A DNA stretch of 64,000 nt from Nitrospira sp. (GTDB lineage: Bacteria > Nitrospirota > Nitrospiria > Nitrospirales > Nitrospiraceae). Positions 1 through 64,000 of this stretch are shown piece after piece (position 1 is the stretch's first letter; every line of letters starts with the position of its first letter). The DNA lies in contig JARFXR010000002.1 in assembly GCA_029194535.1 (NCBI GenBank), forward strand, positions 496,001 through 560,000. Direction: 5' to 3'. Both the position numbers and the translations under genes were made by a program. Under the pieces are notes generated by a model, which had not been told where the DNA came from, made no database searches, and was given only the letters and a program-made list of their open reading frames with translations.

Positions 1-1
1 G

Positions 2-256
2 AAGGTCATCCGGAACGCGGTGCACGTGGCACGCGAGATCGGACCCACCTATCTTCAGCTCTACACGCCCTGCATTCTGGAAATCGGGAAGAACAGCATG
101 GAAGGTTTGCAAGAAATGCGGGATTCCGAGAAGCCGACCGAGCGCTTTGCCTACAAGGAATACATCAGCGAACCTGCCAAGCAACTCCTGGCTGAGATGA
201 CGGCGAAAGAGAAGGAACGGAAAGCGGCGGCCAAGCAATTGGCAGGACAAGCCTAA
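2..256 (+). CDS. 2-oxoacid:ferredoxin oxidoreductase, beta subunit, C-terminal end (partial)
   Basis: Only the last 84 codons are in the window; the reading frame is open to the left edge. The visible part (start NAVHVAREIGPTYLQLYTPC) resembles the C-terminal end of the thiamine-diphosphate-binding beta subunit of pyruvate or 2-oxoglutarate:ferredoxin oxidoreductase, followed by a Lys/Ala-rich helical tail. It ends 18 bp before the gamma subunit gene, so the two are probably cotranscribed. In autotrophic Nitrospira these enzymes carry out reductive carboxylation in the reductive TCA cycle; that role here is inferred. Whether the substrate is acetyl-CoA or succinyl-CoA cannot be decided from this fragment. 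Alone it would be hard to name; the next two genes make the call reasonable. Confidence 0.7.
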   Translation, partial: KVIRNAVHVAREIGPTYLQLYTPCILEIGKNSMEGLQEMRDSEKPTERFAYKEYISEPAKQLLAEMTAKEKERKAAAKQLAGQA

Positions 257-274
257 CCCGACCGGAGGTCACAT

Positions 275-982
275 ATGATTAAGAAACGGCTCAATATCCG
301 GATGTCCGGCTTGGGGGGACAGGGCGCCGTCACAGCAGCGCACGTCTTAGCCATGGCCGCCAACCGCGACGGGAAGTTTTCCATTTCAAATCCGTTTTTT
401 GGGGCGGAGAAGCGAATGGCTCCGGCGGAAAGTTACTGTCGAATTGGGATCGAACGCATCTACGATCGCGGCGAGCTCGTCTTTCCGGACGTGATTCAAG
501 TGTTCCATCCTCAGGTTATTACCATGGGGAAGAGCTATACGATGCCTTTCTATTCCGGTGTGAAGGAAGGCGGGGTGGTCATCATCAATTCGGCTCAGCC
601 TCTTCTTTCGGAAGAAGACATTCAACGACTCAAGGATTTGAACGTCGCCGTGTTTTATATTGCGGGAACCGAGCTTGCTATTGAAGTCGCGGGTACCGAA
701 TTGTCCACCAATATGGCGATGATCGGCTCAGTATCGGGCATCACCAAATGCGTCACTATGGAAGCCCTCGACGGCGCCCTTCAAGAGCGCTTCGGTAAGA
801 AATTCGTGGCCTCCGGCGGTACAGCTTCGTTGGACGAGGCGATCAAGAAGAAGTTTGCGAAGAAAGAGATGCTGCTGGCCAAGAATCTGGCGACTGTAAA
901 ACGTGCCTACGAGATCGCCAGCGAATGGGCGGCAAAGAACAAAGTCGAGCTGCAGGTCGGTAATCCGGCCGTTGCCGCGTAA
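275..982 (+). CDS. 2-oxoacid:ferredoxin oxidoreductase, gamma subunit
   Basis: A 235-residue protein with the pyruvate/ketoisovalerate oxidoreductase gamma domain. The N-terminal segment RMSGLGGQGAVTAAHVLAMA is the typical glycine-rich beginning of this family, followed by a pocket segment containing FFGAEKRMAPAESYCRI. In these enzymes the gamma domain contacts coenzyme A and helps position the electron-transfer subunit. The ATG at 275 follows a clear GGAGG ribosome-binding site. It sits between the beta fragment and the ferredoxin-like delta gene. The gene order matches the multi-subunit (split) form of the enzyme; any alpha gene would lie left of the window. Confidence in the family is high; the exact 2-oxoacid substrate is unknown. 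Confidence 0.88.
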   Translation: MIKKRLNIRMSGLGGQGAVTAAHVLAMAANRDGKFSISNPFFGAEKRMAPAESYCRIGIERIYDRGELVFPDVIQVFHPQVITMGKSYTMPFYSGVKEGGVVIINSAQPLLSEEDIQRLKDLNVAVFYIAGTELAIEVAGTELSTNMAMIGSVSGITKCVTMEALDGALQERFGKKFVASGGTASLDEAIKKKFAKKEMLLAKNLATVKRAYEIASEWAAKNKVELQVGNPAVAA

Positions 983-1001
983 GAAAAAGGAACCATCATT
1001 A

Positions 1002-1280
1002 ATGTACAACGTCGCGCAAGTCATCGATGACAAGTGTACGGCCAAGAAAGGTTGCCGACTCTGTATCATGTATTGCCCTGAGGCAAACTGCTTGGACCTC
1101 AATTCCGCCAAGATGGTCGCCGAGGTCACCATCGATCGTTGCAAGGGTTGCGAACTCTGCGTCGTGGTCTGCAACGCCGCCAAGCACGAAGCGATCGTCA
1201 TGCAGGCTGTCAGCGCCACCGGGCAGTTGATGTCGAAGAAAGGCGAATCTGCGGCATTGGGGCAGGCCTACCAAGGCTAA
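1002..1280 (+). CDS. 2-oxoacid:ferredoxin oxidoreductase, delta subunit (4Fe-4S ferredoxin domain)
   Basis: A 92-residue ferredoxin-like protein starting at ATG 1002 (MYNVAQVIDDKC), 19 bp after the gamma gene. Cysteines form two cluster-binding groups: CTAKKGCRLCIMYCPE near residues 13-28 and CKGCELCVVVC near residues 47-57. This fits the delta subunit, which passes electrons between external ferredoxin and the thiamine-diphosphate centre. The first group has an unusual spacing (C-x5-C-x2-C-x3-C) compared with the classic C-x2-C-x2-C-x3-C. A strong hairpin terminator follows, so this is the last gene of the operon. A longer reading frame begins upstream inside the gamma gene, but the ATG at 1002 gives a family-typical N-terminus. 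Confidence 0.85.
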   Translation: MYNVAQVIDDKCTAKKGCRLCIMYCPEANCLDLNSAKMVAEVTIDRCKGCELCVVVCNAAKHEAIVMQAVSATGQLMSKKGESAALGQAYQG

Positions 1281-1303
1281 GCCGATACGGTTCGAATCGA
1301 AAG

Positions 1304-1335
1304 ACCCCATGGCGTTCTCGCTATGGGGTTTTTTG
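1304..1335 (+). terminator. Rho-independent terminator after the oxidoreductase operon
   Basis: The arms ACCCCAT (1304-1310) and ATGGGGT (1323-1329) are perfectly complementary, with a 12-nt loop, and a run of T residues follows at once. It lies 23 bp after the delta-subunit stop codon and 25 bp before the next start, so it should end the oxidoreductase transcript. Confidence 0.85.
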
Positions 1336-1360
1336 TTGGGACATTCGAAAAGGGTGCACC

Positions 1361-1630
1361 ATGGAATCCGAAGACAACGTGATCGACGAATTGTTGAAAG
1401 AAATTACAGACCTGATCACTCAGTACCCGAAAGCCATTGAACGCCGTGCAGCGGCCATTCAGGCCGCGGGCAAAGACCCCGAGCTCGTGGAGAAGCTGGT
1501 CAAGGCTGCCGATACCATGCGCGACAGCGGCAATCTCTATCTGACTTGGGCCAAGCATTATGCGGCCTTGGCCGAGGGGAACACCGACGCTTCCAGCGAC
1601 GAGGACGAAACCGAAGATTTCGACGTTTGA
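1361..1630 (+). CDS. Small acidic helical protein of unknown function
   Basis: An 89-residue reading frame from ATG 1361 (MESEDNVIDELLKEITDLIT). It is mostly predicted helical and ends in a strongly acidic tail (SSDEDETEDFDV). There is no signal peptide, membrane segment or recognisable motif. It lies just after the oxidoreductase terminator and 63 bp before tRNA-Asn, so it is probably transcribed separately. The sequence is compositionally ordinary and free of stops, which supports a real gene, but I do not recognise the family. A link to carbon fixation is possible by position only. Confidence 0.6.
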   Translation: MESEDNVIDELLKEITDLITQYPKAIERRAAAIQAAGKDPELVEKLVKAADTMRDSGNLYLTWAKHYAALAEGNTDASSDEDETEDFDV

Positions 1631-1693
1631 AAATTCCTCCCCCTTCCGTACAGACTTTTGCTAGAATGCCTTTCCTCCAATTGACTTCTGCGT

Positions 1694-1769
1694 TCCCCGG
1701 TAGCTCAGTTGGTAGAGCAGCCGGCTGTTAACCGGCTGGTCGCAGGTTCGAGTCCTGCCCGGGGAGCCA
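1694..1769 (+). tRNA. tRNA-Asn (anticodon GTT)
   Basis: A complete cloverleaf can be drawn. The acceptor stem is TCCCCGG (1694-1700) with CCGGGGA (1759-1765). The D arm contains TAGCTCAGTTGGTAGAGCA. The anticodon stem GCCGG/CCGGC holds the loop CTGTTAA, giving anticodon GTT. The T arm is GCAGG-TTCGAGT-CCTGC. Discriminator base G1766 and an encoded CCA (1767-1769) follow. All invariant features are present, so it should be functional. Confidence 0.97.
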
Positions 1770-2340
1770 ACCCAGATCAAGAGGAGGCATACCCCATCGC
1801 GGGGTCCCGCCCTTCCTTTTCTCCGGCAGCACGGACCACCGGTCTGCAACTTCTCTTCATGATCAGCCGACGGATTTCGTGACGGACCCTCCTGCACTAG
1901 GGGTTAGGGTGCTTCTTTGCTTACTGAACACTCCCAGATCCCCCACCCTCTGTCCCAAGACAAGCAGCCCTCGAATCCCATTTGACTACCACCGCCTTGG
2001 AATCATCAATTTCCAATGCTTCTTCTGACAGAAAGAATTGGACAAGCCCAGGTTGAGGAGGAGGCAACCTACCGGCAAGAGAGCTGGACCCGATGTGACT
2101 CTCATGCATGTCAGTGATGCCAGAACTTGATGGTATGGAAGCGACCCGGATGATTCAGCAGCAATGTCCGCCGCCGTCATAGTTGGATTGTCCGTCCATA
2201 ACGCGGAACAGTGAAACGGCTACCCACGCAGCCGGCGCCATCGCTTTGATCAATCGGACAGCAGCGGTTGACAGAACCGCGATTGCCGATGTCCCGGAAG
2301 GGAAGAGGAATCGCCCACCCACGCATGACAGCGTTCAAGG
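1770..2340. other. Intergenic stretch without a supported gene
   Basis: A short hairpin ACCCC-atcgc-GGGGT (1791-1805) followed by a pyrimidine-rich tract could end the tRNA transcript, but it is weak. Short reading frames here have no family signature, and the longest one over the tRNA is only an antisense translation of the tRNA. Nothing else is seen. Confidence 0.4.
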
Positions 2341-3552
2341 CTAGTACGAATCTGCGGCAAATGCCTTGATTTGGGAGAGTTTTAGGGGCGACAGCTTTAA
2401 GGTATCTCCCGGAAGGCTATTGTCATCCAGATCCGGCCATACCAATGCCAACTGATATCCTAAGCTCCGAATCAGCCTCAATCGCTCAAACACTGTGCGC
2501 GCGGGATCGCGGTCCCGGTGGTCCGGAAAGTCTTGGTCCCAGGGATGTCCATAGCTGCCCTTCGGAAGTGCTTCCCCTTTTATGTTTTCGTCTTTCTCAT
2601 ACCCCTTCCCAATCACGGACCCGAACTCACCAAGGATATGAGCGTTGGCCGTGCTAGCACTAGGCAAAGGTGTATAATCACCGAAGGGTCCGAATTTTTC
2701 TGAGTAATAGTGGAATTGTCGTTGCGTCCCTGTCGGCAATATGGAGAGGTCGGATTGGAAACGGTGTCCGACGGTCGAGGGAAATTTCTTGTCTTCAATC
2801 CAGTTCAAGGCCAACGAAATGAATGCTACCAAAGCGGATGGCTGTACATAGGGAAAAAGATGGAATGGCTTCTTGATGTTGATTGGGACAGGAATCACAG
2901 TCCAGATTGGTTCGTTGATCACTTCCCATGCATAGATCAATTTTTTGTAGTCCAGCGAGACTCGAAGAAATTCTCCCAGGACAGAGAAGAGAAACTTGTT
3001 TCGTTTCGTCGCATCCTCGGCAACACTCCCTCGTCCGCCAGCGTTGGTGATTGCGGTATCATGCGTCTCAAAAAACTCAAAGCTGATCAGCGATGGGATC
3101 AGTTGCATATTGACGGCTTTATGCATCTCCAACAATTGTCGGAAGTGGTCCAGGAATAATGGATCTAGCGTGGCTGGCGGATCAAAGGCAGTTAAAGGAT
3201 TACTCAAATTGATTAGAGGAGAGACGATGTCATTCTTCCCATATCGGGGCAGTAGTTGCATTCGCCCGAAGAAATTCACATCCATTACGGCTCGATTATT
3301 AACGTCAGTGGTCTGTGCCTTGATTACCCGTGGCGGTAGTCCATAGGTTAATCCATTGCCTAACAGCTGCCATCGAACGACTTGCACCCCATTGTCCTTG
3401 AGCACTTTCAAGTTGTCCGCCATCTGCTGTTTGAACTCAAGGTCCTTCCATTCCACTGAATAGTTCTGAGGCCACTGACCTTGTGGTAGGTGGGGTCCCA
3501 ACCAGCTCCCGAACTTGTTCGATGGCCAAGGATAGTTGTATCCGACAATCAT
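2341..3552 (-). CDS. Clan GH-A-like (GH5-type) glycoside hydrolase, apparently without signal peptide
   Basis: A 403-residue protein with the hallmarks of a (beta/alpha)8 clan GH-A hydrolase. An early strand carries GVQVVRWQLLG (about residues 55-65). The acid/base motif AWEVINEP is at about 208-215 (Glu214). The probable nucleophile is in ILGEFGSV (Glu309). No secretion signal is visible: the start MIVGYNYPWPSNKFG enters the barrel directly. The start codon has an AGAG-type ribosome-binding site. It lies 65 bp downstream of the 906-residue gene on the same strand, so the two are probably cotranscribed. Family assignment rests on the two glutamate motifs. Substrate is unknown; a barrel protein that has lost glycosidase activity cannot be excluded. 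Confidence 0.6.
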   Translation of the reverse strand: MIVGYNYPWPSNKFGSWLGPHLPQGQWPQNYSVEWKDLEFKQQMADNLKVLKDNGVQVVRWQLLGNGLTYGLPPRVIKAQTTDVNNRAVMDVNFFGRMQLLPRYGKNDIVSPLINLSNPLTAFDPPATLDPLFLDHFRQLLEMHKAVNMQLIPSLISFEFFETHDTAITNAGGRGSVAEDATKRNKFLFSVLGEFLRVSLDYKKLIYAWEVINEPIWTVIPVPINIKKPFHLFPYVQPSALVAFISLALNWIEDKKFPSTVGHRFQSDLSILPTGTQRQFHYYSEKFGPFGDYTPLPSASTANAHILGEFGSVIGKGYEKDENIKGEALPKGSYGHPWDQDFPDHRDRDPARTVFERLRLIRSLGYQLALVWPDLDDNSLPGDTLKLSPLKLSQIKAFAADSY

Positions 3553-3617
3553 CGGGATCTCTCTAAGTCAAAGAAAAGACACTGCTGAAGATGCGCGGGG
3601 CGTCTGTCATTTATTGA

Positions 3618-6338
3618 CTAAGCGATTGTCGCCAAATTGCTCGTTACGGCGATATCAGTGCCAGACGAAGGCGTGTACTCAAACCATTCAGCAATCAAAA
3701 GACCCTTCTCCCCCGCTTGCATAATACTGACTGGTTTTTGCGAGCCGTCATGCGCATTTGCCATGGCCTGCACGACAATGTGGGTCGAGTCTGGCACCGA
3801 GACAATCGGTTGGACCTCCTGCACGCCTGAATCATAATTGTCAATGATCGCAGTATATCCCGCCACAAATCCGGCACTTGTCGACACGGCAATGGTGACG
3901 GGGCTTGAATTCTGGGACAGGCGGTCGGTTGTGACAGTGGCCACCTGAGGTCCGTCGTCTGGCAACGGTGCACCACCTGGTGTCGTCGGAGGAATGCCAG
4001 GATAGTTGGTGTTGTTGTAGTCTGCAATCTGTTGTGCAATTGCCAAATAGGGGCCTGAATAGACGGCATCAACGGCACCACCTTCGGCAAATTTGACCCA
4101 GGCTTCCTCATAGCCCTCGCGAATCGTCAGTACTACTCGGGCGCTGCCGGAACGAAGAAAGCCTTGCCGCGTCAGGTCGGGATGGCGGATCGCACGAATA
4201 AATTCCCAGCTTCCCGGCACATCCCAAAAATAGGAATACAGGAAATACACCACGTTCTCCCATTCCACGGCGTCATTGATGAAGCGAACCATCTGTTCGT
4301 ACTGAGAGACCGTCGACCATGCGGTCGGAGACAGATTCGAGTCGTTCCCGGTAAAGGCGACCCCATACTTCAGCATATTCCCTACCGGATCAGTCGGATC
4401 CGGATTTGTCTTAAAGAGAGCCGCCACGTCCGCCGGCATAAAATCAAAGCCTTCGCCGAGCAACCACCGCAATACACATTTCATGATCTCGTCGTTTTCC
4501 TCACGTCGCAATGTCAACGTATCGACGTTCGCAATCTGAGCCTGCAGTGCGGCAATCTGAGCGTTCCAAGCCTGAAGTTGGGCATAATAGTTGGTTTGAG
4601 CGGCATTGTAGCAAGCGTTCCACACGGTAGATTGCCATTGCTGAATTGCCTCAGGGGTTGGTTCAAGTTGGACAACCAAACCAACGGTCGCTGGAGAAAC
4701 TAATCTGAAATGAAACGAAACAACTTGAGAGCCGGTCGCATGTAGAAGAAAGCTGTCCGTGACCAAGGGCGATTCGGAAGGAGGGGTGAAGCTGCTTGTG
4801 GCGAAATTGAGAACATAGTCTCGTATATCTTTGGTGCAGAGATACCCCGTGTCGGCTACTGCAAAATCATGGCGGTTGTAACTATCTTCATGACTGGTTT
4901 CAAGCGACGCGTGAACTTCCACACCTGTAATCCAATAGCCCGGAGGGACATCGAAAGGCAGAGAATACTCATGCCAATCACGATTGTCATCTCCGGCCGG
5001 CGGCAACCCACCAGCTGCCTGAGTCAGTTGAAGCGGGGGGGGAGACGGGTTGGGCGGCGGTGGCAATTGAACGTTGAATTGTTCGCTGAGCCGTTGCCAA
5101 GTGGGAATATCCGGAGTGATTTGCCCGAAAGTAAGCGGAAACGAAAACACCTGATTGACTTTCTGTTGCAATTCCCACATTTGGGCATGGATTTTACGCA
5201 TTGCCGCACCTGGTTCCGGAATCACGATGTCATACGTTAGACGCAATCCATAACGGTATAAGCCGACATGCCATTTACGCATCAAACTGAAATAATCGAT
5301 CCGCATTGGATCTGTGGCGCTGGGATTTTTCAATATTCTCGTCGAGGTCTCGGAAGCGCCTGAAGTGGTTGAAGTCGAGATAGTCACTTTATGCGACTGC
5401 TTTACGCGCGACGAGGCTTTACGTGTGACCGCCAGAGCATCTTTTCGGCTATCTGTGGCCGATCTAGATGTTTGGTCTTGAATGCTGAACCCTGTGGAAC
5501 CCGAGGCAGTCACAAAATTTCCGAAACTACCTTGCACGTTCCCGGTTGCATTGAACTGATTGTTACGGGTCGCCTGGGAGGTCGTCGACTGTGCGAGTTC
5601 CGTATTTTCGGTCACTCCCGTCTCGCTGTAATCCTCTAGAGAATCTGTCACGATCGACGTGAATTCCTTGTTCGTGACGGACCATTCCTTTTGGATGACC
5701 GAGGTTTCCTCCATCGGAGCAAGACAGATGGTGGAAACTAACTCGCCACGTTCGAGGCCTGCTGGCGTCATTTCCAGGCGTTCTAGATTAAGCATGCCGA
5801 TGCGGACGGCAGCCGCATTCGCTTGAAAGTTTTTCGTGGCGGTTACGGCCTTTTGCAATAGGTTGGCGGCTACAGCCGGAGCTACTACGGAGGCAGGCCT
5901 CAGCGTCAGTCTGGTGGATACCGCGTTAGTCTGTTGGGGAGCTGCCAACGCATTCTGACGGCCCGCAATTACCGCGTTACCAAAGGTCGTGAGCGTGGAA
6001 ATACTTACCGAGGCCAATGCACTAGGGGAAGGAAGAAGCGCGGGCATAGGAGCGCCCTCAAATCGGCGCAAATTCTCTGCAAGACCGCCAACGGCGGTTG
6101 TGTTGTGTGGCACATTTTGTGGTCGATCCTGCTCAGACATTGACGAAAGGGCCTCATCCACTTCCCCAGGTTGCAAGTTGAGCTGGCGTAGATAACCGAA
6201 TTTTATGACAGCTGCCGTCGCCGCTGAGTGACTCTGATTGTCAGACGAATCACTTGTACTGTGCGCCTGTTCTGGCAATTTTAAGGGCACATAGGTCGCT
6301 TTCGGAACACGTCGGGCCGCATTAGTAAGGTTGGGCAT
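3618..6338 (-). CDS. Large (906-residue) protein of unknown family
   Basis: The start at 6338 has a strong AGGAGG ribosome-binding site. No signal peptide or membrane segment is apparent. The N-terminal 200 residues are Ala-rich. Residues about 230-340 are rich in Ser, Thr, Asn and Gln (for example TTSQATRNNQFNATGNVQG). Residues 345-420 (SLMRKWHVGLYRYGLRLTYD) look globular. A short proline run follows at 425-435, then a beta-rich domain, a short coiled coil near 605 (AWNAQIAALQAQI), and a C-terminal beta-rich domain. A shell, adhesin, baseplate-like or secreted-complex role could all be imagined, but none is shown. It probably forms a two-gene unit with the downstream GH-A-like hydrolase. I do not recognise the family. 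Confidence 0.75.
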   Translation of the reverse strand: MPNLTNAARRVPKATYVPLKLPEQAHSTSDSSDNQSHSAATAAVIKFGYLRQLNLQPGEVDEALSSMSEQDRPQNVPHNTTAVGGLAENLRRFEGAPMPALLPSPSALASVSISTLTTFGNAVIAGRQNALAAPQQTNAVSTRLTLRPASVVAPAVAANLLQKAVTATKNFQANAAAVRIGMLNLERLEMTPAGLERGELVSTICLAPMEETSVIQKEWSVTNKEFTSIVTDSLEDYSETGVTENTELAQSTTSQATRNNQFNATGNVQGSFGNFVTASGSTGFSIQDQTSRSATDSRKDALAVTRKASSRVKQSHKVTISTSTTSGASETSTRILKNPSATDPMRIDYFSLMRKWHVGLYRYGLRLTYDIVIPEPGAAMRKIHAQMWELQQKVNQVFSFPLTFGQITPDIPTWQRLSEQFNVQLPPPPNPSPPPLQLTQAAGGLPPAGDDNRDWHEYSLPFDVPPGYWITGVEVHASLETSHEDSYNRHDFAVADTGYLCTKDIRDYVLNFATSSFTPPSESPLVTDSFLLHATGSQVVSFHFRLVSPATVGLVVQLEPTPEAIQQWQSTVWNACYNAAQTNYYAQLQAWNAQIAALQAQIANVDTLTLRREENDEIMKCVLRWLLGEGFDFMPADVAALFKTNPDPTDPVGNMLKYGVAFTGNDSNLSPTAWSTVSQYEQMVRFINDAVEWENVVYFLYSYFWDVPGSWEFIRAIRHPDLTRQGFLRSGSARVVLTIREGYEEAWVKFAEGGAVDAVYSGPYLAIAQQIADYNNTNYPGIPPTTPGGAPLPDDGPQVATVTTDRLSQNSSPVTIAVSTSAGFVAGYTAIIDNYDSGVQEVQPIVSVPDSTHIVVQAMANAHDGSQKPVSIMQAGEKGLLIAEWFEYTPSSGTDIAVTSNLATIA

Positions 6339-7431
6339 ATTTCCTCCTGATGAGGTTTAAGGCCTAGATAAATATCTTTCACCAATGCCGCTCCTAGCCG
6401 CTGAGTAGTCTGATTTTCGTAATTCCCTGCCGTTCAGCAAGAATCTCTGTCAAGTGCTCGTATATTGGGCGCAATGGACATCGAACAAAACTGAGTTTAA
6501 GAAGCCGAGATTGATATTGGGGACATGGTGCGCGACGGGCATCGCAAAGGAAGCTGGTTCTTCCTGTCCCTCTTGCCGGTTCGTGGAGTCCTGTCGCTTC
6601 CACTTCTACCGGAGAGGATCGTCGAAATCAGGCATCCGCAGAACGGAATATTGAAGCCACGTCGCAAGAAGACTCTGTGCGATTTCCCTCCAGATTAGGA
6701 AGCGCCGGCATCCCACAAGTTAACGCAGTGGCGTAGGAAAGTAGTATGACGAGGTTCATTTAGGCTCGACTGGTGTGTGACAGGACAGCGGGCGTCAACG
6801 GATGCGGCAAGCAGCTTTCATTCCGCAGTCAAGACTGGAGAAATCATTTGAATGCCTGTTAAATCGCTAAGCACATTACATGGACGAGGGACACCAGTTG
6901 CTTCGGCCGCACATACTGTGCGATCGCACACCGCTCGTATTGGGCGGCTACGCACACATGGATACGTCAACCTCGTGGAATTTGCCTCGGAATGTCGATG
7001 CGGAAGGAGATGGACGGGAAGGCAATGACGACAGTATGTTCCGGTCCACAATTAATCGGAAGGAACGACTTCGACAAGCAGTTCGTACACTATTCTGTAG
7101 TAACGATGTGGTCATTTGCATTACACTTGACAAGCCTGGACATTTCTCCCTGAGATCCTCACACGACTTGTCCAGTACTCATCTTCACGTAACTTGGGGA
7201 TCCGATCTATGCGTTGCTGCGAAACAAAGCGACCTCAGTTTCTCCGAAGTATCTAGCAGGAGTCGATCGGGCGCCACGCCAGCTCAAGCGGAGATAGGGA
7301 GAAGCAGGATATTTGCTCTTTAATTCAGCGCGTTCGAGATCTGGAGCCGTCCGGCTGTTTGTAAGCCGCTTCTGTCGTCACGATCGATGAAGGTGGACAA
7401 AGTGCACATTGACATAACCGGAGGATGAATC
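6339..7431. other. 1.1-kb stretch with no supported gene
   Basis: All frames contain frequent stops. The short open frames (for example minus 6394-6603 and plus 6880-7323) have no recognisable motif and no good ribosome-binding site. The stretch must hold the promoter of the leftward 906-residue gene (near 6350-6400) and of the rightward haem-protein gene (before 7420). It may otherwise be decayed coding sequence. Confidence 0.4.
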
Positions 7432-8031
7432 ATGGATCTGAGAGGCTTTTGGTTGGGTCTCGCCGTTGGAACCGTTTCCACTTGTCTATTCAGTCCCTGG
7501 GTGTTCTCGGCCGCGAGCAAGGATCCGGACCCGTCCGATGGTATCGCACCGCAGGCTGTGGCCGATTATATCCATAGCATCATCCAAGCGGATCGAACCT
7601 TCTACACGAATGAAATCGTTGAACGGATGCAGACGAGAGGCATCGTTTCCGCGTCGGAGCATTGGAAGGAGACAGGAGATCTCCCGCTGCCTGCTCAATT
7701 TGTGCTCGAAACGGGTCGGCTCGTCGCTCAACAATCTAATGGAATGCGGTATCGGTTGATCAGCAATTGGCCGATCAACAAGAAGAACGGTCCGATGACG
7801 GAATTCGAGCAAACCGCTCTGGCAAAAGTCCTTGTCAATGCCGACCGCCCCTATACAGGCATTACGACGGAGGGTAAAACTCGCGTGTTTCAAGCGCTCT
7901 ACGCCGACAAAGCCATCTCTCAACGATGCGCTGATTGTCACAATGTGCATCCGAAGAGCACGAAAAGGAATTTCAAGTCCGGAGACGTGATGGGGGGGAT
8001 CCTGTTGACCATCCCGCTTTCTTCCAAATAG
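7432..8031 (+). CDS. Tll0287-like (DUF3365) c-type haem protein
   Basis: A 199-residue exported protein. Residues 1-28 form a signal peptide (LGLAVGTVSTCLFSPWVFSA). The body resembles the Tll0287-like/DUF3365 haem sensor fold, and the C-terminal third carries a single haem c motif CADCH at residues 166-170, followed by GDVMGGILLTIPL. In this family the domain often acts as a periplasmic haem-based sensor or electron carrier; here it stands alone, with no kinase attached. The start ATG follows GGAGG. It ends 96 bp before the YheT-like gene, so cotranscription is possible but not evident. Redox partner is unknown. Confidence 0.8.
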   Translation: MDLRGFWLGLAVGTVSTCLFSPWVFSAASKDPDPSDGIAPQAVADYIHSIIQADRTFYTNEIVERMQTRGIVSASEHWKETGDLPLPAQFVLETGRLVAQQSNGMRYRLISNWPINKKNGPMTEFEQTALAKVLVNADRPYTGITTEGKTRVFQALYADKAISQRCADCHNVHPKSTKRNFKSGDVMGGILLTIPLSSK

Positions 8032-8127
8032 AAACGACCTGTGACGCTGCGGACTTCAGGACGGTCGGTCCCTGGATCGCCCGTCCCGCTGTGGCAGACC
8101 GACGATCCCTCCTGATAGTATGGCAAC

Positions 8128-9120
8128 GTGACACCGTTTCCGGATTTCGTCCCGTCCCCGCTCCTACGCAACCCTCACCTCATGACACTGCTCCCTCGGT
8201 ATTGGCCTCGGGGGCGCCTCTTGCACGGAATTGCGGTCGAATCCCGGCTCTTCACCGTCGCTGACGAGACGAGAATCCAGGGCTTCTGCCATTGGCAAGA
8301 ACATCGGCGGGCTCACCGAACCGTGGTTCTGGTGCATGGCCTCGAAGGCTGTAGCGAATCCCACTACATGCACGGGATCGCCGCCAAAGCCTACCGCGCA
8401 GGCATGAACGTGGTTCGCTTGAACCAGCGCAACTGCGGCGGCACCGAGCATCTGACCTCCACGCTGTACAACAGCGGGTTGGGTCACGACTATCGAACGG
8501 TGGTGGACGAGTTGGTTCGCCTCGACGGCCTGGCCGGCATATGGCTGGTCGGCTATTCGATGGGGGGGAACCTGGTGCTGAGGGCAGCCGGTGAAACCGC
8601 CTCATTGCAGCCGGGGTTGGCCGGAGCAGTCGCGGTCTGCCCCAACATCGATCCCACACAATGCGTCGCCGCGCTGGAACATCCCAGGAACTGGATCTAC
8701 CACAGCCATTTCCTCACAAGTATGAAAGCGCGCATCCGCCGGAAAGCCCTGCTCTTTCCCGGTCGATGGGACCTTACCGACTTAGACGCCATCCGCACGC
8801 TACGCGAATTCGACGACCGTTATACCGCACGCGACGGCGGCTATCGAGACGGAGCGGACTACTATGACCGCGCCGGGGCAAGACACGTATTGAAGTCGAT
8901 CGCCGTTCCCACGGTCATCATCACGGCTCAGGACGACCCCTTCATCCCTTATGACATGTTCGACACGGCGGCCATCCGAGAGAATCCAAAAATCCGACTG
9001 ATCGCACCTCGGCACGGAGGGCACTGCGGGTTCGTCCAGCCGCGCCGCGCCGACGAGGACCGCTTTTGGGCCGAAAATCGGATCATCGACCTGATGACCC
9101 GACGCGACGGCGCGCCATGA
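8128..9120 (+). CDS. YheT-family alpha/beta hydrolase
   Basis: A 330-residue protein opening with FVPSPLLRNPHLMTLLPRYW, the characteristic start of the YheT/UPF0017 hydrolase family. It carries VVLVHGLEG (oxyanion region, about 66-74), the nucleophile elbow GYSMGGN with Ser144, an acid in TAQDDPFIP, and a late histidine in RHGGHCGF. Members are cytoplasmic esterase-like enzymes of poorly known substrate. The start is GTG 8128, because the family-typical N-terminus begins there. The gene converges on the proteasome operon, with a 51-bp gap to the end of pafA. Confidence 0.85.
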   Translation: MTPFPDFVPSPLLRNPHLMTLLPRYWPRGRLLHGIAVESRLFTVADETRIQGFCHWQEHRRAHRTVVLVHGLEGCSESHYMHGIAAKAYRAGMNVVRLNQRNCGGTEHLTSTLYNSGLGHDYRTVVDELVRLDGLAGIWLVGYSMGGNLVLRAAGETASLQPGLAGAVAVCPNIDPTQCVAALEHPRNWIYHSHFLTSMKARIRRKALLFPGRWDLTDLDAIRTLREFDDRYTARDGGYRDGADYYDRAGARHVLKSIAVPTVIITAQDDPFIPYDMFDTAAIRENPKIRLIAPRHGGHCGFVQPRRADEDRFWAENRIIDLMTRRDGAP

Positions 9121-9171
9121 ATGTCGGGCTCACGGGAGGATTCGAGAGGTGGCTCGGACTTGCCGAACCGG

Positions 9172-10656
9172 TCAGGATCCGGCTAGATGAGCATGTACTT
9201 CTTGAACGTAGGTCCTGAAGGGGTCCGGCATGGGGAAGGGCGCCTGGCCTTTGACTTGGAAAATCGACCAATTGATCACGTAGGGGGGGAAGAATCGCTC
9301 CTCTTGCCTGGGCTCAGGCTCATCGGGGGGATGAGCCTTGCCCAGCAGATGCCGAACCAGCTCGCCGCGCCCGTATGCTCGGGTGTTTCGCGGCGGATGA
9401 GCCCCGGCAAGTTCGATCGCCTTGTCCGTCGTCACACGAGGGACGCGCCCTTCCTCCAGCAATCCGAAGTAAAGTCCCTTGTCCGGATTCAGGTTGTGAT
9501 ATTCAAGGTCGAGGCTCTTCAAGATTGGATCCGTCCAGTCGACCTGTTCGGCCTCGCGGAACGACTCCAACAGCCACAGCTTTGACGCCCAATCCACCCG
9601 CCCAACCAGCTTGACGTACTCGCTGCGCAGGTCCTGCAGCACCGCGGCCCATTCGTCGAGTACCCAATCGGTCTCCTCGTCCTGTCCGCGGCAATGCTGC
9701 CTCGCCGCCTCGACAAACCGCTCCTGGATGTCGATCGCGGACATCGTCTTGCCGGACAGCAGTTGCACCATCCATTGCCGATCCTGATCCTGGGAAATCT
9801 CCTGCAGGGTTTCGACCGGTTCGTTGATCTCGAGATCGCCCGGGACATGCCCCTCCTCGATCAACTGCAACACCAGACCGGTGGTTCCCATCTTCAGGGC
9901 GGCGGCATACTCCGTCATATTGGAGTCGCCGAGCAGCAGGTGGATGCGTCGATACTGATTCGGGTCCGCCAGGGGTTCATCCCTCGTATTGACGATGGCC
10001 CGATTCTGCTGCACCCACTCGAAAAAGTCATTGACGATGTGATCGGCCCGCTGCGAAATCTGAAACGGCGATGCCGGGTCCAGGCGCCCTGAGCCGATCG
10101 ACGCGCGCGGTACGATCAGTCGATCCATCTGAATCCAGGCGTCTTGAGGACCGGCCGACCCGACTCGTCCCGACCCGGTGAAAATCTGTCTTGTGACCAG
10201 AAAGGTCACGAGAGGAGCCAAGCCGCGCCGCGTGAACGGAAATCGTCTGGAGACCAGATAGTTCTCGTGAGAGCCGAAGGTGGCGTCAGTCTGGTGATCG
10301 ACGTTGTTTTTGATGAGCGACACCTGATCGGCAATTCCGAGGTCCTCGATTGTCTGTTGCAAGATCGCATCCCCTGCGCGATCGGCCGCGACCACGTCGG
10401 TCAAGGAATGGCACTCCGGTGAGGCATATTCCAGATGCCCCATATCCAGATACACCCGGCCCGCATTCGTGAGAAATCCACCGTTGCCGGGAGGCTCATC
10501 GTGTCCCCGATGATGCACATCGAGGACACCCAGGCGCCGGACATGGAACAGATGGTCGCGAATCTTGTGTGCGAACCAGGTAGGAGAATGATCCGGACGG
10601 TCTTGGTGAACCAGGAGGCCGTACTCGGTCTCCAAGCCGAATATACGGTTCAACAT
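9172..10656 (-). CDS. pafA: PafA-type Pup/UBact-protein ligase
   Basis: A 494-residue carboxylate-amine ligase of the PafA/Dop fold. The N-terminal strand RIFGLETEYGLLV contains the conserved glutamate for magnesium-ATP. The segment LDMGHLEYASPECHSL and the later DSNMTEYAAALKMG are shared with the sister enzyme Dop. By family knowledge PafA uses ATP to activate the C-terminal glutamate of the modifier and join it to a lysine of the target. It is the last gene of the run, 18 bp after prcA, the usual place of pafA. It is told from Dop by the absence of Dop's NDHTHPEYSTPE signature. Confidence is high for the fold and good for the ligase identity. Confidence 0.92.
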   Translation of the reverse strand: MLNRIFGLETEYGLLVHQDRPDHSPTWFAHKIRDHLFHVRRLGVLDVHHRGHDEPPGNGGFLTNAGRVYLDMGHLEYASPECHSLTDVVAADRAGDAILQQTIEDLGIADQVSLIKNNVDHQTDATFGSHENYLVSRRFPFTRRGLAPLVTFLVTRQIFTGSGRVGSAGPQDAWIQMDRLIVPRASIGSGRLDPASPFQISQRADHIVNDFFEWVQQNRAIVNTRDEPLADPNQYRRIHLLLGDSNMTEYAAALKMGTTGLVLQLIEEGHVPGDLEINEPVETLQEISQDQDRQWMVQLLSGKTMSAIDIQERFVEAARQHCRGQDEETDWVLDEWAAVLQDLRSEYVKLVGRVDWASKLWLLESFREAEQVDWTDPILKSLDLEYHNLNPDKGLYFGLLEEGRVPRVTTDKAIELAGAHPPRNTRAYGRGELVRHLLGKAHPPDEPEPRQEERFFPPYVINWSIFQVKGQAPFPMPDPFRTYVQEVHAHLAGS

Positions 10657-10674
10657 GACTTCACGCGAATAGGA

Positions 10675-11472
10675 TCACGCTACAGCCCACTCGCCGAGTT
10701 CGGCGGGCTTGAGGGGGGCCCGATATTTTGCCGATCCGCGATGGTTCCGATCGAGCACGGCGCATTCGATCGTACGGCCGTCAAGCTGATCACGCACATA
10801 CTCTCTCACCGTCTCGGCATCGATCTTGGCCTGCTCCGATTCCGGCGCGGCCGGCTCCTGCTCCGATCGTGTCTCCGCGGTCCTGCGCTGAGACCGCTCC
10901 CCCAACACCCACGCATGCAGCGCAATACCGATCGCCTGATCAAGTGTGCCGGCATGGGCCGGATCCGCCTGCAAATAAGCCAGCATCGCTTGCTCGACGG
11001 ACCGATTGGCGGCCAAGACGGCACAGTGAGTCCGTTCTTCAAACGTCCCGTCATAATTGATAGTCAGAAACCTGTCCTTGTCGGCTTTCTGTCCCAGTTC
11101 GGCCAGCAGGATTTTCACGATGAACGGCGCCTTGAAGACCTCTTCGAACGCCTGTTTGATCACCGGTGCGATCCCATACTTGACCATGCGACCGCCGGTG
11201 ACATCGGACGGCGACCGATTGAACCCCTCAACATGAGCCATTTCCAACAGGCTGAAGCGCAGTTTCTCGAGATCGGCCGGATGGCCCATGCCTCCCAGCG
11301 CCAGACGATCGTAAATTTCATAGAGTTTCGGAGTGCCTTTGCTGACCGTGAGGAGCAGAATCCCGTCCGCGTACGTCACGGCGATCACCGGGCTCCCCTG
11401 CGTGAATTGTTCGTCCAGATACTGCCGGCGGTTGCCGACCGCTTCGACCCAACGGTATGGTTCTTCGTACAT
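10675..11472 (-). CDS. prcA: 20S proteasome alpha subunit
   Basis: A 265-residue protein starting at ATG 11472 (MYEEPYRWVEAVGNRRQYLD), which has AGGAG six bases upstream; a longer frame starting at a TTG at 11490 is less likely. It shows the proteasome alpha fold and lacks a catalytic N-terminal threonine, as expected for the gating outer ring. The C-terminal third is Glu/Gln/Arg-rich (about 195-225), then closes with RTIECAVLDRNHRGSAKYRA. It lies 73 bp downstream of prcB. Together they form the four-ring core particle. Alpha subunits of this type present pockets to the activating ATPase. Confidence 0.92.
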   Translation of the reverse strand: MYEEPYRWVEAVGNRRQYLDEQFTQGSPVIAVTYADGILLLTVSKGTPKLYEIYDRLALGGMGHPADLEKLRFSLLEMAHVEGFNRSPSDVTGGRMVKYGIAPVIKQAFEEVFKAPFIVKILLAELGQKADKDRFLTINYDGTFEERTHCAVLAANRSVEQAMLAYLQADPAHAGTLDQAIGIALHAWVLGERSQRRTAETRSEQEPAAPESEQAKIDAETVREYVRDQLDGRTIECAVLDRNHRGSAKYRAPLKPAELGEWAVA

Positions 11473-11545
11473 AAGGCTCCTACTCGACAAGCGTCGCGGA
11501 TACCCCTGAATCTCCGGCTTGCTCCGAGGCCCCGGGATCCCGGGC

Positions 11546-12319
11546 TCAGGCTCGACGGCTCACGCCGGCTTCGAACGTCTGCTTGAGATCCGCATCCGGC
11601 ACCGTGCGGACTCCGTCCTGTGTGATCAGCTTAATGACCGGATAGAGATTGGCTTCGCGATTCACCCCGCCGGTCGCCGAATCAAATTCAGCCGCGCAGG
11701 TCAACAGCCGCAAGGCTTGAATCGCCGCCTGCTCTTCCACCATGCCGCTCAACGGCTGCTCGCTCCAGGTGTTCAGATAGTGAAGTATCCCTCGAATCGT
11801 AGGCGAACCGGAGCCCGACACGGCATACTCGACGCCTTCGAATTCCGCCCCCAGGATATCGTAGAAATACGTCTTCGCCACTCCCTGATCGACGTCATAG
11901 CCGGCGAAGATGGGCGCCACCGCTCCCGTTCCGGCAAGCGCCGCCGCCACATTTTCCTTGAGCAACTTGGACAGCGCCCGCAACTTTCCCTCGAAGCTCA
12001 ATTCCTGAAGCTGCGTCCGCCGATAGTACTTAAACGAATGTTCCAGAATGCGGGCCATTTCATACGCCGTGGCCGGCACTCCGGCAATCGCCATGACGCT
12101 GTGCCGGTCGATCTCGAGCACCTTGTCGGTCCGATCGTACATCACCATGTTGCCGGCCGTGGCACGGCGGTCTCCGGCGACCAGGACGCCGTCCCGATAT
12201 CTGAAGGCCAGAATCGTCGTGGCCGTTGGAATCTCGACGTCCGACGCCGCGGCGGCGGGCAGGCCGAATTGATAGCCCTGTTCCTTCAGCAGTTGAAAAA
12301 AATCTCCCTGCATCCCCAT
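11546..12319 (-). CDS. prcB: 20S proteasome beta subunit (threonine protease)
   Basis: A 257-residue Ntn-hydrolase precursor. A 33-residue propeptide should be cut at IPTA/TTILAF, exposing Thr34 as catalytic nucleophile. The following GVLVAGDRRATAGNM and DKVLEIDRHSVMAIAGVPA are standard beta-subunit motifs, with the catalytic lysine expected in DKV. The start ATG is preceded by AGGTGA. It performs the peptide-bond cleavage inside the core particle. It is separated from the tag gene by 106 bp that contain an inverted repeat, the largest gap between the tag gene and the end of the operon. Confidence 0.94.
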   Translation of the reverse strand: MGMQGDFFQLLKEQGYQFGLPAAAASDVEIPTATTILAFRYRDGVLVAGDRRATAGNMVMYDRTDKVLEIDRHSVMAIAGVPATAYEMARILEHSFKYYRRTQLQELSFEGKLRALSKLLKENVAAALAGTGAVAPIFAGYDVDQGVAKTYFYDILGAEFEGVEYAVSGSGSPTIRGILHYLNTWSEQPLSGMVEEQAAIQALRLLTCAAEFDSATGGVNREANLYPVIKLITQDGVRTVPDADLKQTFEAGVSRRA

Positions 12320-12343
12320 CTTTTCACCTAGTCCTGAGTTACA

Positions 12344-12419
12344 AGTGCTGAGGACTGAGTATTGAGCCGAAGCCGCATTCCTCTACTCGCTTCTTGCTCA
12401 GCACTCAGAACTCAGCACT
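12344..12419. repeat. Imperfect inverted repeat between the UBact gene and prcB
   Basis: A 17-nt arm (12344-12360, AGTGCTGAGGACTGAGT) is matched by 12403-12419 (ACTCAGAACTCAGCACT) with 15 of 17 complementary positions, leaving a 42-nt loop. There is no T-run. It could be a REP-like insertion or an RNA structure affecting read-through or stability between the tag gene and the core-particle genes. Confidence 0.65.
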
Positions 12420-12425
12420 GCTTCA

Positions 12426-12620
12426 CTACTGACCTGTCCTCTGCCGATACCGTTCCGCTTGTTTCGGATCGACCTTGCGCATGCGTTTCATCAGATTGTC
12501 CGTCTCCGGCGATCCGGTATCGGGACGCCGAGGACCTCGTTCCTCTTCGGAAGGACCGGGCCCCTTCGGCATCGGGTCCGCCGGCCCTTCGCGGCGTTCG
12601 GGCGTCATCACGTTGCTCAT
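12426..12620 (-). CDS. UBact-type ubiquitin-like protein modifier (Pup relative)
   Basis: A 64-residue hydrophilic, probably disordered protein (start MSNVMTPERREGPADPMPKG), rich in Pro, Arg, Glu and Lys, ending in QRTGQ. Pup ends in GGQ or GGE; the Thr-Gly-Gln/Glu ending with a preceding basic helix is the mark of UBact, described in Nitrospirae and a few other phyla. The terminal Gln implies deamidation by Dop before PafA can ligate it. Its ATG overlaps the dop stop codon (ATGA), indicating translational coupling. The position dop-tag-prcB-prcA matches the classical Pup operon. Confidence 0.9.
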   Translation of the reverse strand: MSNVMTPERREGPADPMPKGPGPSEEERGPRRPDTGSPETDNLMKRMRKVDPKQAERYRQRTGQ

Positions 12621-14164
12621 GGTTCAGTATCCTTTCTTGCATCCCAGACATCGAGCGCCTCGGCCGGCGAAGACGCAGCCTGGAAGACCTCCGTGCAGCG
12701 CAAGACGGCCTCCGGTTCGAACAAATCGCTCATATCCAGCACCCTCGACCGAAACCCGCCGGTGAACTGAATCCGTTCCCACTGCATGCCCTTAATCTGG
12801 TCGGGAAACCGGCGCACACAGAGGCCTCGCAATCCACCCCTGGTATCGCGCGGTCCTGATGACAGCGATTGCTCGACGTCCTTCTCAGTCGTCAACCGCC
12901 AGGCCTTGCCTTCCGCTTCAAGCCCCAGAAAGAGTCCCCGCTCGGGATTGACATTGTGATATTCCAGATCCAAGCTTGCCAGCCAGGGATCATCCCAGCC
13001 GATCCGCTCTTCGCGGACGAACGTTTCCAACAGCCATTGTTTGGTCACCCAGTCCAGCTTTCCCACCAATTGGCTTCGCTCGCCGTTCAGTTGACACAGG
13101 ACGTTCTCCCACTCCGCCAAGATCCAGTCCGTCTCCGGATCGGATCCCGACAGTGTCCGACGGGCCGCGGCCAGGTATTCCTCCTGAATGTCGAGCCCAG
13201 AAAGAGCCGAGCCCTGTTGCCGGCGCACCCTGACCTTGAGGTCCGCATCCCGCGAAATCTGCTTGATCGCCGAGACCGGTGACTCCAATTCAAGATCCGG
13301 CGCCGCATCGCGGGCGATCAACTCCAACACCAGCCTGGTCGTGCCGACCTTGAGCGCCGTCGCATACTCACACATGTTGGCGTCGCCCAAGACGAGATGG
13401 AGGCGCCGGTATTTCCGGGCATCCGCGTGCGGTTCGTCGCGGGTGTTCAGGATGGGCCGGTTGTGCATGGTATCGACGCTCAGATCCGTCTCCATGAAAT
13501 CAGCGCGCTGCGACAGCTGGTAGGGGCCCGCCACGAACCCAGACTCCTGGGCTTCCGTGCCCACTTTCCCCGATCCGGCAATGATCTGGCGGCTCACGAG
13601 AAACGGCAACAGGCCCGACACCAAGGCGGCAAAGGACACGGTTCTGGGCACCAAATAGTTGTCGTGACAGCCGTAGCTGTGCCCGTGGAAATCGGTGTTG
13701 TTCTTGTAGAGGTGAACGTGAGCTCCGCCGAGACTCCGGTTCCGGCGATCGGCTGCCCGTTGAAGGACGCGCTCCCCCGCTCGGTCTTGAGCCACTAGGT
13801 CCTTCAAGGTCCGGCACTCCGGCGTCGAATATTCGGGGTGCGTATGATCGTTATAGAACCGCGCGCCGTTCGGCAACACGAGGTCGCTCTTCATCTCATG
13901 AAAGGAAAACGGCCGATGGGCGTCGACCTTTGCGAACTCGTCCTCTTCCCGGTCCTGTTGCAATCCCGACACGCGAAATCCGCGCGCATCCTCATGCGGA
14001 TCCTCCCCCGCATAGTCCCAGCGCCGCTCGAACGACGCCGTGAGGTGCGCCCGCACCAACTCCATCGATTCGACCACGGGATCCATCTGCTCCAGGTCGT
14101 CCCTGGCAATCCCGTATTCGGTTTCGATCCCGAACAGCCGCACAGACACCGGCATACCCGTCAA
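12617..14164 (-). CDS. dop: Dop-type deamidase/depupylase
   Basis: A 515-residue member of the PafA/Dop family. It starts with VRLFGIETEYGIARDD and has the Dop-type block NGARFYNDHTHPEYSTPECR (about residues 99-118), whose aspartate is the proposed nucleophile region. Dop converts the C-terminal Gln of the tag to Glu and removes the tag from conjugates. The neighbouring tag ends in Gln, so deamidation is needed here. Spacing is 16 bp from the upstream ATPase gene and a 4-bp overlap with the tag gene. Assignment as Dop and not PafA follows from the NDHTHPEYSTPE block and the position before the tag gene. Confidence 0.92.
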   Translation of the reverse strand: MTGMPVSVRLFGIETEYGIARDDLEQMDPVVESMELVRAHLTASFERRWDYAGEDPHEDARGFRVSGLQQDREEDEFAKVDAHRPFSFHEMKSDLVLPNGARFYNDHTHPEYSTPECRTLKDLVAQDRAGERVLQRAADRRNRSLGGAHVHLYKNNTDFHGHSYGCHDNYLVPRTVSFAALVSGLLPFLVSRQIIAGSGKVGTEAQESGFVAGPYQLSQRADFMETDLSVDTMHNRPILNTRDEPHADARKYRRLHLVLGDANMCEYATALKVGTTRLVLELIARDAAPDLELESPVSAIKQISRDADLKVRVRRQQGSALSGLDIQEEYLAAARRTLSGSDPETDWILAEWENVLCQLNGERSQLVGKLDWVTKQWLLETFVREERIGWDDPWLASLDLEYHNVNPERGLFLGLEAEGKAWRLTTEKDVEQSLSSGPRDTRGGLRGLCVRRFPDQIKGMQWERIQFTGGFRSRVLDMSDLFEPEAVLRCTEVFQAASSPAEALDVWDARKDTEP

Positions 14165-14180
14165 ACCTCGTCCTGGCTCG

Positions 14181-15926
14181 TCAAATGATTTGGTTCACGG
14201 CTCGCTCTTCCGTTGGCCGCCCGCGGCGGAACGAGGAGATCCCCACAACTTGCTCGGGGTGGTGATCGAGGAGCTTGAGCCATTCTTCGGCGGCATCGTC
14301 AGGCGGCAGCATCTCGCCTTCGCGAAATTCTTCCGCCGTTGCATCCAACAGATCCTGCGCCGTCATGCCGGCAGGCCGCCCTGCTTGGATCGTCCGATCG
14401 ATCGCCTTCTCCTTGGCCCGTTGAACGACGGACGCCAGAATCGCTCCGCTGATAAGGTCGCTGCGATAGAGCACCTGATGCTGCCCGTTGCGCAACCGGA
14501 TCGACAGCAGCCGATTGTCATCTGTTCGCTTGAACAGGGTGTCGATGACCTCCTGGGCCAGCCAGGCCGACACTCCGACCGCATCGCCGCCCCGTTCGTC
14601 CAGCACCGCCTGATCGAACGGCAGATCCGATGTCAGATAGACTTTGAGAATCTCGGTGGACGCTTCGCGGTTCGGCCGGCGCACCTTGATCTTCCGGTCG
14701 ATGCGGCCGGGCCGCAGCACGGCCGGATCGATCAGGTCGGGCCGGTTCGACGCTAGAATGATGACCACGTCCTGCAACGACTCGATCCCGTCCATCTCGC
14801 TGCAGAACATCGGCACAAGGGTGTTGGAGATGTTGAAGGATCGCATCGCACGCCTGGTGCCCAGGATGGATTCCGCCTCATCGATGAAAATAAACGGCAA
14901 CGCCCCTTCCTTGCGCCGAGCCCGGGCCTGGGCGAAGAGGTCGCGGACCATCCGCTCCGATTCTCCCAACCACATGTTCAGAATTTCCGGTCCCTTCACG
15001 TGGAGGAACGCCCCGGTCACGACCGGCGGGCGGCGATCGTCAACTGCAGCCTGCTGTTTGGATTCCCCGACCAGTTTCGCCAGACTGCCGGCCGCAGCCT
15101 GTCCGATCAATGTTTTGCCGCAACCGGGTGGGCCGTACAACAGAAATCCCTTGGGTTGCGAGAACTTGAACTTCTCAAAGGTCTCCCTGTGCAACAACGG
15201 GTATTCGATCGCCTTCCTGATCGCGGTGATCGCATCTCGCTGTCCGCCGATCTGCTCCCACGTCACGGCCGGCACTTCATCCAGCACATGCCGGGTGGCC
15301 TTGCGCTCCTCGAGCTTCTCGATGGCGATCCGATGGCTGGGATCGATCCGGATTTCGTCGCCCGCCTTCAGCTCGACCCCCGCGAGGTCGCTCGACCGTT
15401 GTAAAACCAGGGCTTGTCGGCCCATCTCCTGCTCGAAGCGCAACCGTCCGTCGGTCATGGCTTCGGCCAATTTCAAGACGGGTCCGTTCCGGTCATAGCC
15501 CAGCGTCTTGATCACGGCATAGGCTTCGTTCACCAAAATCTGTGTGCCGATCTTGAGATCCTGCGCCGGCACGCGGGGATCGACGTTGGCATAGTACTCG
15601 GCCCCGCCGATGAGAATCCTGGCCAATCCTTCGCCTGGTCGGTCGAGCAACGTCCCGATCCGGTTGGCGGGCGCCGTCAGCTTCGCCACGACTTCGCTCA
15701 CCTTCTTGAATTCGGCCTCGCGTTGCTGGTTCGCCGTCTGAGCGAGCATCACCGCATGCCGCACCTTGTACAGCAGCTTCCGACGGGGATCCGCTTCGGT
15801 AAACGACGCGAGACATTCTTCGATCAGTTCCAACGGATCCGTACCGGCCTGCTTCTTGTCGGCTGAGTCATCCATGTTGTTCCTGGACGGTTCAAAACCT
15901 GAATCGGGCGACCGACGGTCACTCAT
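14181..15926 (-). CDS. Proteasome-associated AAA+ ATPase (ARC/Mpa)
   Basis: A 581-residue ring ATPase. Residues about 20-100 form a charged helical region expected to be the coiled coil that captures the tag. OB-fold sequence follows (about 100-215). The AAA+ module has Walker A GPPGCGKT, pore loop LHVKGPEIL, Walker B FIFIDEAE and arginine fingers RPGRIDRKI. It unfolds tagged proteins into the proteasome. Oddly, the C-terminus is AVNQII, without the hydrophobic-Tyr-X motif that docks Mpa or ARC on the core particle. The start ATG 15926 follows GGAGGAAC; an internal ATG at 15875 is less likely. It is 64 bp downstream of the HtrA-type gene. Confidence 0.92.
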   Translation of the reverse strand: MSDRRSPDSGFEPSRNNMDDSADKKQAGTDPLELIEECLASFTEADPRRKLLYKVRHAVMLAQTANQQREAEFKKVSEVVAKLTAPANRIGTLLDRPGEGLARILIGGAEYYANVDPRVPAQDLKIGTQILVNEAYAVIKTLGYDRNGPVLKLAEAMTDGRLRFEQEMGRQALVLQRSSDLAGVELKAGDEIRIDPSHRIAIEKLEERKATRHVLDEVPAVTWEQIGGQRDAITAIRKAIEYPLLHRETFEKFKFSQPKGFLLYGPPGCGKTLIGQAAAGSLAKLVGESKQQAAVDDRRPPVVTGAFLHVKGPEILNMWLGESERMVRDLFAQARARRKEGALPFIFIDEAESILGTRRAMRSFNISNTLVPMFCSEMDGIESLQDVVIILASNRPDLIDPAVLRPGRIDRKIKVRRPNREASTEILKVYLTSDLPFDQAVLDERGGDAVGVSAWLAQEVIDTLFKRTDDNRLLSIRLRNGQHQVLYRSDLISGAILASVVQRAKEKAIDRTIQAGRPAGMTAQDLLDATAEEFREGEMLPPDDAAEEWLKLLDHHPEQVVGISSFRRGRPTEERAVNQII

Positions 15927-15990
15927 TCCTGTTCCTCCACGCTGATCGAATGCCTGATCCTACCATAGAGATGTTCGACAATGCCGCCAT

Positions 15991-17118
15991 TCAATTCACC
16001 GCTTGAAGGCTCACCGCGACCTGTTGTTTGCGATTCCCTCGCAAGATTTCCACGATTACGCGATCACCGACTTTACGCGTTTCCATCACGTCCATGAGGT
16101 CGTCGACCGTCGAAACCGTTTTCCCGTCGACGGAGGTGATAATGTCGCCGAGTTCTACCCGTCCGGGGGAAGTTTCCCGTGCACCTTGGAGCCCGGCCTT
16201 CTCCGCGGCCCCGCCCCGTGACACCTTGCCGACGATCAAGCCCTTCACTCCCCAGCGTTTCGCCACCGCATCCGGAACAAGCGACACGCCCAGCCCGGGA
16301 CGGATGAGTTTTCCGTGCTTGATCAGCTCCGGCACGATCCGGTTGACCGTATCAACAGGAACGGCGAACCCGATGCCGGCGTAGGCGCCGCTCGGACTGA
16401 TGATTTGCGTATTGACGCCGATCAAACGACCGCTGCTGTCGAGCAACGGACCGCCGGAGTTGCCCGGGTTGATGGCGGCGTCGGTTTGGACGACCCCTTC
16501 GATCGTCCGATTCGACATCGATTTGATTGTGCGCCCCAAGGCGCTGACGACGCCGGTGGTCAGCGTATGGTCCAATCCGAACGGGTTGCCGATCGCCAAC
16601 ACCTTCTGCCCGACGCGCAGATCGTTCGACGTGCCCACCGCGAGCGGCTCCAGAGAACCTTCCGTGAACTGAATTTGCAAGACCGCCAGATCATGATCCG
16701 GATCCGCCCCGATCAGGACGGCCTTGTACTCGGATCGGTCGGCCAACGTCACTTTGATCGAGTGCGCGCCGTAAATGACGTGAAAGTTGGTGACGATGTG
16801 TCCTTGCTTGTTCCACACGAACCCCGACCCCGATCCCTGCGGTACCTCCATCGTATTGAAGGACCAGAAGTCCTGTTGGATGGCGGTATTCGAAATGAAG
16901 ACCACGGACTTGGTCGCCCGTTCGAAGACGGCCATGGTCGCCCGTTCGTCCGGCGACAGCTCAGTCGGACCAGGCATCACCGGTCGAGGCTTTCCCTCGA
17001 CCCCGTCATAGGCCGACCCGAGCGGCTTTCCCCACTCCGCAGCCGGAACGGCAGCAGCGTCGAGAAGCACGCCGATCGCAGCCAGCGCGGCAATGATCAG
17101 GAGAAGGCCGGAGCGCAA
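15991..17118 (-). CDS. HtrA/Deg-type periplasmic serine protease with PDZ domain
   Basis: A 375-residue exported protease. The signal peptide is residues 1-27 (LLLIIAALAAIGVLL). The trypsin-like domain has all three catalytic residues: His113 (TNFHVIY), Asp143 (PDHDLAVLQI) and Ser221 (NPGNSGGPLLD). One PDZ domain fills residues about 265-372. The family degrades or refolds damaged envelope proteins. It starts 5 bp after yjbQ and ends 64 bp before the ATPase gene, so it appears to be cotranscribed with the proteasome genes, which would couple envelope and cytoplasmic protein quality control. That coupling is inference from spacing only. Confidence 0.92.
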   Translation of the reverse strand: MRSGLLLIIAALAAIGVLLDAAAVPAAEWGKPLGSAYDGVEGKPRPVMPGPTELSPDERATMAVFERATKSVVFISNTAIQQDFWSFNTMEVPQGSGSGFVWNKQGHIVTNFHVIYGAHSIKVTLADRSEYKAVLIGADPDHDLAVLQIQFTEGSLEPLAVGTSNDLRVGQKVLAIGNPFGLDHTLTTGVVSALGRTIKSMSNRTIEGVVQTDAAINPGNSGGPLLDSSGRLIGVNTQIISPSGAYAGIGFAVPVDTVNRIVPELIKHGKLIRPGLGVSLVPDAVAKRWGVKGLIVGKVSRGGAAEKAGLQGARETSPGRVELGDIITSVDGKTVSTVDDLMDVMETRKVGDRVIVEILRGNRKQQVAVSLQAVN

Positions 17119-17123
17119 CGGGA

Positions 17124-17546
17124 CTATTCCCCCATGATTTGGATGATGAGTTCGCGCGTGCGGGCTCGAGTATCGAAATCAACGACGACGATCTGCTGCC
17201 AGGTCCCCAACAGCAATGCGCCGGAGGCAAAGGGAACGGTAATCGAAGGCCCCTGCAGTTGCCCGCGCAAATGACTGTGCCCGTTGTCCTCTCCGGTGTT
17301 GCGGACATTGTGCTGCCAGGTCGGGTCCGCGGGAACTGCCCGATCCCAGAACGTTTGCGTGTCCGCTCGGATGCCCGGCTCGTCTTCAATGATCATGACC
17401 GACGCGGTGGTGTGCCGGACGAACACCGTCGCGATGCCGGCCGCCAGCTTTGACTCCGACAGCGCCTCCTGTACCACCTTGGTCACGTTTTCGATCTGCG
17501 TGTCGCCGCGCATCGCCAGACGGACGGGAACGGTCTTGACGGCCAT
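17124..17546 (-). CDS. YjbQ/UPF0047 family protein
   Basis: A 140-residue single-domain protein matching the YjbQ (UPF0047) fold along its whole length: VRHTTASVMIIEDEPG near 48-63, DNGHSHLRGQLQGPSITVPF near 89-108, and LGTWQQIVVVDFD near 114-126. The conserved histidines form a metal or phosphate pocket. Family members show thiamine-phosphate-synthase-like activity in some assays, but the cellular role is unsettled. It starts 2 bp after the upstream HD gene and ends 5 bp before the HtrA-type gene, so it lies inside the same transcript. Confidence 0.9.
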   Translation of the reverse strand: MAVKTVPVRLAMRGDTQIENVTKVVQEALSESKLAAGIATVFVRHTTASVMIIEDEPGIRADTQTFWDRAVPADPTWQHNVRNTGEDNGHSHLRGQLQGPSITVPFASGALLLGTWQQIVVVDFDTRARTRELIIQIMGE

Positions 17547-17548
17547 GC

Positions 17549-18418
17549 TCAGCTCCTCAGGCGGCGGAGAAGTTTACGGTCCGCCGGGGTGAGCCGACGC
17601 CCGCGCGCCTCCGCCAGCACCTTGTCGAAGACCCCGTCCGCAGCCAGGCGCTTGAGCGCACGCAGGACTTCGGCGCTCAGAATCCCTTCCCGCTGCAGCG
17701 CGGCGAGATAGGTAAACGCTTCGGGAATCGTTTCCTTCCGTCGCACATAATAATCCCGGCCCCGCCGCTGGTTGCTGTACGCTTCAAATTGTTCGCAGGC
17801 CACCAGCACTTCCGCCAGTTGCCTGACCCAGGGTTTGGCCCCGGCGAGCTTTTCCGGATAATAATAGTAGAGCATCACCGCCTGCATCCAGGGCTCCCAT
17901 CGGATGCCCAGCCGCTTGATCGCCGAACGGACGGTGCGAAGCCGGCGGGCCAGGCGGCGGGCATAGCCCAGTCGCATTTCGACCTGTTCCACCGCCCAGG
18001 GGGTCATGTCGACCCCGTCTGCTTCCAACTCCCGCCGATAGCGGGAGAGGAAGGCTTCGGTCTCGCGTCCATAGACGGTCTCCGGATGTATGGTCCGCCA
18101 TTCGCGCGGTCTCGTAGGGATCCCGTGCGCCTTGGCCCAAGACCAGATCTTTCCGAAGAGTCGGCGATCCAAGCCGGCTCGGCCCAAGTCGTGCAAAAGA
18201 CAGGCGATCTGATATTGGCGCACGCGCTCGGGGCCGTGACCCAGCTCTGCGGCGACGGCCGCGCACATCTTGGCCGTCCGCACCGCATGCGGGCGATCAT
18301 AGCCTCGGATCGTCTTGCCTCTCTGGCGGGGATGCGGATAATCGTAGAGCCGAAGCAGTCCAGAAACCAGCGCCTGCGGAACGACCAACGGAGCGGACCT
18401 AAGCCTGGGTGGTCTCAT
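17549..18418 (-). CDS. HD-domain protein (putative phosphohydrolase)
   Basis: Starting at ATG 18418 (MRPPRLRSAPLVV), the protein has 289 residues. It contains an HD metal-binding core: His in YDRPHAVRTAKM and the HD pair in LLHDLGRAGLD, followed by basic helical sequence (YARRLARRLRTVRSAIKRLG). HD proteins hydrolyse nucleotides or cyclic nucleotides; the substrate here is unknown. It is the first gene of the minus-strand run that ends with pafA, so the operon promoter probably lies in 18420-18590, shared head-to-head with the rightward gene at 18593. A longer frame to 18520 has no family support. Confidence 0.72.
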   Translation of the reverse strand: MRPPRLRSAPLVVPQALVSGLLRLYDYPHPRQRGKTIRGYDRPHAVRTAKMCAAVAAELGHGPERVRQYQIACLLHDLGRAGLDRRLFGKIWSWAKAHGIPTRPREWRTIHPETVYGRETEAFLSRYRRELEADGVDMTPWAVEQVEMRLGYARRLARRLRTVRSAIKRLGIRWEPWMQAVMLYYYYPEKLAGAKPWVRQLAEVLVACEQFEAYSNQRRGRDYYVRRKETIPEAFTYLAALQREGILSAEVLRALKRLAADGVFDKVLAEARGRRLTPADRKLLRRLRS

Positions 18419-18592
18419 AGACGGGAGCGACGGCCGCCGGAATCCTGCCTCGGATGCACGAGAATATCGTCGGCTGAAACAAGGTGTCAAGGTAAGGCCG
18501 TCGGGAAGGGCCTCGCTCAACCACCGGATCTTTGCTATCCTTTAGCCGATTCAACCGATCGGTACAGACTTATGGTCTTGACAGAGCACGCC

Positions 18593-19237
18593 ATGCCTAG
18601 GACGCCTCGGTGTCTTGAACTGATCGCCGGTTGCTGGTTGGCAGCCATAGGGACGATCGTCACCGGTTTCTCCGAGACCGCTGCCTCGCCGATCGACCAA
18701 CTGAGCGACCTGACCGGCAAGGTCTCCGCCGTGGTCACCCTCAAAGGGCGAGACAATTTCAACAGCGAGTACCGGTACGACGTCAGCGCCAAGAACCTGT
18801 CCTCCGATACCTTCGTCGGAGATTCCCTGTTCATCGTGCTCGACAAAGTGACCAACCTCGGCGGCGAGGAACGCGAAAATCTGAACAGCGATCCGATTTT
18901 GAGCCGCATGGAAGTGTTGGGCCAAGAGGGAGAGACCTCTGACGGACGGCCCTACTTCCGAATCCCATCCGGTGCCAATCCCGATCTCATTCCCTACAGC
19001 CAAAGTCTTCCCGCCAATGTCCGGCTCCGCAACAAGGACTACATGATCGTCTTTACCCCATCATTCAAGGTCTACGGAATCCGACGGCCTCCGCCCGAGC
19101 CCAAACAGCAGACCCAAACGCAGCCCGGTTCTCCCCGCAACCAAGCCCAGGATCGACAGACCGAGAAACTCATCCAGCTCTTGCTCAAGAAGGGAGTCAT
19201 TACCGAGGAGGAATGGCGGAAGGCGAACCAACCGTGA
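18593..19237 (+). CDS. Exported protein of unknown function with SHOCT-like C-terminal tail
   Basis: About 214 residues starting at ATG 18593 (an in-frame ATG at 18572 is also possible; neither has a clear ribosome-binding site). The N-terminus is a signal peptide (LIAGCWLAAIGTIVTGFSETAA). The mature part is a beta-rich domain containing FNSEYRYDVSAKNLSSDTF, then a Pro/Gln-rich linker (PPPEPKQQTQTQPG). It ends in QTEKLIQLLLKKGVITEEEW, which resembles the short SHOCT oligomerisation tail (L..L...G.IT.EEF). The stop overlaps the next start (GTGA). Function is unknown; an envelope location is likely. Confidence 0.65.
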   Translation: MPRTPRCLELIAGCWLAAIGTIVTGFSETAASPIDQLSDLTGKVSAVVTLKGRDNFNSEYRYDVSAKNLSSDTFVGDSLFIVLDKVTNLGGEERENLNSDPILSRMEVLGQEGETSDGRPYFRIPSGANPDLIPYSQSLPANVRLRNKDYMIVFTPSFKVYGIRRPPPEPKQQTQTQPGSPRNQAQDRQTEKLIQLLLKKGVITEEEWRKANQP

Positions 19238-19662
19238 CCGATCCATCCTGTCGAGCCTGCGGAGGACGGTGGCCGGGCACCGATCACTTCATCGCGGACC
19301 TGGGGCTCTCCAACGCCTATCTGTACGATGATCAATACTTTCCGGGGTGGACGGTGGTCGTCTTCAAACGGCACGCGACTGAGTTGTTCCACCTGGCTCC
19401 CACGGAACGCATTCAACTGATGGAAGAAGTAAACGTGGCGGCCAAGGCTCTCGCCGATACCTTCGGAGCCAAGAAGATCAACTACGAATTGCTCGGCAAC
19501 CAGCTCCCGCACATCCATTGGCATGTGATTCCCCGGTTGACGACAGACCCGGCTCCACTCGAACCGGTCTGGCGCGTCCCGCATGAACCGATTCGCTTGA
19601 CCGGCGAAGACCTCCAGAAGCAGCTTCAATGCATCGCCCGAGCCATCGCCAGGCTGCGATAA
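19234..19662 (+). CDS. HIT-family nucleotide hydrolase/transferase
   Basis: A histidine-triad protein of 142 residues if it starts at GTG 19234, which overlaps the previous stop codon (GTGA) and has GAAGG nine bases upstream; an ATG at 19213 gives 149 residues but sits against its own GGAGG. The HIT motif QLPHIHWHVIPR (His93, 95, 97) is intact. A pair of cysteines (CRAC) near the N-terminus resembles the zinc site of some HIT enzymes. HIT proteins act on nucleoside phosphoramidates or dinucleotides. Translational coupling to the exported protein upstream is likely; a functional link is not evident. Confidence 0.9.
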   Translation: MTDPSCRACGGRWPGTDHFIADLGLSNAYLYDDQYFPGWTVVVFKRHATELFHLAPTERIQLMEEVNVAAKALADTFGAKKINYELLGNQLPHIHWHVIPRLTTDPAPLEPVWRVPHEPIRLTGEDLQKQLQCIARAIARLR

Positions 19663-19768
19663 CCCGTACGGCGTCAATCCGGGTGCCGCACCGACCGGCT
19701 CCCCATCCTCACACCGGATGCTATAATGGTCCCGGCTGCCACACGGAGTCGGAGGGTCACAGTCTTTC

Positions 19769-21079
19769 ATGCGTCGATCGGTTCCCGTGACCATTCTGGC
19801 CGCGTCCCTCGCGCTGCTGTTCCGGACCGGTCCTTCGTATTCCCAGATACCGGATGAGCCGACTGCTCCACCGTTCGTCGACAATTCACGCCTCGTTGAC
19901 AGCCCACCGCTCGTCGAAAGCCCGCCGCCTGTCGAGAGCGTCCCGCTCCTGCCGGCACCGCCCCACGCGGAGCCTCTGACTCGGGAACCGCCGATGGACG
20001 AGCAGGAAGAGGATGCCGCGCTCGCCCTCAGCGATCTCCGCAACGCGGCCCGTCTGGCGCCCCAGAACGCGGAAAACCGCTTGAATCTCGCGCGGGGACT
20101 CTATCGAATCGGAGATCTCGACGCCGCGATCGAAGAATGCCGTGCCGCGATCAAGTTGAACGCCTCGGATCCGCAAGCGCACTTACAGCTTGGGGTGCTC
20201 CTTATGGCCAAGCAGGACTGGCGCGGAGCCTCGGCCGCGCTGAAGGAAGCCGTTCAGCTGGATTCCACGCTGGCTCATGCGCATTACAGCCTCGGCAGCG
20301 TGCAGTACACGGGCGGGAACGTGAAAGCGGCGATCGAGTCCTATCGACAGGCGCTGGAGCTGCAGCCGAACTTTCCCGATGCGCGCTATCGCCTGGCACT
20401 GCTGCTGAAGCTGATCAACCGCGGTGAGGAGGCGGCGCAATTCATGGAGGAAGCGGCGATCGGAGGCGTACCGCAGGCCCAATTCTTCCTCGGCAATGCC
20501 TACAAAGGCGGCCAGGGGGTTCAGAAGAATCTGGCCCTGGCGATCTACTGGTGGGCAAGAGCCGAGGAATTCGGTCATCAGGCCGCCGCGGAGGCCCTCT
20601 CGAAGACCAGGCGGTTGGCGTTGTCTGCCGATCAGCCGGAGCGGAAGCGCAAGGAGACACTCGATGCGTTTCAGGCCTATCGGGAGAGGTTGCGAGAGGA
20701 GTTTCCCGACCAAGTTCAGCAGATTCAGATGGAAGACGGCGAGACCCTCGGCATGACACTCCTGAAGCAGAATCGGACTGACGCGGCCGTTCCTGTCCTC
20801 TTGAAGGAAGCCTATGCACTCAGCGAGGCGGCACAGGCTGCATTGGCCAAACTGTACGAGATGGGATGGGACCAGCAGCTGCCACCCTATGATCCCGCCT
20901 TGCTCGCCTGCTTCGAGACGACGGCGGCCGACGGCTTCGCTCCCGCGAAAAAGACCGTCGCGCGCATCTACGGCAAGGGTCTCGGCACCGCGCCGGATCT
21001 TCGGAAGGCCAAGGCGGCGTTGAAAGGGCTCCCGAAGCAGGAGGTGAAAGCCCTGCTCGATGAGTTCGCGACACCATAG
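19769..21079 (+). CDS. Exported TPR/Sel1-repeat protein
   Basis: A 436-residue protein with a signal peptide (VTILAASLALLFRTGPSYS), then a Pro/Val-rich linker (about 28-75) with repeated SPPLVESPPPVES-like units. Tetratricopeptide repeats follow at about 85-225 (ENRLNLARGLYRIGDLDAAI, HAHYSLGSVQYTGGNVKAAI, NFPDARYRLALLLKLINRGE). Sel1-type repeats follow (QAQFFLGNAYKGGQGVQKNL), with another Sel1-like copy near the C-terminus (AKKTVARIYGKGLGTAPDLR). Such repeats scaffold protein complexes. It is 23 bp upstream of the CHASE2-sigma54 gene, so the two probably form a unit. A partner or sensor-input role is plausible but unproven. Confidence 0.85.
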   Translation: MRRSVPVTILAASLALLFRTGPSYSQIPDEPTAPPFVDNSRLVDSPPLVESPPPVESVPLLPAPPHAEPLTREPPMDEQEEDAALALSDLRNAARLAPQNAENRLNLARGLYRIGDLDAAIEECRAAIKLNASDPQAHLQLGVLLMAKQDWRGASAALKEAVQLDSTLAHAHYSLGSVQYTGGNVKAAIESYRQALELQPNFPDARYRLALLLKLINRGEEAAQFMEEAAIGGVPQAQFFLGNAYKGGQGVQKNLALAIYWWARAEEFGHQAAAEALSKTRRLALSADQPERKRKETLDAFQAYRERLREEFPDQVQQIQMEDGETLGMTLLKQNRTDAAVPVLLKEAYALSEAAQAALAKLYEMGWDQQLPPYDPALLACFETTAADGFAPAKKTVARIYGKGLGTAPDLRKAKAALKGLPKQEVKALLDEFATP

Positions 21080-21102
21080 CCCACATTCAGGCCAGGTACA
21101 GA

Positions 21103-23745
21103 ATGGACGACATCAAACTCTGGCGCCTCTTCATCACGTCGCGACCGCTCCAGGTGCCGGCGATCGGTCTGCTCGCTACGCTGTGCGCTCTCCTGCTTCA
21201 GACCCTGATGCCGGCGACCTTCACGACCCTGGAATGGGCTCCGTATGACATGTGGCTCCGGCATCGAACCTCAGTCCAGGTCAGCCCCTCCTTAATCATC
21301 CTGCTACGGGACCCGGCAATTGACGATCGGTTCGGCACCGGTCCCTTAGATCGAAGCCTGCTCGCGACCCTGATCACGGTTGCGCATGACGCGGGAGCGG
21401 CGGCCATCGGCCTCGACCATCGACTCGATTATGCCAGTCCGACACAGCTGGGCGGCGCGGCAAGCGACGCGCTGCTTCTGGAAGCGATTGAGACGGCCGG
21501 TCCCGTGGTCTTCGTTCAAGGGCTGGACTCGAGGTTGTACTCCGACGCGGCCATCCCGAGCCATGTCCTGGTGACGACCCAGCTGGATCACGTGACGCGC
21601 CACGTTCCCCTGTTGGCCTCGGTCAACGCGCGGACTCTACCGGCTTTCGGTTCGATCCTGTATGACCTGTCCCGGCAACGGTCGGCGCCGACAGCGGAAG
21701 CCTTGGTGACGTCGGCAGGACCCCCGGCCTTGGTCAATGTGGTCGGCAACGGATCGCTGGACGCTCTCCCGACGGTGCCGCTGTCGGCCGTCTGGAAAGC
21801 AGCGCGGCAACAGGATCAGGCCGCCCTCGAGACCTGGTTCAAGGACAAGATCGTTGTCATCCTGACCGGCGTTGCTGCACAGGACATCTGGCTCCTGCCC
21901 ACAGGCCTGTCGGTGAACGGCACGGTCATGCACCTCCACCTGCTCAATAGCCTGCTCACCCAGCGACCAATGGCCAACCTCGGGGGGCTTGCCCAATCGG
22001 TCGTCGCGTTGGTGGTAGCCTCTCTGGTCGGCTGGTGTCTGTTGCGCTTTCAAGGATGGACCGGACTCCTGGCCGCCGGAGCGACGGTCGCGCTGTATTT
22101 CGCCATGCTCGGCGCGGCGCTGCCGGTGACGCACCTCGTCCTTCCCGCGGCGCTGCCGCTGACCGCATGCCTGTTTGTCGTGATGGGCAGCACCGCGTGG
22201 ACACATTTGACCGCGAGCCAGCGCCTGGTGCTGCTTGAGCGAGACATGCTGCGCATCCGGCAGGACGAGGCCGCGGTGAGAGAATCCTTGACCCGTCACG
22301 AGAGCCGGTCCGAGGGGCTGCAGGAGGATCTGGAGGCGGCAAGGGCGGCAGCGGCCAGATCGGCCGGAGAGCAGGAAGGCTTATCCCTCGCAGCCGAATC
22401 CTTGCGGGATGAATTGGCCACCGTTCAAGCGCAAGAGCAGGAAGCTCGCCGGCGACTCGAGCAACTTGAGCGACAGCTTCACGACCTCCGCGAGGCCGGC
22501 GTGCAGACCGGATCGCTCGGCGATGCGGAACTCGATCAACTTCGATCGGAAAGCCGGCAGCTCGGCATCGTGACCCAGCATCCGGCATTGCTTCGACTGT
22601 TCCACGACGTCAAGAAAGGGGCTAGATCCTCTCTCACCGTGCTGCTCCTCGGCGAGCCGGGAACCGGCAAGGAACTGTTCGCGCGAGCCGTTCACCGCCT
22701 CAGCCCGAGAGCCGGGAAGACCTTCATTGCGGTGAACATGGCCGCCATCTCCCCCGAGTTGTTTGAGAGCGAGCTCTTCGGCCACACCAAGGGCAGCTTT
22801 ACAGGAGCGACGTCCGACCGTCGCGGCTATTTTGAGCTTGCCGACCACGGAACGATCTTCCTGGATGAAATCGGCGATCTCCGGCTCGATCATCAGAGTA
22901 AATTACTGCGGGTGGTTCAGGAAAGGTCGTTCTACCGGGTCGGGGCGACCACGCCCACGACCGTAGATGTCCGCATCGTTGCGGCGACCAACCGGGATCT
23001 GCAGCGAGGGGTATCGGAAGGCTGGTTCCGCGAGGATCTGTATTTCCGGCTGACCGGGTTGGTCTTCCGGTTGCCGCCGCTACGCGAGCGTTCCGGCGAT
23101 ATCGCGCCCCTGGCCGAAGCGGCTCTCGCCGACATCGCACGACAACTGGGACGGCCGGCGCCAAAGCTCTCCAACGACGCGCTTCGGACCTTGACTGAGT
23201 ATTCGTGGCCGGGCAACGTCCGCGAGCTTCGCCACACGTTGGAACGGGCCGTCGCATTGAGTGATCAGCCGATCCTCACGGCACCAGCGCTGCAGCTTGA
23301 ACCGCGGAGTGCCCCGCTGCTCAAGGAACGCACCTCGCTCTTGCCGGATACGGCCGGCGACACGGCCGTGCTGGACTGTTTGAGACGACAGGACTTTGAT
23401 ATGCAGGCGACCGCCAAGGTATTGGGCTGGGACCGCAGCACCGTCACGCAGCGTTTGAAAGGCCTGTGCTTTCAGGCGCTCGTCGATGCCGACGGCGACC
23501 AGTCCAAGGCTGCGGCGAGCGTGGCCGGCGACCCGGGTCATATGAGGACCGTCGAACTCAAACTGACGGACTATTACCATCATCTGCTCTCGGTCATCGA
23601 ACCCTGTTCCTCGCCGGACGAGGCCCTGGTCGAGTGCAAACGGCGATTCAAGAATCTGCCGGAGCGACACTTCCAATCGGTGGAAAGATTGGTCCGCCGG
23701 TGGTTCGCGCGAGACCACCGGTCGATGTCTCGTGCCTCCGGCTAG
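21103..23745 (+). CDS. CHASE2-domain sigma-54-dependent transcriptional activator
   Basis: An 880-residue membrane-bound regulator. Residues 18-36 are a membrane segment; about 45-285 form an extracytoplasmic CHASE2 sensor domain. Three membrane segments follow (about 288-372), then a coiled coil (about 375-480). The sigma54-interaction AAA+ domain spans about 490-720, with Walker A GEPGTGKE, the sigma54-contact loop as GSFTGA (usual GAFTGA), and Walker [12 protein letters not shown]. Residues about 760-795 are a Fis-like helix-turn-helix (ATAKVLGWDRSTVTQRLKGL), followed by an unusual 85-residue helical tail. Most sigma54 activators are cytosolic; fusion to a membrane CHASE2 sensor suggests direct sensing of an envelope signal. 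The stop overlaps the convergent antiporter gene by 4 bp. Confidence 0.92.
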   Translation: MDDIKLWRLFITSRPLQVPAIGLLATLCALLLQTLMPATFTTLEWAPYDMWLRHRTSVQVSPSLIILLRDPAIDDRFGTGPLDRSLLATLITVAHDAGAAAIGLDHRLDYASPTQLGGAASDALLLEAIETAGPVVFVQGLDSRLYSDAAIPSHVLVTTQLDHVTRHVPLLASVNARTLPAFGSILYDLSRQRSAPTAEALVTSAGPPALVNVVGNGSLDALPTVPLSAVWKAARQQDQAALETWFKDKIVVILTGVAAQDIWLLPTGLSVNGTVMHLHLLNSLLTQRPMANLGGLAQSVVALVVASLVGWCLLRFQGWTGLLAAGATVALYFAMLGAALPVTHLVLPAALPLTACLFVVMGSTAWTHLTASQRLVLLERDMLRIRQDEAAVRESLTRHESRSEGLQEDLEAARAAAARSAGEQEGLSLAAESLRDELATVQAQEQEARRRLEQLERQLHDLREAGVQTGSLGDAELDQLRSESRQLGIVTQHPALLRLFHDVKKGARSSLTVLLLGEPGTGKELFARAVHRLSPRAGKTFIAVNMAAISPELFESELFGHTKGSFTGATSDRRGYFELADHGTIFLDEIGDLRLDHQSKLLRVVQERSFYRVGATTPTTVDVRIVAATNRDLQRGVSEGWFREDLYFRLTGLVFRLPPLRERSGDIAPLAEAALADIARQLGRPAPKLSNDALRTLTEYSWPGNVRELRHTLERAVALSDQPILTAPALQLEPRSAPLLKERTSLLPDTAGDTAVLDCLRRQDFDMQATAKVLGWDRSTVTQRLKGLCFQALVDADGDQSKAAASVAGDPGHMRTVELKLTDYYHHLLSVIEPCSSPDEALVECKRRFKNLPERHFQSVERLVRRWFARDHRSMSRASG

Positions 23746-24944
23746 CCCTCGTCGCTCAATCCGTTGAGGCGATGTGCTTTCGCCGGTCGATCCCTGTCCG
23801 GAAGCAAATGGGTGGGAAGGAAGCACAGCCCGGCGATCAGCGTGGGCACGATGGCGCTCGCGATGACGGCGGCCACGAGGAAGGAATACTGTTCTTGCGT
23901 CACGATCCCGTGCGCCAATCCATAGAGGGATGAGATCGTCCCGAACGTCAAGCCGGTCGACATCAGAAGAGTGTAATACCACCGTTCGCGTCGTTCACGT
24001 CGGAAGACGCCGATCACCGGATAGAGGCCGAAGATTTTCGCGAGGACTTTGCCCGACAGCAGGCCGAAAAAGACCAGCGGAGCGGCCAACAGGGCCGGAA
24101 GGGAGACAAGCGTCCCCGCGCGAAGAAAATAAAACGGCGTGAGAAAGCCGACCGTCAGCGTCCGCAACCGTCTCATCCAATGTGCATCCCGTGCCGCAGT
24201 GCCCGCGAGCACCATGCCGACGAGATAAGCCGGAAGTACCGCTTCACTCCCCGACCACAAGGCCAGTGCGCCCAGTCCGAACAGGATCAGCATGATCCAT
24301 TTCGTCCTGATCGCTGCGGTCCGATTGGCATAGTGACGGGTGAGCCAGGCCGTCGTGCCGGGCAGCGACGCCAAAACCGCGATGGTGCCCGCGACAAACA
24401 CGAGGGTCTTGTAGGTGAAGGGCGCAAACAGCAGCCCCAGCGCAATCACCGTCCCCAAGTCATTGATGAAACAGGCGCCGAGAATCCCCTTCCCGAATTC
24501 CGTCTTATTCAGGCTCGTTTCCAACATGACCGCATAGACCACGGCCATGGAGGTCGTCGACAGGGCCACGCCACAGAGCCAACTGGCGTTGACATCCCAT
24601 CCCAAGAGGTAATAGGCGACGGCCGCGCAGCCCAAAAACGGCGCGGCGAATCCTATAACCCCGACGATGCTCACCTCGGCCAGCTTATGACGGAGCACGT
24701 CGGGGTCCAGCTCTGCCCCGGCCAAGAAGGTCAGGACGACGGCGCCGGATGCGGCAAGAAACCGCAACCATTCCTTGTCGGCCTCCAGCACATCGCCAAG
24801 ACCGAAGATTCCGACCAGGGCGGCAACACCGACCCCGACACAGATTTCGACCAACGCGACGGACAATCGCAATGAGGAAGCAAGAAGAGCGGATACGACG
24901 GCGAGGGCGAGCCACAGGGTCGCGGTGAGAAAGATCGATTCCAT
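23742..24944 (-). CDS. CPA2-type cation:proton antiporter (Kef/NapA-like)
   Basis: A 400-residue polytopic membrane protein with about 12-13 hydrophobic segments. LTFLAGAELDPDVLRHKLAE and FINDLGTVIALGLLF carry the acidic residues typical of CPA2 exchangers (the Asn-Asp pair in FINDLG corresponds to the ion site). There is no TrkA-N or other regulatory domain at the C-terminus, so it is a transport domain only. It exchanges a monovalent cation for protons in the inner membrane; which cation cannot be told. It converges on the CHASE2 gene. Confidence 0.87.
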   Translation of the reverse strand: MESIFLTATLWLALAVVSALLASSLRLSVALVEICVGVGVAALVGIFGLGDVLEADKEWLRFLAASGAVVLTFLAGAELDPDVLRHKLAEVSIVGVIGFAAPFLGCAAVAYYLLGWDVNASWLCGVALSTTSMAVVYAVMLETSLNKTEFGKGILGACFINDLGTVIALGLLFAPFTYKTLVFVAGTIAVLASLPGTTAWLTRHYANRTAAIRTKWIMLILFGLGALALWSGSEAVLPAYLVGMVLAGTAARDAHWMRRLRTLTVGFLTPFYFLRAGTLVSLPALLAAPLVFFGLLSGKVLAKIFGLYPVIGVFRRERRERWYYTLLMSTGLTFGTISSLYGLAHGIVTQEQYSFLVAAVIASAIVPTLIAGLCFLPTHLLPDRDRPAKAHRLNGLSDEG

Positions 24945-25285
24945 CGAAGGAGTCCTCCGTTCCGGCCGGGATTCACTTGCGCAGACCGGCTATCGCCACG
25001 ACGGCGACAGACCCCACGGCTCCGGCGATGCGAACGTAGGAGTCATCAGCCTGGCCGTGGCGGTTATACGGGGGACCCCATCCCCTGCGTAGGCGTGGGG
25101 AGTATACGCGAACTTGGTAGGAATTGCCTCAGTGGACGTGAGCGGCTGCCTTGTCCAGGAGAGCCTTCGCCTGCTCGGTGATGAGCGTCTCGGCAGGGCT
25201 CATGAACGTCACTGCAAGGCCGCGGCCGTTTGCCCAGCCGGCACATCTTCCGAGGCCTGGAGTTTTCCCCTTGTGATCTGTTCCC
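24945..25285. other. Intergenic stretch with one copy of a dispersed repeat
   Basis: It holds the antiporter promoter region and the repeat copy at 25036-25071. A minus-strand frame ending at 25129 closes with a protein-like C-terminus (AKALLDKAAAHVH), but it has no start or family I recognise. Otherwise nothing is seen. Confidence 0.4.
25036..25071 (+). repeat. Dispersed direct repeat, copy 1
   Basis: The segment with core GAGTCATCAGCCTGGCCGTG recurs in the same orientation at 29601-29637 with four substitutions and one inserted base. The two copies bracket the glycosyltransferase and beta-helix genes. They may mark a past insertion or be a dispersed genomic repeat. Confidence 0.55.
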
Positions 25286-26728
25286 TTAAGCGCCTTCACG
25301 GTTATCCATCTGCCGTAAGACGAGGAGCACGACAAATAAGACCAGCCCTCCGAAGAACATATGAGACCCAACAAGCCCTAACAAGGGAAACTTGTAGAAC
25401 AGTCGGGGGCGGAGGAGGACGCTGGCGCACGCAATGTAACTGCAAGCAAAGATACCGCTGGTCACGCGTCCGAACGGTCGCATGATGATCGTGCTGGCAA
25501 GAGCCGCGGCAAAGATAGGCAGGAACGCACCATAGTGATGTTCCCAAGCGACTGGCGAAGCTAAGGTCACGCCGACGATGACGATCATCAGATCGAGCGG
25601 TCCAACTGAGTCTGTTCTATTGGAAGACCACGGTCTGAGAGCAAGCCCGAGCAAAATGAGCGAGCAGGCAATTGTCAGGAAGGACACTGTGGGGTGGAGT
25701 GGAGCATAACTGGAATTGAAAAAGTGCAAAGGATCGCCATTTTCCAGCAACCGATTCAATAATCCGTTCATGCTCTGATTGGCCCAGAATGCTTCACCTT
25801 GGCGGCCGATCCTTCCAAGCAGCTCAAGATATGAAGCCCAATTCGCATGTCCGTATCGGGCGACCGATAGCGCGCCGCCCAGCAATACCACGCTCGCCAA
25901 GCCCAGCGTGAACCGTCGTTGCCGTCGATAAAGAGACCATACAAGCAGCCAGCCATATTGGGGCTTGAACAAACAGCACAGTCCTATGCAAATCCCGCTG
26001 CAGGTCCTCCACCCAAGAAAATAGGCGAGGATAGCGAGAGCGATCAGGCAGCTGAGAAACGTTTGAGCCTGTCCGAGGGCGAGGCTTTTCAGGAGCGGGT
26101 AGTAGAAGAAACTTATGATGATGATGAGTAATCCCCTCAACACGCCCAATGGTGTGAGAAGCGAGGAGGAGCGCCTAGTGCTGAATCTGGCCAACTGCAC
26201 TTCCAGCAGAAGCCATGAAGTGCCGATTGTGACAGAAAACGCAATCAGCGATAGGACCCAAAGGTAATAGCCTAGGGTCGCATGAATTTTCTCGCCTTCA
26301 ATACTCGTCAGTTCTCTCGGGAGAAGATCTAAAAGAAGTAGCGATGAAGGAGGGTACTGAAACTTCTCCAACCCCCTACGCGTGAGATCATATAGACTCC
26401 GCATGGAGTCTTCCAACGAGGCGTTGTATGCCATCAGCATGGGAAGCCATGAGTCATTCCGCTTGTCGATATCTGAACCTAAAGCTAAACCTTCGACCCA
26501 TTCGCGCACGATGGCTCCTGGCGCGGTCGCGTGAACAGATGATTGTACGTCCTCGCCTATCACGACTTGCCCGCCGACCTGAATGAAGGCAACAATGAAG
26601 TACAGCGCACAACCGACGGTCAGCCACAGTACCACCTGCCGATTAACGGAGAGCTTCGACGACAGGTGAAAAGCTCCGTTCTGCAACATGGGAGCCAAAG
26701 CCGGCGGGCCGGATTGTTTCGTAGTCAT
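25286..26728 (-). CDS. GT87-like (DUF2029) integral membrane glycosyltransferase
   Basis: Starting at ATG 26728 (MTTKQSGPPALAP), the protein has 480 residues. It has a short cytoplasmic lead, a first membrane segment (LWLTVGCALYFIVAFIQV), a long extracytoplasmic loop, and then about nine further membrane segments. FLGWRTCSGICIGLCCLFKPQYGWLLVWSLYRR and the late SPVAWEHHYGAFLP match the GT87/DUF2029 family of polyprenyl-phosphate-mannose-dependent transferases. These act at the membrane in glycan or glycoprotein synthesis. A longer frame to 26857 runs into a repeat and is rejected. Base composition looks lower in GC than the flanking core genes, consistent with accessory DNA. Confidence 0.75.
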   Translation of the reverse strand: MTTKQSGPPALAPMLQNGAFHLSSKLSVNRQVVLWLTVGCALYFIVAFIQVGGQVVIGEDVQSSVHATAPGAIVREWVEGLALGSDIDKRNDSWLPMLMAYNASLEDSMRSLYDLTRRGLEKFQYPPSSLLLLDLLPRELTSIEGEKIHATLGYYLWVLSLIAFSVTIGTSWLLLEVQLARFSTRRSSSLLTPLGVLRGLLIIIISFFYYPLLKSLALGQAQTFLSCLIALAILAYFLGWRTCSGICIGLCCLFKPQYGWLLVWSLYRRQRRFTLGLASVVLLGGALSVARYGHANWASYLELLGRIGRQGEAFWANQSMNGLLNRLLENGDPLHFFNSSYAPLHPTVSFLTIACSLILLGLALRPWSSNRTDSVGPLDLMIVIVGVTLASPVAWEHHYGAFLPIFAAALASTIIMRPFGRVTSGIFACSYIACASVLLRPRLFYKFPLLGLVGSHMFFGGLVLFVVLLVLRQMDNREGA

Positions 26729-26829
26729 GACAGCTGTACCATCTTCTATTAGCAGTGTGTTGACAAACCCTGTGATGCCCTCGGAAATAGCGTCGTGCCT
26801 GAGATCACGGATGCCTTCAGCATACCCCG

Positions 26830-26953
26830 CAGGCTGTTCAGAAAGGCCGTCCAGCAAGGCCGCAGCGAGCGAAGAGGGGAAGCGTACTCTCCACCGTACG
26901 TTGAGCCTCTGAGCGATGCGAGAACGCCGCTGGCGGACTTTGTCAACAGCCTG
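26830..26953. repeat. Long imperfect inverted repeat
   Basis: The left arm at 26830-26869 (begins CAGGCTGTTCAGAAAGGCCG) pairs with the right arm around 26928-26953 (ends GACTTTGTCAACAGCCTG), best matched over the outer 25 bases. A small inner palindrome CGTAC/GTACG lies at the centre (about 26883-26900). It is probably a dispersed palindromic element. The rest of the 26729-27178 gap shows no gene. Confidence 0.6.
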
Positions 26954-27178
26954 TTAGCTAGGATTCCATCGCGCACGATTCGGACGGTGGACGTATAGCG
27001 CCCACACCAGCGTTCACCGCGCCTTGCGCAGTGGATACAACAATGCTCTGTTCAGCAACCCATCTCGCAACATTCCGTCAGGCATGGCAAAGTCATGTGC
27101 TCAGGGATATCCGGCTCAATGAACAGGCACGCCATGGAAAGAGCGGCATTGTGCTGGAACATTCTCCTTTTTACCAGT

Positions 27179-29104
27179 CTATTTTTTGGGGAGAGGGAAC
27201 GGTGTCGGTGCCTGTGAGTTCGCGCCAACGGCGAAGCGTTTCCCATCGGGGAAATCAGCATTGGCTAGGCCGGCCACCGAGCCGCGATAGTTCCACTTGA
27301 GGGAGTTGCTGTAGGCATGGCGGTTGTATCCCGGAGGGTAGGGACCCTTCTGCCCACACAATCTACCGTCGTTGAAAAAGACCGGCCGGCGCAGGTTACT
27401 GCACGACGCCCACGATTCCGGTCCAGACCCCGGCCCCTCGCGGCCCAGCCAGATGAGGTTGTGATGGACTTTGAAATTGGCGCTGCCCTGATCGAGGTAG
27501 ATTCCCGCGCCCATGTTCCACGGCTCCAGTTCATCGTGGATGATGTTGTAGGAAATATCGCCGGGATTGGTGTACGTGCCGCCGGCGGCGCCGAACGTGT
27601 AGAACATACCACCATCGCGCCTGAGAAGGTTCGCGTTGTAAAGCTCGTTGTGGTGGATCCATATCTTTCTGAAGGGTGTCGGGACTGCGCGTCCTGTGGA
27701 ATTGAATTGCACGACATCACGTCCCAGGCCGATCGAAGACATTCCGGAGTTGTAAATGGTGTTAAAGCTGATCTCATGGCCGCCACGATCGGCGAGACCT
27801 GCTTCAACCGTACGGTCGACAGTGATCTCGATACAGCTGCTCCCTGGGGATAGCGCCCAGCCGCAATCGTGAATGACGTTGTTGGTAATCAGATGGCCCC
27901 GTCCAGTGACAACGAGGCCGCTTCTGGCGCTGTCGGCGATCACCGAGTTCTTCACGGTATTATGGTGACCGCCGAGGAAGATGCCGGCCTCGCCACGTTG
28001 AGGGCTTAAGTCCGTGAGTGCATCGTCAACAACGTGATTGACCTGGCTGACGAATGAAAACTTGACGCCATCGACCTCGCAGTATGAAGAACCGTTCATT
28101 TTCAGCGAGGCGCCGATCACCTCCAGATTTCGGATGGTAATGTAGGACTTTCCCGCCAGATCGAAGGCGAGCTGCCGTGCCTTGGCCTCGGCGGTCATGG
28201 AACTCGGGTCTTGACCTTGCGGCGGCCAGAGATAGAGGCTTCCATTCTTGACAACCCATTCCCCCGGCGCGTCCAATGCCGCGAGCACGCCGGAGATCGA
28301 GCCACGTCCAATCTCTGGCAACCAGCCATCGGTGGTGTTGTACCACTTCTCTACCAGAGGGGTCACGAAGAGGACACCTGAAGCCGAATGAGTGATGTCG
28401 GCCGTCTGAGCATGGTAGCTTTGGTAGTGCATGCCGGAGTACAGCGCTCCACTCCAGAAGTCCTCAGCCTGGCCGTTCAAAAGCTCGCTCGTCACGCGGT
28501 CGGTCGTGCCGGTTGGGATCGAGAACGCTCCCAAGGGAGGCCAGAGCGGACCGACCGGGACGGAATAGGCAAGGCCGGGCGAGGGTTCATTGGGAAACCG
28601 AGCCTCGGGCCGCACGACGCCACCGACGAACACCTGATCCTTCCCTCGGCCCATGCTCCAGGACATGGACGCTTTATAAATGCTTCCTTGATAGGGAGTG
28701 AAGCCGGAGACGATCTCGGTTCCCATGATGACGGCATGCTCGTTGGGATACACATCGAAGGTTATCGGCGCGCCCGCCGCTCCGGAGTTGGCCGGCGTGA
28801 CGGTTTCGCGGTAGACCCCTCCACGAATGAGACCTGTGTCCCCCGCGCGCATCACATTCGCTGCCTTTTGGATTGTGCGAAAGGGCTGAGCCAGCGTACC
28901 GCTGTTGGAATCGTCCCCGGTCGTGGAGACATAATACGTAGCGCTTTCAGCCGAAGGCGCAGTGGCCGACTTGAGAGTCGCGGCCAAGCACAGAAGCACG
29001 ATCAGGCACCCAAGCGCTATTCCTGAGTTTCTCCGAAGAAAATGGAACAACGCCCGGAGGTAACCCTTCCGAATCACGGTGTTCAGATACCTACCTATGA
29101 TCAT
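27179..29104 (-). CDS. Right-handed parallel beta-helix protein (DUF1565-like)
   Basis: A 641-residue exported or membrane-anchored protein. A hydrophobic segment at about 28-48 (GIALGCLIVLLCLAATL) acts as signal or anchor. ATYYVSTTGDDSNSGTLAQPFRTIQKA (about 55-80) is the DUF1565 signature. The following sequence has spaced beta-helix coils such as NTVKNSVIADSARSGLVVTGRGHLITNNVIHDC and GGHEISFNTIYNSG. Proteins of this fold are polysaccharide lyases, epimerases or surface adhesins; the catalytic residues cannot be assigned by eye. It lies beside the GT87-like gene on the same strand (450 bp apart), so a role in surface glycans is possible. Confidence 0.8.
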   Translation of the reverse strand: MIIGRYLNTVIRKGYLRALFHFLRRNSGIALGCLIVLLCLAATLKSATAPSAESATYYVSTTGDDSNSGTLAQPFRTIQKAANVMRAGDTGLIRGGVYRETVTPANSGAAGAPITFDVYPNEHAVIMGTEIVSGFTPYQGSIYKASMSWSMGRGKDQVFVGGVVRPEARFPNEPSPGLAYSVPVGPLWPPLGAFSIPTGTTDRVTSELLNGQAEDFWSGALYSGMHYQSYHAQTADITHSASGVLFVTPLVEKWYNTTDGWLPEIGRGSISGVLAALDAPGEWVVKNGSLYLWPPQGQDPSSMTAEAKARQLAFDLAGKSYITIRNLEVIGASLKMNGSSYCEVDGVKFSFVSQVNHVVDDALTDLSPQRGEAGIFLGGHHNTVKNSVIADSARSGLVVTGRGHLITNNVIHDCGWALSPGSSCIEITVDRTVEAGLADRGGHEISFNTIYNSGMSSIGLGRDVVQFNSTGRAVPTPFRKIWIHHNELYNANLLRRDGGMFYTFGAAGGTYTNPGDISYNIIHDELEPWNMGAGIYLDQGSANFKVHHNLIWLGREGPGSGPESWASCSNLRRPVFFNDGRLCGQKGPYPPGYNRHAYSNSLKWNYRGSVAGLANADFPDGKRFAVGANSQAPTPFPLPKK

Positions 29105-29600
29105 TTCTGCATATCACTCACGTGTGTCCCATACCGAGCCGATGCGGCAACCCCCTCAACCTGCAGGCTACAGTGATCCTCATCCCCTACAGTCCTCTTA
29201 GCGCCTGACCCATCCGCGTCGGGCCGCTCGGGGATCGCACGAGCAAATCAGGCACTCGCGGCTGCGTGAGAATTTACGGAACTAGACCCACTGCTGTCAA
29301 AGACGGGAGGCAACCCGTGTCCTCTCGCCGCCCACGCATTGACATACCGGGTGGCCCATTCTCCGTGAATCGAGATTTCCTGGAGGCGGAGATGCTGTCC
29401 AAAACACCTGAGGAACTGCCAAAGAAGACGCCGTTGGCGCAAAGGACGTAATTTCTGGTCCAGATCGATCCTCTTGTGGAGCCTCCAGAAGTGTCAGGTA
29501 TTCTGGTCAGATGCTGTCCCAGATCCACTTCCCGGAACAGTTACCTTGGACAAACGCGGGTCACCCCCATGTTCGACTCCACGGGTGCAAAGCTGCGACT
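29105..29600. other. Intergenic stretch without a supported gene
   Basis: About 500 bases with short open frames on both strands but no recognisable protein motif or clear ribosome-binding site. It contains the upstream region of the leftward beta-helix gene. No toxin partner for the broken higA that follows can be recognised here. Confidence 0.4.
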
Positions 29601-29637
29601 GTAAGAGTCATCAGCTTGGCCGTGGTTGTTATTACGG
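29601..29637 (+). repeat. Dispersed direct repeat, copy 2
   Basis: This matches 25036-25071 (core GAGTCATCAGCTTGGCCGTG) with four substitutions and one extra T. It overlaps the beginning of the broken higA reading frame. Confidence 0.55.
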
Positions 29638-29982
29638 ATTAAAACAGCGCGAGATCACAACCGAGCCTTGCGACGCATCGAGCAACTCCCGAATGCACAG
29701 CTCGGAAACAAAGCTGGAGACAAGCTGGACGTCTTGACGACCCTGGTCGAAGCTTATGAAGCGAAACACTATGCCATCTGCCCATCCGACCCCATCAGGG
29801 CCATCAAGTTTCGGATGGATCAACTCGGCATGCCGCGCAAAGATTTGGAAGCCTTGCTCGGCTAGCGCGGACGTGTTTCAGAAATCCTGACCAAGAAGCG
29901 TAACTTGTCTCTAGCAATGATCCGTCGGTTGCACCGGAAACTGCGCATTCCGCTGGCAAGCCTCATCGGCACAGCCGCCTGA
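29626..29982 (+). pseudogene. HigA-type antitoxin interrupted by an in-frame stop
   Basis: The frame from about 29626 encodes a HigA-like antitoxin: KLDVLTTLVEAYEAKHYAI, then PIRAIKFRMDQLGMPRKDLEALLG. It meets TAG at 29863-29865. After this stop the same frame continues without gap as RGRVSEILTKKRNLSLAMIR and ends at TGA 29980-29982 (IPLASLIGTAA). In intact homologues the stop position is normally an ordinary residue (often Ser, one base from TAG). So a single substitution has cut a roughly 118-residue antitoxin after residue 79. The DNA-binding helix-turn-helix is split. No cognate higB is recognised next to it. Suppression of the amber codon would restore the protein. Confidence 0.8.
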
Positions 29983-29995
29983 TATAAAGCGTCAA

Positions 29996-30020
29996 AGGAA
30001 CCGGGGCCGACCCCTTAAAT
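29996..30020 (+). repeat. Direct repeat flanking higBA, left copy
   Basis: This 25-bp segment (ending CCGACCCCTTAAAT) matches 30965-30989 at 22 of 25 positions, in the same orientation. The pair encloses exactly the higBA cassette. GACCCC/GGGGC symmetry inside suggests a small hairpin. Confidence 0.65.
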
Positions 30021-30043
30021 CTTCTCCCACTTTTCGCGGTCAC

Positions 30044-30550
30044 CTACGCCAGCCTGGCGTTCCTCTGAGTCGCTCTACTTTTTCTTCCAGTGCGAGGACG
30101 ACCCCTTTCTTGCGACCGACGGCCTGCGCGGATGGAAGCCGGCAAAAACACTGCTGGTGACACCCCGAATCTCGCAGCAAGTCTGGCTATTTGTCGGACA
30201 TTCAAGTCACGCTTGCCTGAGAGGACTTCCGAGACGACGCCCTGACTGCCGATTTCTGGAAGATTCGACTGCGACAAGCCATGCTCGTCCATGAGGGTGC
30301 GGAGGACCGCAGGACCGGAGGTGTCCTGGACCAGTACATGGACCTCTTCGTAGGCTGCGATGGCAAGCGCCAGAGTTTCACCCAGATCGGCGAGAGGGTG
30401 TCGCTCTTGTTCGCCGATTTCGTCCACGATCTCGTCGAGAGCGGCGACCGCTCGATGATATTCCGTCTCTGTTCGCAATGGCCCGATGGGGATGTGCAGA
30501 CGGAGGCGGCGGTAGTCGGCATTCGCTTCACGGATATATTTGGCAAGCAT
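30044..30550 (-). CDS. higA: HigA-family antitoxin (XRE helix-turn-helix)
   Basis: A 168-residue antitoxin. Its N-terminal half (LGETLALAIAAYEEVHVLV) neutralises the toxin; its C-terminal half is a helix-turn-helix (LRTLMDEHGLSQSNLPEIG, VVSEVLSGKRDLNVRQIARL). It ends in an unusually basic Arg/Gly/Lys tail (RAGRRSQERGRPRTGRKSR), longer than typical. The ATG at 30550 follows GGAGG. It starts 3 bp after the toxin gene, in the toxin-first order typical of higBA. By family knowledge it represses its own promoter. The cassette is bracketed by 25-bp direct repeats. Confidence 0.88.
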   Translation of the reverse strand: MLAKYIREANADYRRLRLHIPIGPLRTETEYHRAVAALDEIVDEIGEQERHPLADLGETLALAIAAYEEVHVLVQDTSGPAVLRTLMDEHGLSQSNLPEIGSQGVVSEVLSGKRDLNVRQIARLAARFGVSPAVFLPASIRAGRRSQERGRPRTGRKSRATQRNARLA

Positions 30551-30553
30551 CGG

Positions 30554-30841
30554 TTAGCTCCTCCAGCGACCTCGATCATACTCTGCATGCGTCAGCACAT
30601 GCCGGATGTAGACTTTCTTCCGGTTATAGTGAATCGCTGCGATAAGCCGGAACTTGTTGCCGCCGACATTAAAAACGGTGAACAGATCAATCTGGTCCGC
30701 TGATGGAAACGTGGTCCGCAGGGCAGCGAAGGAAGCGTAGTCGGTCTTGCGGATAATCGCGTACCAATGTTGCAATGGCGCGCGGGCTTCCGGATGGATG
30801 CTCCAAAAGTCCACCAGTCGTCGACGCGTGATAATGTGCAC
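30554..30841 (-). CDS. higB: HigB-family mRNA interferase toxin
   Basis: A 95-residue RelE-superfamily toxin starting at GTG 30841 (MHIITRRRLVDFWSIHPEAR). It carries FNVGGNKFRLIAAIHYNRKKVYIRHVLTHAEYDRGRW, the conserved C-terminal block of HigB toxins (COG4680 type). HigB cleaves mRNA on the ribosome. It precedes higA in a two-gene operon, and the conserved block appears intact, so it is probably active. The promoter should lie in 30842-30960, before the right-hand direct repeat. Confidence 0.9.
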   Translation of the reverse strand: MHIITRRRLVDFWSIHPEARAPLQHWYAIIRKTDYASFAALRTTFPSADQIDLFTVFNVGGNKFRLIAAIHYNRKKVYIRHVLTHAEYDRGRWRS

Positions 30842-30964
30842 GAGGCCATGCTATCTCAATATGAGATCGCCGTCAAGGAAGTCTGGAGAGCACAGCATAT
30901 CGGATAGCGGGCTGTGGGCTGCGTGATGTGCGAGGAAGGCCGCAGGAATTCGACACCAAGCCAC

Positions 30965-30989
30965 AGGAACAGGGTCCGACCCCTTAAAG
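30965..30989 (+). repeat. Direct repeat flanking higBA, right copy
   Basis: This is the partner of 29996-30020 (22 of 25 identical, same orientation). It lies about 120 bp upstream of higB. The two copies are about 970 bp apart and enclose only higBA. Confidence 0.65.
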
Positions 30990-31096
30990 TTGCTTTTGTT
31001 CCGATCAATTGTTTCTCATCGCTGAGAGCCGACCTGTCCAAACAGGCTACAGGTTGATCCGATAAACGATTTCTGACTCTTTTCTCGCTTCGAGTA

Positions 31097-31477
31097 TTAG
31101 GGCGGACAAGTTTGGCCTAGTGCGCTTCCGGCTGTGATGAACATGAGAGACTTTGCTTTAGTGGGATGATCGTGAAGATACTTATCCGTCATTGTCTTAA
31201 GCTGATCTGAGGTGACGCTCTTGTTTCGAACGCACAAGGCCACATGACGTGTCATTGAACCGATTACATCTAAGGTACGCGCCCTTTCCGCAGAAAGAGT
31301 GCCACCTGAAAGTAGAGACGTTCCTAGGACTGTAAGCGTATCGAGATGGCCTGCAGCATATCCGCGCTTGAATTCTTCCGACTGCTGCATCCACCCATTG
31401 CCATCTAACTCTGCTTGAGCTCGCGACACCAGGAACAACACTGCCGTAAATACACCGAAGATCAATAACCGTTGCAT
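31097..31477 (-). CDS. Small exported protein, Rap1a/Tai-like at best
   Basis: A 126-residue protein with a signal peptide (LLIFGVFTAVLFLVSRAQA) and a clear GAGGAG ribosome-binding site. The mature part contains EEFKRGYAAGHLDTLTVLG and two cysteines (ALCVRNKSVT and the C-terminal GQTCPP) that could form a disulphide. The layout (YxxGyxxG..., then a terminal Cys) recalls the Rap1a/Tai family of periplasmic immunity or stress proteins, but the match by eye is weak. It stands alone between higBA and another orphan gene. Function is unknown. Confidence 0.6.
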   Translation of the reverse strand: MQRLLIFGVFTAVLFLVSRAQAELDGNGWMQQSEEFKRGYAAGHLDTLTVLGTSLLSGGTLSAERARTLDVIGSMTRHVALCVRNKSVTSDQLKTMTDKYLHDHPTKAKSLMFITAGSALGQTCPP

Positions 31478-31562
31478 GATCGTCTCCTCGTTCCTGATAG
31501 AACCATCTGGAGCAGATGATCTCTAGGAGTAGGCGGAAAAGCAAAGCCCTTTTCAGGCAGAT

Positions 31563-32012
31563 TCATCGCAGAGCACGTCTGAGTTTCTCAAAGTCCTGTA
31601 ACGCAATACGGAGCACGCGCATTATCTCCACATATTTTGCGTCGCCGATATTGATGTGGTGTAAGCGTCGCGTGACACCATCCTTAACAGTGATTCGACC
31701 GTAGTAATCTGTTTGAGTAACCGGCGAGCGCGATCCCTTAGTGAGCCGCCGATGCTTCACTGTGTTTGCAAGATTACCCACAACACCCATGTATTTGGAG
31801 TTGTTGATGCACGATTCGATCTCATGAGACTTTTCAGGATATTGCTCTTTCAGCCAATCTTTCTCATTCCACAGAAATATGAGAAAGCATTTGATCTGTC
31901 GATTGAGCTCTCGCTCGGACGTTCGGTAGTGAATCCAATTGGCAATGCGACTCCACAGCGCCAGAATTTCAAACCAGTTATCATTGGCGTTGGTTGAATC
32001 AACGATAGGCAT
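31563..32012 (-). CDS. Conserved-looking cytoplasmic protein of unknown function
   Basis: A 149-residue protein (start MPIVDSTNANDNWFEILALW) with GGAG before the ATG. It is rich in aromatic and charged residues, predicted mainly helical, and contains NLANTVKHRRLTKGSRSP around 80-97. The helical character and the conserved-looking NxVKHR segment recall HEPN-type proteins found in defence islands, but I cannot place it in a family. Its lower GC content and its position among toxin-antitoxin genes suggest acquired DNA. Confidence 0.5.
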   Translation of the reverse strand: MPIVDSTNANDNWFEILALWSRIANWIHYRTSERELNRQIKCFLIFLWNEKDWLKEQYPEKSHEIESCINNSKYMGVVGNLANTVKHRRLTKGSRSPVTQTDYYGRITVKDGVTRRLHHINIGDAKYVEIMRVLRIALQDFEKLRRALR

Positions 32013-32769
32013 ATCTCCACTTCCTTAACCAGTAGTCGCGCTTGACTTGCAATGTCGCAAGATACTCTCCAAGAACTCTTCTGGCAACTCTAGAAAGCCA
32101 ATAGGTATTCGCTGCTCAGCTCAGGATCGACAGGATGTTCAAACCGACTCCCCTAAGGCTGCAGCCTATAAGTAGCTCTCTCCAAGCTTGCTAGTTCCCC
32201 CTCCTACCTAAAGGTGCGCCGTGCTGGCCGCTGAGTCTGGCTATCGAACACTTCCATGCTTGCTGGCAGCGGGAGGCTGGTTGAAACTTCACTACGCGCG
32301 CTGGCTGAGGTAGTCCTCTGCAGGTGGCGTCGACCATCACTCGCCCGCAGCGGGGTCCCTACACCGGGCGGGGTAAGAGGGCGCACGGCGCGATGAATAA
32401 AGAGCGCACGCCTGTGCGCGCAGCCCGGATGGTGAGGCGGCCAAACCGAGCGATGATCTACGACAGGACCCGCTCCGAAACATAAGACGCATGCGGGGCT
32501 ATCCCCGCATGGCCTGCTGGTCTCCCCTTCCCCGCATGAACCGATCCCGTCCATCTCGCCCATAACCCATTAACTTCATTCGACTGTTCTTCACTTTTAT
32601 CTCGCTGACTGACCGGCACCTCCGTTGCTCAACCGGCTTGGCATCGACACGCATGCAACAGACGGCTGGAAAGGAGGTGATGCGACCTGAGTGAGAGCTC
32701 AATTGTGAGTTTTGAATGATGAGTTGTGAATTTGTCCATCTTATCCAAATGACAAGGGAGGGTTGAGCC
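32013..32769. other. 757-bp stretch without a supported gene
   Basis: The stretch includes a perfect 8-bp hairpin ATGCGGGG-ctat-CCCCGCAT (32491-32510) without a T-run, and GC-rich, repeat-like sequence at 32200-32460. Open frames here lack recognisable motifs. The promoter of the rightward OmpA-type gene must lie near 32650-32755. Confidence 0.4.
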
Positions 32770-33603
32770 ATGCAGAAAAGTCCGTCACCAGTCACATCCG
32801 GCCCCATCGCGCCGGCCATTTCCGGACCTAAAAAGGATCACGAGGTACTCCTCTTCTCGGGGCTCATCGTGAGCCTGGCTGTCATCATCGGCGGGTTCTG
32901 GTACTACAGTTCGATCGAACAGACGACCGCCACCGTTCCCGATCGCTTGACCGAAACCGAGGTCAGCGAGGCGTTGAAGAATACGACGCAACCGGCGGCC
33001 ATGCCTGTCTCGCTTCCTGTGACCCAGACTCAGGGATCTCTACAGACACCCTCCGTCCCGGACATCATCCACCGAGACCTCTTCTTCGAGGTGGGCCGTA
33101 AGGGATTGACCGACGAAGCCAGGTCGATCATCCAGCAACAGGCGGTCCTGCTCAAGAACGACGGCGACCTCGGCGTCCTCGTGCAGGGCTACACCGACCG
33201 GCAGGGATCGGCCGGCTACAACCTGGCGCTCGGCATGAAGCGGGCCGAATCGGTGAAAACTGAATTGATGAGCGCCGGCGTAGCGGAGCATCAAATCAAG
33301 ACGGTGAGCCTGGGCAAAGAAGGCGTGCTCTGCATCGACAACAGCGATGTCTGCCGGCAGATGAACCGCCGCGTCCATCTGGAGATCCGGACGATCGGAC
33401 AGGAACATATGGTCCCGCCGATCGTCACGACCACGCCCGACTCCACCGAGGCGACGCAAGCGTCGGCAGATCAGAACCAATCATCCGACGAGCAAGGGTC
33501 CCTGGGCGAGATGCTCATTCCTTCCGTCGACGCCGCACAACCGGCCGATCCAAACACCACGTCCATCGAATCGGCTTCCGGCGAACCGGCTTCGGGAAGC
33601 TGA
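32770..33603 (+). CDS. OmpA-family membrane-anchored protein
   Basis: A 277-residue protein with one membrane segment (VLLFSGLIVSLAVIIGGFWYY, about 26-48), a Thr/Pro-rich linker, and an OmpA-like peptidoglycan-binding domain at about 115-215. The domain has RDLFFEVGRKGLTDEARSII, VLVQGYTDRQGSAGYNLALG and NRRVHLEI; the Asp and Arg that bind diaminopimelate are in place. The C-terminal tail is acidic and Ser-rich. GGAGG precedes the ATG at 32770. It should tether the inner membrane to the cell wall. It is followed by the VIT/VWA and sortase genes on the same strand, separated from the first by a perfect hairpin. Confidence 0.87.
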   Translation: MQKSPSPVTSGPIAPAISGPKKDHEVLLFSGLIVSLAVIIGGFWYYSSIEQTTATVPDRLTETEVSEALKNTTQPAAMPVSLPVTQTQGSLQTPSVPDIIHRDLFFEVGRKGLTDEARSIIQQQAVLLKNDGDLGVLVQGYTDRQGSAGYNLALGMKRAESVKTELMSAGVAEHQIKTVSLGKEGVLCIDNSDVCRQMNRRVHLEIRTIGQEHMVPPIVTTTPDSTEATQASADQNQSSDEQGSLGEMLIPSVDAAQPADPNTTSIESASGEPASGS

Positions 33604-33621
33604 CGACTCTGCCGGATGCCG

Positions 33622-33653
33622 TTCCTGCATGAGGCCTGCGCCTCATGCAGGAA
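33622..33653. repeat. Perfect 14-bp hairpin
   Basis: TTCCTGCATGAGGC (33622-33635) and its exact complement (33640-33653) enclose the loop CTGC. No T-run follows. It could act as a partial terminator, an mRNA stabiliser or a protein site between the OmpA-type and VIT/VWA genes. Confidence 0.75.
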
Positions 33654-33695
33654 CACCTGCACTGCGCTGTTCACATCCGAAGACACGAGGACCGC

Positions 33696-35834
33696 ATGAC
33701 GCACAACGCGCTCGCACGCACATCAACCTTCAGATCCACGACACGGCTATTGGTGACATGCCTGCTGACGACATTGGTGCTGCTGTTCGGAGGCCTCCCG
33801 ACACCTCTCGCCTGCGGAGAAACACTAAGCTCTCCAGACGCTGTTCCAAACCTCATCGGTCTGAAGGACGTCACCCAAGGCAGCCTGCTCTTCAAGACGG
33901 CTCAATCGGGCCGTTACCTCCCCGCGCCCATTCTTCACACCGACGTCCGGATCACCGTCACCGGCACGATCGTCCGCGCAAGGCTCAAGCAGGAGTTCGT
34001 CAATCCAAGTCGAGGCAAAGACGACTGGGCCGAGGGTATCTATGTCTTCCCGTTGCCGGAGACCGCCGCAGTGGACCACATGCGCATGACGGTCGGAGAG
34101 CGCACGATCGAGGGACAGATCAAGGAACGAATGGAAGCCAAGAAGGTCTACGAACAGTCCAAACGGGAAGGCCGGCGGGCGAGCCTGGTCGAACAGGAAC
34201 GACCGAACATCTTCACGACCTCCGTGGCGAACATCGCTCCTGGCGATCGGATCACGGTCGAGATCGAATATCAGGAGACGGTCCGGTACGATCAGGGCAC
34301 CTACTCGATCCGCTTCCCGATGGTCGTCGGACCACGATATATCCCCGGCACCCCGGTGGTCATTGAGGATCAGTCGCCTGGAACCGGTTGGTCGCTCGAT
34401 ACGGATGGAGTGACGGATGCCTCTCGCATCACGCCGCCGGTGCAGCATCCGGTCCGCGGCCCGATCAATCCCGTCACCCTATCCATCGATTTGGCCCCCG
34501 GATTTCCTCCGGCTCAGATCGATTCTCCTTCCCACCCGATCCTCGTCGTGGCAGAGCCGGACGGGCGACGCCAGATCAGCTTGCGGACAGAACGAGTCCC
34601 AGCTGATCGTGATTTTGTGCTGAGGTGGAAAGCCGCCATAGACAGCACTCCGATCGCGACGGCCTACACCCAACATGAGGGCGAGGCATCGTACGCCCTC
34701 CTCATGCTCACGCCGCCGGTCGGATCGGACCAGTCGCAGTCCATTCAACCTCGCCAACCTCGCGAGGCAATTTTCGTGATCGATACGTCCGGTTCCATGG
34801 CCGGTACGTCCATCGACCAGGCCAAGGCCGCACTGCTGACGGCCTTGAGCCGACTGACGTCTCAGGACCGCTTCAACGTCATCCAATTCAACAGCGTCAC
34901 CCGCGTCCTGTTCTCGGAGGCCCAGGCCGTCACCGTGGCAACGGTCCGCAAAGCCGTTCACTATGTCGAACGGCTCCATGCCGACGGAGGCACGGAGATT
35001 CTGCCGGCGCTGAAGACCGCCCTCAAGGGCACCGCGCCCGCCACCCATGTGCGTCAGGTCATCTTCCTCACCGACGGCCAAGTCGGCAATGAAGACGAAC
35101 TCTTCGGCGTCATTCAGGAACAGCTCGGTACAAGCCGGCTGTTCACCATCGGTATCGGCTCGGCACCGAACAGCCACTTCATGCGGAAGGCTGCGGAATT
35201 CGGACGAGGCACCTTTACCTATGTCGGTAGTACGAACGACGTGAAGGCACAGATGGACAACATGCTCAGAAAGCTGGAACGGCCGGTGCTGACGGACGTC
35301 AGGGTGGATGGGCTGGACCCAGCGGATGAACTGTTCCCGCCGCGCATCCCCGATCTCTACGAAGGCGAACCGGTTGTCCTGGCGCTAAAGAGCAAGCGCT
35401 TGCCGGCTCTCTTGACCGTTCGAGGCTCGACCGGAACGAGTCAGTGGACCGCCTCGCTTACGCTGACAGACGCCCCCGCGCGCGAAGGACTCTCCATCCA
35501 TTGGGCACGCCGCAAGATCGACTCCATCATGGACCGACAGCGGCAGGGCCTGGAAGATCCGGCTATCCGGCAAGCCGCCGTCGACGTGGCGCTGGCCCAC
35601 CACCTGGTCAGCAAGTACACGAGCTTGGTTGCGGTGGACCACGAGCCGGTTCGTCCGACGGACAAGACGCTCGCCACTCATCCCATGAAGGTCAACCTGC
35701 CTGACGGACAAGACTATCAGGCAATCTTCGGATTGCCGCGAACCGCGACGCCCGGCCAGATGCAGATCCTCATCGGAATTGCATTGTTCGCACTGGCATG
35801 GTTCATAGGACGTTTGTGGCGACAGGCCGGCTGA
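33696..35834 (+). CDS. VIT/VWA sortase-target surface protein
   Basis: A 712-residue protein starting at ATG 33696, with a signal peptide (LLVTCLLTTLVLLFGGLPTP). A VIT domain (about 45-170: IVRARLKQEFVNPSRGKDDW, YVFPLPETAAVDHMRMTVG) is followed by a VWA domain with an intact metal site (DTSGSMAGTS) and TDGQVGNEDELFGVI. The C-terminus is a sorting signal: LPRTATPG, a hydrophobic span (ILIGIALFALAWFIG) and a basic end (RLWRQAG). This is the design of the marine-proteobacterial sortase target family. The adjacent, overlapping gene is its sortase. It should be displayed on the cell envelope and bind ligands in a metal-dependent way. Confidence 0.92.
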   Translation: MTHNALARTSTFRSTTRLLVTCLLTTLVLLFGGLPTPLACGETLSSPDAVPNLIGLKDVTQGSLLFKTAQSGRYLPAPILHTDVRITVTGTIVRARLKQEFVNPSRGKDDWAEGIYVFPLPETAAVDHMRMTVGERTIEGQIKERMEAKKVYEQSKREGRRASLVEQERPNIFTTSVANIAPGDRITVEIEYQETVRYDQGTYSIRFPMVVGPRYIPGTPVVIEDQSPGTGWSLDTDGVTDASRITPPVQHPVRGPINPVTLSIDLAPGFPPAQIDSPSHPILVVAEPDGRRQISLRTERVPADRDFVLRWKAAIDSTPIATAYTQHEGEASYALLMLTPPVGSDQSQSIQPRQPREAIFVIDTSGSMAGTSIDQAKAALLTALSRLTSQDRFNVIQFNSVTRVLFSEAQAVTVATVRKAVHYVERLHADGGTEILPALKTALKGTAPATHVRQVIFLTDGQVGNEDELFGVIQEQLGTSRLFTIGIGSAPNSHFMRKAAEFGRGTFTYVGSTNDVKAQMDNMLRKLERPVLTDVRVDGLDPADELFPPRIPDLYEGEPVVLALKSKRLPALLTVRGSTGTSQWTASLTLTDAPAREGLSIHWARRKIDSIMDRQRQGLEDPAIRQAAVDVALAHHLVSKYTSLVAVDHEPVRPTDKTLATHPMKVNLPDGQDYQAIFGLPRTATPGQMQILIGIALFALAWFIGRLWRQAG

Positions 35835-36445
35835 GTCGGCATCACCAGCTTGGTGGATGGACTGCGGTCTTGATCGGCTGTTTGGTCGTGGCCGGATCGT
35901 GGCAGGTGGGACAAGGAATCTGGGTCTATGCGAAGGCCGGGCTTGCGCAGCATCTGCTGCAGCGAGCCTGGTCTCGCAGCCTGGCCGGAAAGGAAGCGGT
36001 GCGGCCCTGGCCCTGGGCCGATACCTGGCCGGTCGCGCGGCTCACCGTTCCATCTGAACAGCGAGACCTGATCGTATTGCACGGCGCCTACGGGCGCACC
36101 CTCGCGTTCGGACCAGGCTACGTGGAATCCAGTGCGTCTCCCGGTTCAGCAGGCACCACCATTCTGACGGGACATCGGGATACCCACTTTGCATTCTTGA
36201 AACAACTCCGACCGGGCGAGCTGATCACGATTCACACGATTGACGGTCACAGCCGCTCCTATCGTGTGACGCAACGGCGGATCGCCGACAGTCGAACGGA
36301 CGGCATTGCGCTCACGACCGATCGCTCGACTCTGGTCTTGGTGACCTGCTATCCGTTCGATACGCCGATACCGGGAGGGCCGTTGCGATGGGTTGTCGTG
36401 GCCGAAGCAGAGGAGGCAGAGTCGCAACGGGAGGGGCAAGTCTGA
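35816..36445 (+). CDS. Class GN sortase
   Basis: A 209-residue transpeptidase starting at GTG 35816, which has AGGA suitably upstream; an ATG at 35798 without such a site is the alternative. A signal/anchor segment (WTAVLIGCLVVAGSWQ) is followed by the sortase barrel with all catalytic residues: His120 in TGHRDTHF, Cys178 in LVTCYPF and Arg191 in GGPLRW. It overlaps the stop of the VIT/VWA gene by 19 bp, so the two are translationally coupled. It should cut the LPRTATP signal of that protein. Sortases of this class occur in Gram-negative bacteria with one dedicated target. Confidence 0.92.
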   Translation: MATGRLSRHHQLGGWTAVLIGCLVVAGSWQVGQGIWVYAKAGLAQHLLQRAWSRSLAGKEAVRPWPWADTWPVARLTVPSEQRDLIVLHGAYGRTLAFGPGYVESSASPGSAGTTILTGHRDTHFAFLKQLRPGELITIHTIDGHSRSYRVTQRRIADSRTDGIALTTDRSTLVLVTCYPFDTPIPGGPLRWVVVAEAEEAESQREGQV

Positions 36446-36449
36446 TGGG

Positions 36450-36941
36450 CTACCGTTTGGCTTTCGCCTGCTGCTTCCATTCCCATGGCGGGACCGGCTT
36501 CGGGTCGGACCACAAACCTTTGCCACCGGCCCGCGCCAGCTCTTCGAGCAGTTCGAGGCGCTGGTCGGCGGAGGCCGATCGTTTCCACCACGCCATCCCT
36601 TCTTTGAGCAGCTCGCGTCCGAGACTTCGGCCGTCCTGCAGCAGAACCTCGGCGGACAAGCGCCCTTGTTTGTCCGTCGCGAGCCCACGAATGACGACAT
36701 CGCGGTTTCCAACATAGGCGGTGGTGACTCGCTTGGCCTGCTTGCCGTAGGGCTGCGTCAGTTCAGGGCAATCGATGTCCTTGATCGAGATCGTGTTCGT
36801 TCGTCCCCCCTGTCGGATGGTCAATCGGTCGCCTTCCACAACGCTGATGACGCGCGCCACGACATCGGCCTGAGAAGGAACGGGCCACCCAGCCGCCAAG
36901 GCCGTTACCATCACGACGACTGAACAGGTTCTCCGCTTCAT
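36450..36941 (-). CDS. Exported thermonuclease-like protein (SNase fold)
   Basis: A 163-residue protein with a signal peptide (VVVMVTALAAGWPVPSQA) and a staphylococcal-nuclease fold: VISVVEGDRLTI, IKDIDCPEL, QPYGKQAKR, DKQGRLSAEVLLQDG and LLKEGMAWW. Canonical enzymes have DGD and RIDAPE; here EGD and KDIDCPE are seen, so the first catalytic Asp is Glu and the first catalytic Arg is replaced by Lys. Activity is therefore uncertain. It converges on the sortase gene with a 4-bp gap. Confidence 0.82.
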   Translation of the reverse strand: MKRRTCSVVVMVTALAAGWPVPSQADVVARVISVVEGDRLTIRQGGRTNTISIKDIDCPELTQPYGKQAKRVTTAYVGNRDVVIRGLATDKQGRLSAEVLLQDGRSLGRELLKEGMAWWKRSASADQRLELLEELARAGGKGLWSDPKPVPPWEWKQQAKAKR

Positions 36942-37092
36942 GCTCGTGACCTATGCTATCCTCTCCGAATAATCCGGCCAATTCTTTCCGGCATTTCGGT
37001 CGGTGGAAAGGCCGCTCTGCCATCAAAATGCAGATGAAAAGCCGCCTGTCGATGCCGAAGCAGTTGCCCCTTCATGAGCCCTTCCTCGATCC

Positions 37093-38487
37093 TCAATGAG
37101 ACAGTCGAACTCGTCGAAGAACAGCCCACCCGATCAAGCCAGCCGAGGCCGATCCCAACAAGATACCGATCTTGGCTGAAGTGGCCGCCTCAGCCTGTCC
37201 GAATGCCAAATCGGTAATGAAGAGCGACATGGTAAACCCGATACCGGCGAGAAATCCGACGCCGATCAGATGCACCCATGTGACGCTCTCCGGCATTCTT
37301 GCCGTTCCCGAGAGGATCACGGCCCCTGCTCCGAGTAACACTCCGGCTGGTTTGCCGATCAGCAAACCGATGAGCACACCGAATGCGACCGGATTGACCA
37401 GCGTCGCGGCAAACCCGGCATCTAATGTGACGCCTGCATTGGCCAGTGCAAAGATGGGCATCACGACGACGGTGACCCAGGGATGCAGCGCCTGCTCCAG
37501 ACGCTGCAGTGGCGTCGCCACATTTTTGACTGCCGTCTCCAACCGATGCGCCACTTCATGCTGCTCTTGATTCGCCAGAGGCGAACTGTCGGGGACGGTC
37601 ACTTGTTCAAAGCGCCGCAAGAGCGCCAGACCGCGCGCCAGGAATTCGCCTCGGCTGAGCTTCGGGCGAGCCGGGATGGTCATCGCGGCTAAGACGCCGG
37701 CGATCGTGGCGTGTACCCCCGACAGGAGAAAGGCCAGCCACAGCCCCCCGATACCCAAGAGGCAATAGACCAGCACGTGCCGGATCCCGAGAACATTGGC
37801 GCCGATGAGAAGGATCAGAAAGAAAGCCCCGACACCGAGGCTGAGCCAAGAAATCGTCGTGGTATAGAATATGGCGATGACCACGACGGCCATCAGGTCG
37901 TCGCCGATAGCCAAGGCTGCCAAGAACACCTTGAGTGACACCGGCACACGGGCGCCCAGTAACCCGAGAACTCCTAACGCAAATGCGATGTCTGTCGCCA
38001 TGGGGATGCCCCATCCAGGCGCTCCCGGCGCACCGGCGTTGAAGGCCAAATACAAGGTGGCCGGCACGATCGTGCCCCCCACGGCGGCCCCGAGCGGAAA
38101 CGCCGCCTGCCGAATGGAGGCCAATTCACCCACCAGTATTTCCCTCTTGATCTCAAGTCCGATCACGAAAAAAAACATCGCCATCAGGCCGTCATTGATC
38201 CATTCCAACGCTGTTTCTCTCAGCACATGCTGTCCCACGACGAGACTAATCGGGGTTTGCCAGATTTCGTGGTACGTGTTGGCCCAAGGAGAATTAGCCC
38301 AGATCAATGCCACCGCGGTGGCCGCCAACAGGAGGATTCCTCCCGAGGACTCCGCATGCACAAATTCTTGGAACGGTCCGACGACGTGCTGAATCGGGGC
38401 AGGCCGCTGGAGGCTCGGTTTCTCCGGACCTGCTCGGTTCTCGTCGGATTTCTCCGAGAGGTGCTCCTTGGTGCGTGTATGTTTCAT
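37093..38487 (-). CDS. nhaA: Na+/H+ antiporter NhaA
   Basis: A 464-residue polytopic protein starting at ATG 38487 (MKHTRTKEHLSEKSDENRAG). After a hydrophilic lead it shows the NhaA core: GGILLLAATAVALIWANSPW, MAMFFFVIGLEIKREILVGE, and the ion-binding pair in PMATDIAFALGVLGLLG and ALAIGDDLMAVVVIAIFYT (the two adjacent aspartates correspond to Asp163/164 of the Escherichia coli protein). It exports sodium in exchange for protons at the inner membrane. The N-terminal extension of about 60 residues is longer than in E. coli. It is monocistronic by spacing. Confidence 0.95.
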   Translation of the reverse strand: MKHTRTKEHLSEKSDENRAGPEKPSLQRPAPIQHVVGPFQEFVHAESSGGILLLAATAVALIWANSPWANTYHEIWQTPISLVVGQHVLRETALEWINDGLMAMFFFVIGLEIKREILVGELASIRQAAFPLGAAVGGTIVPATLYLAFNAGAPGAPGWGIPMATDIAFALGVLGLLGARVPVSLKVFLAALAIGDDLMAVVVIAIFYTTTISWLSLGVGAFFLILLIGANVLGIRHVLVYCLLGIGGLWLAFLLSGVHATIAGVLAAMTIPARPKLSRGEFLARGLALLRRFEQVTVPDSSPLANQEQHEVAHRLETAVKNVATPLQRLEQALHPWVTVVVMPIFALANAGVTLDAGFAATLVNPVAFGVLIGLLIGKPAGVLLGAGAVILSGTARMPESVTWVHLIGVGFLAGIGFTMSLFITDLAFGQAEAATSAKIGILLGSASAGLIGWAVLRRVRLSH

Positions 38488-38862
38488 AGAGATCGTGTAG
38501 TCGATCACCAATAGTCAGTCAAGGGTTCGTCGTGCCGGAACGTTTCCTTCGGCTGCCGACCATTGCGGAAGCTTACAACGTCGGCGCCAGACCGAAAAGC
38601 ACTCAACAAAGCAGACAGAAAGGTTTTGAAGAGCAATTCACTCAAACACCGCACAAATTTAACACACTGTTGTGTGATGAACCCCTTGTGAAATGCCGTG
38701 AGGTGTTTCGCGTCATCAGGATGTGTATCTCGTGCCCTCTTTTGCCCCAACCGTCTAACCGGACCTCTCAGGTTTGCAGTCAACACCGCGGAGTTCATCA
38801 CGAAGGAGAATCGGATTACTCCTTGGATGTGGCATTCTAGTTGCTGAATAGCATGGGCGAGA
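38488..38862. other. Intergenic region between divergent genes
   Basis: The region should hold promoters for the leftward nhaA and the rightward lipoprotein gene. An AT-richer patch (38635-38690) is the most promoter-like part. No gene or repeat is seen. Confidence 0.4.
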
Positions 38863-39225
38863 ATGCGATCGACGCTACATATCGCGAACTCATCCTGGTT
38901 ACGTCATACCTCACTGTGGCTTTTCTTGGTCATGTCTGTATTCGGCTGTGCGGCGGCTCCCCCAAAGGAATTGGTCAGCCGTCAGGATCACGTTGGGCTC
39001 GCGCACTGGTATCACGCAGAGGCTGCTCGACTGCGGGCCAGGGCTGAAGAGATGCGAGTCATGGGGGAAGCCTACGCGACCATGCAGAATCGACCTTCTC
39101 CCAAAGTGACGAAAGAAGAAGCCATCCAGCACTGTGAGCAGTTTGTCCGCTACTATACGAGCGCCGCGAACGAGGCGGAAGCGCTCGCGAACTTTCATGC
39201 CGATATCGCCGGAGCCTCTCGGTGA
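38863..39225 (+). CDS. Small putative lipoprotein
   Basis: A 120-residue protein with a lipoprotein-type signal (SLWLFLVMSVFGCAAAPP; lipobox VFGC). The mature part is helical and charged (WYHAEAARLRARAEEMRVMG, EQFVRYYTSAANEAEALANF), suggesting a coiled-coil or helical-bundle envelope protein. It stands alone. The start at ATG 38863 gives a reasonable but long n-region. Family unknown. Confidence 0.65.
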   Translation: MRSTLHIANSSWLRHTSLWLFLVMSVFGCAAAPPKELVSRQDHVGLAHWYHAEAARLRARAEEMRVMGEAYATMQNRPSPKVTKEEAIQHCEQFVRYYTSAANEAEALANFHADIAGASR

Positions 39226-39279
39226 CTATGGAATCTCCTCCTGTTGTTCCGGCCTCCAGATGATCCTGGGTTAAGAGGA

Positions 39280-40053
39280 TCAGAACCCCACCGAGAGCCC
39301 AACCGTGCTGAAGAACACCGACCGATCCGGTGGCCCCGCAAACTCCGATCCCAACCCCATGTCGAGGACGACCCGGGAACTGACCTGGTGCCGAAGACCC
39401 ATTCCAATCCCGGTCGGATTGGTCTGACCGGCCACGTTGGACTGGCGAGTAAAGACGTTGGCAATGATGGTGTCCCGGAAACTCGTCGGATATCCCAAGG
39501 GGTAACTGACCGCCGCGACCACGCGATACCACCCGGAGCGTTCGTTGTCCTGAGGAGATCCGAGAAACGTGTACCCCACGTTGAGATGCGTTCGCCAGCG
39601 ACCGAACGAGCGGGTCATGACACCGGTCAGTTCCGTGTCCACGCCCTGCGAATTGACGCCGGTCGGAAATCCCACTCCCGCGCGTACGGCAAAGGCGGGG
39701 ACGTTGACGGTCTCCGTATTCAACTCGTACAGAACGCCGAGCGAAAGATCTCCGGATCTATCGTCTCCGACGACCGTGGCGGGATCCGTCGCCAGGTTGC
39801 TGCTGAGCTCGATTTGAGTATTGGCAAAGGCCCCGATAAGGATCTGAGGTTGGAACACCCAGCGGCTGTTGCCTTGCTTGCGGTCATTGAACAACACGCC
39901 TCCTTCCACCCCGATCTCGCCGTGGGGTACCGGATAGGCATCCTCGATGGCAATCGGCCGATTGGGGTCGAGATTGTCGTGATCCAGCGCGGCGGCCAAG
40001 GGCGGCAGCATCAGCAGGAGCACCGTCACCGTTTCGAGGATCCTGACTTTCAC
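39280..40053 (-). CDS. Outer-membrane beta-barrel, transporter-like protein
   Basis: A 257-residue exported protein starting at GTG 40053, which has GAGGGAG upstream. It has a signal peptide (ILETVTVLLLMLPPLAAA). The mature part has alternating beta strands ending in Phe (STVGLSVGF), as outer-membrane proteins do. VPHGEIGVEGGVLFNDRKQG, GDLSLGVLYELNTET and TIIANVFTRQSNV resemble the phenol-degradation meta-pathway transporter (MetA-like) family. It follows a lipoprotein and a DUF4396 protein on the same strand with short gaps, forming a probable three-gene envelope unit. Substrate is unknown. Confidence 0.75.
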   Translation of the reverse strand: MKVRILETVTVLLLMLPPLAAALDHDNLDPNRPIAIEDAYPVPHGEIGVEGGVLFNDRKQGNSRWVFQPQILIGAFANTQIELSSNLATDPATVVGDDRSGDLSLGVLYELNTETVNVPAFAVRAGVGFPTGVNSQGVDTELTGVMTRSFGRWRTHLNVGYTFLGSPQDNERSGWYRVVAAVSYPLGYPTSFRDTIIANVFTRQSNVAGQTNPTGIGMGLRHQVSSRVVLDMGLGSEFAGPPDRSVFFSTVGLSVGF

Positions 40054-40060
40054 GGCTCCC

Positions 40061-41080
40061 TCAGTGCCCGGAATGTCCGCCAGGCCCCGCCGGCTGTGGA
40101 GCAGGAGCATGGGGCTGAACTTCTTTCGGCACGATCATGGGATTCGTCGCATCCGCATTGGCCCAGTAGTATTCCCTCACGACCCGATAGATCTCCGCGC
40201 GCTTGTCCTCCCACGTCGGAAACACGTCGGTGGTCAGGATGTCGCTGATGGTGTCGTGGAGCATATGGAGGTTATCGAAGATGTGGGCGATCTCGGGGTA
40301 CTGCGCGGCGAATTTCGGACTCAACTCCGCCGTAAGCGGCATAAAGGTCCATTCCACGGGCGGTTTCTCCAGGTATCCGCGATACGTGCGCAGAATCGGC
40401 CCCACCGCTTTCTGTTTGGCCTCCAATGTCGGTGCGGCTGCCAAGGCGTCGTACACGGCCACTTGCAGATAGTGATAGGACCAGATCGTGGCATTGAACA
40501 GCGGAAACCTGCGTCGGAACGATTTCGAATAGGGCAGGCTGTCCAACCGGTGATGGTCCAGTGGCTTCGCCGTAATCGCATACTCACTGTCCTGATAGAA
40601 CGCGAGCACCTTGCGGATGGCGCTCTCCTTGTCTTTGACGTCCGACACATAAATATCGTAGGTGGACCGGTGCAGCGCATGGGCTTCGTCGAAGGTATTC
40701 TGCGCCTTCCAGGCCAGCTTCATATAGTTCGGCGCAATCGCCTCCTCATTCGGGTTCAGGACCGGCCGCGACGCGATGAAGTCGAGCGTCTCCCGACGCG
40801 CGCGGTCCTCGATGGCGGGGACATCGTGGCCTCCTGTCAGCAGGAGATGTTCGTACAAATTGGAGTGGCCGAAGTCGACTCCGTTGAATTCGATATCGAG
40901 CTCCTTGAGATCCTCTCGGAGGGCGAAATTCCAGAAGGCGCGATAATAGAAGCGCTTGTCTCGCTGCTCGAACTGACCGCAGGCGACCAAGGTCAAGGCG
41001 ACCGCGGCCGTGGCCACGATCGCCCCAAGCGTTGTGCCTGTCCTCTTTGTCCAGATCACGTCAGCACCCGTGATGCGCAT
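40061..41080 (-). CDS. Putative lipoprotein of unknown function
   Basis: A 339-residue protein starting at about ATG 41080 (an ATG at 41110 and a GTG further in are alternatives). It has a lipoprotein signal ending LTLVACGQ. The mature part is helical with many aromatics (KRFYYRAFWNFALREDLKEL, FPLFNATIWSYHYLQVAVYD) and ends in a His/Pro/Gly-rich tail (APAPQPAGPGGHSGH) that could bind metal. The start overlaps the DUF4396 gene by 20 bp and the stop lies 7 bp before the beta-barrel gene. I do not recognise the family. Its context suggests a periplasmic partner of the membrane pair. Confidence 0.75.
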   Translation of the reverse strand: MRITGADVIWTKRTGTTLGAIVATAAVALTLVACGQFEQRDKRFYYRAFWNFALREDLKELDIEFNGVDFGHSNLYEHLLLTGGHDVPAIEDRARRETLDFIASRPVLNPNEEAIAPNYMKLAWKAQNTFDEAHALHRSTYDIYVSDVKDKESAIRKVLAFYQDSEYAITAKPLDHHRLDSLPYSKSFRRRFPLFNATIWSYHYLQVAVYDALAAAPTLEAKQKAVGPILRTYRGYLEKPPVEWTFMPLTAELSPKFAAQYPEIAHIFDNLHMLHDTISDILTTDVFPTWEDKRAEIYRVVREYYWANADATNPMIVPKEVQPHAPAPQPAGPGGHSGH

Positions 41081-41654
41081 GCACCAGGGCATGCCCTTTG
41101 CCCTTCGCAATCAACCAGCGGTTCACAGGGAATGCGGCGATACCGGCCACGATCAGCGAAACCGTCAGACTGCCCCAGAACAACCCCGTCCCGAGGCCGG
41201 CATCCATGGCACCGGGGATCACCAGCATGATGGCATTGTCTACCACCTCCATCGTCGTCATCGACAAGGTATCGGACGCGAAGGCCAGCCCAAGAGCGCT
41301 ACTCCACGCCAGTCCGGACTTTCGAAGCGGCCGGAGCGTCATGGCATACCCAAACGCAAAGGCCAAGACCACCGCCAACGCCACCGTCGGCCAGTTACTC
41401 CAGCCAAGGGCAGTCCCCACCACCATCCCGAGAATTTCTCCGATGGTGCATCCTGTCAGGCAATGGACGGTGGCCATGAAGGCCGTCCGGTTCAGGGACA
41501 CGTCCTTGTGCGTCGCTCCGTGGGAGCCATGGTGCTCGTGATGCGCCTGCGGAACCGGATGCTTCCGACGATCCTGCCGGGATTGAGACGTGGCGCAGCA
41601 AGATCCCGGTTCCTCTATGCGCGGTAGGACGACGTCAGCGGCGATGTGCCTCAT
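41061..41654 (-). CDS. DUF4396 integral membrane protein with His-rich N-terminus
   Basis: A 197-residue membrane protein with four hydrophobic segments. The N-terminal 60 residues hold CC and a histidine cluster (AHHEHHGSHGATHKD), then FMATVHCLTGCTIGEILGM, the start of the DUF4396 domain. It ends in ALVHAHHGC. Cys and His richness suggests metal (for example copper) binding; the family function is not established. The ATG at 41654 follows GGAGG. It begins a three-gene unit with the lipoprotein and outer-membrane barrel. Confidence 0.82.
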   Translation of the reverse strand: MRHIAADVVLPRIEEPGSCCATSQSRQDRRKHPVPQAHHEHHGSHGATHKDVSLNRTAFMATVHCLTGCTIGEILGMVVGTALGWSNWPTVALAVVLAFAFGYAMTLRPLRKSGLAWSSALGLAFASDTLSMTTMEVVDNAIMLVIPGAMDAGLGTGLFWGSLTVSLIVAGIAAFPVNRWLIAKGKGHALVHAHHGC

Positions 41655-41859
41655 GTGAAACCTCCTTGATGTAGTCGTGATGGCCCTGTCACTGCTACAG
41701 ACGTAAGAGGCAGGTAATTATTACAGTTCGCAGAAGTGCTTGAAACCGATTCACCTCCTTCTCGTCCCGACCTATGCCCGACGGTGAGCACAGGAGACGT
41801 AGCGCAGTTTCGACGAATCGACACTCCGAGGAGGGACCACATTCTCAAGAGGGTCGCCC

Positions 41860-42618
41860 CTACCGAATATCCTGGAAGAATGCGCGGGGGAGGATCGGCA
41901 GGCGGAATTCGACGTGAAGGATGATGAGAAGAACCCGGATGAAACTTTGCCAGATGCCCATCTTCACGAACTTCCGGGCATCGGTCACGACAGGAGGAGA
42001 GAGCAAGACCGGGAGGGTCACAGTGATAAGGCGTTCGCAGAAAGCCACATCTTCCAGAATCGGCTGATCGGGGAAGCCTCCCATTCGTTCAAACAACGTA
42101 CGACGGACGAACAGGGCCTGATCGCCGTAAACGACGCGACTGCACCGACAACGAACATTGTCGAGAAATGATATGAGCTTGAGCCGCCAGTCACTGCCGG
42201 AAAACCGATGCATGAAACCGCCGGCCTGAATGGTTGATTCAGACTGCATCGCATTCAATCGTCGAATCGCGCCGTGCGGTAACACTGTATCCGCATGGAG
42301 AAAGAGCAACCACTCACCCCGAGCGGCGACGGCCCCGGCATTCATCTGTGACGCGCGGCCTTTGGGTGCCGTGAGGATTCGATGGGGAAGAGGATTCTCA
42401 ACGCTTCGACCACCCGATGCGGGAGACGACTCCGACGGATGATGGGCATGGCCGGCAGCGTCGATGAATCCAAAGGACTCTGCGATCGTACGTGTGCGAT
42501 CGCTGCTGCCGCCGTCGACAAGAATCACTTCGTAGGCTCCCTCTTGCCGCAACAGGGCCTCTAAGGTGTGCGGCAGGGCGGCCTCCTCGTTGTAGGCCGG
42601 CACGATGACCGAGACCAT
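41860..42618 (-). CDS. TIGR04283-like family 2 glycosyltransferase
   Basis: Starting at ATG 42618 (GAGGTGAT upstream), a 252-residue GT-A enzyme. VSVIVPAYNEEAALPHTLEALLRQ, ILVDGGSSDRT, ASQMNAGAVAARGEWLLFLHADT (the metal-binding HADT is the DxD equivalent) and ILEDVAFCERL match the TIGR04283 group, some members of which are linked to arsenosugar synthesis. A C-terminal hydrophobic helix (IRVLLIILHVEFRLPILP) may attach it to the membrane. It follows the ferritin-like gene with a 14-bp gap on the same strand. Confidence 0.85.
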   Translation of the reverse strand: MVSVIVPAYNEEAALPHTLEALLRQEGAYEVILVDGGSSDRTRTIAESFGFIDAAGHAHHPSESSPASGGRSVENPLPHRILTAPKGRASQMNAGAVAARGEWLLFLHADTVLPHGAIRRLNAMQSESTIQAGGFMHRFSGSDWRLKLISFLDNVRCRCSRVVYGDQALFVRRTLFERMGGFPDQPILEDVAFCERLITVTLPVLLSPPVVTDARKFVKMGIWQSFIRVLLIILHVEFRLPILPRAFFQDIR

Positions 42619-42632
42619 ACGATCACCTCGGC

Positions 42633-43289
42633 TTAAATCCGATCGCCCATACTTTCTGGCGAGAGCCACGGCGGCAAAAACGTGCCGACATCGGCGGCCC
42701 AGGCTGCGGGATCCTCAGCAATCGATTCAAATAGATCGCTCAAAGTAAGAACCATCCGTTCGGTCAGTTCGAAATAGTGTTGCGCCCGACTCCTCAGAGC
42801 CGCCGCATCGGTCTGTCCGGCGACTATGGCCCGCTCAAGCATCCGCCGGCCGAATCCATGATGGGCTTCCTCTTGATGCAGTAGTATGCGCCGCAACCGA
42901 CCGAAGGGGGCGGCTCGCTTGATCAATCCGGCCTCGATACGCGTCAGGATGGCTTCACCCAACCCCTCCAGAATGACCTGTTCGGCCAGGACGCTCTCGA
43001 TCAGATCCTCCCGAGACAGCGCGTCAACGAGCAATTTCCGATATTCCTCCAAGGCCGGAAGGAGGGGTGTCTCTCCGAGATACCTGGGCACCAGCCACGC
43101 AACGGCCCCCTGAAAGACTCTCGCATGTACGGCTTCCTGGCGCGCCTGGCTGAGCAAAAATCGGCGATGACCGGGGTCCATCGTTAAAGCGGCCTGAGCC
43201 TTTGCACAGGCATGTGCGAGACGCTCTCCGTGCTCAAGAAACGAAAGTAACCTCGCGATCGGCACCCGTTCATCACTGTGTACGAGCAT
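42633..43289 (-). CDS. Ferritin-like diiron-domain protein
   Basis: A 218-residue helical protein. Helices carry the carboxylate/histidine ligands of a ferritin-like four-helix bundle: LEHGERLAHACAKAQAAL, SQARQEAVHARVFQGAV, LAEQVILEGLGEAIL and LLHQEEAHHGFGRRML. Two E-x2-H-type pairs are present, so a diiron site is likely. Function could be oxygenation, iron handling or peroxide removal. Its start overlaps the DUF547 gene by 17 bp and it lies 14 bp before the glycosyltransferase gene, so the three are coupled. Confidence 0.8.
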   Translation of the reverse strand: MLVHSDERVPIARLLSFLEHGERLAHACAKAQAALTMDPGHRRFLLSQARQEAVHARVFQGAVAWLVPRYLGETPLLPALEEYRKLLVDALSREDLIESVLAEQVILEGLGEAILTRIEAGLIKRAAPFGRLRRILLHQEEAHHGFGRRMLERAIVAGQTDAAALRSRAQHYFELTERMVLTLSDLFESIAEDPAAWAADVGTFLPPWLSPESMGDRI

Positions 43290-44070
43290 GGGTCATCTCC
43301 TTCGGCGCTGGACCATTGAGACTCCAGTCATAGTCCAGATAGGCGATTCGGTATGCGCCCGGTGTGAGTTCGCGCGCGAGGTCCGCGTCATGTACGTAAC
43401 GTGCGACAAATTGCAAGACCGAACCGGAATCCCCGGTGAAATCCTCCTCGAACCAATCGAAGATCTTCGACAGGTAGGCGAGTTTCTGCTGTCGATCGAA
43501 ACGGTTCCTCGTCGGGTCGTTGACGAATGCTCGTGCGGCTTGATCCAGTTGCTCGTCGAGCTGCCTTGGATTGTAGGCCCATGATGGCAATTTGGGACAG
43601 GACGACGAGGCACAGACGATGGCGAAATGGATGCGCGGCTCATGAAATTGCTTGCGCAGAATTGCATGTTCGATGTCGCTGAGAGTCAGGCGCACCCCTC
43701 CAATCCCACACGTATGCGATTTGAAGAAGCGATACCACCCGATATAGGGCTTCGGGCTGTATCCATGGAGAATGCCCTGAATCGCACAAGCGTTGTAACC
43801 GTTGATCCAGAATGCAAGGCGATCGCCATTGGGAAGCGCGGAAGGATTCACGCGATCGAGCATCGTGATATAGGCCCCGAATCTCCCGTCTAGCTGAATC
43901 TGTGGATAGTTCACAGAGCCGTCTGTGACAGAGGCCTGGAACACATCGTTCAGCAACTGATGTGATATCTGAGCGGGGTCGACCGGGTCGAGAGGAGTAA
44001 ATCGCTCGGGGACCGAAGAGCAGCCGGCTTCAACCATTCCCGTGAGGACAATGATCCACACCCAAACCAT
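43273..44070 (-). CDS. DUF547 family envelope protein
   Basis: A 265-residue protein with a hydrophobic leader (WVWIIVLTGMVEAGCSS; a possible, not canonical, lipobox). The body has DUF547 signatures: LPNGDRLAFWINGYNACAIQ, then FAIVCASSSCPKLPSWAYN (thiol-protease-like Cys and His region), and the late LKQ-type FVARYVHDADLA. The domain is distantly like transglutaminases, but catalytic activity is unproven. It lies 35 bp after the Tat-exported molybdoenzyme and overlaps the ferritin-like gene. Confidence 0.85.
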   Translation of the reverse strand: MVWVWIIVLTGMVEAGCSSVPERFTPLDPVDPAQISHQLLNDVFQASVTDGSVNYPQIQLDGRFGAYITMLDRVNPSALPNGDRLAFWINGYNACAIQGILHGYSPKPYIGWYRFFKSHTCGIGGVRLTLSDIEHAILRKQFHEPRIHFAIVCASSSCPKLPSWAYNPRQLDEQLDQAARAFVNDPTRNRFDRQQKLAYLSKIFDWFEEDFTGDSGSVLQFVARYVHDADLARELTPGAYRIAYLDYDWSLNGPAPKEMTHARTQ

Positions 44071-44105
44071 CGAAGCCTTCTTTCTTGGCGGCCGTCTACC
44101 TTTCG

Positions 44106-45101
44106 TTACGGCTCCACCGTGACGGTGATTTCATGGAGGCCGGTTGCGCCATCGGGTGCCGGTTCTTGTTCCACGCTCGTCTGAAGTGAACCGGTTCCAT
44201 CCGTTGCGCGAACGATCAGCGTATGTCGACCAGGCGCCGATACGGTCCAGTCATAATTCCAGAACCTCCAGGCGTATGGAGACAGGGATGGCGTCAGGTT
44301 GGCGACGTTCCAGCGCTCCCCTCCATCCGCACTGATCTCAACATGGCTGATCCCCCTCGCCCCGGCAAATGCGAGCCCTTCTATTTTCTGATGCAGTCCT
44401 TGAACGGTTGATCCGTGACCGGGCACATCGATGCGCGACATCGTCTTGACGACCGCCTCTTCGGTCCATCCCTTCTGTTGATAGTAGCCTTTATAGTCAT
44501 GGGCCACCACCTCGATTTTCGTCAGCCATTGCACACTTTTCATCCCATAGTGGCCTGGAACAATCGCGCGGGCGGGAAAGCCGTGGCCCAGAGGCAGCCT
44601 CACCCCGTTCATGCTGTGGGCGATCATGACGTCACCGGCCATAGCCCGGTCGTACCGGATACTGTCCGAGAATCCATCGGCCCCATGAAGCACGATGTCG
44701 TAGGCCTGTGCACCGGCACCGCATTCCTCCAGCAACGAGCGCAACGAAATTCCAGCCCACTCGGCCGTACTGATAAACTCGCCTGCAACGGTATTCCCGA
44801 CGCATTCGAGAGTCACGACCTGGGTTATGGAGGGCTTAGCCATGAACTGATCATAGGCCAGAACCATCGGCCGTTCCACAAGACCGTTCACGGACAGCGA
44901 CCAATCGTTGATCCGGATCGTGGGAGGGCTTCGATAGGATGTGGTGTAGAAGTCCTCGTTCGATGTGATGGGGCTGGTCGGTTTCGCCTCACGCCGGCTG
45001 AAGATCCGGTCAAGGAGACCGGCCAGAGCGGACATCGGCGTCACAGATAGACCAAGGGCTGCGGCAGCTTGCAAGAATGCACGGCGCGACGTTTGCGGCA
45101 T
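44106..45101 (-). CDS. Sulfite-oxidase-family molybdopterin oxidoreductase (SoxC-like)
   Basis: Starting at ATG 45101, a 331-residue protein with a twin-arginine signal (SRRAFLQAAAALGLS). The oxidoreductase domain holds the molybdenum-ligand Cys100 in VVTLECVGN and the block RLPLGHGFPARAIVPGHYGMKSVQWL. A C-terminal dimerisation domain follows (VEISADGGERWNVANL, AWRFWNYDW). It acts in the periplasm, oxidising or reducing small S- or N-oxo compounds. It starts 8 bp after the TlpA gene. The longer frame to 45401 only runs antisense over tlpA and is rejected. Confidence 0.9.
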   Translation of the reverse strand: MPQTSRRAFLQAAAALGLSVTPMSALAGLLDRIFSRREAKPTSPITSNEDFYTTSYRSPPTIRINDWSLSVNGLVERPMVLAYDQFMAKPSITQVVTLECVGNTVAGEFISTAEWAGISLRSLLEECGAGAQAYDIVLHGADGFSDSIRYDRAMAGDVMIAHSMNGVRLPLGHGFPARAIVPGHYGMKSVQWLTKIEVVAHDYKGYYQQKGWTEEAVVKTMSRIDVPGHGSTVQGLHQKIEGLAFAGARGISHVEISADGGERWNVANLTPSLSPYAWRFWNYDWTVSAPGRHTLIVRATDGTGSLQTSVEQEPAPDGATGLHEITVTVEP

Positions 45102-45109
45102 GGCCTCCC

Positions 45110-45628
45110 CTACGACGGCTCCTTCAGGAGCCGCTTGATCCACTGCTCCGTCTCCGTATAACCGCCCTCTCCGATTCGAATGTGCCGGATGATACCCTGC
45201 CTGTCGATCACGTACATCGCCGGCCAATAGCGATTGCCGTACTTGTTCCAGGTTGAAAAATCGTTGTCGATCGGAACGGCGAAGCGAATGTCGTGCTCCT
45301 TGAGATAACGTTTGACGTTTTCGACTTCGCGTTCGCGCGAAAACTCGGGCGAATGGACCCCGATGACGACGAGGCCTTGGCCGGTGTATTTCTCGTGCCA
45401 TCGTTTGACGTACGGCTCGACGTTTCGACAGTTATAGCAGCCGAAGGTCCAGAACTCGACCATCACGACTTTGCCTTTCAGCTCATTCAGGTGAAGCGGA
45501 TCGCTGTTCAGCCAGGTCTGGTTCGTGATGTCCGGCGCCTTCATGCCGACGCTCGCATTGACCACGGCCCACGTGAACAGAATGCCGGCCAAGACCGCCA
45601 ACAATGCCATGAGAAATCGATCGAGCAT
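45110..45628 (-). CDS. TlpA-like membrane-anchored thioredoxin
   Basis: A 172-residue protein with an N-terminal anchor (FLMALLAVLAGILFTWAVV) and a thioredoxin domain facing the periplasm. The active site is FWTFGCYNCRNVEPYVKRW (Cys64, Cys67; CYNC is an uncommon pair), followed by VIGVHSPEFSREREVENVKR and WPAMYVIDRQGIIRHIRIGEGGY. It probably keeps periplasmic thiols reduced. It directly precedes the SoxC-like gene with an 8-bp gap, pointing to maturation or reduction of a cluster protein. Confidence 0.9.
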   Translation of the reverse strand: MLDRFLMALLAVLAGILFTWAVVNASVGMKAPDITNQTWLNSDPLHLNELKGKVVMVEFWTFGCYNCRNVEPYVKRWHEKYTGQGLVVIGVHSPEFSREREVENVKRYLKEHDIRFAVPIDNDFSTWNKYGNRYWPAMYVIDRQGIIRHIRIGEGGYTETEQWIKRLLKEPS

Positions 45629-45679
45629 GACGTCCTCCTTCCACTCCTACGGAAGTCGTCCATCGACTGGATTTACAGG

Positions 45680-45722
45680 ACAGGGACAGGTACCGGCGAA
45701 CAAACAGGGACAGGCACCGGCG
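45680..45722 (+). repeat. Short direct repeat between tlpA and the lipoprotein gene
   Basis: Two 19-bp units, ACAGGGACAGGTACCGGCG (45680-45698) and ACAGGGACAGGCACCGGCG (45704-45722), differ at one base. With the following GTCCC at about 45735 they can also fold into a GC-rich hairpin, which may end the upstream lipoprotein transcript. Confidence 0.6.
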
Positions 45723-45750
45723 GCGCCGGGGCCAGTCCCTATTTCGCGCG

Positions 45751-46974
45751 TTACTTCGCGATCGCGATCGCCGGCGTCGGATACCTCGTCAGGTCCGTCA
45801 CCGTCATCTGGAACAGGTTCGACAACACGGCAAAGGCCTCCTGGTTCCAACTCGGCACCATCCCCTGGCTGACGGGGAATTTCCGAATGGAATAGTATCG
45901 TCCGTCAAAGGACACGGAGAACTCATAGTCGTCCGGCTTCGACGTGGATTCATCGATTTCGAGTGTCCTGGCCGGATTTCGCACGACCGTTCTGGTGCGC
46001 GAATCGGGAGGCACCATCATTTCCGGCTCCTCCTCGATACTGCGCGCCACGAAGCCGATGATCGCATTCATGCTGCGGAGCAAGATCGATCCGCGCAACG
46101 GATAGTCGCCGCCCGGAAAGCCTTCCTGGATGTCGACCATGATATAGTCCGCGGGATATCGTTGGGCTTCCTCGTGAAGTCTGCGCCGGTCTTCGTTGGA
46201 CAGCCGCTTGGGATCGTAGTTGGCAATGAGCAGCCGTCCGACCGCCTTGCGTCGCACGGTGTGGATTTTCCCCTCCTGATCGCCCTCCCAGCGGAGCCCT
46301 TTCTCCAGCGCGGCGACGACTTCGTCGGGATTCGGCGCACGGCTCGTCTTGACCGTCTGCGACTCCTCAAAAAGGATCGGTTCGACGAACAGCTTCCGCT
46401 CCGCGTCCAGTCCGGCCAAATGCAAGAGACGACGACGAAATTCGACATACCCTTCCCCCTGCGTCGGTTGGTTGAACAACACGCGCGCGCCTTCTTCGGT
46501 CTCGATCGCGATGCCGCGAGCCATGAGCCGCAGCACCATGTTGATGTCGTACCCCTGGTGGACCAGAAATTCGAACTTGTCCTCGTCGAGGGGACGCAAC
46601 ACGCGCTTGGTGAATTCTTCGCCGGTGATCGGCACGATCGTGATCGTAGGGTTCTCCGCGACGCTCGCGCTGTATTCGAGGCTGATCGCCCGTTCCGCAG
46701 CATCTGGAGCGCGTCCGATTCCACCGCTGATCCCCGCGCTGGTACGGAAATCGAACGTGGCCGCCACGCTGGACACCGCCGTGAAATGGACCGGTCGATG
46801 ATAGCGGGCCCGCGCGATATTCAAGAGCAGGAGATCCGCTTCGACGTAACTGACCGTCCGATCGTACTCAATCACCGCCCGGTGCATGGCAATCGGCGAC
46901 AAGCAGCCGGTCAGCAGGAAGAGGGCTGAGGTTAAGGTCAAGACTGAGCTGAATTGATTCTGCCTGATCCTCAT
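45751..46974 (-). CDS. Lipoprotein of unknown function in the molybdoenzyme cluster
   Basis: A 407-residue protein with a lipobox (LFLLTGC). The mature start MHRAVIEYDRTVSYVEADLLLLNIARARYHRPVHF suggests a helical segment; beta-rich and charged sequence follows. It has GFPGGDYPLRGSILLRSMNAIIGFVA and a closing SVSFDGRYYSIRKFPVS. No enzyme motif is seen. It lies 36 bp after the molybdoenzyme gene at 47011 on the same strand and 122 bp before tlpA. Its place between two redox operons suggests an envelope structural or partner role. Confidence 0.8.
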   Translation of the reverse strand: MRIRQNQFSSVLTLTSALFLLTGCLSPIAMHRAVIEYDRTVSYVEADLLLLNIARARYHRPVHFTAVSSVAATFDFRTSAGISGGIGRAPDAAERAISLEYSASVAENPTITIVPITGEEFTKRVLRPLDEDKFEFLVHQGYDINMVLRLMARGIAIETEEGARVLFNQPTQGEGYVEFRRRLLHLAGLDAERKLFVEPILFEESQTVKTSRAPNPDEVVAALEKGLRWEGDQEGKIHTVRRKAVGRLLIANYDPKRLSNEDRRRLHEEAQRYPADYIMVDIQEGFPGGDYPLRGSILLRSMNAIIGFVARSIEEEPEMMVPPDSRTRTVVRNPARTLEIDESTSKPDDYEFSVSFDGRYYSIRKFPVSQGMVPSWNQEAFAVLSNLFQMTVTDLTRYPTPAIAIAK

Positions 46975-47010
46975 ATGATGTCCTCGACCTCAACCTGAAC
47001 CTCGACCTTC

Positions 47011-47835
47011 CTAAATTCCGGCGTACCATTCATAGCCTTGGTCTTCCCAATACCCGCCTTTCCCGCCGGCGATGCCTTCGAGGGTTTCGACCAGTTGGAT
47101 TCGCGTCACATACTTCGCTTGCTTGTAGCCGAGTTGGCGCTCGAACCTGAGACGCAGTGGCGCGCCATGCGGAACATCCAGCGGCTGATCGTTCAGTTCA
47201 TAGGCCAGAATTGTCTGGGGATGAAAGACATCAGCCAACGCCATGCTCTCGTAATAGGAAATGCCTTCGTCGTCCACGTCGGCACAGTAGAACACGGCAT
47301 ACTTGGCGTTCGGCAAGGGCTGGACTTGGCGCATCAAGTCGCCCAATAACGCGCCGGTCCATTTGCCTATCGCGCTCCAGCCTTCGACGCAATCATGTCT
47401 GGTAATCTGTGTCCGCGCCGGCATCTCTTTGATGGCCGCGAGTGAAAAGCTGGTCGGATTGGATACGAGCCCATCGATCGTCACATCCCAGTCCGCGAAA
47501 TCATTTCGCAGCGCCTGGGCATAGGCCTGCGTACCCGGATCGGTATTGCCGTTCGCGGGAAATACGGCCGAGAGATCCGACTCCGTGTATTCCTTGGCGA
47601 GCGCGTTGACCGGCGTGATGGCCCGTTGGGCGAAGTTGGTCAGCTTCTCCGCCCTATTGAGAATGTTCGGAAACCAACTGCTTTGCGTCAGGTTGTCGCA
47701 GCCTGCTAGCGCAAGCAAGCTGGCTGCGCCGACGGTGCCCTTCAAAAACTGGCGGCGTTTCATGGCCGTCTTCGGTTGTGCTCCTGCAAGATGTTCAAAG
47801 GAAGCGTCCTGGTTCAATGACTTTCTAGGTTTCAT
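47011..47835 (-). CDS. Tat-exported molybdopterin oxidoreductase (MsrP/YedY-like catalytic fold)
   Basis: Starting at ATG 47835 (GAGGGAG upstream; an ATG at 47850 is possible), a 274-residue protein. The twin-arginine segment KRRQFLKGTVGAASLLALAGC also contains a lipobox-like cysteine. The catalytic domain has QITRHDCVEGWSAIGKWTGA with the molybdenum-ligand Cys149, then YESMALADVFHPQTILAYEL and VPHGAPLRLRFERQLGYKQA. The gene overlaps the cytochrome b gene by 11 bp, so the cytochrome is the likely electron partner, as YedZ is for YedY, although that protein is of another family. Substrate is unknown. Confidence 0.9.
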   Translation of the reverse strand: MKPRKSLNQDASFEHLAGAQPKTAMKRRQFLKGTVGAASLLALAGCDNLTQSSWFPNILNRAEKLTNFAQRAITPVNALAKEYTESDLSAVFPANGNTDPGTQAYAQALRNDFADWDVTIDGLVSNPTSFSLAAIKEMPARTQITRHDCVEGWSAIGKWTGALLGDLMRQVQPLPNAKYAVFYCADVDDEGISYYESMALADVFHPQTILAYELNDQPLDVPHGAPLRLRFERQLGYKQAKYVTRIQLVETLEGIAGGKGGYWEDQGYEWYAGI

Positions 47836-48736
47836 GGTTGACTCCCTCATGTCTAATGACGAACCATCCGGTGATCATCGAGCGGATGTTGTTGAAGAAC
47901 CCTGTCAAGATCACCTGTGCGACGTGAATGACGATAAATCCCACGAATGAGAAACAGGCGACGAAGTGAATCGTGCGCGCGGCTTGGCGTCCACCGAAGA
48001 TCGTCAACAACCAGGGGAACGCCGTATCGATCGTCGGCGACATAGTCAGGCCCGTCAACACGATCAACGGCGCGAGGCCGAGGATCACGCCGACATAGGC
48101 CAGTTTCTGCAGCACGTTGTAGCGCTTGGCTTCGTCGCCCATCGGATGACGCAGGACAATATGGTCTTTCACCGCTTGCGGGATCTGTTTCAAGTCACGG
48201 CCGGTCGGCAAGAGATCTCTCTTGAAGTGGCGAGTGACGAAGGCGTAGGTCGCAAAGATCACTCCGTTGATCACGAAAACCCAGGCAAAAAAGAGATGCC
48301 ACTGCCGTCCCATCGCAAGCCAACGTGCGCTGGGCACCGTGGCCCATGCCGGGAACGCGCGGCCGGACCCATTCGAATAGCCGAGCACGCCGGTCGTATC
48401 AAATTGGCGTCCTAAGACCGTCGTGACACCTCTCATCTCGCCGCTGTCGGTCCTCATCGGACGGATCGAGAGCAACGGCCGGTCGCGATCTGATCGATCG
48501 CCCCAATAGAGCGCCGGATGCGCGTTGAAGATTTGCAAGCCGCTTCCGATCAAGATGAACAGACAGACGACGTTGAGCCAATGGGCAAGCCGCACGGGAA
48601 GCTTGTGTCGATAGATTCGTTCCTTGAGGGCTCCGGCTGGCGCGGGGCGCATCGGCTCAGGTTTCCGCTCCGGAGACGGAATCGCATCTCGCCCTGGACT
48701 CTGCGTATCCAACTCTCGTTCGATCACGGTGACCAT
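47825..48736 (-). CDS. Membrane cytochrome b (cytochrome b561/Ni-hydrogenase type)
   Basis: A 303-residue protein with a hydrophilic Pro-rich lead (about 1-40) and four main membrane helices carrying histidines for two haems: LPVRLAHWLNVVCLFILIGS, RQWHLFFAWVFVINGVIFAT, LQKLAYVGVILGLAPLIVLT and TIHFVACFSFVGFIVIHVAQ. This layout matches the b-type subunits of formate dehydrogenase or thiosulfate reductase. It passes electrons between quinol and the overlapping molybdoenzyme. The ATG at 48736 follows AGGAG. It starts 32 bp after the MXKDX gene. Confidence 0.88.
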   Translation of the reverse strand: MVTVIERELDTQSPGRDAIPSPERKPEPMRPAPAGALKERIYRHKLPVRLAHWLNVVCLFILIGSGLQIFNAHPALYWGDRSDRDRPLLSIRPMRTDSGEMRGVTTVLGRQFDTTGVLGYSNGSGRAFPAWATVPSARWLAMGRQWHLFFAWVFVINGVIFATYAFVTRHFKRDLLPTGRDLKQIPQAVKDHIVLRHPMGDEAKRYNVLQKLAYVGVILGLAPLIVLTGLTMSPTIDTAFPWLLTIFGGRQAARTIHFVACFSFVGFIVIHVAQVILTGFFNNIRSMITGWFVIRHEGVNHET

Positions 48737-48768
48737 GATGATCTCCTCTCGTGAGTGCTCTCTATCGG

Positions 48769-49053
48769 CTACTTGCCCATCGCTCCTTTCATCTCGCCTT
48801 TCATCTCATCGTGTTTGGGCTTCATGTCTCCCTTCATCTGGTCGTGCTTGGCTTTCGCCTCACCCTTCATGGCATCCTTCTCCCCTTTCGTTTCGCTCGA
48901 CGTTCCCTTCATCTCCTCTTTCATCGCGTCCCCGTGCCCCATCGCGTCGCCTTTCATCTCATCCTTCATCTTGCCCATCTCGTCGGCAAAAGAAAGAGAA
49001 CCGAATCCTGCCAAGCTGAGAACCGCAACCATCGCCACGAATATCCCTTTCAT
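48769..49053 (-). CDS. Pentapeptide MXKDX-repeat protein
   Basis: A 94-residue exported protein with a signal peptide (IFVAMVAVLSLAGFGSLSFA). The mature part is a low-complexity repeat of Met-Lys-Gly/Asp units (GDMKPKHDEMKGEMKGAMGK), extremely rich in Met, Lys, Glu, Asp and Gly. It resembles the MXKDX repeat family (TIGR02953). Strong GGAGG precedes ATG 49053. Methionine and histidine richness could mean copper or metal buffering in the periplasm, but no function is established. Confidence 0.85.
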   Translation of the reverse strand: MKGIFVAMVAVLSLAGFGSLSFADEMGKMKDEMKGDAMGHGDAMKEEMKGTSSETKGEKDAMKGEAKAKHDQMKGDMKPKHDEMKGEMKGAMGK

Positions 49054-49256
49054 GGAAGACCTCCTCTTGAATGATGGAGTGGAGTGAACGTAACCATGAT
49101 ACCCTTCACAGGTTTCATCTCCGTGAAGTAGCCCGCCGGATCGTAGCCGGCGATTGCCGCGCCGCCACGCTCGAAATCTTCGTCGGCAGAAGCCTGCACG
49201 GCGCAGGTTGTTGCATACAGAATCGTGAGAAACCAACTCTTGAGCGGGGGTCTCAT
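49050..49256 (-). pseudogene. Truncated YHS-domain protein
   Basis: A frame from ATG 49256 (MRPPLKSWFLTILYATTCAV, a signal peptide) continues with GGAAIAGYDPAGYFTEMKPV, the opening of the YHS domain (GYDPVAYFTEGKPVKG in typical members). After VKG the homology stops and 15 unrelated codons lead to a stop that overlaps the MXKDX start. About two thirds of a normal YHS protein is missing, including the metal-site remainder. It is probably a 3'-deleted remnant, although the leader could still be translated. Confidence 0.6.
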
Positions 49257-49371
49257 ATCGAAGTCCACTCCCGCTGGCTAGAGGAATGTCGGTCGACGAG
49301 GCTTGTTCTTACAGCAGGATGCGAAGGAAGTCAGGTCTGTTTGATCCAGTGATGGAGGCGAGTCGCAAATT

Positions 49372-49671
49372 CTACTTGTACGTCTGTTCGTTGCGTTTGG
49401 CGAGCTTGAGCAGCACCACCTTCCTGCGTTGGTCATCCACGTCGTACAGGACCCGGAAGGGGCCGACGCGTAAACGAAACTCGGTGGTGAAGTGTGAAGC
49501 GACCTTGTGGCCGGTAAGCTCTTTCATCCGCTTTCCTTCCGGCCTTGGGTTGACGGCGAGAGACCGGACCGCGCGAACGACGGCTTCCCTGTAGTCGGCG
49601 GGGATCTTGGTCAACGTTTTCTGAAACTCGCGTTCGACCCGTTCGCTGGGGAACACGACCTGGTAGGGCAA
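49372..49671 (-). CDS. RelE/ParE-family toxin
   Basis: A 99-residue basic protein with the RelE-fold pattern: REFQKTLTKIPADYREAVVR, then NPRPEGKRMKELTGHKVASH, FRLRVGPFRVLYDVDDQRRK and VVLLKLAKRNEQTYK. The conserved Arg in the RVGPFRVLY strand and the late basic residues are present, so it may be an active ribosome-dependent mRNA interferase. It begins with TTG right after the antitoxin stop codon, with no gap, in antitoxin-first order. Confidence 0.87.
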   Translation of the reverse strand: MPYQVVFPSERVEREFQKTLTKIPADYREAVVRAVRSLAVNPRPEGKRMKELTGHKVASHFTTEFRLRVGPFRVLYDVDDQRRKVVLLKLAKRNEQTYK

Positions 49672-49953
49672 CTATAGCCCCATCTTCTTGAAGAGACGCT
49701 CCGCAGGAACGGCTTTCTTGTCCGCGTACTCGGAACGGGCGCGTTCGATTTCAGCAAGCAGCCTCTTGTTCTTCAATTCGTCGAGGGATTCGACCAAGTC
49801 CAGCATGTCCTCGTACGGCACGAGAAATGAGACCGGCTTTCCATGCGAGAGCACCATTGATGGAGATTTGGAGCGAATCAGCTTCGACAGTTGAGCCTGT
49901 GCTTCTCGAACATTGACCGGTTTGGCTTTCCTCAGAATGTTTGCCGAGTTCAT
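49672..49953 (-). CDS. Phd/YefM-like antitoxin
   Basis: A 93-residue protein starting at ATG 49953 (MNSANILRKAKPVNVREAQA). The N-terminal part has the Phd/YefM pattern (NVREAQAQLSKLIRSKSPSM, VLSHGKPVSFLVPYEDMLDL). The C-terminal Lys/Arg/Glu-rich helix (NKRLLAEIERARSEYADKKA) should wrap the toxin. It ends exactly where the toxin gene begins. A longer upstream frame to 50316 has no family match and is rejected. Confidence 0.85.
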   Translation of the reverse strand: MNSANILRKAKPVNVREAQAQLSKLIRSKSPSMVLSHGKPVSFLVPYEDMLDLVESLDELKNKRLLAEIERARSEYADKKAVPAERLFKKMGL

Positions 49954-50577
49954 GGCATCGCTCCCACTGTATGGCAATTGTATAGACCGTAGCAGCTTCG
50001 AAGCGGCCCTGCAAGTCCGCATGGGAGGGCTGTACGGCGATCCGGACATCGCAGCGACTTCGTCAGAACTCGGAGACCGTGGCCTGCCTGCACTGGCGTT
50101 CCGGCCCAAGTGTACGAAGGAAGGAGCGGTTCGGCTGACGAACGACGCGCGGTTCGGATGCACCATCATGCGACGAATGGCGGATGCCCTCGGTTTCGCT
50201 CGCGGTACCTCTCGGAACGGTTCCAGCCGCCTCACCATCTCGGCGGCGCGCACAAACATGGCGCTCGTTATTCCTCGCGCCGTGCGCCCTTCTGGAATTC
50301 CCTCCGCTGCGATCATACGATCGCAGTGCCGTCAGTCAGTTCCAGCTTTCCTTCCCGGCCAAGCCTCGGCGGATGCCTCGTTCCTCCGGTCATGCTCGCT
50401 TATCCGAGGGCATCCTAGATTGAAGGGAGAGGGCATTTCTCATCGCGCAACCGGTCCACCCGAACCGGAAATGAGGAAATGCCATCTCGCAACTCGCAGA
50501 TAGGCTTACCATGGCTACCCATGAACAATGGACATGCGTGTGGAGGGAATTGGAAGGGGTGAGTAGGTCTAGCGCGG
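49954..50577. other. 624-bp stretch without a supported gene
   Basis: It carries the promoter of the leftward toxin-antitoxin pair. Open frames on both strands across 49913-50503 show no motif. It separates the toxin-antitoxin genes from a restriction-modification remnant and is probably decayed accessory DNA. Confidence 0.4.
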
Positions 50578-51225
50578 TCAATCGAACAGTGATACGAGAT
50601 TCCCTTCTTCGGCCCTCTGAGCAGGATCTGCTTCAAACGGGAGGAGATTCTCAAGGTTCCTCTTGTCGAAACGAAATCGGCTTCCCGCTAGGTAGCTTTC
50701 GTTCAGCTCCATTGCAATCCACTTCCTGTGTTCTCGTTCACAAGCTTCGCCGGTGGTATTGCTCCCAGCAAAGGGATCAAGTACCAAGTCTGATGGGTCT
50801 GTGAGGAATCGGATGAAGAAGGATGGCACCTGAATTGGAAATCTTGCAGGGTGCGGTTTGATTCCGGCTCTCTTGCAAGCCTCCATATAATAACCATTGC
50901 TGTCGTTGTTTCCGAAGGTCAGCAGGTTTGGCGGAATCGCTCCCCCGTTATCTCGGAACTTATCCGTGATGTTGTGACCGGAAGGACGCTGTTTCGGCCT
51001 ATAGCCGCGTGTATTTGTTCCGTCCTTTGAGTTTCGTGTCTTCTGCAACTCAACCTTATAACTTGGCGGTGTACGAAACAGCTCTTTGCTTCTGATGTTC
51101 TTGCACTCGATCTTGAGCCGATGACCGTGGTATTCGACCGCAAAGTCCGGTTCACCGTCTTTGTCCGACCAATGATAGCTCGAAATCACGCCATTGGTCT
51201 GCAGAACGGTGGGTTCTCTCGGCAA
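50578..51225 (-). pseudogene. Fused remnant of a restriction endonuclease and a DNA methyltransferase
   Basis: The 215-codon frame joins two unrelated pieces. Residues about 15-75 (FAVEYHGHRLKIECKNIRSK, then YKVELQKTRNSKDGTNTRGY) look like the nuclease core of a restriction enzyme, with E-C-K as part of a PD-(D/E)xK-type site. From about 78 (RPSGHNITDKFRDNGGAIPP, then LVLDPFAGSNTTGEACEREH and WIAMELNESYLAGSRFRF) it is the C-terminal half of an N4/N6 (beta-class) DNA methyltransferase containing the AdoMet motif DPFAGSNTTG. The methyltransferase's catalytic DPPY-type motif and the nuclease's C-terminus are missing. An internal deletion of a restriction-modification operon explains this. Confidence 0.7.
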
Positions 51226-51301
51226 GCTCTTCCTGTGTCCACCCCTTCTTCAATCGGAGCCGGCGGACCTGCCTGCCAAACCGCTGCTGAGGTGAAGGCA
51301 T
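51152..51301 (-). pseudogene. Truncated XRE-type regulator (restriction-modification controller remnant)
   Basis: A 49-codon frame starts at ATG 51301 (MPSPQQRFGRQVRRLRLKKG) and continues WTQEELAERTHRSADQW, the first helices of an XRE helix-turn-helix. It then shifts into unrelated sequence and stops at 51152-51154, overlapping the endonuclease fragment. Complete controllers are about 70-80 residues and include the recognition helix and dimer interface, which are lost. Its place just before the endonuclease and methyltransferase pieces, on the same strand, is that of a C protein. Confidence 0.6.
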
Positions 51302-51594
51302 CAGGCATCAGTACAGATATGGCAGCCGATCAGTCTAGAGACTATGAGTATTGTCGCGGCGAGTCAACCGTCACTGGCGCGCATGATCCGGCGCATGAGG
51401 ATGGTGGGGCCGGCTGCGACATGCGATGGGTTGCATGGTTCTGTCGGTGCGGTCTGCCGCAGGCGAGATGGCGAGCACTGTTCGAAGCTCCGGTCGGACG
51501 AAGTCTCGATCGGAGCGAGTTGCGGAGCCAAGGCGCGACAGAGCCATGCGGGTTAACACGTCGCCGGAGCGAGCGGTCCCACCATCCGCACCTT

Positions 51595-52698
51595 CTATTC
51601 GTAGGCCACGTTCACATAGACTTTGATGGCCTGTTTTTCCGTCGTCAACGTCCTCATCATCTCTTCATAGTTTTCCAATCCCGTGACTGGATGGGTCAGG
51701 AGCCTCGGAAGCCAGCCTGGGAATTCGAGCTGCGCCCGCGCAAAGTCATACACGCCGGCCTCGAAGTACTCCCTGTTGGCATTGACCGTCCCGACGACGA
51801 GCTTGTTCCCCAACACGAAGTCCAGGTTGATCTTGTCGGCTGGGATCGGATGCTGTCTGTCTCCGCCGGTTACGCTGGCAAGGATCAACACGCCGTTCTT
51901 CCCCAACGACTCCATGGCTTCAAACACCACCGGTGAATAGCCGGTCGCTTCAAACATCAGATCGAACGGACCGAATCGTTTCGCTGCTTCACGGATCGAC
52001 AGATCATCCGTCGAGATGTATCGCACGCCGAGCTGCGCCAAGAGATCGAGATTCCGAGACGGCCCGCTCTGTTTGCCGAAGCTCGTCACGTCGAGTCCCT
52101 TCATCTTCAATGAAAGGGCTGCGAGCAATCCCACGGTCCCAGCGCCCAACACCGCCGCTTTCTTGGGCCGCCAGATTTTGAATCGCCGCTGCGCCTCATA
52201 GGCCTGGATGATCCCCTTTTCGATGATCGAGGTCGGTTCGAGCAGGACAGCCACATCTTTCAGTCCTCGCGGGATCTTCACCAAATATTCCGGATCGTCG
52301 ATAAAGAGTTCCGTCAGGTAGCCATGGCGCAAATTGATGCCACGCTCATAGTAGGTATCTTCCAGCGTCATGTCGTACTGGCCGACTTGATCGTAGAAAC
52401 TTCCGCCGGGACGACGAACCGTCGGGACGACATAGTCGCCGGGCATCAACTCGGTCACGCTCGGCCCGACCTCAAGCACCCGGCCGAAACACTCATGGCC
52501 GATCACGAGAAAATCGTAGCCGGGAGGCGCCTGCCCGTATTCCGCCGCGTTAATCTCTTTGTCCGTCCCGTCGACACCGACGCGCAAGACCTGTACGAGC
52601 ACGCCGCGTCCGTTCGGGATCTCATGGACCGATGGCTTGGGCAGTTCGGCGAGATGGATCGAATCGGGTTTTCCAGGGATGACGGCGACAGCTTTCAT
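51595..52698 (-). CDS. Glucose 1-dehydrogenase-like medium-chain dehydrogenase
   Basis: A 367-residue zinc-type alcohol-dehydrogenase-family protein. VGVDGTDKEINAAEYGQAPP and FLVIGHECFGRVLEVGPSV form the catalytic domain. The usual first zinc cysteine is Asp (VGVDGTD), as in some archaeal and halophilic glucose dehydrogenases. Nucleotide binding is by AAVLGAGTVGLLAALSLKMK, and a C-terminal catalytic-domain segment follows. The overall match, including GGSFYDQVGQYDMTLEDTYYERG, is to NAD(P)-dependent glucose 1-dehydrogenases. It oxidises an aldose to a lactone. It is monocistronic by position, with AGGAC before ATG 52698. Sugar specificity is inferred. Confidence 0.85.
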   Translation of the reverse strand: MKAVAVIPGKPDSIHLAELPKPSVHEIPNGRGVLVQVLRVGVDGTDKEINAAEYGQAPPGYDFLVIGHECFGRVLEVGPSVTELMPGDYVVPTVRRPGGSFYDQVGQYDMTLEDTYYERGINLRHGYLTELFIDDPEYLVKIPRGLKDVAVLLEPTSIIEKGIIQAYEAQRRFKIWRPKKAAVLGAGTVGLLAALSLKMKGLDVTSFGKQSGPSRNLDLLAQLGVRYISTDDLSIREAAKRFGPFDLMFEATGYSPVVFEAMESLGKNGVLILASVTGGDRQHPIPADKINLDFVLGNKLVVGTVNANREYFEAGVYDFARAQLEFPGWLPRLLTHPVTGLENYEEMMRTLTTEKQAIKVYVNVAYE

Positions 52699-52789
52699 GG
52701 TCTATGTCCTCATGGTAAATAGGTAGGGATGAGCCATTGCCGATCAGTCGGACAGCGGAGGGAAATCTTACCGTCAGTTGAAGGGTGAA

Positions 52790-53824
52790 TCAGTGCGAGG
52801 AGGGATGGACTTTGCCCCAGAACAGCCGATGGGCATAGACCTGGTAGGCGATCACCAGGATGAACCCAGGCAAGAACCACCAGAGACCGGCGTGCATGCC
52901 ATAGATTCCGGCGGTCGCATTGCCAACCGTCAGACTATGCGATGGGTCGGTCGTCGCGATCAGGATGTTGGGATACGACCCCCAGGCCGTGCCGGCCAAG
53001 AACGCGAGGATCATGACGCAGGAGGCATAGAATGCGTAGACGTCATGCTCGCGACGTCGCAGGACGATTGTGGCCACCAGCGCGCCGATACCAAGGAATG
53101 GCAACACAGCGCCCATCGGATGGGCTTCATAGTTGTGACTGAACGACGGCTGAACGAACGGGACGGCAGCCAGCACCAGCACCACCGAGCCGACCGTGGC
53201 AAAGCCGGCCAGTCTGGCGATGGTCCTGGCCTGCGCCTGTAGCGAGCCCTCGGTCTTCATCGCCAGGTAATTCGCGCCATGGAGCGCAAGGATTGCCGCG
53301 CTGGTGAGTCCGGTCAACACCGTGAACCAATCCAGAATACCCGGTTCCGGCCCCGTCATGAAATTCGTCCAGAGCGCCACGAAAAAGTAGCCGTCCTGGT
53401 TGAGCGGCACCCCGCGGATGAGATTACCCAACGCCGCGCCGAACACGACAGCCAGCAGCGCACTCGCGCCGCAAAACGCGAGATCCCAGAACTGTCTCCA
53501 GAGGAGATGGTCCACATGCGACCGCAGTTCAAGCGCGAGTCCTCGGGCCATGAACAGCCATAACACGATGATGAGCGCGAGATAGAACCCGCTGAACCCG
53601 GCGGCATAGGCCCTGGGAAAGGCGAAGAATAACAGGCCGCCTGCCGCGATGAGCCACACTTCATTTCCATTCCAGACCGGCCCGATTGCACCCAAGGCAG
53701 TCACGCGCTCCTCTTCCGTTCTTGTCACGAGGGGATAGACGAGGCCCACGCCGAAGTCGAAGCCATCGAGCAGGACATAGGCCCCCAGCATCAGCGTCAC
53801 AGCGATGTACCAAAATGTTTCCAT
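52790..53824 (-). CDS. cydB: Cytochrome bd ubiquinol oxidase subunit II
   Basis: A 344-residue polytopic protein matching CydB throughout: MLGAYVLLDGFDFGVGLVYP near the start, IGPVWNGNEVWLIAAGGLLFFAFPRAYA, MARGLALELRSHVDHLLW, and a C-terminal FILVIAYQVYAHRLFWGKV. It is the second subunit of the high-affinity quinol oxidase and stabilises the haem-bearing CydA. It begins 9 bp after cydA. No CydX-like small subunit is recognised downstream. Confidence 0.95.
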   Translation of the reverse strand: METFWYIAVTLMLGAYVLLDGFDFGVGLVYPLVTRTEEERVTALGAIGPVWNGNEVWLIAAGGLLFFAFPRAYAAGFSGFYLALIIVLWLFMARGLALELRSHVDHLLWRQFWDLAFCGASALLAVVFGAALGNLIRGVPLNQDGYFFVALWTNFMTGPEPGILDWFTVLTGLTSAAILALHGANYLAMKTEGSLQAQARTIARLAGFATVGSVVLVLAAVPFVQPSFSHNYEAHPMGAVLPFLGIGALVATIVLRRREHDVYAFYASCVMILAFLAGTAWGSYPNILIATTDPSHSLTVGNATAGIYGMHAGLWWFLPGFILVIAYQVYAHRLFWGKVHPSSH

Positions 53825-53833
53825 CTTGTCCGA

Positions 53834-55174
53834 TTATGCCGTACCGCCGTTCGGACTGCCGGCCGGCCCCTGTCGAATCGTTTCGAGGAACAAGAAGAGA
53901 AAAAGAATGCCGAGCAACAGATAGAGTCCAAGAAAACCCAACAGGGTGAAGAGCGCGTTGCCGGAATGCACCAGCGGGGAGGCGCCCTCGGAGGTGCGCA
54001 GGAGACCATAGACCAGCCAAGGCTGGCGGCCGAGTTCCGCCGTCATCCATCCGGCCGTCGTCGCGATATAGGGGAACGGCGCCGACAGCACGAGGAGCCA
54101 CAGCAGCCAACTGGCGGTGAAGAGTCGACCTCTCCACAGCCACAGCAACGCGAGCCCCATCACGCCGACGAAGATGGTCCCCAACCCCGCCATGATGTGG
54201 TAGGAGTAATAGAGGAGCGGCAGGTTATCAGGCCAGTCGAGACGCGGAAACGCGTCGAGTCCTTTCACCTTGGCATAGATCTCGTCGTACACCAAAAAGC
54301 TCAAGGCACCTGGCACAACGAGCGGATTGTCGATGGTCATCGTTTCCATGTTCGGCTGACCGATCAATAACAGCCCGGCACCCCGTTCAGTTCTGAAAAG
54401 CCCTTCAAACGCCGCACCTTTCACCGGCTGATACTCGAAGACCTGTTTGGCATTCCCATCGCCCGTCGGATAGATCATCAGCGCGGCCGCGCCGCAGCCG
54501 GCCACCACGCCGATGCGAACAAACGTCCGGGCGTACTCCTGATGGACTCCCGAGAGCAGGTAGAGCGCCCCGACGGCCGCCATGACGAACGAAGCAGTGA
54601 CCACCGCCGCCGTCATGTTGTGCGTAAATTGCCAGAGAAGCCAGGGATTGGTCAGCAATCCAGAGAGACTGTCGACGAACAGCCGCCCGTCCGGCGCGAC
54701 CGTGTAGGCGACGGGATGTTGCATCCAGGCGTTCGTGGCCAGGATGAAATAGCCGGAGAGCCAGGAGCCCAGAAAGAGCATCAACGACGCGAACCATTGC
54801 ACGCCACGACTGAACCGCTTGTCGCCGTACAACAAGATGCCAAGAAACGAGGACTCCAGAAAAAACGCAAATAGCCCCTCCATCGCCAGCGTTTGGCCGA
54901 TGACGCCGCCGGCGAAGTTGGAAAACTTCGCCCAGTTGGTGCCGAACTGAAATTCGAGCGGAATGCCGGTGACCACGCCGAAGGCGAAGCTCAAGGCGAA
55001 GATCTTGGTCCAAAAGCGAGCCACCAGGTGGTAATGCTCGCCGCCGCCGAGGAGCGCCTTGCTCCTCAAGTAGAACAGCAACAGTGCCAGCCCCATCGTC
55101 AACTGCGGAAAGAGATAGTGGAAGGTGGCGGTGATCGCAAATTGCAGGCGGTCATAGATCAGCGCACTTTCCAT
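53834..55174 (-). CDS. cydA: Cytochrome bd ubiquinol oxidase subunit I
   Basis: Starting at ATG 55174 (CGGAG upstream), a 446-residue membrane protein. LIYDRLQFAITATFHYLFPQ has His19, the axial ligand of haem b595 (same number as in Escherichia coli). FAFGVVTGIPLEFQFGTNWA and the FLESSFLGILLYGDKRFSR block are canonical. The quinol loop is short, as in the cyanide-insensitive subfamily, which fits the overall length. It forms an operon with cydB, and a zinc-finger gene precedes it by 42 bp. It reduces oxygen to water with quinol, probably for low-oxygen conditions. Confidence 0.95.
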   Translation of the reverse strand: MESALIYDRLQFAITATFHYLFPQLTMGLALLLFYLRSKALLGGGEHYHLVARFWTKIFALSFAFGVVTGIPLEFQFGTNWAKFSNFAGGVIGQTLAMEGLFAFFLESSFLGILLYGDKRFSRGVQWFASLMLFLGSWLSGYFILATNAWMQHPVAYTVAPDGRLFVDSLSGLLTNPWLLWQFTHNMTAAVVTASFVMAAVGALYLLSGVHQEYARTFVRIGVVAGCGAAALMIYPTGDGNAKQVFEYQPVKGAAFEGLFRTERGAGLLLIGQPNMETMTIDNPLVVPGALSFLVYDEIYAKVKGLDAFPRLDWPDNLPLLYYSYHIMAGLGTIFVGVMGLALLWLWRGRLFTASWLLWLLVLSAPFPYIATTAGWMTAELGRQPWLVYGLLRTSEGASPLVHSGNALFTLLGFLGLYLLLGILFLFLFLETIRQGPAGSPNGGTA

Positions 55175-55216
55175 GAAGGCTCCGTGCTGATGGATCAAGA
55201 CGTGGAGGGGCGTTGA

Positions 55217-55528
55217 CTAACCCGCGCCGTCCCCACCATACCCGAATTGCTTCGGCTGCCGCAAAGGATGGTGGCGTTGGGCAAAGTATTGGCGGAGACG
55301 CGCCTGTTCAGCCGGAGGGAAAACCGGTCTTGGGAGGAGTGCCGTCGCCTCTCGAACGAACGCGATCTGGTTCACATAGGTACGGCAGCCGGCGCAGACG
55401 GCCAGGTGAACATCCATACTGACTCTTGCGGAGTCCCGGATATACTCCTCCAGATAGGCAGTCGTACACTCCACAACTTCGCGGCATGTCATCATCCGTG
55501 CGGCCTGTTCGGATGGATCGGCTGCCAT
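55217..55528 (-). CDS. Anti-sigma-factor-like zinc-finger protein
   Basis: A 103-residue protein from ATG 55528 (GGAGAG upstream). MTCREVVECTTAYLEEYIRD and VHLAVCAGCRTYV (His41, Cys45, Cys48) form the zinc-binding anti-sigma (ZAS) motif with the typical H-x3-C-x2-C. A Pro/Gln/Arg-rich tail follows (PVFPPAEQARLRQYFAQRHH). It has no membrane segment, so it would be a soluble anti-sigma factor. No sigma gene is adjacent; the only ECF sigma factor in the window is 5 kb away. It is the first gene of a probable operon with cydA and cydB. Confidence 0.8.
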   Translation of the reverse strand: MAADPSEQAARMMTCREVVECTTAYLEEYIRDSARVSMDVHLAVCAGCRTYVNQIAFVREATALLPRPVFPPAEQARLRQYFAQRHHPLRQPKQFGYGGDGAG

Positions 55529-55551
55529 ATGCAGACTCTCCGGTTGACGTC

Positions 55552-55758
55552 TTAACCGTGAGTCGGCGTTCCAGCCCGTTTCTTACACACAGCCTGAGGG
55601 TGTGACCGACGAGCACACTGGAAACCTTGACCACGACCGGACGCACAGGCCAGACCTTTTCCTTTTCGTTTGATGACGAGAGACCTGCCGCTCTCAATCA
55701 CTTTATCGACAAGGCGGAGCAGATTTTGGCTCAAGGTGGTGACGCATACTTTCTTCAT
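55552..55758 (-). pseudogene. Phd-like antitoxin stub
   Basis: The 68-codon frame from ATG 55758 begins like a Phd/YefM antitoxin (MKKVCVTTLSQNLLRLVDKV, then IESGRSLVIKRKGKGLA) and then turns into Arg/Gly/Cys-rich sequence (CASGRGQGFQCARR) without resemblance. The break at about residue 37 is consistent with a frameshift in the Lys-Gly-rich tract. The toxin-binding C-terminus and any toxin gene are missing. Confidence 0.55.
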
Positions 55759-55842
55759 GGCTTACCCGTACATCTCTCTCGACGGCCTTTCTTTCAGCCC
55801 GGCTTCACAACCGCCTTCAATCATCAGATGATCAAGTTTCCA

Positions 55843-55998
55843 CTAGAACCTATCTCAAAATGGGTCTTCCGGTCAGAACTGGTCATGCCCGCGAAAGCGG
55901 GCATCCAGAATGACCTGATAAGACTGGATTCCCGCCTGCGCGGGAATGACGACCACAGATCCCATCCCATCATGAATGAAATTTGAGATAGGTTCTAG
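55843..55998. repeat. 156-bp MITE-like palindromic element
   Basis: Perfect 17-bp terminal inverted repeats (CTAGAACCTATCTCAAA at 55843-55859, complement at 55982-55998) enclose two inner palindromes: ATGCCCGC-gaaa-GCGGGCAT (55885-55904) and ATTCCCGC-ctgc-GCGGGAAT (55928-55947). The second fits the ATTCCC-N8-GGGAAT pattern known as dRS3 in Neisseria. No coding sequence lies within. The rest of 55759-56289 holds no gene I can support. Confidence 0.8.
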
Positions 55999-56289
55999 AG
56001 TTCTTCCTAGTGGCCTGCGGGATGAGAGGCCCCTAGGGTGCAACCTGTAACAGTTAACAGTCTGTCTTTGGAGGAAAGGCGGGGGGTGGTAGCGAGCTTC
56101 CTCAGCGCCTTGCTTCAGATCTTTTGGCCCAAGCCGGCGGGGATATCTGCTGAGATCGCGCAACCAGTCGAGGAGCGCAGTCCATCAGCGGTCGACCGAG
56201 CTACGACGAGAAGGTCCAGCCGGCTTGGCCGGATTGCACAACGATGAACGCCGACCTGACGGCCCTGCAGGTCGGCAAGGCCGATCCAC

Positions 56290-58140
56290 ATGACATCTCC
56301 GAGCAACAACCCCTTCAGTGACCTCCAACGTGCCAGGGAGGATCTGGAAAGCGCGCTCAAGCGCGGCGATGCCCGCGCCGTGGAAGCGTTGCGGGTGCGG
56401 TACGACGTGCTTCAGCAGCGCTGGCGAAGCGGGGCGCAAAGTCGGATCGAGCAAATGCGACAGACAGTCGCCGCGCCGGCTTCGCCCGCGTCGTTGCACC
56501 CGCAGTTGTATCCGTTTCCGCCGTTGTCGATCACCTCCGGCGTCGGCCTGTGTCTCTCGGGCGGTGGTTCTCGCGCGGCGTCCGCCTCGATGGGCGAGCT
56601 GCGCGGACTCCGCTCGCTGGGTCTCCTCAATCGAATCTCGGCGCTCTCGACGGTGTCCGGCGGTTCGTGGGCCGGCGTGCCGTTCACCTATCTGCCGGCG
56701 GACATTTCGGACGATGAATTTCTGGGCGGCGTCGTTCCAAATCCGGGCGACCTGACCTGGGAACACCGCTCCGGCGAAGATCCGGCGCAGGCGTTGGACA
56801 CCTTGTCCGATCACGCGCTCGGCAGCCTCTGCACGCGCATCGGCCTGGTCGAGTTCCTCGCCGAGGCCGCCGACCTTCTTGCCAAGTACCGCGACTCGCC
56901 GCACGTGCTGTGGTGTCGGGCGGTGGGCGCCTTGATTCTTGAACCCTTCGGCCTCGGCGATATCACGCAGCAAGGGTCTCCCGCGACCTACTTCAGCTCA
57001 ACTCCGCAGTGGCTGGAGAGCGTGATCCTCGGCGACGGGCGCAATCCGACGCTGAGCGCCGCCGACTTTCACCTCGTCCAGAAATCAGGAAGACCGCATC
57101 TGATCACGAACTCCACCATCTTTTCGCCGACCGGCGTCCATCTGCGCCGGCCCGCGCCGGGCAGCCCGCCGCTGGAGCCCTACCCGTTCGAGGCTTCCGT
57201 GACCGGCGCGGGGGTTCCGTTACCGCTGCAAGGAGGTGTCGGCGGAGGCACCGTCGATTCATTTGCCTTCGGCGGTCAAGCGCCGGCGGCCCCGCCGGCA
57301 CAGAACCGCGTGCAGGTTCCGACCCCGCCGCAGCGATTTTCTTTATCGGACATCGCCGGCACCAGCAGCTCGGCGTTCGTCGGTCCGTTGATCCAGTATT
57401 TCTACGCGCACTATCCCTGGCTGGAGGAGATCGATCCCGTGTATTCCTACTGGCCGGTGATGACGGCCGATCAGACGCCTGCGCAGCAGTATTTCATCGG
57501 CGATGGAGGGAATCTGGAGAACACCGGCATCATGGCGTTGCTGAGACGAAAGATCACTCGTATCGTCGCCTTCGTCCATGCGCTGACGCCGCTGTCCTGG
57601 GACCCGGTCGCCAAACAGGTCGTGGTGGACAGCCAGCTCCCGCCGCTGTTCGGCCTGCAACCCAAGGTGGCGGGACAGCCGTATCAGCCCTATCCATCGT
57701 CTCCGGCTCCGGTCTCATCCTCCGCTGCGCCGTATCGGTACAACCAGGTCTTTGACCAGCAAGCCTTCTATAGTTTGATCGATCACCTCTGGCAGGCGCA
57801 CCAGGCCGGCGGCTCGGCCATCTGCAAGCAGACAAGGCTCACCGTGCAGGACAACCCACGGTTCGGCATTCAAGGGGTCGGGCCGGTGGACGTGCTCTGG
57901 GTCTACACGAATCCCGTCACGGCCTGGCTCAACCAATTGAGCCGCACGGTCCGGCTCGGGATGGAATTCGAGCCGCTCCTCTATCGTACGTTTCCCAACT
58001 ACGACACGTTCTTACAACTGCGCCTGGAGTCTCGGCAAGTGAACCTGCTCGCGCACCTTTCCTGCTGGAATGTGATCAACGAACAATCTATCGGCGGCTT
58101 CCCGGCCAATGCGCAATTGTTCCGGGAGCTGTTCGGATAG
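56290..58140 (+). CDS. Patatin/cPLA2-like phospholipase family protein
   Basis: A 616-residue protein without signal peptide. A helical N-terminal segment (LQRAREDLESALKRGDARAV) precedes the hydrolase fold: VGLCLSGGGSRAASASMGEL (oxyanion hole, about 85-104), STVSGGSWAG (nucleophile Ser123, cPLA2-like arrangement), and QQYFIGDGGNLENTGIMALL with the catalytic Asp of the Ser-Asp dyad near 399. An insertion of Pro/Gly-rich sequence (GGVGGGTVDSFAFGGQAPAA) interrupts the middle. It should hydrolyse acyl chains from lipids. It is followed by a broken serine-hydrolase gene 47 bp downstream. Confidence 0.85.
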   Translation: MTSPSNNPFSDLQRAREDLESALKRGDARAVEALRVRYDVLQQRWRSGAQSRIEQMRQTVAAPASPASLHPQLYPFPPLSITSGVGLCLSGGGSRAASASMGELRGLRSLGLLNRISALSTVSGGSWAGVPFTYLPADISDDEFLGGVVPNPGDLTWEHRSGEDPAQALDTLSDHALGSLCTRIGLVEFLAEAADLLAKYRDSPHVLWCRAVGALILEPFGLGDITQQGSPATYFSSTPQWLESVILGDGRNPTLSAADFHLVQKSGRPHLITNSTIFSPTGVHLRRPAPGSPPLEPYPFEASVTGAGVPLPLQGGVGGGTVDSFAFGGQAPAAPPAQNRVQVPTPPQRFSLSDIAGTSSSAFVGPLIQYFYAHYPWLEEIDPVYSYWPVMTADQTPAQQYFIGDGGNLENTGIMALLRRKITRIVAFVHALTPLSWDPVAKQVVVDSQLPPLFGLQPKVAGQPYQPYPSSPAPVSSSAAPYRYNQVFDQQAFYSLIDHLWQAHQAGGSAICKQTRLTVQDNPRFGIQGVGPVDVLWVYTNPVTAWLNQLSRTVRLGMEFEPLLYRTFPNYDTFLQLRLESRQVNLLAHLSCWNVINEQSIGGFPANAQLFRELFG

Positions 58141-58187
58141 GTCGGTATTGTCGATGTTAACTGAAACGAGAGGAGAGGGTGCTGCAC

Positions 58188-59028
58188 ATGACCACTGAAA
58201 TCACGCCGGACCAGGCCACAGCGGCGCTCCCGGAGCTGGAGAAGCTGGCCAACGAGCTCCGCAAGAACACAGGCGTGCCCGGCCTAGCTATCGCCGTGGT
58301 GTATCACGATCAGGTCGTCTATGCCAAGGGCTGTGGACGCGGACACCGTGTTTCAACTCGCTTCGATGTCCAAGCCGCTGGGCTCGACCGTGATCGCGGG
58401 GCTCGTCGGTGATCGCGTGGTGACATGGGACGATCGCATCATCGATCACGATCCCGGCTTTCACATGCATGATGCGTCCGTGACGGCCGCGCTCACGATT
58501 CGGGATACATCTGCCCATCGGAGTGGGTTGCCGGATCATGCGGGCGACTTGTTGGAGGATATGGGCTATGACCGCGCGGAGGTCTTGCGCCGTCGCCGCG
58601 TCCAAGGCTGCCGGGACATCGTGGGAAACGCTCTCCGACGAGCGGCTGTATCAGCGATTGGGCATGAGTGCCACGAGGTCCCGCCTGTCGGATTTCCTGG
58701 CGCGCCCCAATCGCGCGCGCGGTCACGGCGGACGCCGCCGCTGGCAAATGTCGTCTATCTCGGCACCTACGCGAACGATTTTTGCGGGAAGCTTGAACTC
58801 GTCGTGCAGGACGGCAAGCTCACGATGCGCCAGGGACCGAACAAGTCGGCGTATCCGCTGACGCGCTATGATCACGATAGGCTCTACTATGAGACGGCCG
58901 GTGAAAACGCGGTCAGCTGGAGCGGCGTCACGTTTACCGTAGGCGTCGATGGCAACGCCGCCGGTGTCGTCGTTGAGAATTTGAACCAAGATGGGTTGGG
59001 CATGTTCACACGCATATCAGACAAATAA
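58188..59028 (+). pseudogene. Beta-lactamase-like serine hydrolase, broken by deletions and frameshifts
   Basis: Pieces of one penicillin-binding/serine-hydrolase protein lie in different frames. Frame one has LPELEKLANELRKNTGVPGL and VVYHDQVVYAKG. A second frame takes over at about 58333 with VDADTVFQLASMSKPLGSTV (the SxxK active site is Ser-Met-Ser-Lys). The body then runs TSAHRSGLPDHAGDLLEDMG. A third-frame stretch is SWETLSDERLYQRLGMSATR. The second frame returns with ANVVYLGTYANDFCGKLELV, a DUF3471-like C-terminal domain. About half of the expected catalytic domain is missing. The first ATG at 58188 still has a good GAGGAG site. No single intact product is possible. Confidence 0.8.
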
Positions 59029-59214
59029 CTCAAACGAACTCCTCCGTCGCGCCACCATGAAGTACGCCACTCTACTGCTCCTGCTCGTGAACACTACGGT
59101 CCAACACATCACCGCTCTGACTGCTGTCCAATTCACAGCTATTGCCTGTGCAGCACCTCCGTGAGATCCGGCCAAGGCTGAGTTATCGAGCGGACACCAA
59201 AGGAGGACACGAGC

Positions 59215-60213
59215 ATGGCACCGACGTATCTTGGAATAGCGTTTCAACCCTATGCGGGACAGTGGACCGGGACGCCCCCTCACGCCTCAACACCCCTCTG
59301 GAATTCGTACAGCCAGCAGGATATTGCCCGCATGCTTGCGGTCATCGCGCCTGCTTTCGACAAGATCAGTACATACGGGATGGGCTATGCAGGCTATTAC
59401 CAGCCCAGTACACCATGGAATCAGGTCGATTCCAATTGCCGCATCGCCGGCGCGGCGGCGCAGGTGAATCGGCAGCAAGGCAAGCTCGTGATTGCGGTTT
59501 CACAGGGCATTTATCAGCAGCCGACGCCGGAGTTGCAACAGGCGGAGATCGCCGCCGCGTTTGCCGCGGCGCAGGCGGCCAACTCGGTGTTCGCGAATAC
59601 GGTCACGACGTTGGTTTTCACCAATGAATACGTCACCGACGCGACCACGACCAGCGCCGTCACGGCGATGCTCACGGCCAACAAGGCACAGGCGAAGAAT
59701 CTCAATCTGAAAATTGGAGTGCGCTCGCAGACCTTCGGACAGCTCACCAATCCGGCCTGCCCCTATCTGACGCAGCTGCAGACGCTGGTCCAGAATTGTG
59801 ATGTGATGCTCTGCAATCTCTACCCGCCGAATCCCCCCGGCACGATCCGAGACAGCGTCCAGAACATCGCCCAGGCCTTCGACAGCATCAAGACCGCCGT
59901 CGCCGGCCTGAATCCACAATGTGAAGTCATGATCGGCGAGACGGGGTGGCCATCGGCGGGGATCAGTTTCAACAATTCGGTGAACAATGTGGCGAATGCC
60001 CAAGCCTACTACGAGGCGATCAAGCAGTGGGCCGTGCAGCGCAGCGTCATGACCTACTATTTTGAGGCGATCGACGAGCCCTGGAAAAGCAACCAGAATG
60101 TCACCGTTCCACCGACCGCCCCGTGGCAAGGGCCGAACGGCGCCGAAGGACACTATGGGATCTGGTCTCTCGACGGGCAGCAGAATTATACGCCGAAGTT
60201 TCCAGCCTCATAG
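59215..60213 (+). CDS. GH17-family glycoside hydrolase (beta-1,3-glucan type)
   Basis: A 332-residue TIM-barrel protein with the GH17 signature: proton donor in TTLVFTNEY (Glu138), nucleophile motif VMIGETGWPS (Glu242), and the family-typical FEAIDEPWK near 283-291. No signal peptide is seen (MAPTYLGIAFQPYAGQWTG starts in the fold). GH17 enzymes cleave or transfer beta-1,3-glucans; in bacteria some make cyclic glucans. AGGAGG precedes ATG 59215. It has no evident operon partner; the neighbours are a pseudogene and a HepT remnant. Confidence 0.9.
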   Translation: MAPTYLGIAFQPYAGQWTGTPPHASTPLWNSYSQQDIARMLAVIAPAFDKISTYGMGYAGYYQPSTPWNQVDSNCRIAGAAAQVNRQQGKLVIAVSQGIYQQPTPELQQAEIAAAFAAAQAANSVFANTVTTLVFTNEYVTDATTTSAVTAMLTANKAQAKNLNLKIGVRSQTFGQLTNPACPYLTQLQTLVQNCDVMLCNLYPPNPPGTIRDSVQNIAQAFDSIKTAVAGLNPQCEVMIGETGWPSAGISFNNSVNNVANAQAYYEAIKQWAVQRSVMTYYFEAIDEPWKSNQNVTVPPTAPWQGPNGAEGHYGIWSLDGQQNYTPKFPAS

Positions 60214-60263
60214 AGATGGCGACCCGTTAAGGAATCTGTCCCCTGTTTCGCTGACCCGCCTGT

Positions 60264-60530
60264 AAGACCGTCATCGACCTGGCCATGTATGTGGTCAGCC
60301 AGCGTCGGCTGGGGCTCCCCCAAGAAAGTCGAGAAGCGTTCGCGCTACTGCAGGCCGCCGGCCTCCTCCCGGCCGACCTGGCGGCGCGGATGCAGCGGAT
60401 GGTCGGCCTCCGCAATGTGGCCGTCGATGAATACGCCCGTCTCAATCTCGACATCGTCCATATGATCATCACCACGCATCTGGACGCTTTTCGTACGTTC
60501 TCGTCTACCGTCGTCAAAACCTGCGCATGA
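60264..60530 (+). pseudogene. 5'-truncated HepT-like HEPN toxin with altered catalytic motif
   Basis: The open frame reads KTVIDLAMYVVSQRRLGLPQ, LLQAAGLLPADLAARMQRMV, then GLRNVAVDEYARLNLDIVHM, the C-terminal two thirds of a DUF86/HepT ribonuclease. The catalytic motif R-x4-H-x-Y reads RNVAVDEY: His is Asp. The N-terminal helix is lost at about 60260, just after a repeat-like AAGGAATCTGTCCCC. There is no MntA antitoxin gene next to it. An ATG at 60285 could start an 81-residue product, but it would be inactive. Confidence 0.7.
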
Positions 60531-60826
60531 GCACCGGCAGCCTGTGCCGCTCCAGTGGTTCCATCATGATTTGCTTGGGCTGATGGACCTGCTAGGCCTG
60601 ACGCTCTCCCGACGAGCACCGCCGAACTGGTGGAAACTTGTTGAGTTGGGGAAACAGTCGGAGGGCGCTTCATCTGGGCGATGGTTAAGAGGTCCGACGT
60701 CGTTTGTCTGCTCATCGGACCACCTCAACAGCATCTGATGGACGTTGGAGAAACACCTTCGTCCCTCCAGGATTTACGGAGCACCCTAGACGCGGTTGCA
60801 GCAGACTGTGACAGCGATCATGCGGG

Positions 60827-61543
60827 CTAGGCCGACATCTGTAGATACGTTTCCACCACCTTGCGCACCCGCTCGCGCGCTCGGTGCAACCGCACATACA
60901 GGTTGGTTTCCGTGATGTTCAGCAGGGCGCACGCCTCCTTGATATCGACTCCTTCAACGTCACGGAGAATCAAGACTTCCTTGAGGGTTCCCGGCAGCGA
61001 TTCAATCGCGCTGTTCATGGCGTTGATCGTCTGTTGCGAGGACAGCAGCTTCTCGGGTGTCTGATCGTCCCAGGGCTGCGGAGGAAAGGCCCAGTGGCCG
61101 GCCGACTCGCCTTTCTGATGGAAGCGAGACGGGTCGACCGCTTCCTCGTTGTCGTCTTCGCAGGATTCGAAGGCCGAGAACGTCGTGTGGCGCTTTTCCC
61201 GGACGCCGCGATCCTTGGCCTTGTGGATCATGATGCCGTAGATCCAGGTTCTGAGCGACGACCGGCCTTCGAATCGATCCAGACCCTCAATCACCGCCAT
61301 CCAGGTATCTTGGACCACTTCTTTCGCAACTTCCCGATCGGCGACATAGCCCATCGCCATGCGGATCAAGGCGCTATGGTGTCGGTTGACCACTTCGTCG
61401 AAGGCCCCTTCATCCCCGCATCTGAGACGGGTGACGAGGGCCGCTTCGCCTCTCTTCTGACTGATCTCCCTGGCCGGCACCTTCCAGAGGGATACCGGCT
61501 GACGGCTCAAGGACTCAGTGAAGGTGACGGCGTCGGGAGTCAT
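60827..61543 (-). CDS. ECF-type RNA polymerase sigma factor
   Basis: A 238-residue sigma-70-family factor. Region 2 is at about 38-105 (ALIRMAMGYVADREVAKEVVQDTW, FEGRSSLRTWIYGIMIHKAK) and region 4 at about 180-235 (SLPGTLKEVLILRDVEGVDI, ACALLNITETNLYVRLHRAR). A linker of about 65 residues, longer than usual, contains acidic and Pro/Trp-rich sequence (ESCEDDNEEAVD, FPPQPWDDQTPE). The ATG overlaps the STAS stop codon (ATGA), so the two are coupled. No transmembrane anti-sigma factor follows. Target genes are unknown. Confidence 0.92.
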   Translation of the reverse strand: MTPDAVTFTESLSRQPVSLWKVPAREISQKRGEAALVTRLRCGDEGAFDEVVNRHHSALIRMAMGYVADREVAKEVVQDTWMAVIEGLDRFEGRSSLRTWIYGIMIHKAKDRGVREKRHTTFSAFESCEDDNEEAVDPSRFHQKGESAGHWAFPPQPWDDQTPEKLLSSQQTINAMNSAIESLPGTLKEVLILRDVEGVDIKEACALLNITETNLYVRLHRARERVRKVVETYLQMSA

Positions 61544-61809
61544 AATCGGCCTCCAATCTGCAGCAGCTCCGTGAGATAGTTGGGAGCACTGATAAGGGTG
61601 ACTTTCGTCTGGGGTAAACTTTTCAGGACTTCAATGCCTCTGCCATCGAGATAGTCGACGTTCGAGCAATCCAGATAGACCGCCTTTTTCTGTCGGAGAT
61701 AGGACCGACACTCACCGTCAAGCAAGGCGGCCCACTGCGTCATGATCTTGCCTTCCAGCTTGATGAGGACGTCGCTCGCGCTTTCTCGTATCTTCGTAAT
61801 TTTCAGCAT
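61540..61809 (-). CDS. STAS-domain protein (anti-anti-sigma-like)
   Basis: An 89-residue protein starting at ATG 61809 (MLKITKIRESASDVLIKLEG), with a GGGAGACGA site upstream. IMTQWAALLDGECRSYLRQK and KAVYLDCSNVDYLDGRGIEV, then LPQTKVTLISAPNYLTELLQ show the STAS fold. The phosphoacceptor position after VDYLD is Gly, not Ser or Thr (classical SpoIIAA has D-SSG), so regulation by phosphorylation is unlikely. It is translationally coupled to the sigma-factor gene and may control it through a partner. Confidence 0.85.
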   Translation of the reverse strand: MLKITKIRESASDVLIKLEGKIMTQWAALLDGECRSYLRQKKAVYLDCSNVDYLDGRGIEVLKSLPQTKVTLISAPNYLTELLQIGGRL

Positions 61810-62094
61810 CGTCTCGTCTCCCTTTCGACGGTTAGGGCAGTGAGCAACGGCTGTGCCATGCCCTGCAGAGCGTGAGAGGAGGCAAGCAACTGATTGATCT
61901 GGAAGAGAAGTCTCTGAGGAATCGACTCGTTCGTCGTGAGAAAGTCGACGACGATTCCCAAGGAGGATTCCCAATATCTTGGGAGCGCCCCAATTAGTTG
62001 GGAGGAAACCAGGGAGCTGAGAGCTATCGGCCTATGGCAGGAACAAGATTCGTGGAGTAATGAGAAGCACCCGGAATCCAGGTTTCTGATCTAG

Positions 62095-62185
62095 ATTCCC
62101 GCTTTCGCGGGAATGACGAATAGGGGCGCGGGAATGACGAACAGGGGCGCGGGGATGGCGAACAGGGGGGCGGGAATGACGGCCC
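62095..62185. repeat. dRS3-like palindrome running into a 21-bp tandem repeat
   Basis: ATTCCCGC-tttc-GCGGGAAT (62095-62114) is followed by units of 21 bp starting at 62107, 62128, 62149 and (partial) 62170. The consensus is GCGGGAATGACGAACAGGGGC. Each unit repeats the right half of the palindrome. It lies just after the stop of the sigma54 activator gene. The remaining sequence of 61810-62197 shows no gene. Confidence 0.85.
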
Positions 62186-62197
62186 TGGAATCACGCG

Positions 62198-64000
62198 TCA
62201 TTCATCGCGCTTCACGCGGACAATACCCAGTTTTTTCATGCGCGCTTCAAGCGTCGTGGGTTTTAACCCCAGGATGGCGGCCGCACCCTTGTCGCCGCTC
62301 ACGCGCCAGCCGGTTCGTTCCAGCACCTCGAGGATATATCGGCGTTCCGTTTCTTCGAGCGTCACGCTCGCTTCATTTCCGGCCTTGCCGGTCGCGGGCG
62401 AGAGCCAATCAATCGGCTCCAACTCAGATCCTTCGCTCAAAATGACGGCGCGCTCGATCACGTGCTCCAACTCACGAATGTTGCCCGGCCATTGGTATCG
62501 CTGGAGCGCCGACATCATCCGTTCCGGAATCCGGTCGATCTGTCTTCCGAGATTCGCCGCGAACTTGCGCGCGAAATATTGCACCAGCAGCGGAATGTCG
62601 CCATCCCGTTCGCGCAACGCCGGCAGATGAATCGGAAACACGTTCAGCCGGTAATACAAATCGGGGCGATAGTGGCCGGTCTTCGAGAGCTGCTCGAGAT
62701 CTCGGTTCGTGGCGGCGATCACCCGTACGTTCACCTTGAAGGTCTCCGTGCCTCCGACCCGCTCGAACTCGCCTTCTTGAAGGACGCGCAGCAACTTGGA
62801 TTGCAGCTCGAGCGGAAGGTCCCCGATCTCGTCGAGAAAGATCGTCCCCTTGTCGGCCACCTCGAACCGCCCCATCCGTTTCGCCAACGCGCCGGTAAAG
62901 GCGCCTTTTTCATGACCGAACAGCTCGCTCTCGATCAGCCCTGCGGGAATCGCGGCGCAATTGACCTTCACCAACACGCGATTCTTGCGCGGACTCAAAT
63001 TGTGAACGGCCCGAGCAATGAGCTCTTTGCCGGTCCCGGTTTCGCCGGTGATGAGGACGGTGGAATCGGTCGGCGCGACGCGCGCCACCTCTTTCAGAAC
63101 TTTCTTGAGCGGGGTGGATGAGCCGATCAGCTCTTCAAAGTTGTGCGTGCCCTTGATTTCCTCCTGTAGGTAGACGGCCTGCGCTTCGAGTCGGGCCTTT
63201 TCCTGTTCCATCAGCACTTGCTCGGTGATGTCGACGAACATGGTGCGGGTGTAGGCGCCGCTGGGGTCCGGCCGGGACCACCACCGGATCCAGAGGGGGT
63301 TGCCGTTGTCCTTGCGACGCAGTTCGAGCACCACGCCGCTCGTATCGATGCCCTTCCCGATGGACTCGAACGCTTCTTTCAATCGGCGCTGCGCATCCGG
63401 CTGGTCGGGAATGAACGAGAATCCATAGGTCCCATCCACTTGATCGGGCGTGATGCCGAGGGTCTTCAACGCCGTCTTATTGGCTCGGATGAACTTGGAA
63501 TCCAGGCCTTCGTTGACGTACGCGATCGGCGCCTCGTCGAACAAGTCGCGCAAACGCTCTTCATTGTCTTTCAATTGTGCGTCCATCCGGTCTCGCTCCA
63601 TTTCGGCCCCGGCCCTGACCCCGAAGATCTTGAAGACGGAAAGCACGCGCGGGTCGTCGCGCATCGGCATCGTGTCCATGACGGCGAGGTGGCCCATGAC
63701 CGTGCCGGAACGGTCCGAAACCGGAATCGCTAAATAGCTTTCCACCCCCAGCTCCGCCAGTTCCTTCCGGTGGTCCGGGAACAGCTCCTGGACCTTTTCC
63801 GGAAAGAGACAGACTTCTCCGGCCAACACACGTTCGCAAGGGGTATGGGGCAGGTCATATTCGAAGTTGTCCAGGAAGCCGTCGCCGTTCCAGAAGGCCA
63901 GCGTCCGCACGCGCGCCCGATTTCCCTCGACGAACTTGGAGACGAACGCGTACTTGGTCTGAAGGGCCTCGGCCAGATTTCTGACCAGCGACGGAAAAAA
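62198..64000 (-). CDS. GAF-PAS sigma-54-dependent transcriptional activator (partial, N-terminus off the edge)
   Basis: 601 codons are visible; the frame is open to the right edge, where the sequence [20 protein letters not shown] extends the GAF domain. In order: GAF (to about residue 135), PAS (about 140-255, [20 protein letters not shown]), and a sigma54 AAA+ domain with Walker A GETGTGKE, the loop GAFTGA and Walker [13 protein letters not shown] Fis-type helix-turn-helix closes it ([20 protein letters not shown]). It is cytosolic. The GAF domain suggests binding of a small molecule or nitrogen oxide; the signal is unknown. It drives transcription at sigma54 promoters. Confidence 0.93.

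Follow-up and report, generated by a model that had tools for sequence, protein, structure and literature searches.

The dedicated sortase system described in Proteobacteria consists of a class GN sortase (TIGR03784), its target (TIGR03788), a kinase (TIGR03785), a regulator (TIGR03787) and the protein PdsO (TIGR03789). The accessible part of a 2023 paper states that it is unknown what sortases do in Gram-negative organisms, and restricts the range of GN sortases to halotolerant proteobacteria (PMC10581121). A class D enzyme of Bacillus anthracis, SrtC, cuts LPNT/A (the slash marks the cut) and uses m-Dpm as its acceptor, as reported in the accessible part of PMC3297441. In the OmpA protein of Acinetobacter baumannii, Asp271 and Arg286 are reported to bind diaminopimelate (PMC6650576, accessible part). 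We found no paper that combines sortase, inter-alpha-trypsin and Gram-negative, and the accessible text of two papers retrieved for sortases in Nitrospira or Nitrospirota (PMC8672522 and PMC10957091) does not concern a GN sortase pair.

We analyzed a 64,000-nucleotide stretch of a Nitrospira sp. genome (contig JARFXR010000002.1), here called the window. The order of an OmpA-domain gene, a VIT/VWA target and a class GN sortase, all on the plus strand, was confirmed along with their coordinates (Table 1). As in the proteobacterial system, sortase and target exceed their curated cut-offs, are encoded by adjacent genes and form a single-substrate system. By contrast, the OmpA protein of the window is not PdsO by score, and its gene is placed upstream of the target. 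The regulatory genes also differ. Near the pair, a two-component regulator is present at 33 of 54 other loci but at none of 81 Nitrospirota loci (counted at a threshold of 200 bits, with the protein of locus L119 as yardstick), and the corresponding numbers for a kinase are 31/54 and 0/81. In the whole genome, the best of 27 matches to the kinase model TIGR03785 reaches 102.9 bits, compared with a cut-off of 612.2, and covers only model positions 375–703.

We consider it somewhat better than an even bet that Nitrospirota have here a class GN sortase system with one dedicated substrate, which links this target to meso-diaminopimelate (meso-DAP) in the wall, and that the OmpA protein is separate from the system.

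Table 1. Features of the locus, in window coordinates
Feature	Position	Strand	Basis or remarks
OmpA-domain protein, 277 aa	32770..33603	+	N-terminal leader conserved; followed by a membrane helix (about 27-48), the OmpA-C domain (105-199) and a disordered tail
VIT/VWA sortase target, 729 aa as listed	33645..35834	+	TIGR03788, PF08487, PF13768
Sorting motif LPRTATPG	35733..35756	+	sequence; putative T/A cut after 35744
Target C-terminal membrane helix and basic tail	35757..35831	+	sequence; mean Kyte-Doolittle 2.34 over 16 residues
Class GN sortase (215 aa as listed) with a membrane helix at its N-terminus	35798..36445	+	TIGR03784, PF04203
Staphylococcal-nuclease-like (SNase) gene opposing the pair	36450..36941	-	PF00565 8.2e-18; context, outside the sortase system

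The sortase and its target

A sequence-only reading of this DNA had proposed that the target carries a complete LPRTATPG sorting signal and overlaps a dedicated sortase. Family cut-offs and a 37 bp overlap between the listed ORFs bear this out. The sortase scores 212.6 bits against TIGR03784 (curated cut-off 158.25) and also matches PF04203, while the target scores 749.8 bits against TIGR03788 (curated cut-off 551.65) and has VIT (PF08487, 4.9e-37) and VWA (PF13768, 1.5e-21) domains. The target ends in a tripartite arrangement of LPRTATPG, a hydrophobic stretch and the residues R-L-W-R-Q-A-G. The catalytic His126, Cys184 and Arg197 are invariant in all 19 aligned sortases, including that of the window, whose structure model has a mean pLDDT of 82.1. 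Judging from the sequence, the target more likely starts at the ATG at 33696, which follows GAGGA and gives 712 aa, than at the listed start. The sortase may instead start at the GTG at 35816, in which case the overlap with the target persists.

Profile matches across the genome identified one sortase and one target, with no second target or second sortase of this type. Among 25 DNA matches in the genome to LPxTAT or FPxTAT, only one has a hydrophobic tail and a stop at the right distance, and it is the target in the window. The remaining matches to these cores, which do not cover TGT, TAS or GAT, yielded no additional substrates, and further substrates with cores other than TAT are possible. 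These results support the prediction that the sortase is dedicated to this target, whose sorting signal is complete.

The GN sortases were also said in the earlier reading to be best known from Proteobacteria, which matches the printed descriptions as far as these are accessible. However, 47 of 395 genomes drawn from the phylum Nitrospirota have a GN sortase over the curated cut-off, so the range printed in the accessible part of PMC10581121 is too narrow. In the sortase tree, 28 of 33 Nitrospirota rows (with L050 uncounted) form one supported clade (100/88), and Rokubacteria come next (94/47). Loci L037, L045, L046, L155 and L047 and the distant L050 lie outside this main clade. Given the single supported clade for most rows, we do not favor a recent transfer of the pair from Proteobacteria.

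Decaying copies of the pair occur in relatives, one of them (L056) in the same genus, and pair-free sites are common. It is conceivable on these grounds that the pair is itself a decaying relic with no present function in this genome. This is very improbable, however, given that both frames are open over their full length, score higher than the cut-offs of their families and have lost none of the invariant residues, and that the closest relative, L040, has an intact pair with 79% identity in the target and 78% in the sortase.

The OmpA-domain gene beside the pair

The OmpA domain is recognized by PF00691 (4.9e-16), but the protein reaches only 54.1 bits against PdsO (TIGR03789, cut-off 152.2), which rules out that assignment by score. 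Against Pal (TIGR02802) it scores 89 bits, under the cut-off of 125.35, and its N-terminal region has no Cys. Although it has the OmpA-C domain in common with Pal/OmpA-C proteins, it has a membrane helix where those proteins have a lipobox or a barrel. An AlphaFold model contains a helix at 23–49 and an ordered domain at about 99–208. The peptidoglycan-binding residues of the domain are retained, with Asp143 and Arg158 invariant. Their spacing of 15 residues equals that of A. baumannii Asp271 and Arg286, a match by spacing and motif only. From its sequence, the protein reads as an inner-membrane-anchored peptidoglycan binder. Some gammaproteobacterial loci (L108, L109, L120, L142 and L162) have OmpA genes 3′ of the sortase, 4.4–6.6 kb downstream, which we rejected as counterparts: they encode YiaD-type lipoproteins (259.5–272.7 bits, cut-off 175) and are under the PdsO cut-off.

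The order OmpA-target-sortase occurs in 46 of 47 fetched Nitrospirota loci with a target profile match above 300 bits, and in each of the 19 named Nitrospirota loci for which the upstream DNA extends to 1.5 kb or more, two sets that overlap in some genomes. This recurrence argues that the arrangement is not due to chance, and the conservation of the OmpA gene beside the pair, on which the earlier reading had depended, is thus observed. The gap between the OmpA gene and the target is short, at 41 bp from the listed target start or 92 bp from the preferred, predicted one. On the plus strand, no terminator-like site lies between these two genes in a scan of 31500–37500, where the five such sites found, compared with 4.5 expected, correspond to chance level, and the scan is given no weight here.

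Such an arrangement could reflect a three-part module, in which the OmpA protein would either be coupled to the target by the sortase or keep both of them at the wall. The order in Nitrospirota and at one Rokubacteria locus, the short gap and the retained peptidoglycan-binding residues are all consistent with this idea. However, the OmpA gene is absent upstream in 46 of 47 loci outside Nitrospirota with sufficient upstream DNA. Moreover, the sortase was not detected in 34 of 94 OmpA-bearing genomes of Nitrospiraceae, and whether or not the pair is there, the OmpA protein looks alike in its leader, its domain and the greater part of its C-terminal end motif. We therefore regard a three-part module as improbable.

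The locus offers a natural comparison, since a single site occurs with the pair, with decaying copies of it and without it. In 17 of 20 pair-free OmpA loci that we examined, an SNase gene is convergent with the OmpA gene, and in 16 of the 20 a gap of 118–888 bp separates the two. The same interval holds the pair in the window and in seven relatives. The SNase gene marks the far edge of a gain-or-loss site in the window's part of the family. The presence of the pair beside the OmpA gene has undergone at least eight supported changes, whether gains or losses.

This comparison weakens the case for OmpA as the obvious anchor. The suggestion that it is the wall anchor fares poorly, in view of its score against PdsO, its apparent inner-membrane anchoring and the same site being mostly pair-free where no sortase was detected. 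Because the gene is often kept in relatives without the pair, the OmpA gene is probably a neighbor with its own job. On the other hand, a mere neighbor need not stay, and the retention of the gene next to the pair at 46 of 47 loci counts against this view.

A candidate acceptor and changes in the sorting signal

In the mechanism that we propose, the target would be exported by Sec, and its C-terminal helix would halt in the inner membrane. The sortase, tethered to the membrane on its periplasmic side, would cut LPRT/ATPG and transfer the carboxyl group of the threonine to an amine, most likely the free side chain of meso-DAP, either in peptidoglycan or in the lipid precursor of peptidoglycan; this would be in line with what is reported for B. 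anthracis SrtC. The VIT/VWA protein would become covalently wall-linked, acting in the periplasm or reaching out of it, perhaps as a binding or scaffold protein that depends on metal. The OmpA-domain protein, encoded at the same locus and perhaps on the same transcript, would be a separate peptidoglycan binder with a tether in the inner membrane. It would be useful in the absence of the pair as well, and is unlikely to be the acceptor.

By sequence profile, the best solved relative of the sortase is 2ln7, B. anthracis SrtD (E 6.7e-23; 29% identity), although in a fold comparison mostly class C entries score above SrtD. We take this SrtD to be the enzyme that goes by the name SrtC in PMC3297441. 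Class D models rank next after the GN model, yet the sortase is under their cut-offs (77.5 bits against 165 for NF033746, 78.8 against 140 for NF058671). The system of the window shares an LPxTA-like signal with SrtD, but belongs to a diderm host and has a lone substrate that is encoded adjacently. Given the PxTAT signal core across the family, and with SrtD as the solved relative closest in sequence, meso-DAP is our best guess by analogy and a concrete candidate for the acceptor. The genome encodes DapF (221.9 bits, cut-off 114.65), which indicates only a capacity to make meso-DAP.

A diderm could also use another acceptor, such as protein lysine, lipid or water. The sortase might then act as a protease or attach the target elsewhere than to peptidoglycan, and the target would be released or re-anchored. 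The putative status of the acceptor and the repeated change of signal position 4 to Gly, at least six times on the sortase tree, are in keeping with this possibility. We nevertheless judge it rather unlikely, since the sortase retains the full catalytic set of His, Cys and Arg and is close by sequence to class D, whose B. anthracis member uses m-Dpm according to the accessible part of PMC3297441.

In a tally of 112 family tails, which is biased towards the consensus in that the best window was chosen per row, TA is present in 92, and Gly replaces the scissile Thr in 13. Wall-anchoring signals are not known for such repeated changes to Gly at position 4. Covariation of this Gly with the residue preceding the catalytic Gly-His was considered and dropped: that residue is Asn in 4 of the 13, all from one Nitrospirota lineage, leaving too few independent pairs. 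Returning to linkage to meso-DAP, a more specific and doubtful version is that Nitrospirota carry a regulator-free, dispensable cassette by which a single VIT/VWA protein is covalently attached to meso-DAP peptidoglycan under the outer membrane, and that in parts of the GN family the signal has changed from PxT/AT to xxG/AT, such that the Thr of the acyl-enzyme was repeatedly given up.

The pair, its neighbours and its distribution

The assembly containing the window (3.98 Mb, 99.88% complete) encodes one Pfam sortase and one TIGR03788 target as far as we found, and these are the overlapping genes listed below. In NCBIfam, the target scores 749.8 bits with TIGR03788 (cut-off 551.65), and the sortase scores 212.6 bits with TIGR03784, the class GN family (cut-off 158.25). 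Judging from the DNA, the ATG at 33696, which follows GAGGA, is the likelier target start, and the sortase may start at the GTG at 35816. The OmpA-domain protein is below every cut-off among the 25 NCBIfam families listed of 35, including Pal (89 bits, cut-off 125.35). We rejected its assignment to PdsO, a component of the Proteobacterial dedicated sortase system (54.1 bits, cut-off 152.2). Further upstream, a HigB-type toxin gene (PF09907, 102.6 bits, cut-off 27) is followed by a helix-turn-helix gene just below its cut-off (21.9 bits versus 23); the two are likely a toxin-antitoxin pair.

Features at the locus, in window positions
Feature	Position	Strand	Family
HigB-type toxin and helix-turn-helix gene	30044-30841		PF09907 (toxin)
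OmpA-domain protein	32770-33603	+	Pfam OmpA
VIT/VWA target	33645-35834	+	TIGR03788; Pfam VIT, VWA
Sortase	35798-36445	+	TIGR03784; Pfam Sortase
Nuclease gene, 3′ of the pair	36450-36941	-	staphylococcal-nuclease-like

The target-sortase pair itself is already known (PMC3237569, 2011), and a 2023 paper describes GN sortases as limited to halotolerant proteobacteria (PMC10581121). Nevertheless, 56 of 395 sampled Nitrospirota genomes have a TIGR03784 match at E 1e-3, 47 of them with a score above the cut-off. The sequence-only reading expected the OmpA-type gene to be conserved beside the pair, and in this phylum it is: the gene lies just upstream on the same strand in 46 of 47 fetched loci whose target profile match exceeds 300 bits, the sole exception (L050) belonging to a distant Nitrospirota family. 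A second set, the best 80 of 545 named relatives, shares some Nitrospirota genomes with the fetched loci. In it, an upstream OmpA gene occurs in 19/19 Nitrospirota loci for which 1.5 kb or more of upstream DNA is available, but in only 1/47 loci from elsewhere (Rokubacteria contig L111), a frequency that leans towards close relatives.

The Proteobacterial dedicated sortase system includes a kinase and a regulator. Using the proteins of one comparison locus, L119, as yardsticks (regulator TIGR03787, 386.4 bits, above cut-off; kinase TIGR03785, 521.7 bits, below its cut-off of 612.2) and a threshold of 200 bits within the flanks examined, we detected the regulator in 33 of 54 loci from outside Nitrospirota and the kinase in 31, counts from the same best 80 of 545 that lean towards close relatives. 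By contrast, neither was found in the 81 Nitrospirota loci (0/81 each). In the sortase tree, a single clade (support 100/88) holds 28 of the Nitrospirota rows. Its neighbours are Rokubacteria (94/47) and a betaproteobacterial row, the whole set being supported at 98/89; another five Nitrospirota rows, and L050, fall elsewhere in the tree. In our searches of open-access literature, we found no mention of the pair's wide presence in Nitrospirota, its regulator-free arrangement, its history beside a persistent OmpA gene or a TAT-centred signal.

Persistence of the OmpA gene and probable repeated loss of the pair

Of 175 genomes of the family, 94 encode the OmpA protein, as detected with a profile built from its first 75 residues (the leader plus the membrane helix), and 69 have a sortase, remnants counted. 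Both occur in 60 genomes, OmpA only in 34 and a sortase only in nine. The OmpA protein is thus not tied to the pair, and the earlier suggestion that it could be the pair's wall anchor fits poorly with the 34 of 94 OmpA-bearing genomes that have no detected sortase. Two of the nine sortase-only genomes carry remnant loci, one with part of an OmpA gene (L054) and one with no OmpA gene (L055). In three (L232, L234, L235) the contig stops upstream of or within the target, in G443 and G449 the matches lie 98 and 21 bases from the contig start, and in L236 a decayed sortase accompanies an OmpA gene that is present from profile position 49 onwards at the contig start. In the last, L233, the sortase is intact, the target is reduced to the final 32 profile positions and there is no OmpA gene, an arrangement shared by the named locus L103 (SWDR01000003.1). 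In both, the target ends in LPKTGTNG, a helix and a tail, and the frame begins with unrelated and masked sequence; this could represent a recent break-up of the pair or an unusual new substrate.

We examined 20 of the 34 OmpA-only loci. Searches by tblastn and six-frame profile found target or sortase in 0/20, and detected 8/8 decaying loci run in parallel. The nuclease gene faces the OmpA gene in 17 of the 20, separated between matched pieces by 118-888 bp in 16 loci and 2967 bp in L226; none was seen in L211, L212 and L219. The OmpA gene itself is broken in two (L225, L229). Among pair-bearing loci, the window and 7 of the 46 fetched ones that have OmpA and target show the nuclease gene after the pair, 2.8-3.6 kb from OmpA; in the remaining 39 it was not found within the stretch examined. 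Four decaying loci (L049, L051, L052, L054) retain OmpA and a sortase remnant; the distance from OmpA on to the nuclease gene is 885-1285 bp in these loci. The sortase remnants of L049, L051, L054 and L055 have a new N-terminal sequence in common, with the junction near residue 78 of the sortase in the window. This looks as though one old deletion had taken the target and the front part of the sortase.

A tree of 70 OmpA proteins (47 with the pair, including the frameshifted L048, 18 without and five with remnants) was rooted on six rows from a sister family. Presence of the pair requires nine changes on this tree, and well-supported branches make eight of these unavoidable. The pair is present in the outgroup and in the first inner branch (L047, L070); the next fork, which includes the pair-free L212, is unresolved. 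Re-gain by recombination is possible, given that the intact L082 is placed among remnants. However, the tree pattern together with the remnants favours old presence and repeated loss.

The AlphaFold model of the OmpA protein (mean pLDDT 64.9) has a helix at 23-49 and an ordered domain at about 99-208, the only well-modelled part, with disorder between and after. Because the sequence lacks a lipobox Cys, we read the protein as anchored in the inner membrane with a periplasmic domain. Asp143 and Arg158 are invariant in 19/19 rows and are spaced like Asp271 and Arg286 of A. baumannii OmpA, which are reported to bind diaminopimelate (PMC6650576).

Sorting signal, catalytic sites and proposed attachment

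The target ends in LPRTATPG, a hydrophobic helix and R-L-W-R-Q-A-G. Among 112 distinct target tails (L163, whose frame ends in sortase sequence, was left out), signal positions 4-5 are TA in 92, GA in 11, TG in seven and GG in two; the family signal is therefore mostly [LF]PxTAT, not LPxTG. Gly replaces the canonical scissile Thr at position 4 in 13 tails (L039, L042, L061, L094, L110, L111, L122, L129, L138, L143, L156, L164, L166), mostly still followed by Ala-Thr. Of the 67 rows of the sortase tree, 10 have this Gly, which takes at least six changes.

At the DNA level, the motif cores LPxTAT and FPxTAT have 25 matches in the genome and their reversed control 44, so the motif is not generally overrepresented. 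Only in the target is the motif followed by a strongly hydrophobic segment (16 residues, mean 2.34) and a suitably spaced stop codon; among the other matches that terminate within 60 codons, the highest mean is 1.3. For this motif, the sortase has a single substrate.

Sortase residues His126, Cys184 and Arg197 are invariant in 19/19 aligned sortases, as are Asp380, Ser382 and Ser384 of the VWA metal site in 18/18 targets. With the AlphaFold sortase model (mean pLDDT 82.1), Foldseek retrieved solved sortases of several classes, with mostly class C entries at the top. B. anthracis SrtD (2ln7) ranked 28th there and had the highest listed identity (29%), and it ranks first in a sequence profile search (E 6.7e-23).

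Apart from its own GN model, those of class D give this sortase its highest scores. B. anthracis SrtC is reported to cut LPNTA between T and A, with m-Dpm as acceptor (PMC3297441); the window's signal is LPxTA-like, and DapF is present in the genome. On these grounds, we propose that the target, once exported as predicted, would be cut at LPRT|ATPG and attached to meso-DAP; the VIT/VWA protein would then act as a metal-dependent binding or scaffold protein.

The signal sequence of the target has a Cys close to its end (PLAC-G, 33813-33815), which also occurs in 6/17 aligned relatives, some in a lipobox-like context (LLAC). Such a lipobox-like Cys would presumably mean that a target is anchored at both ends.
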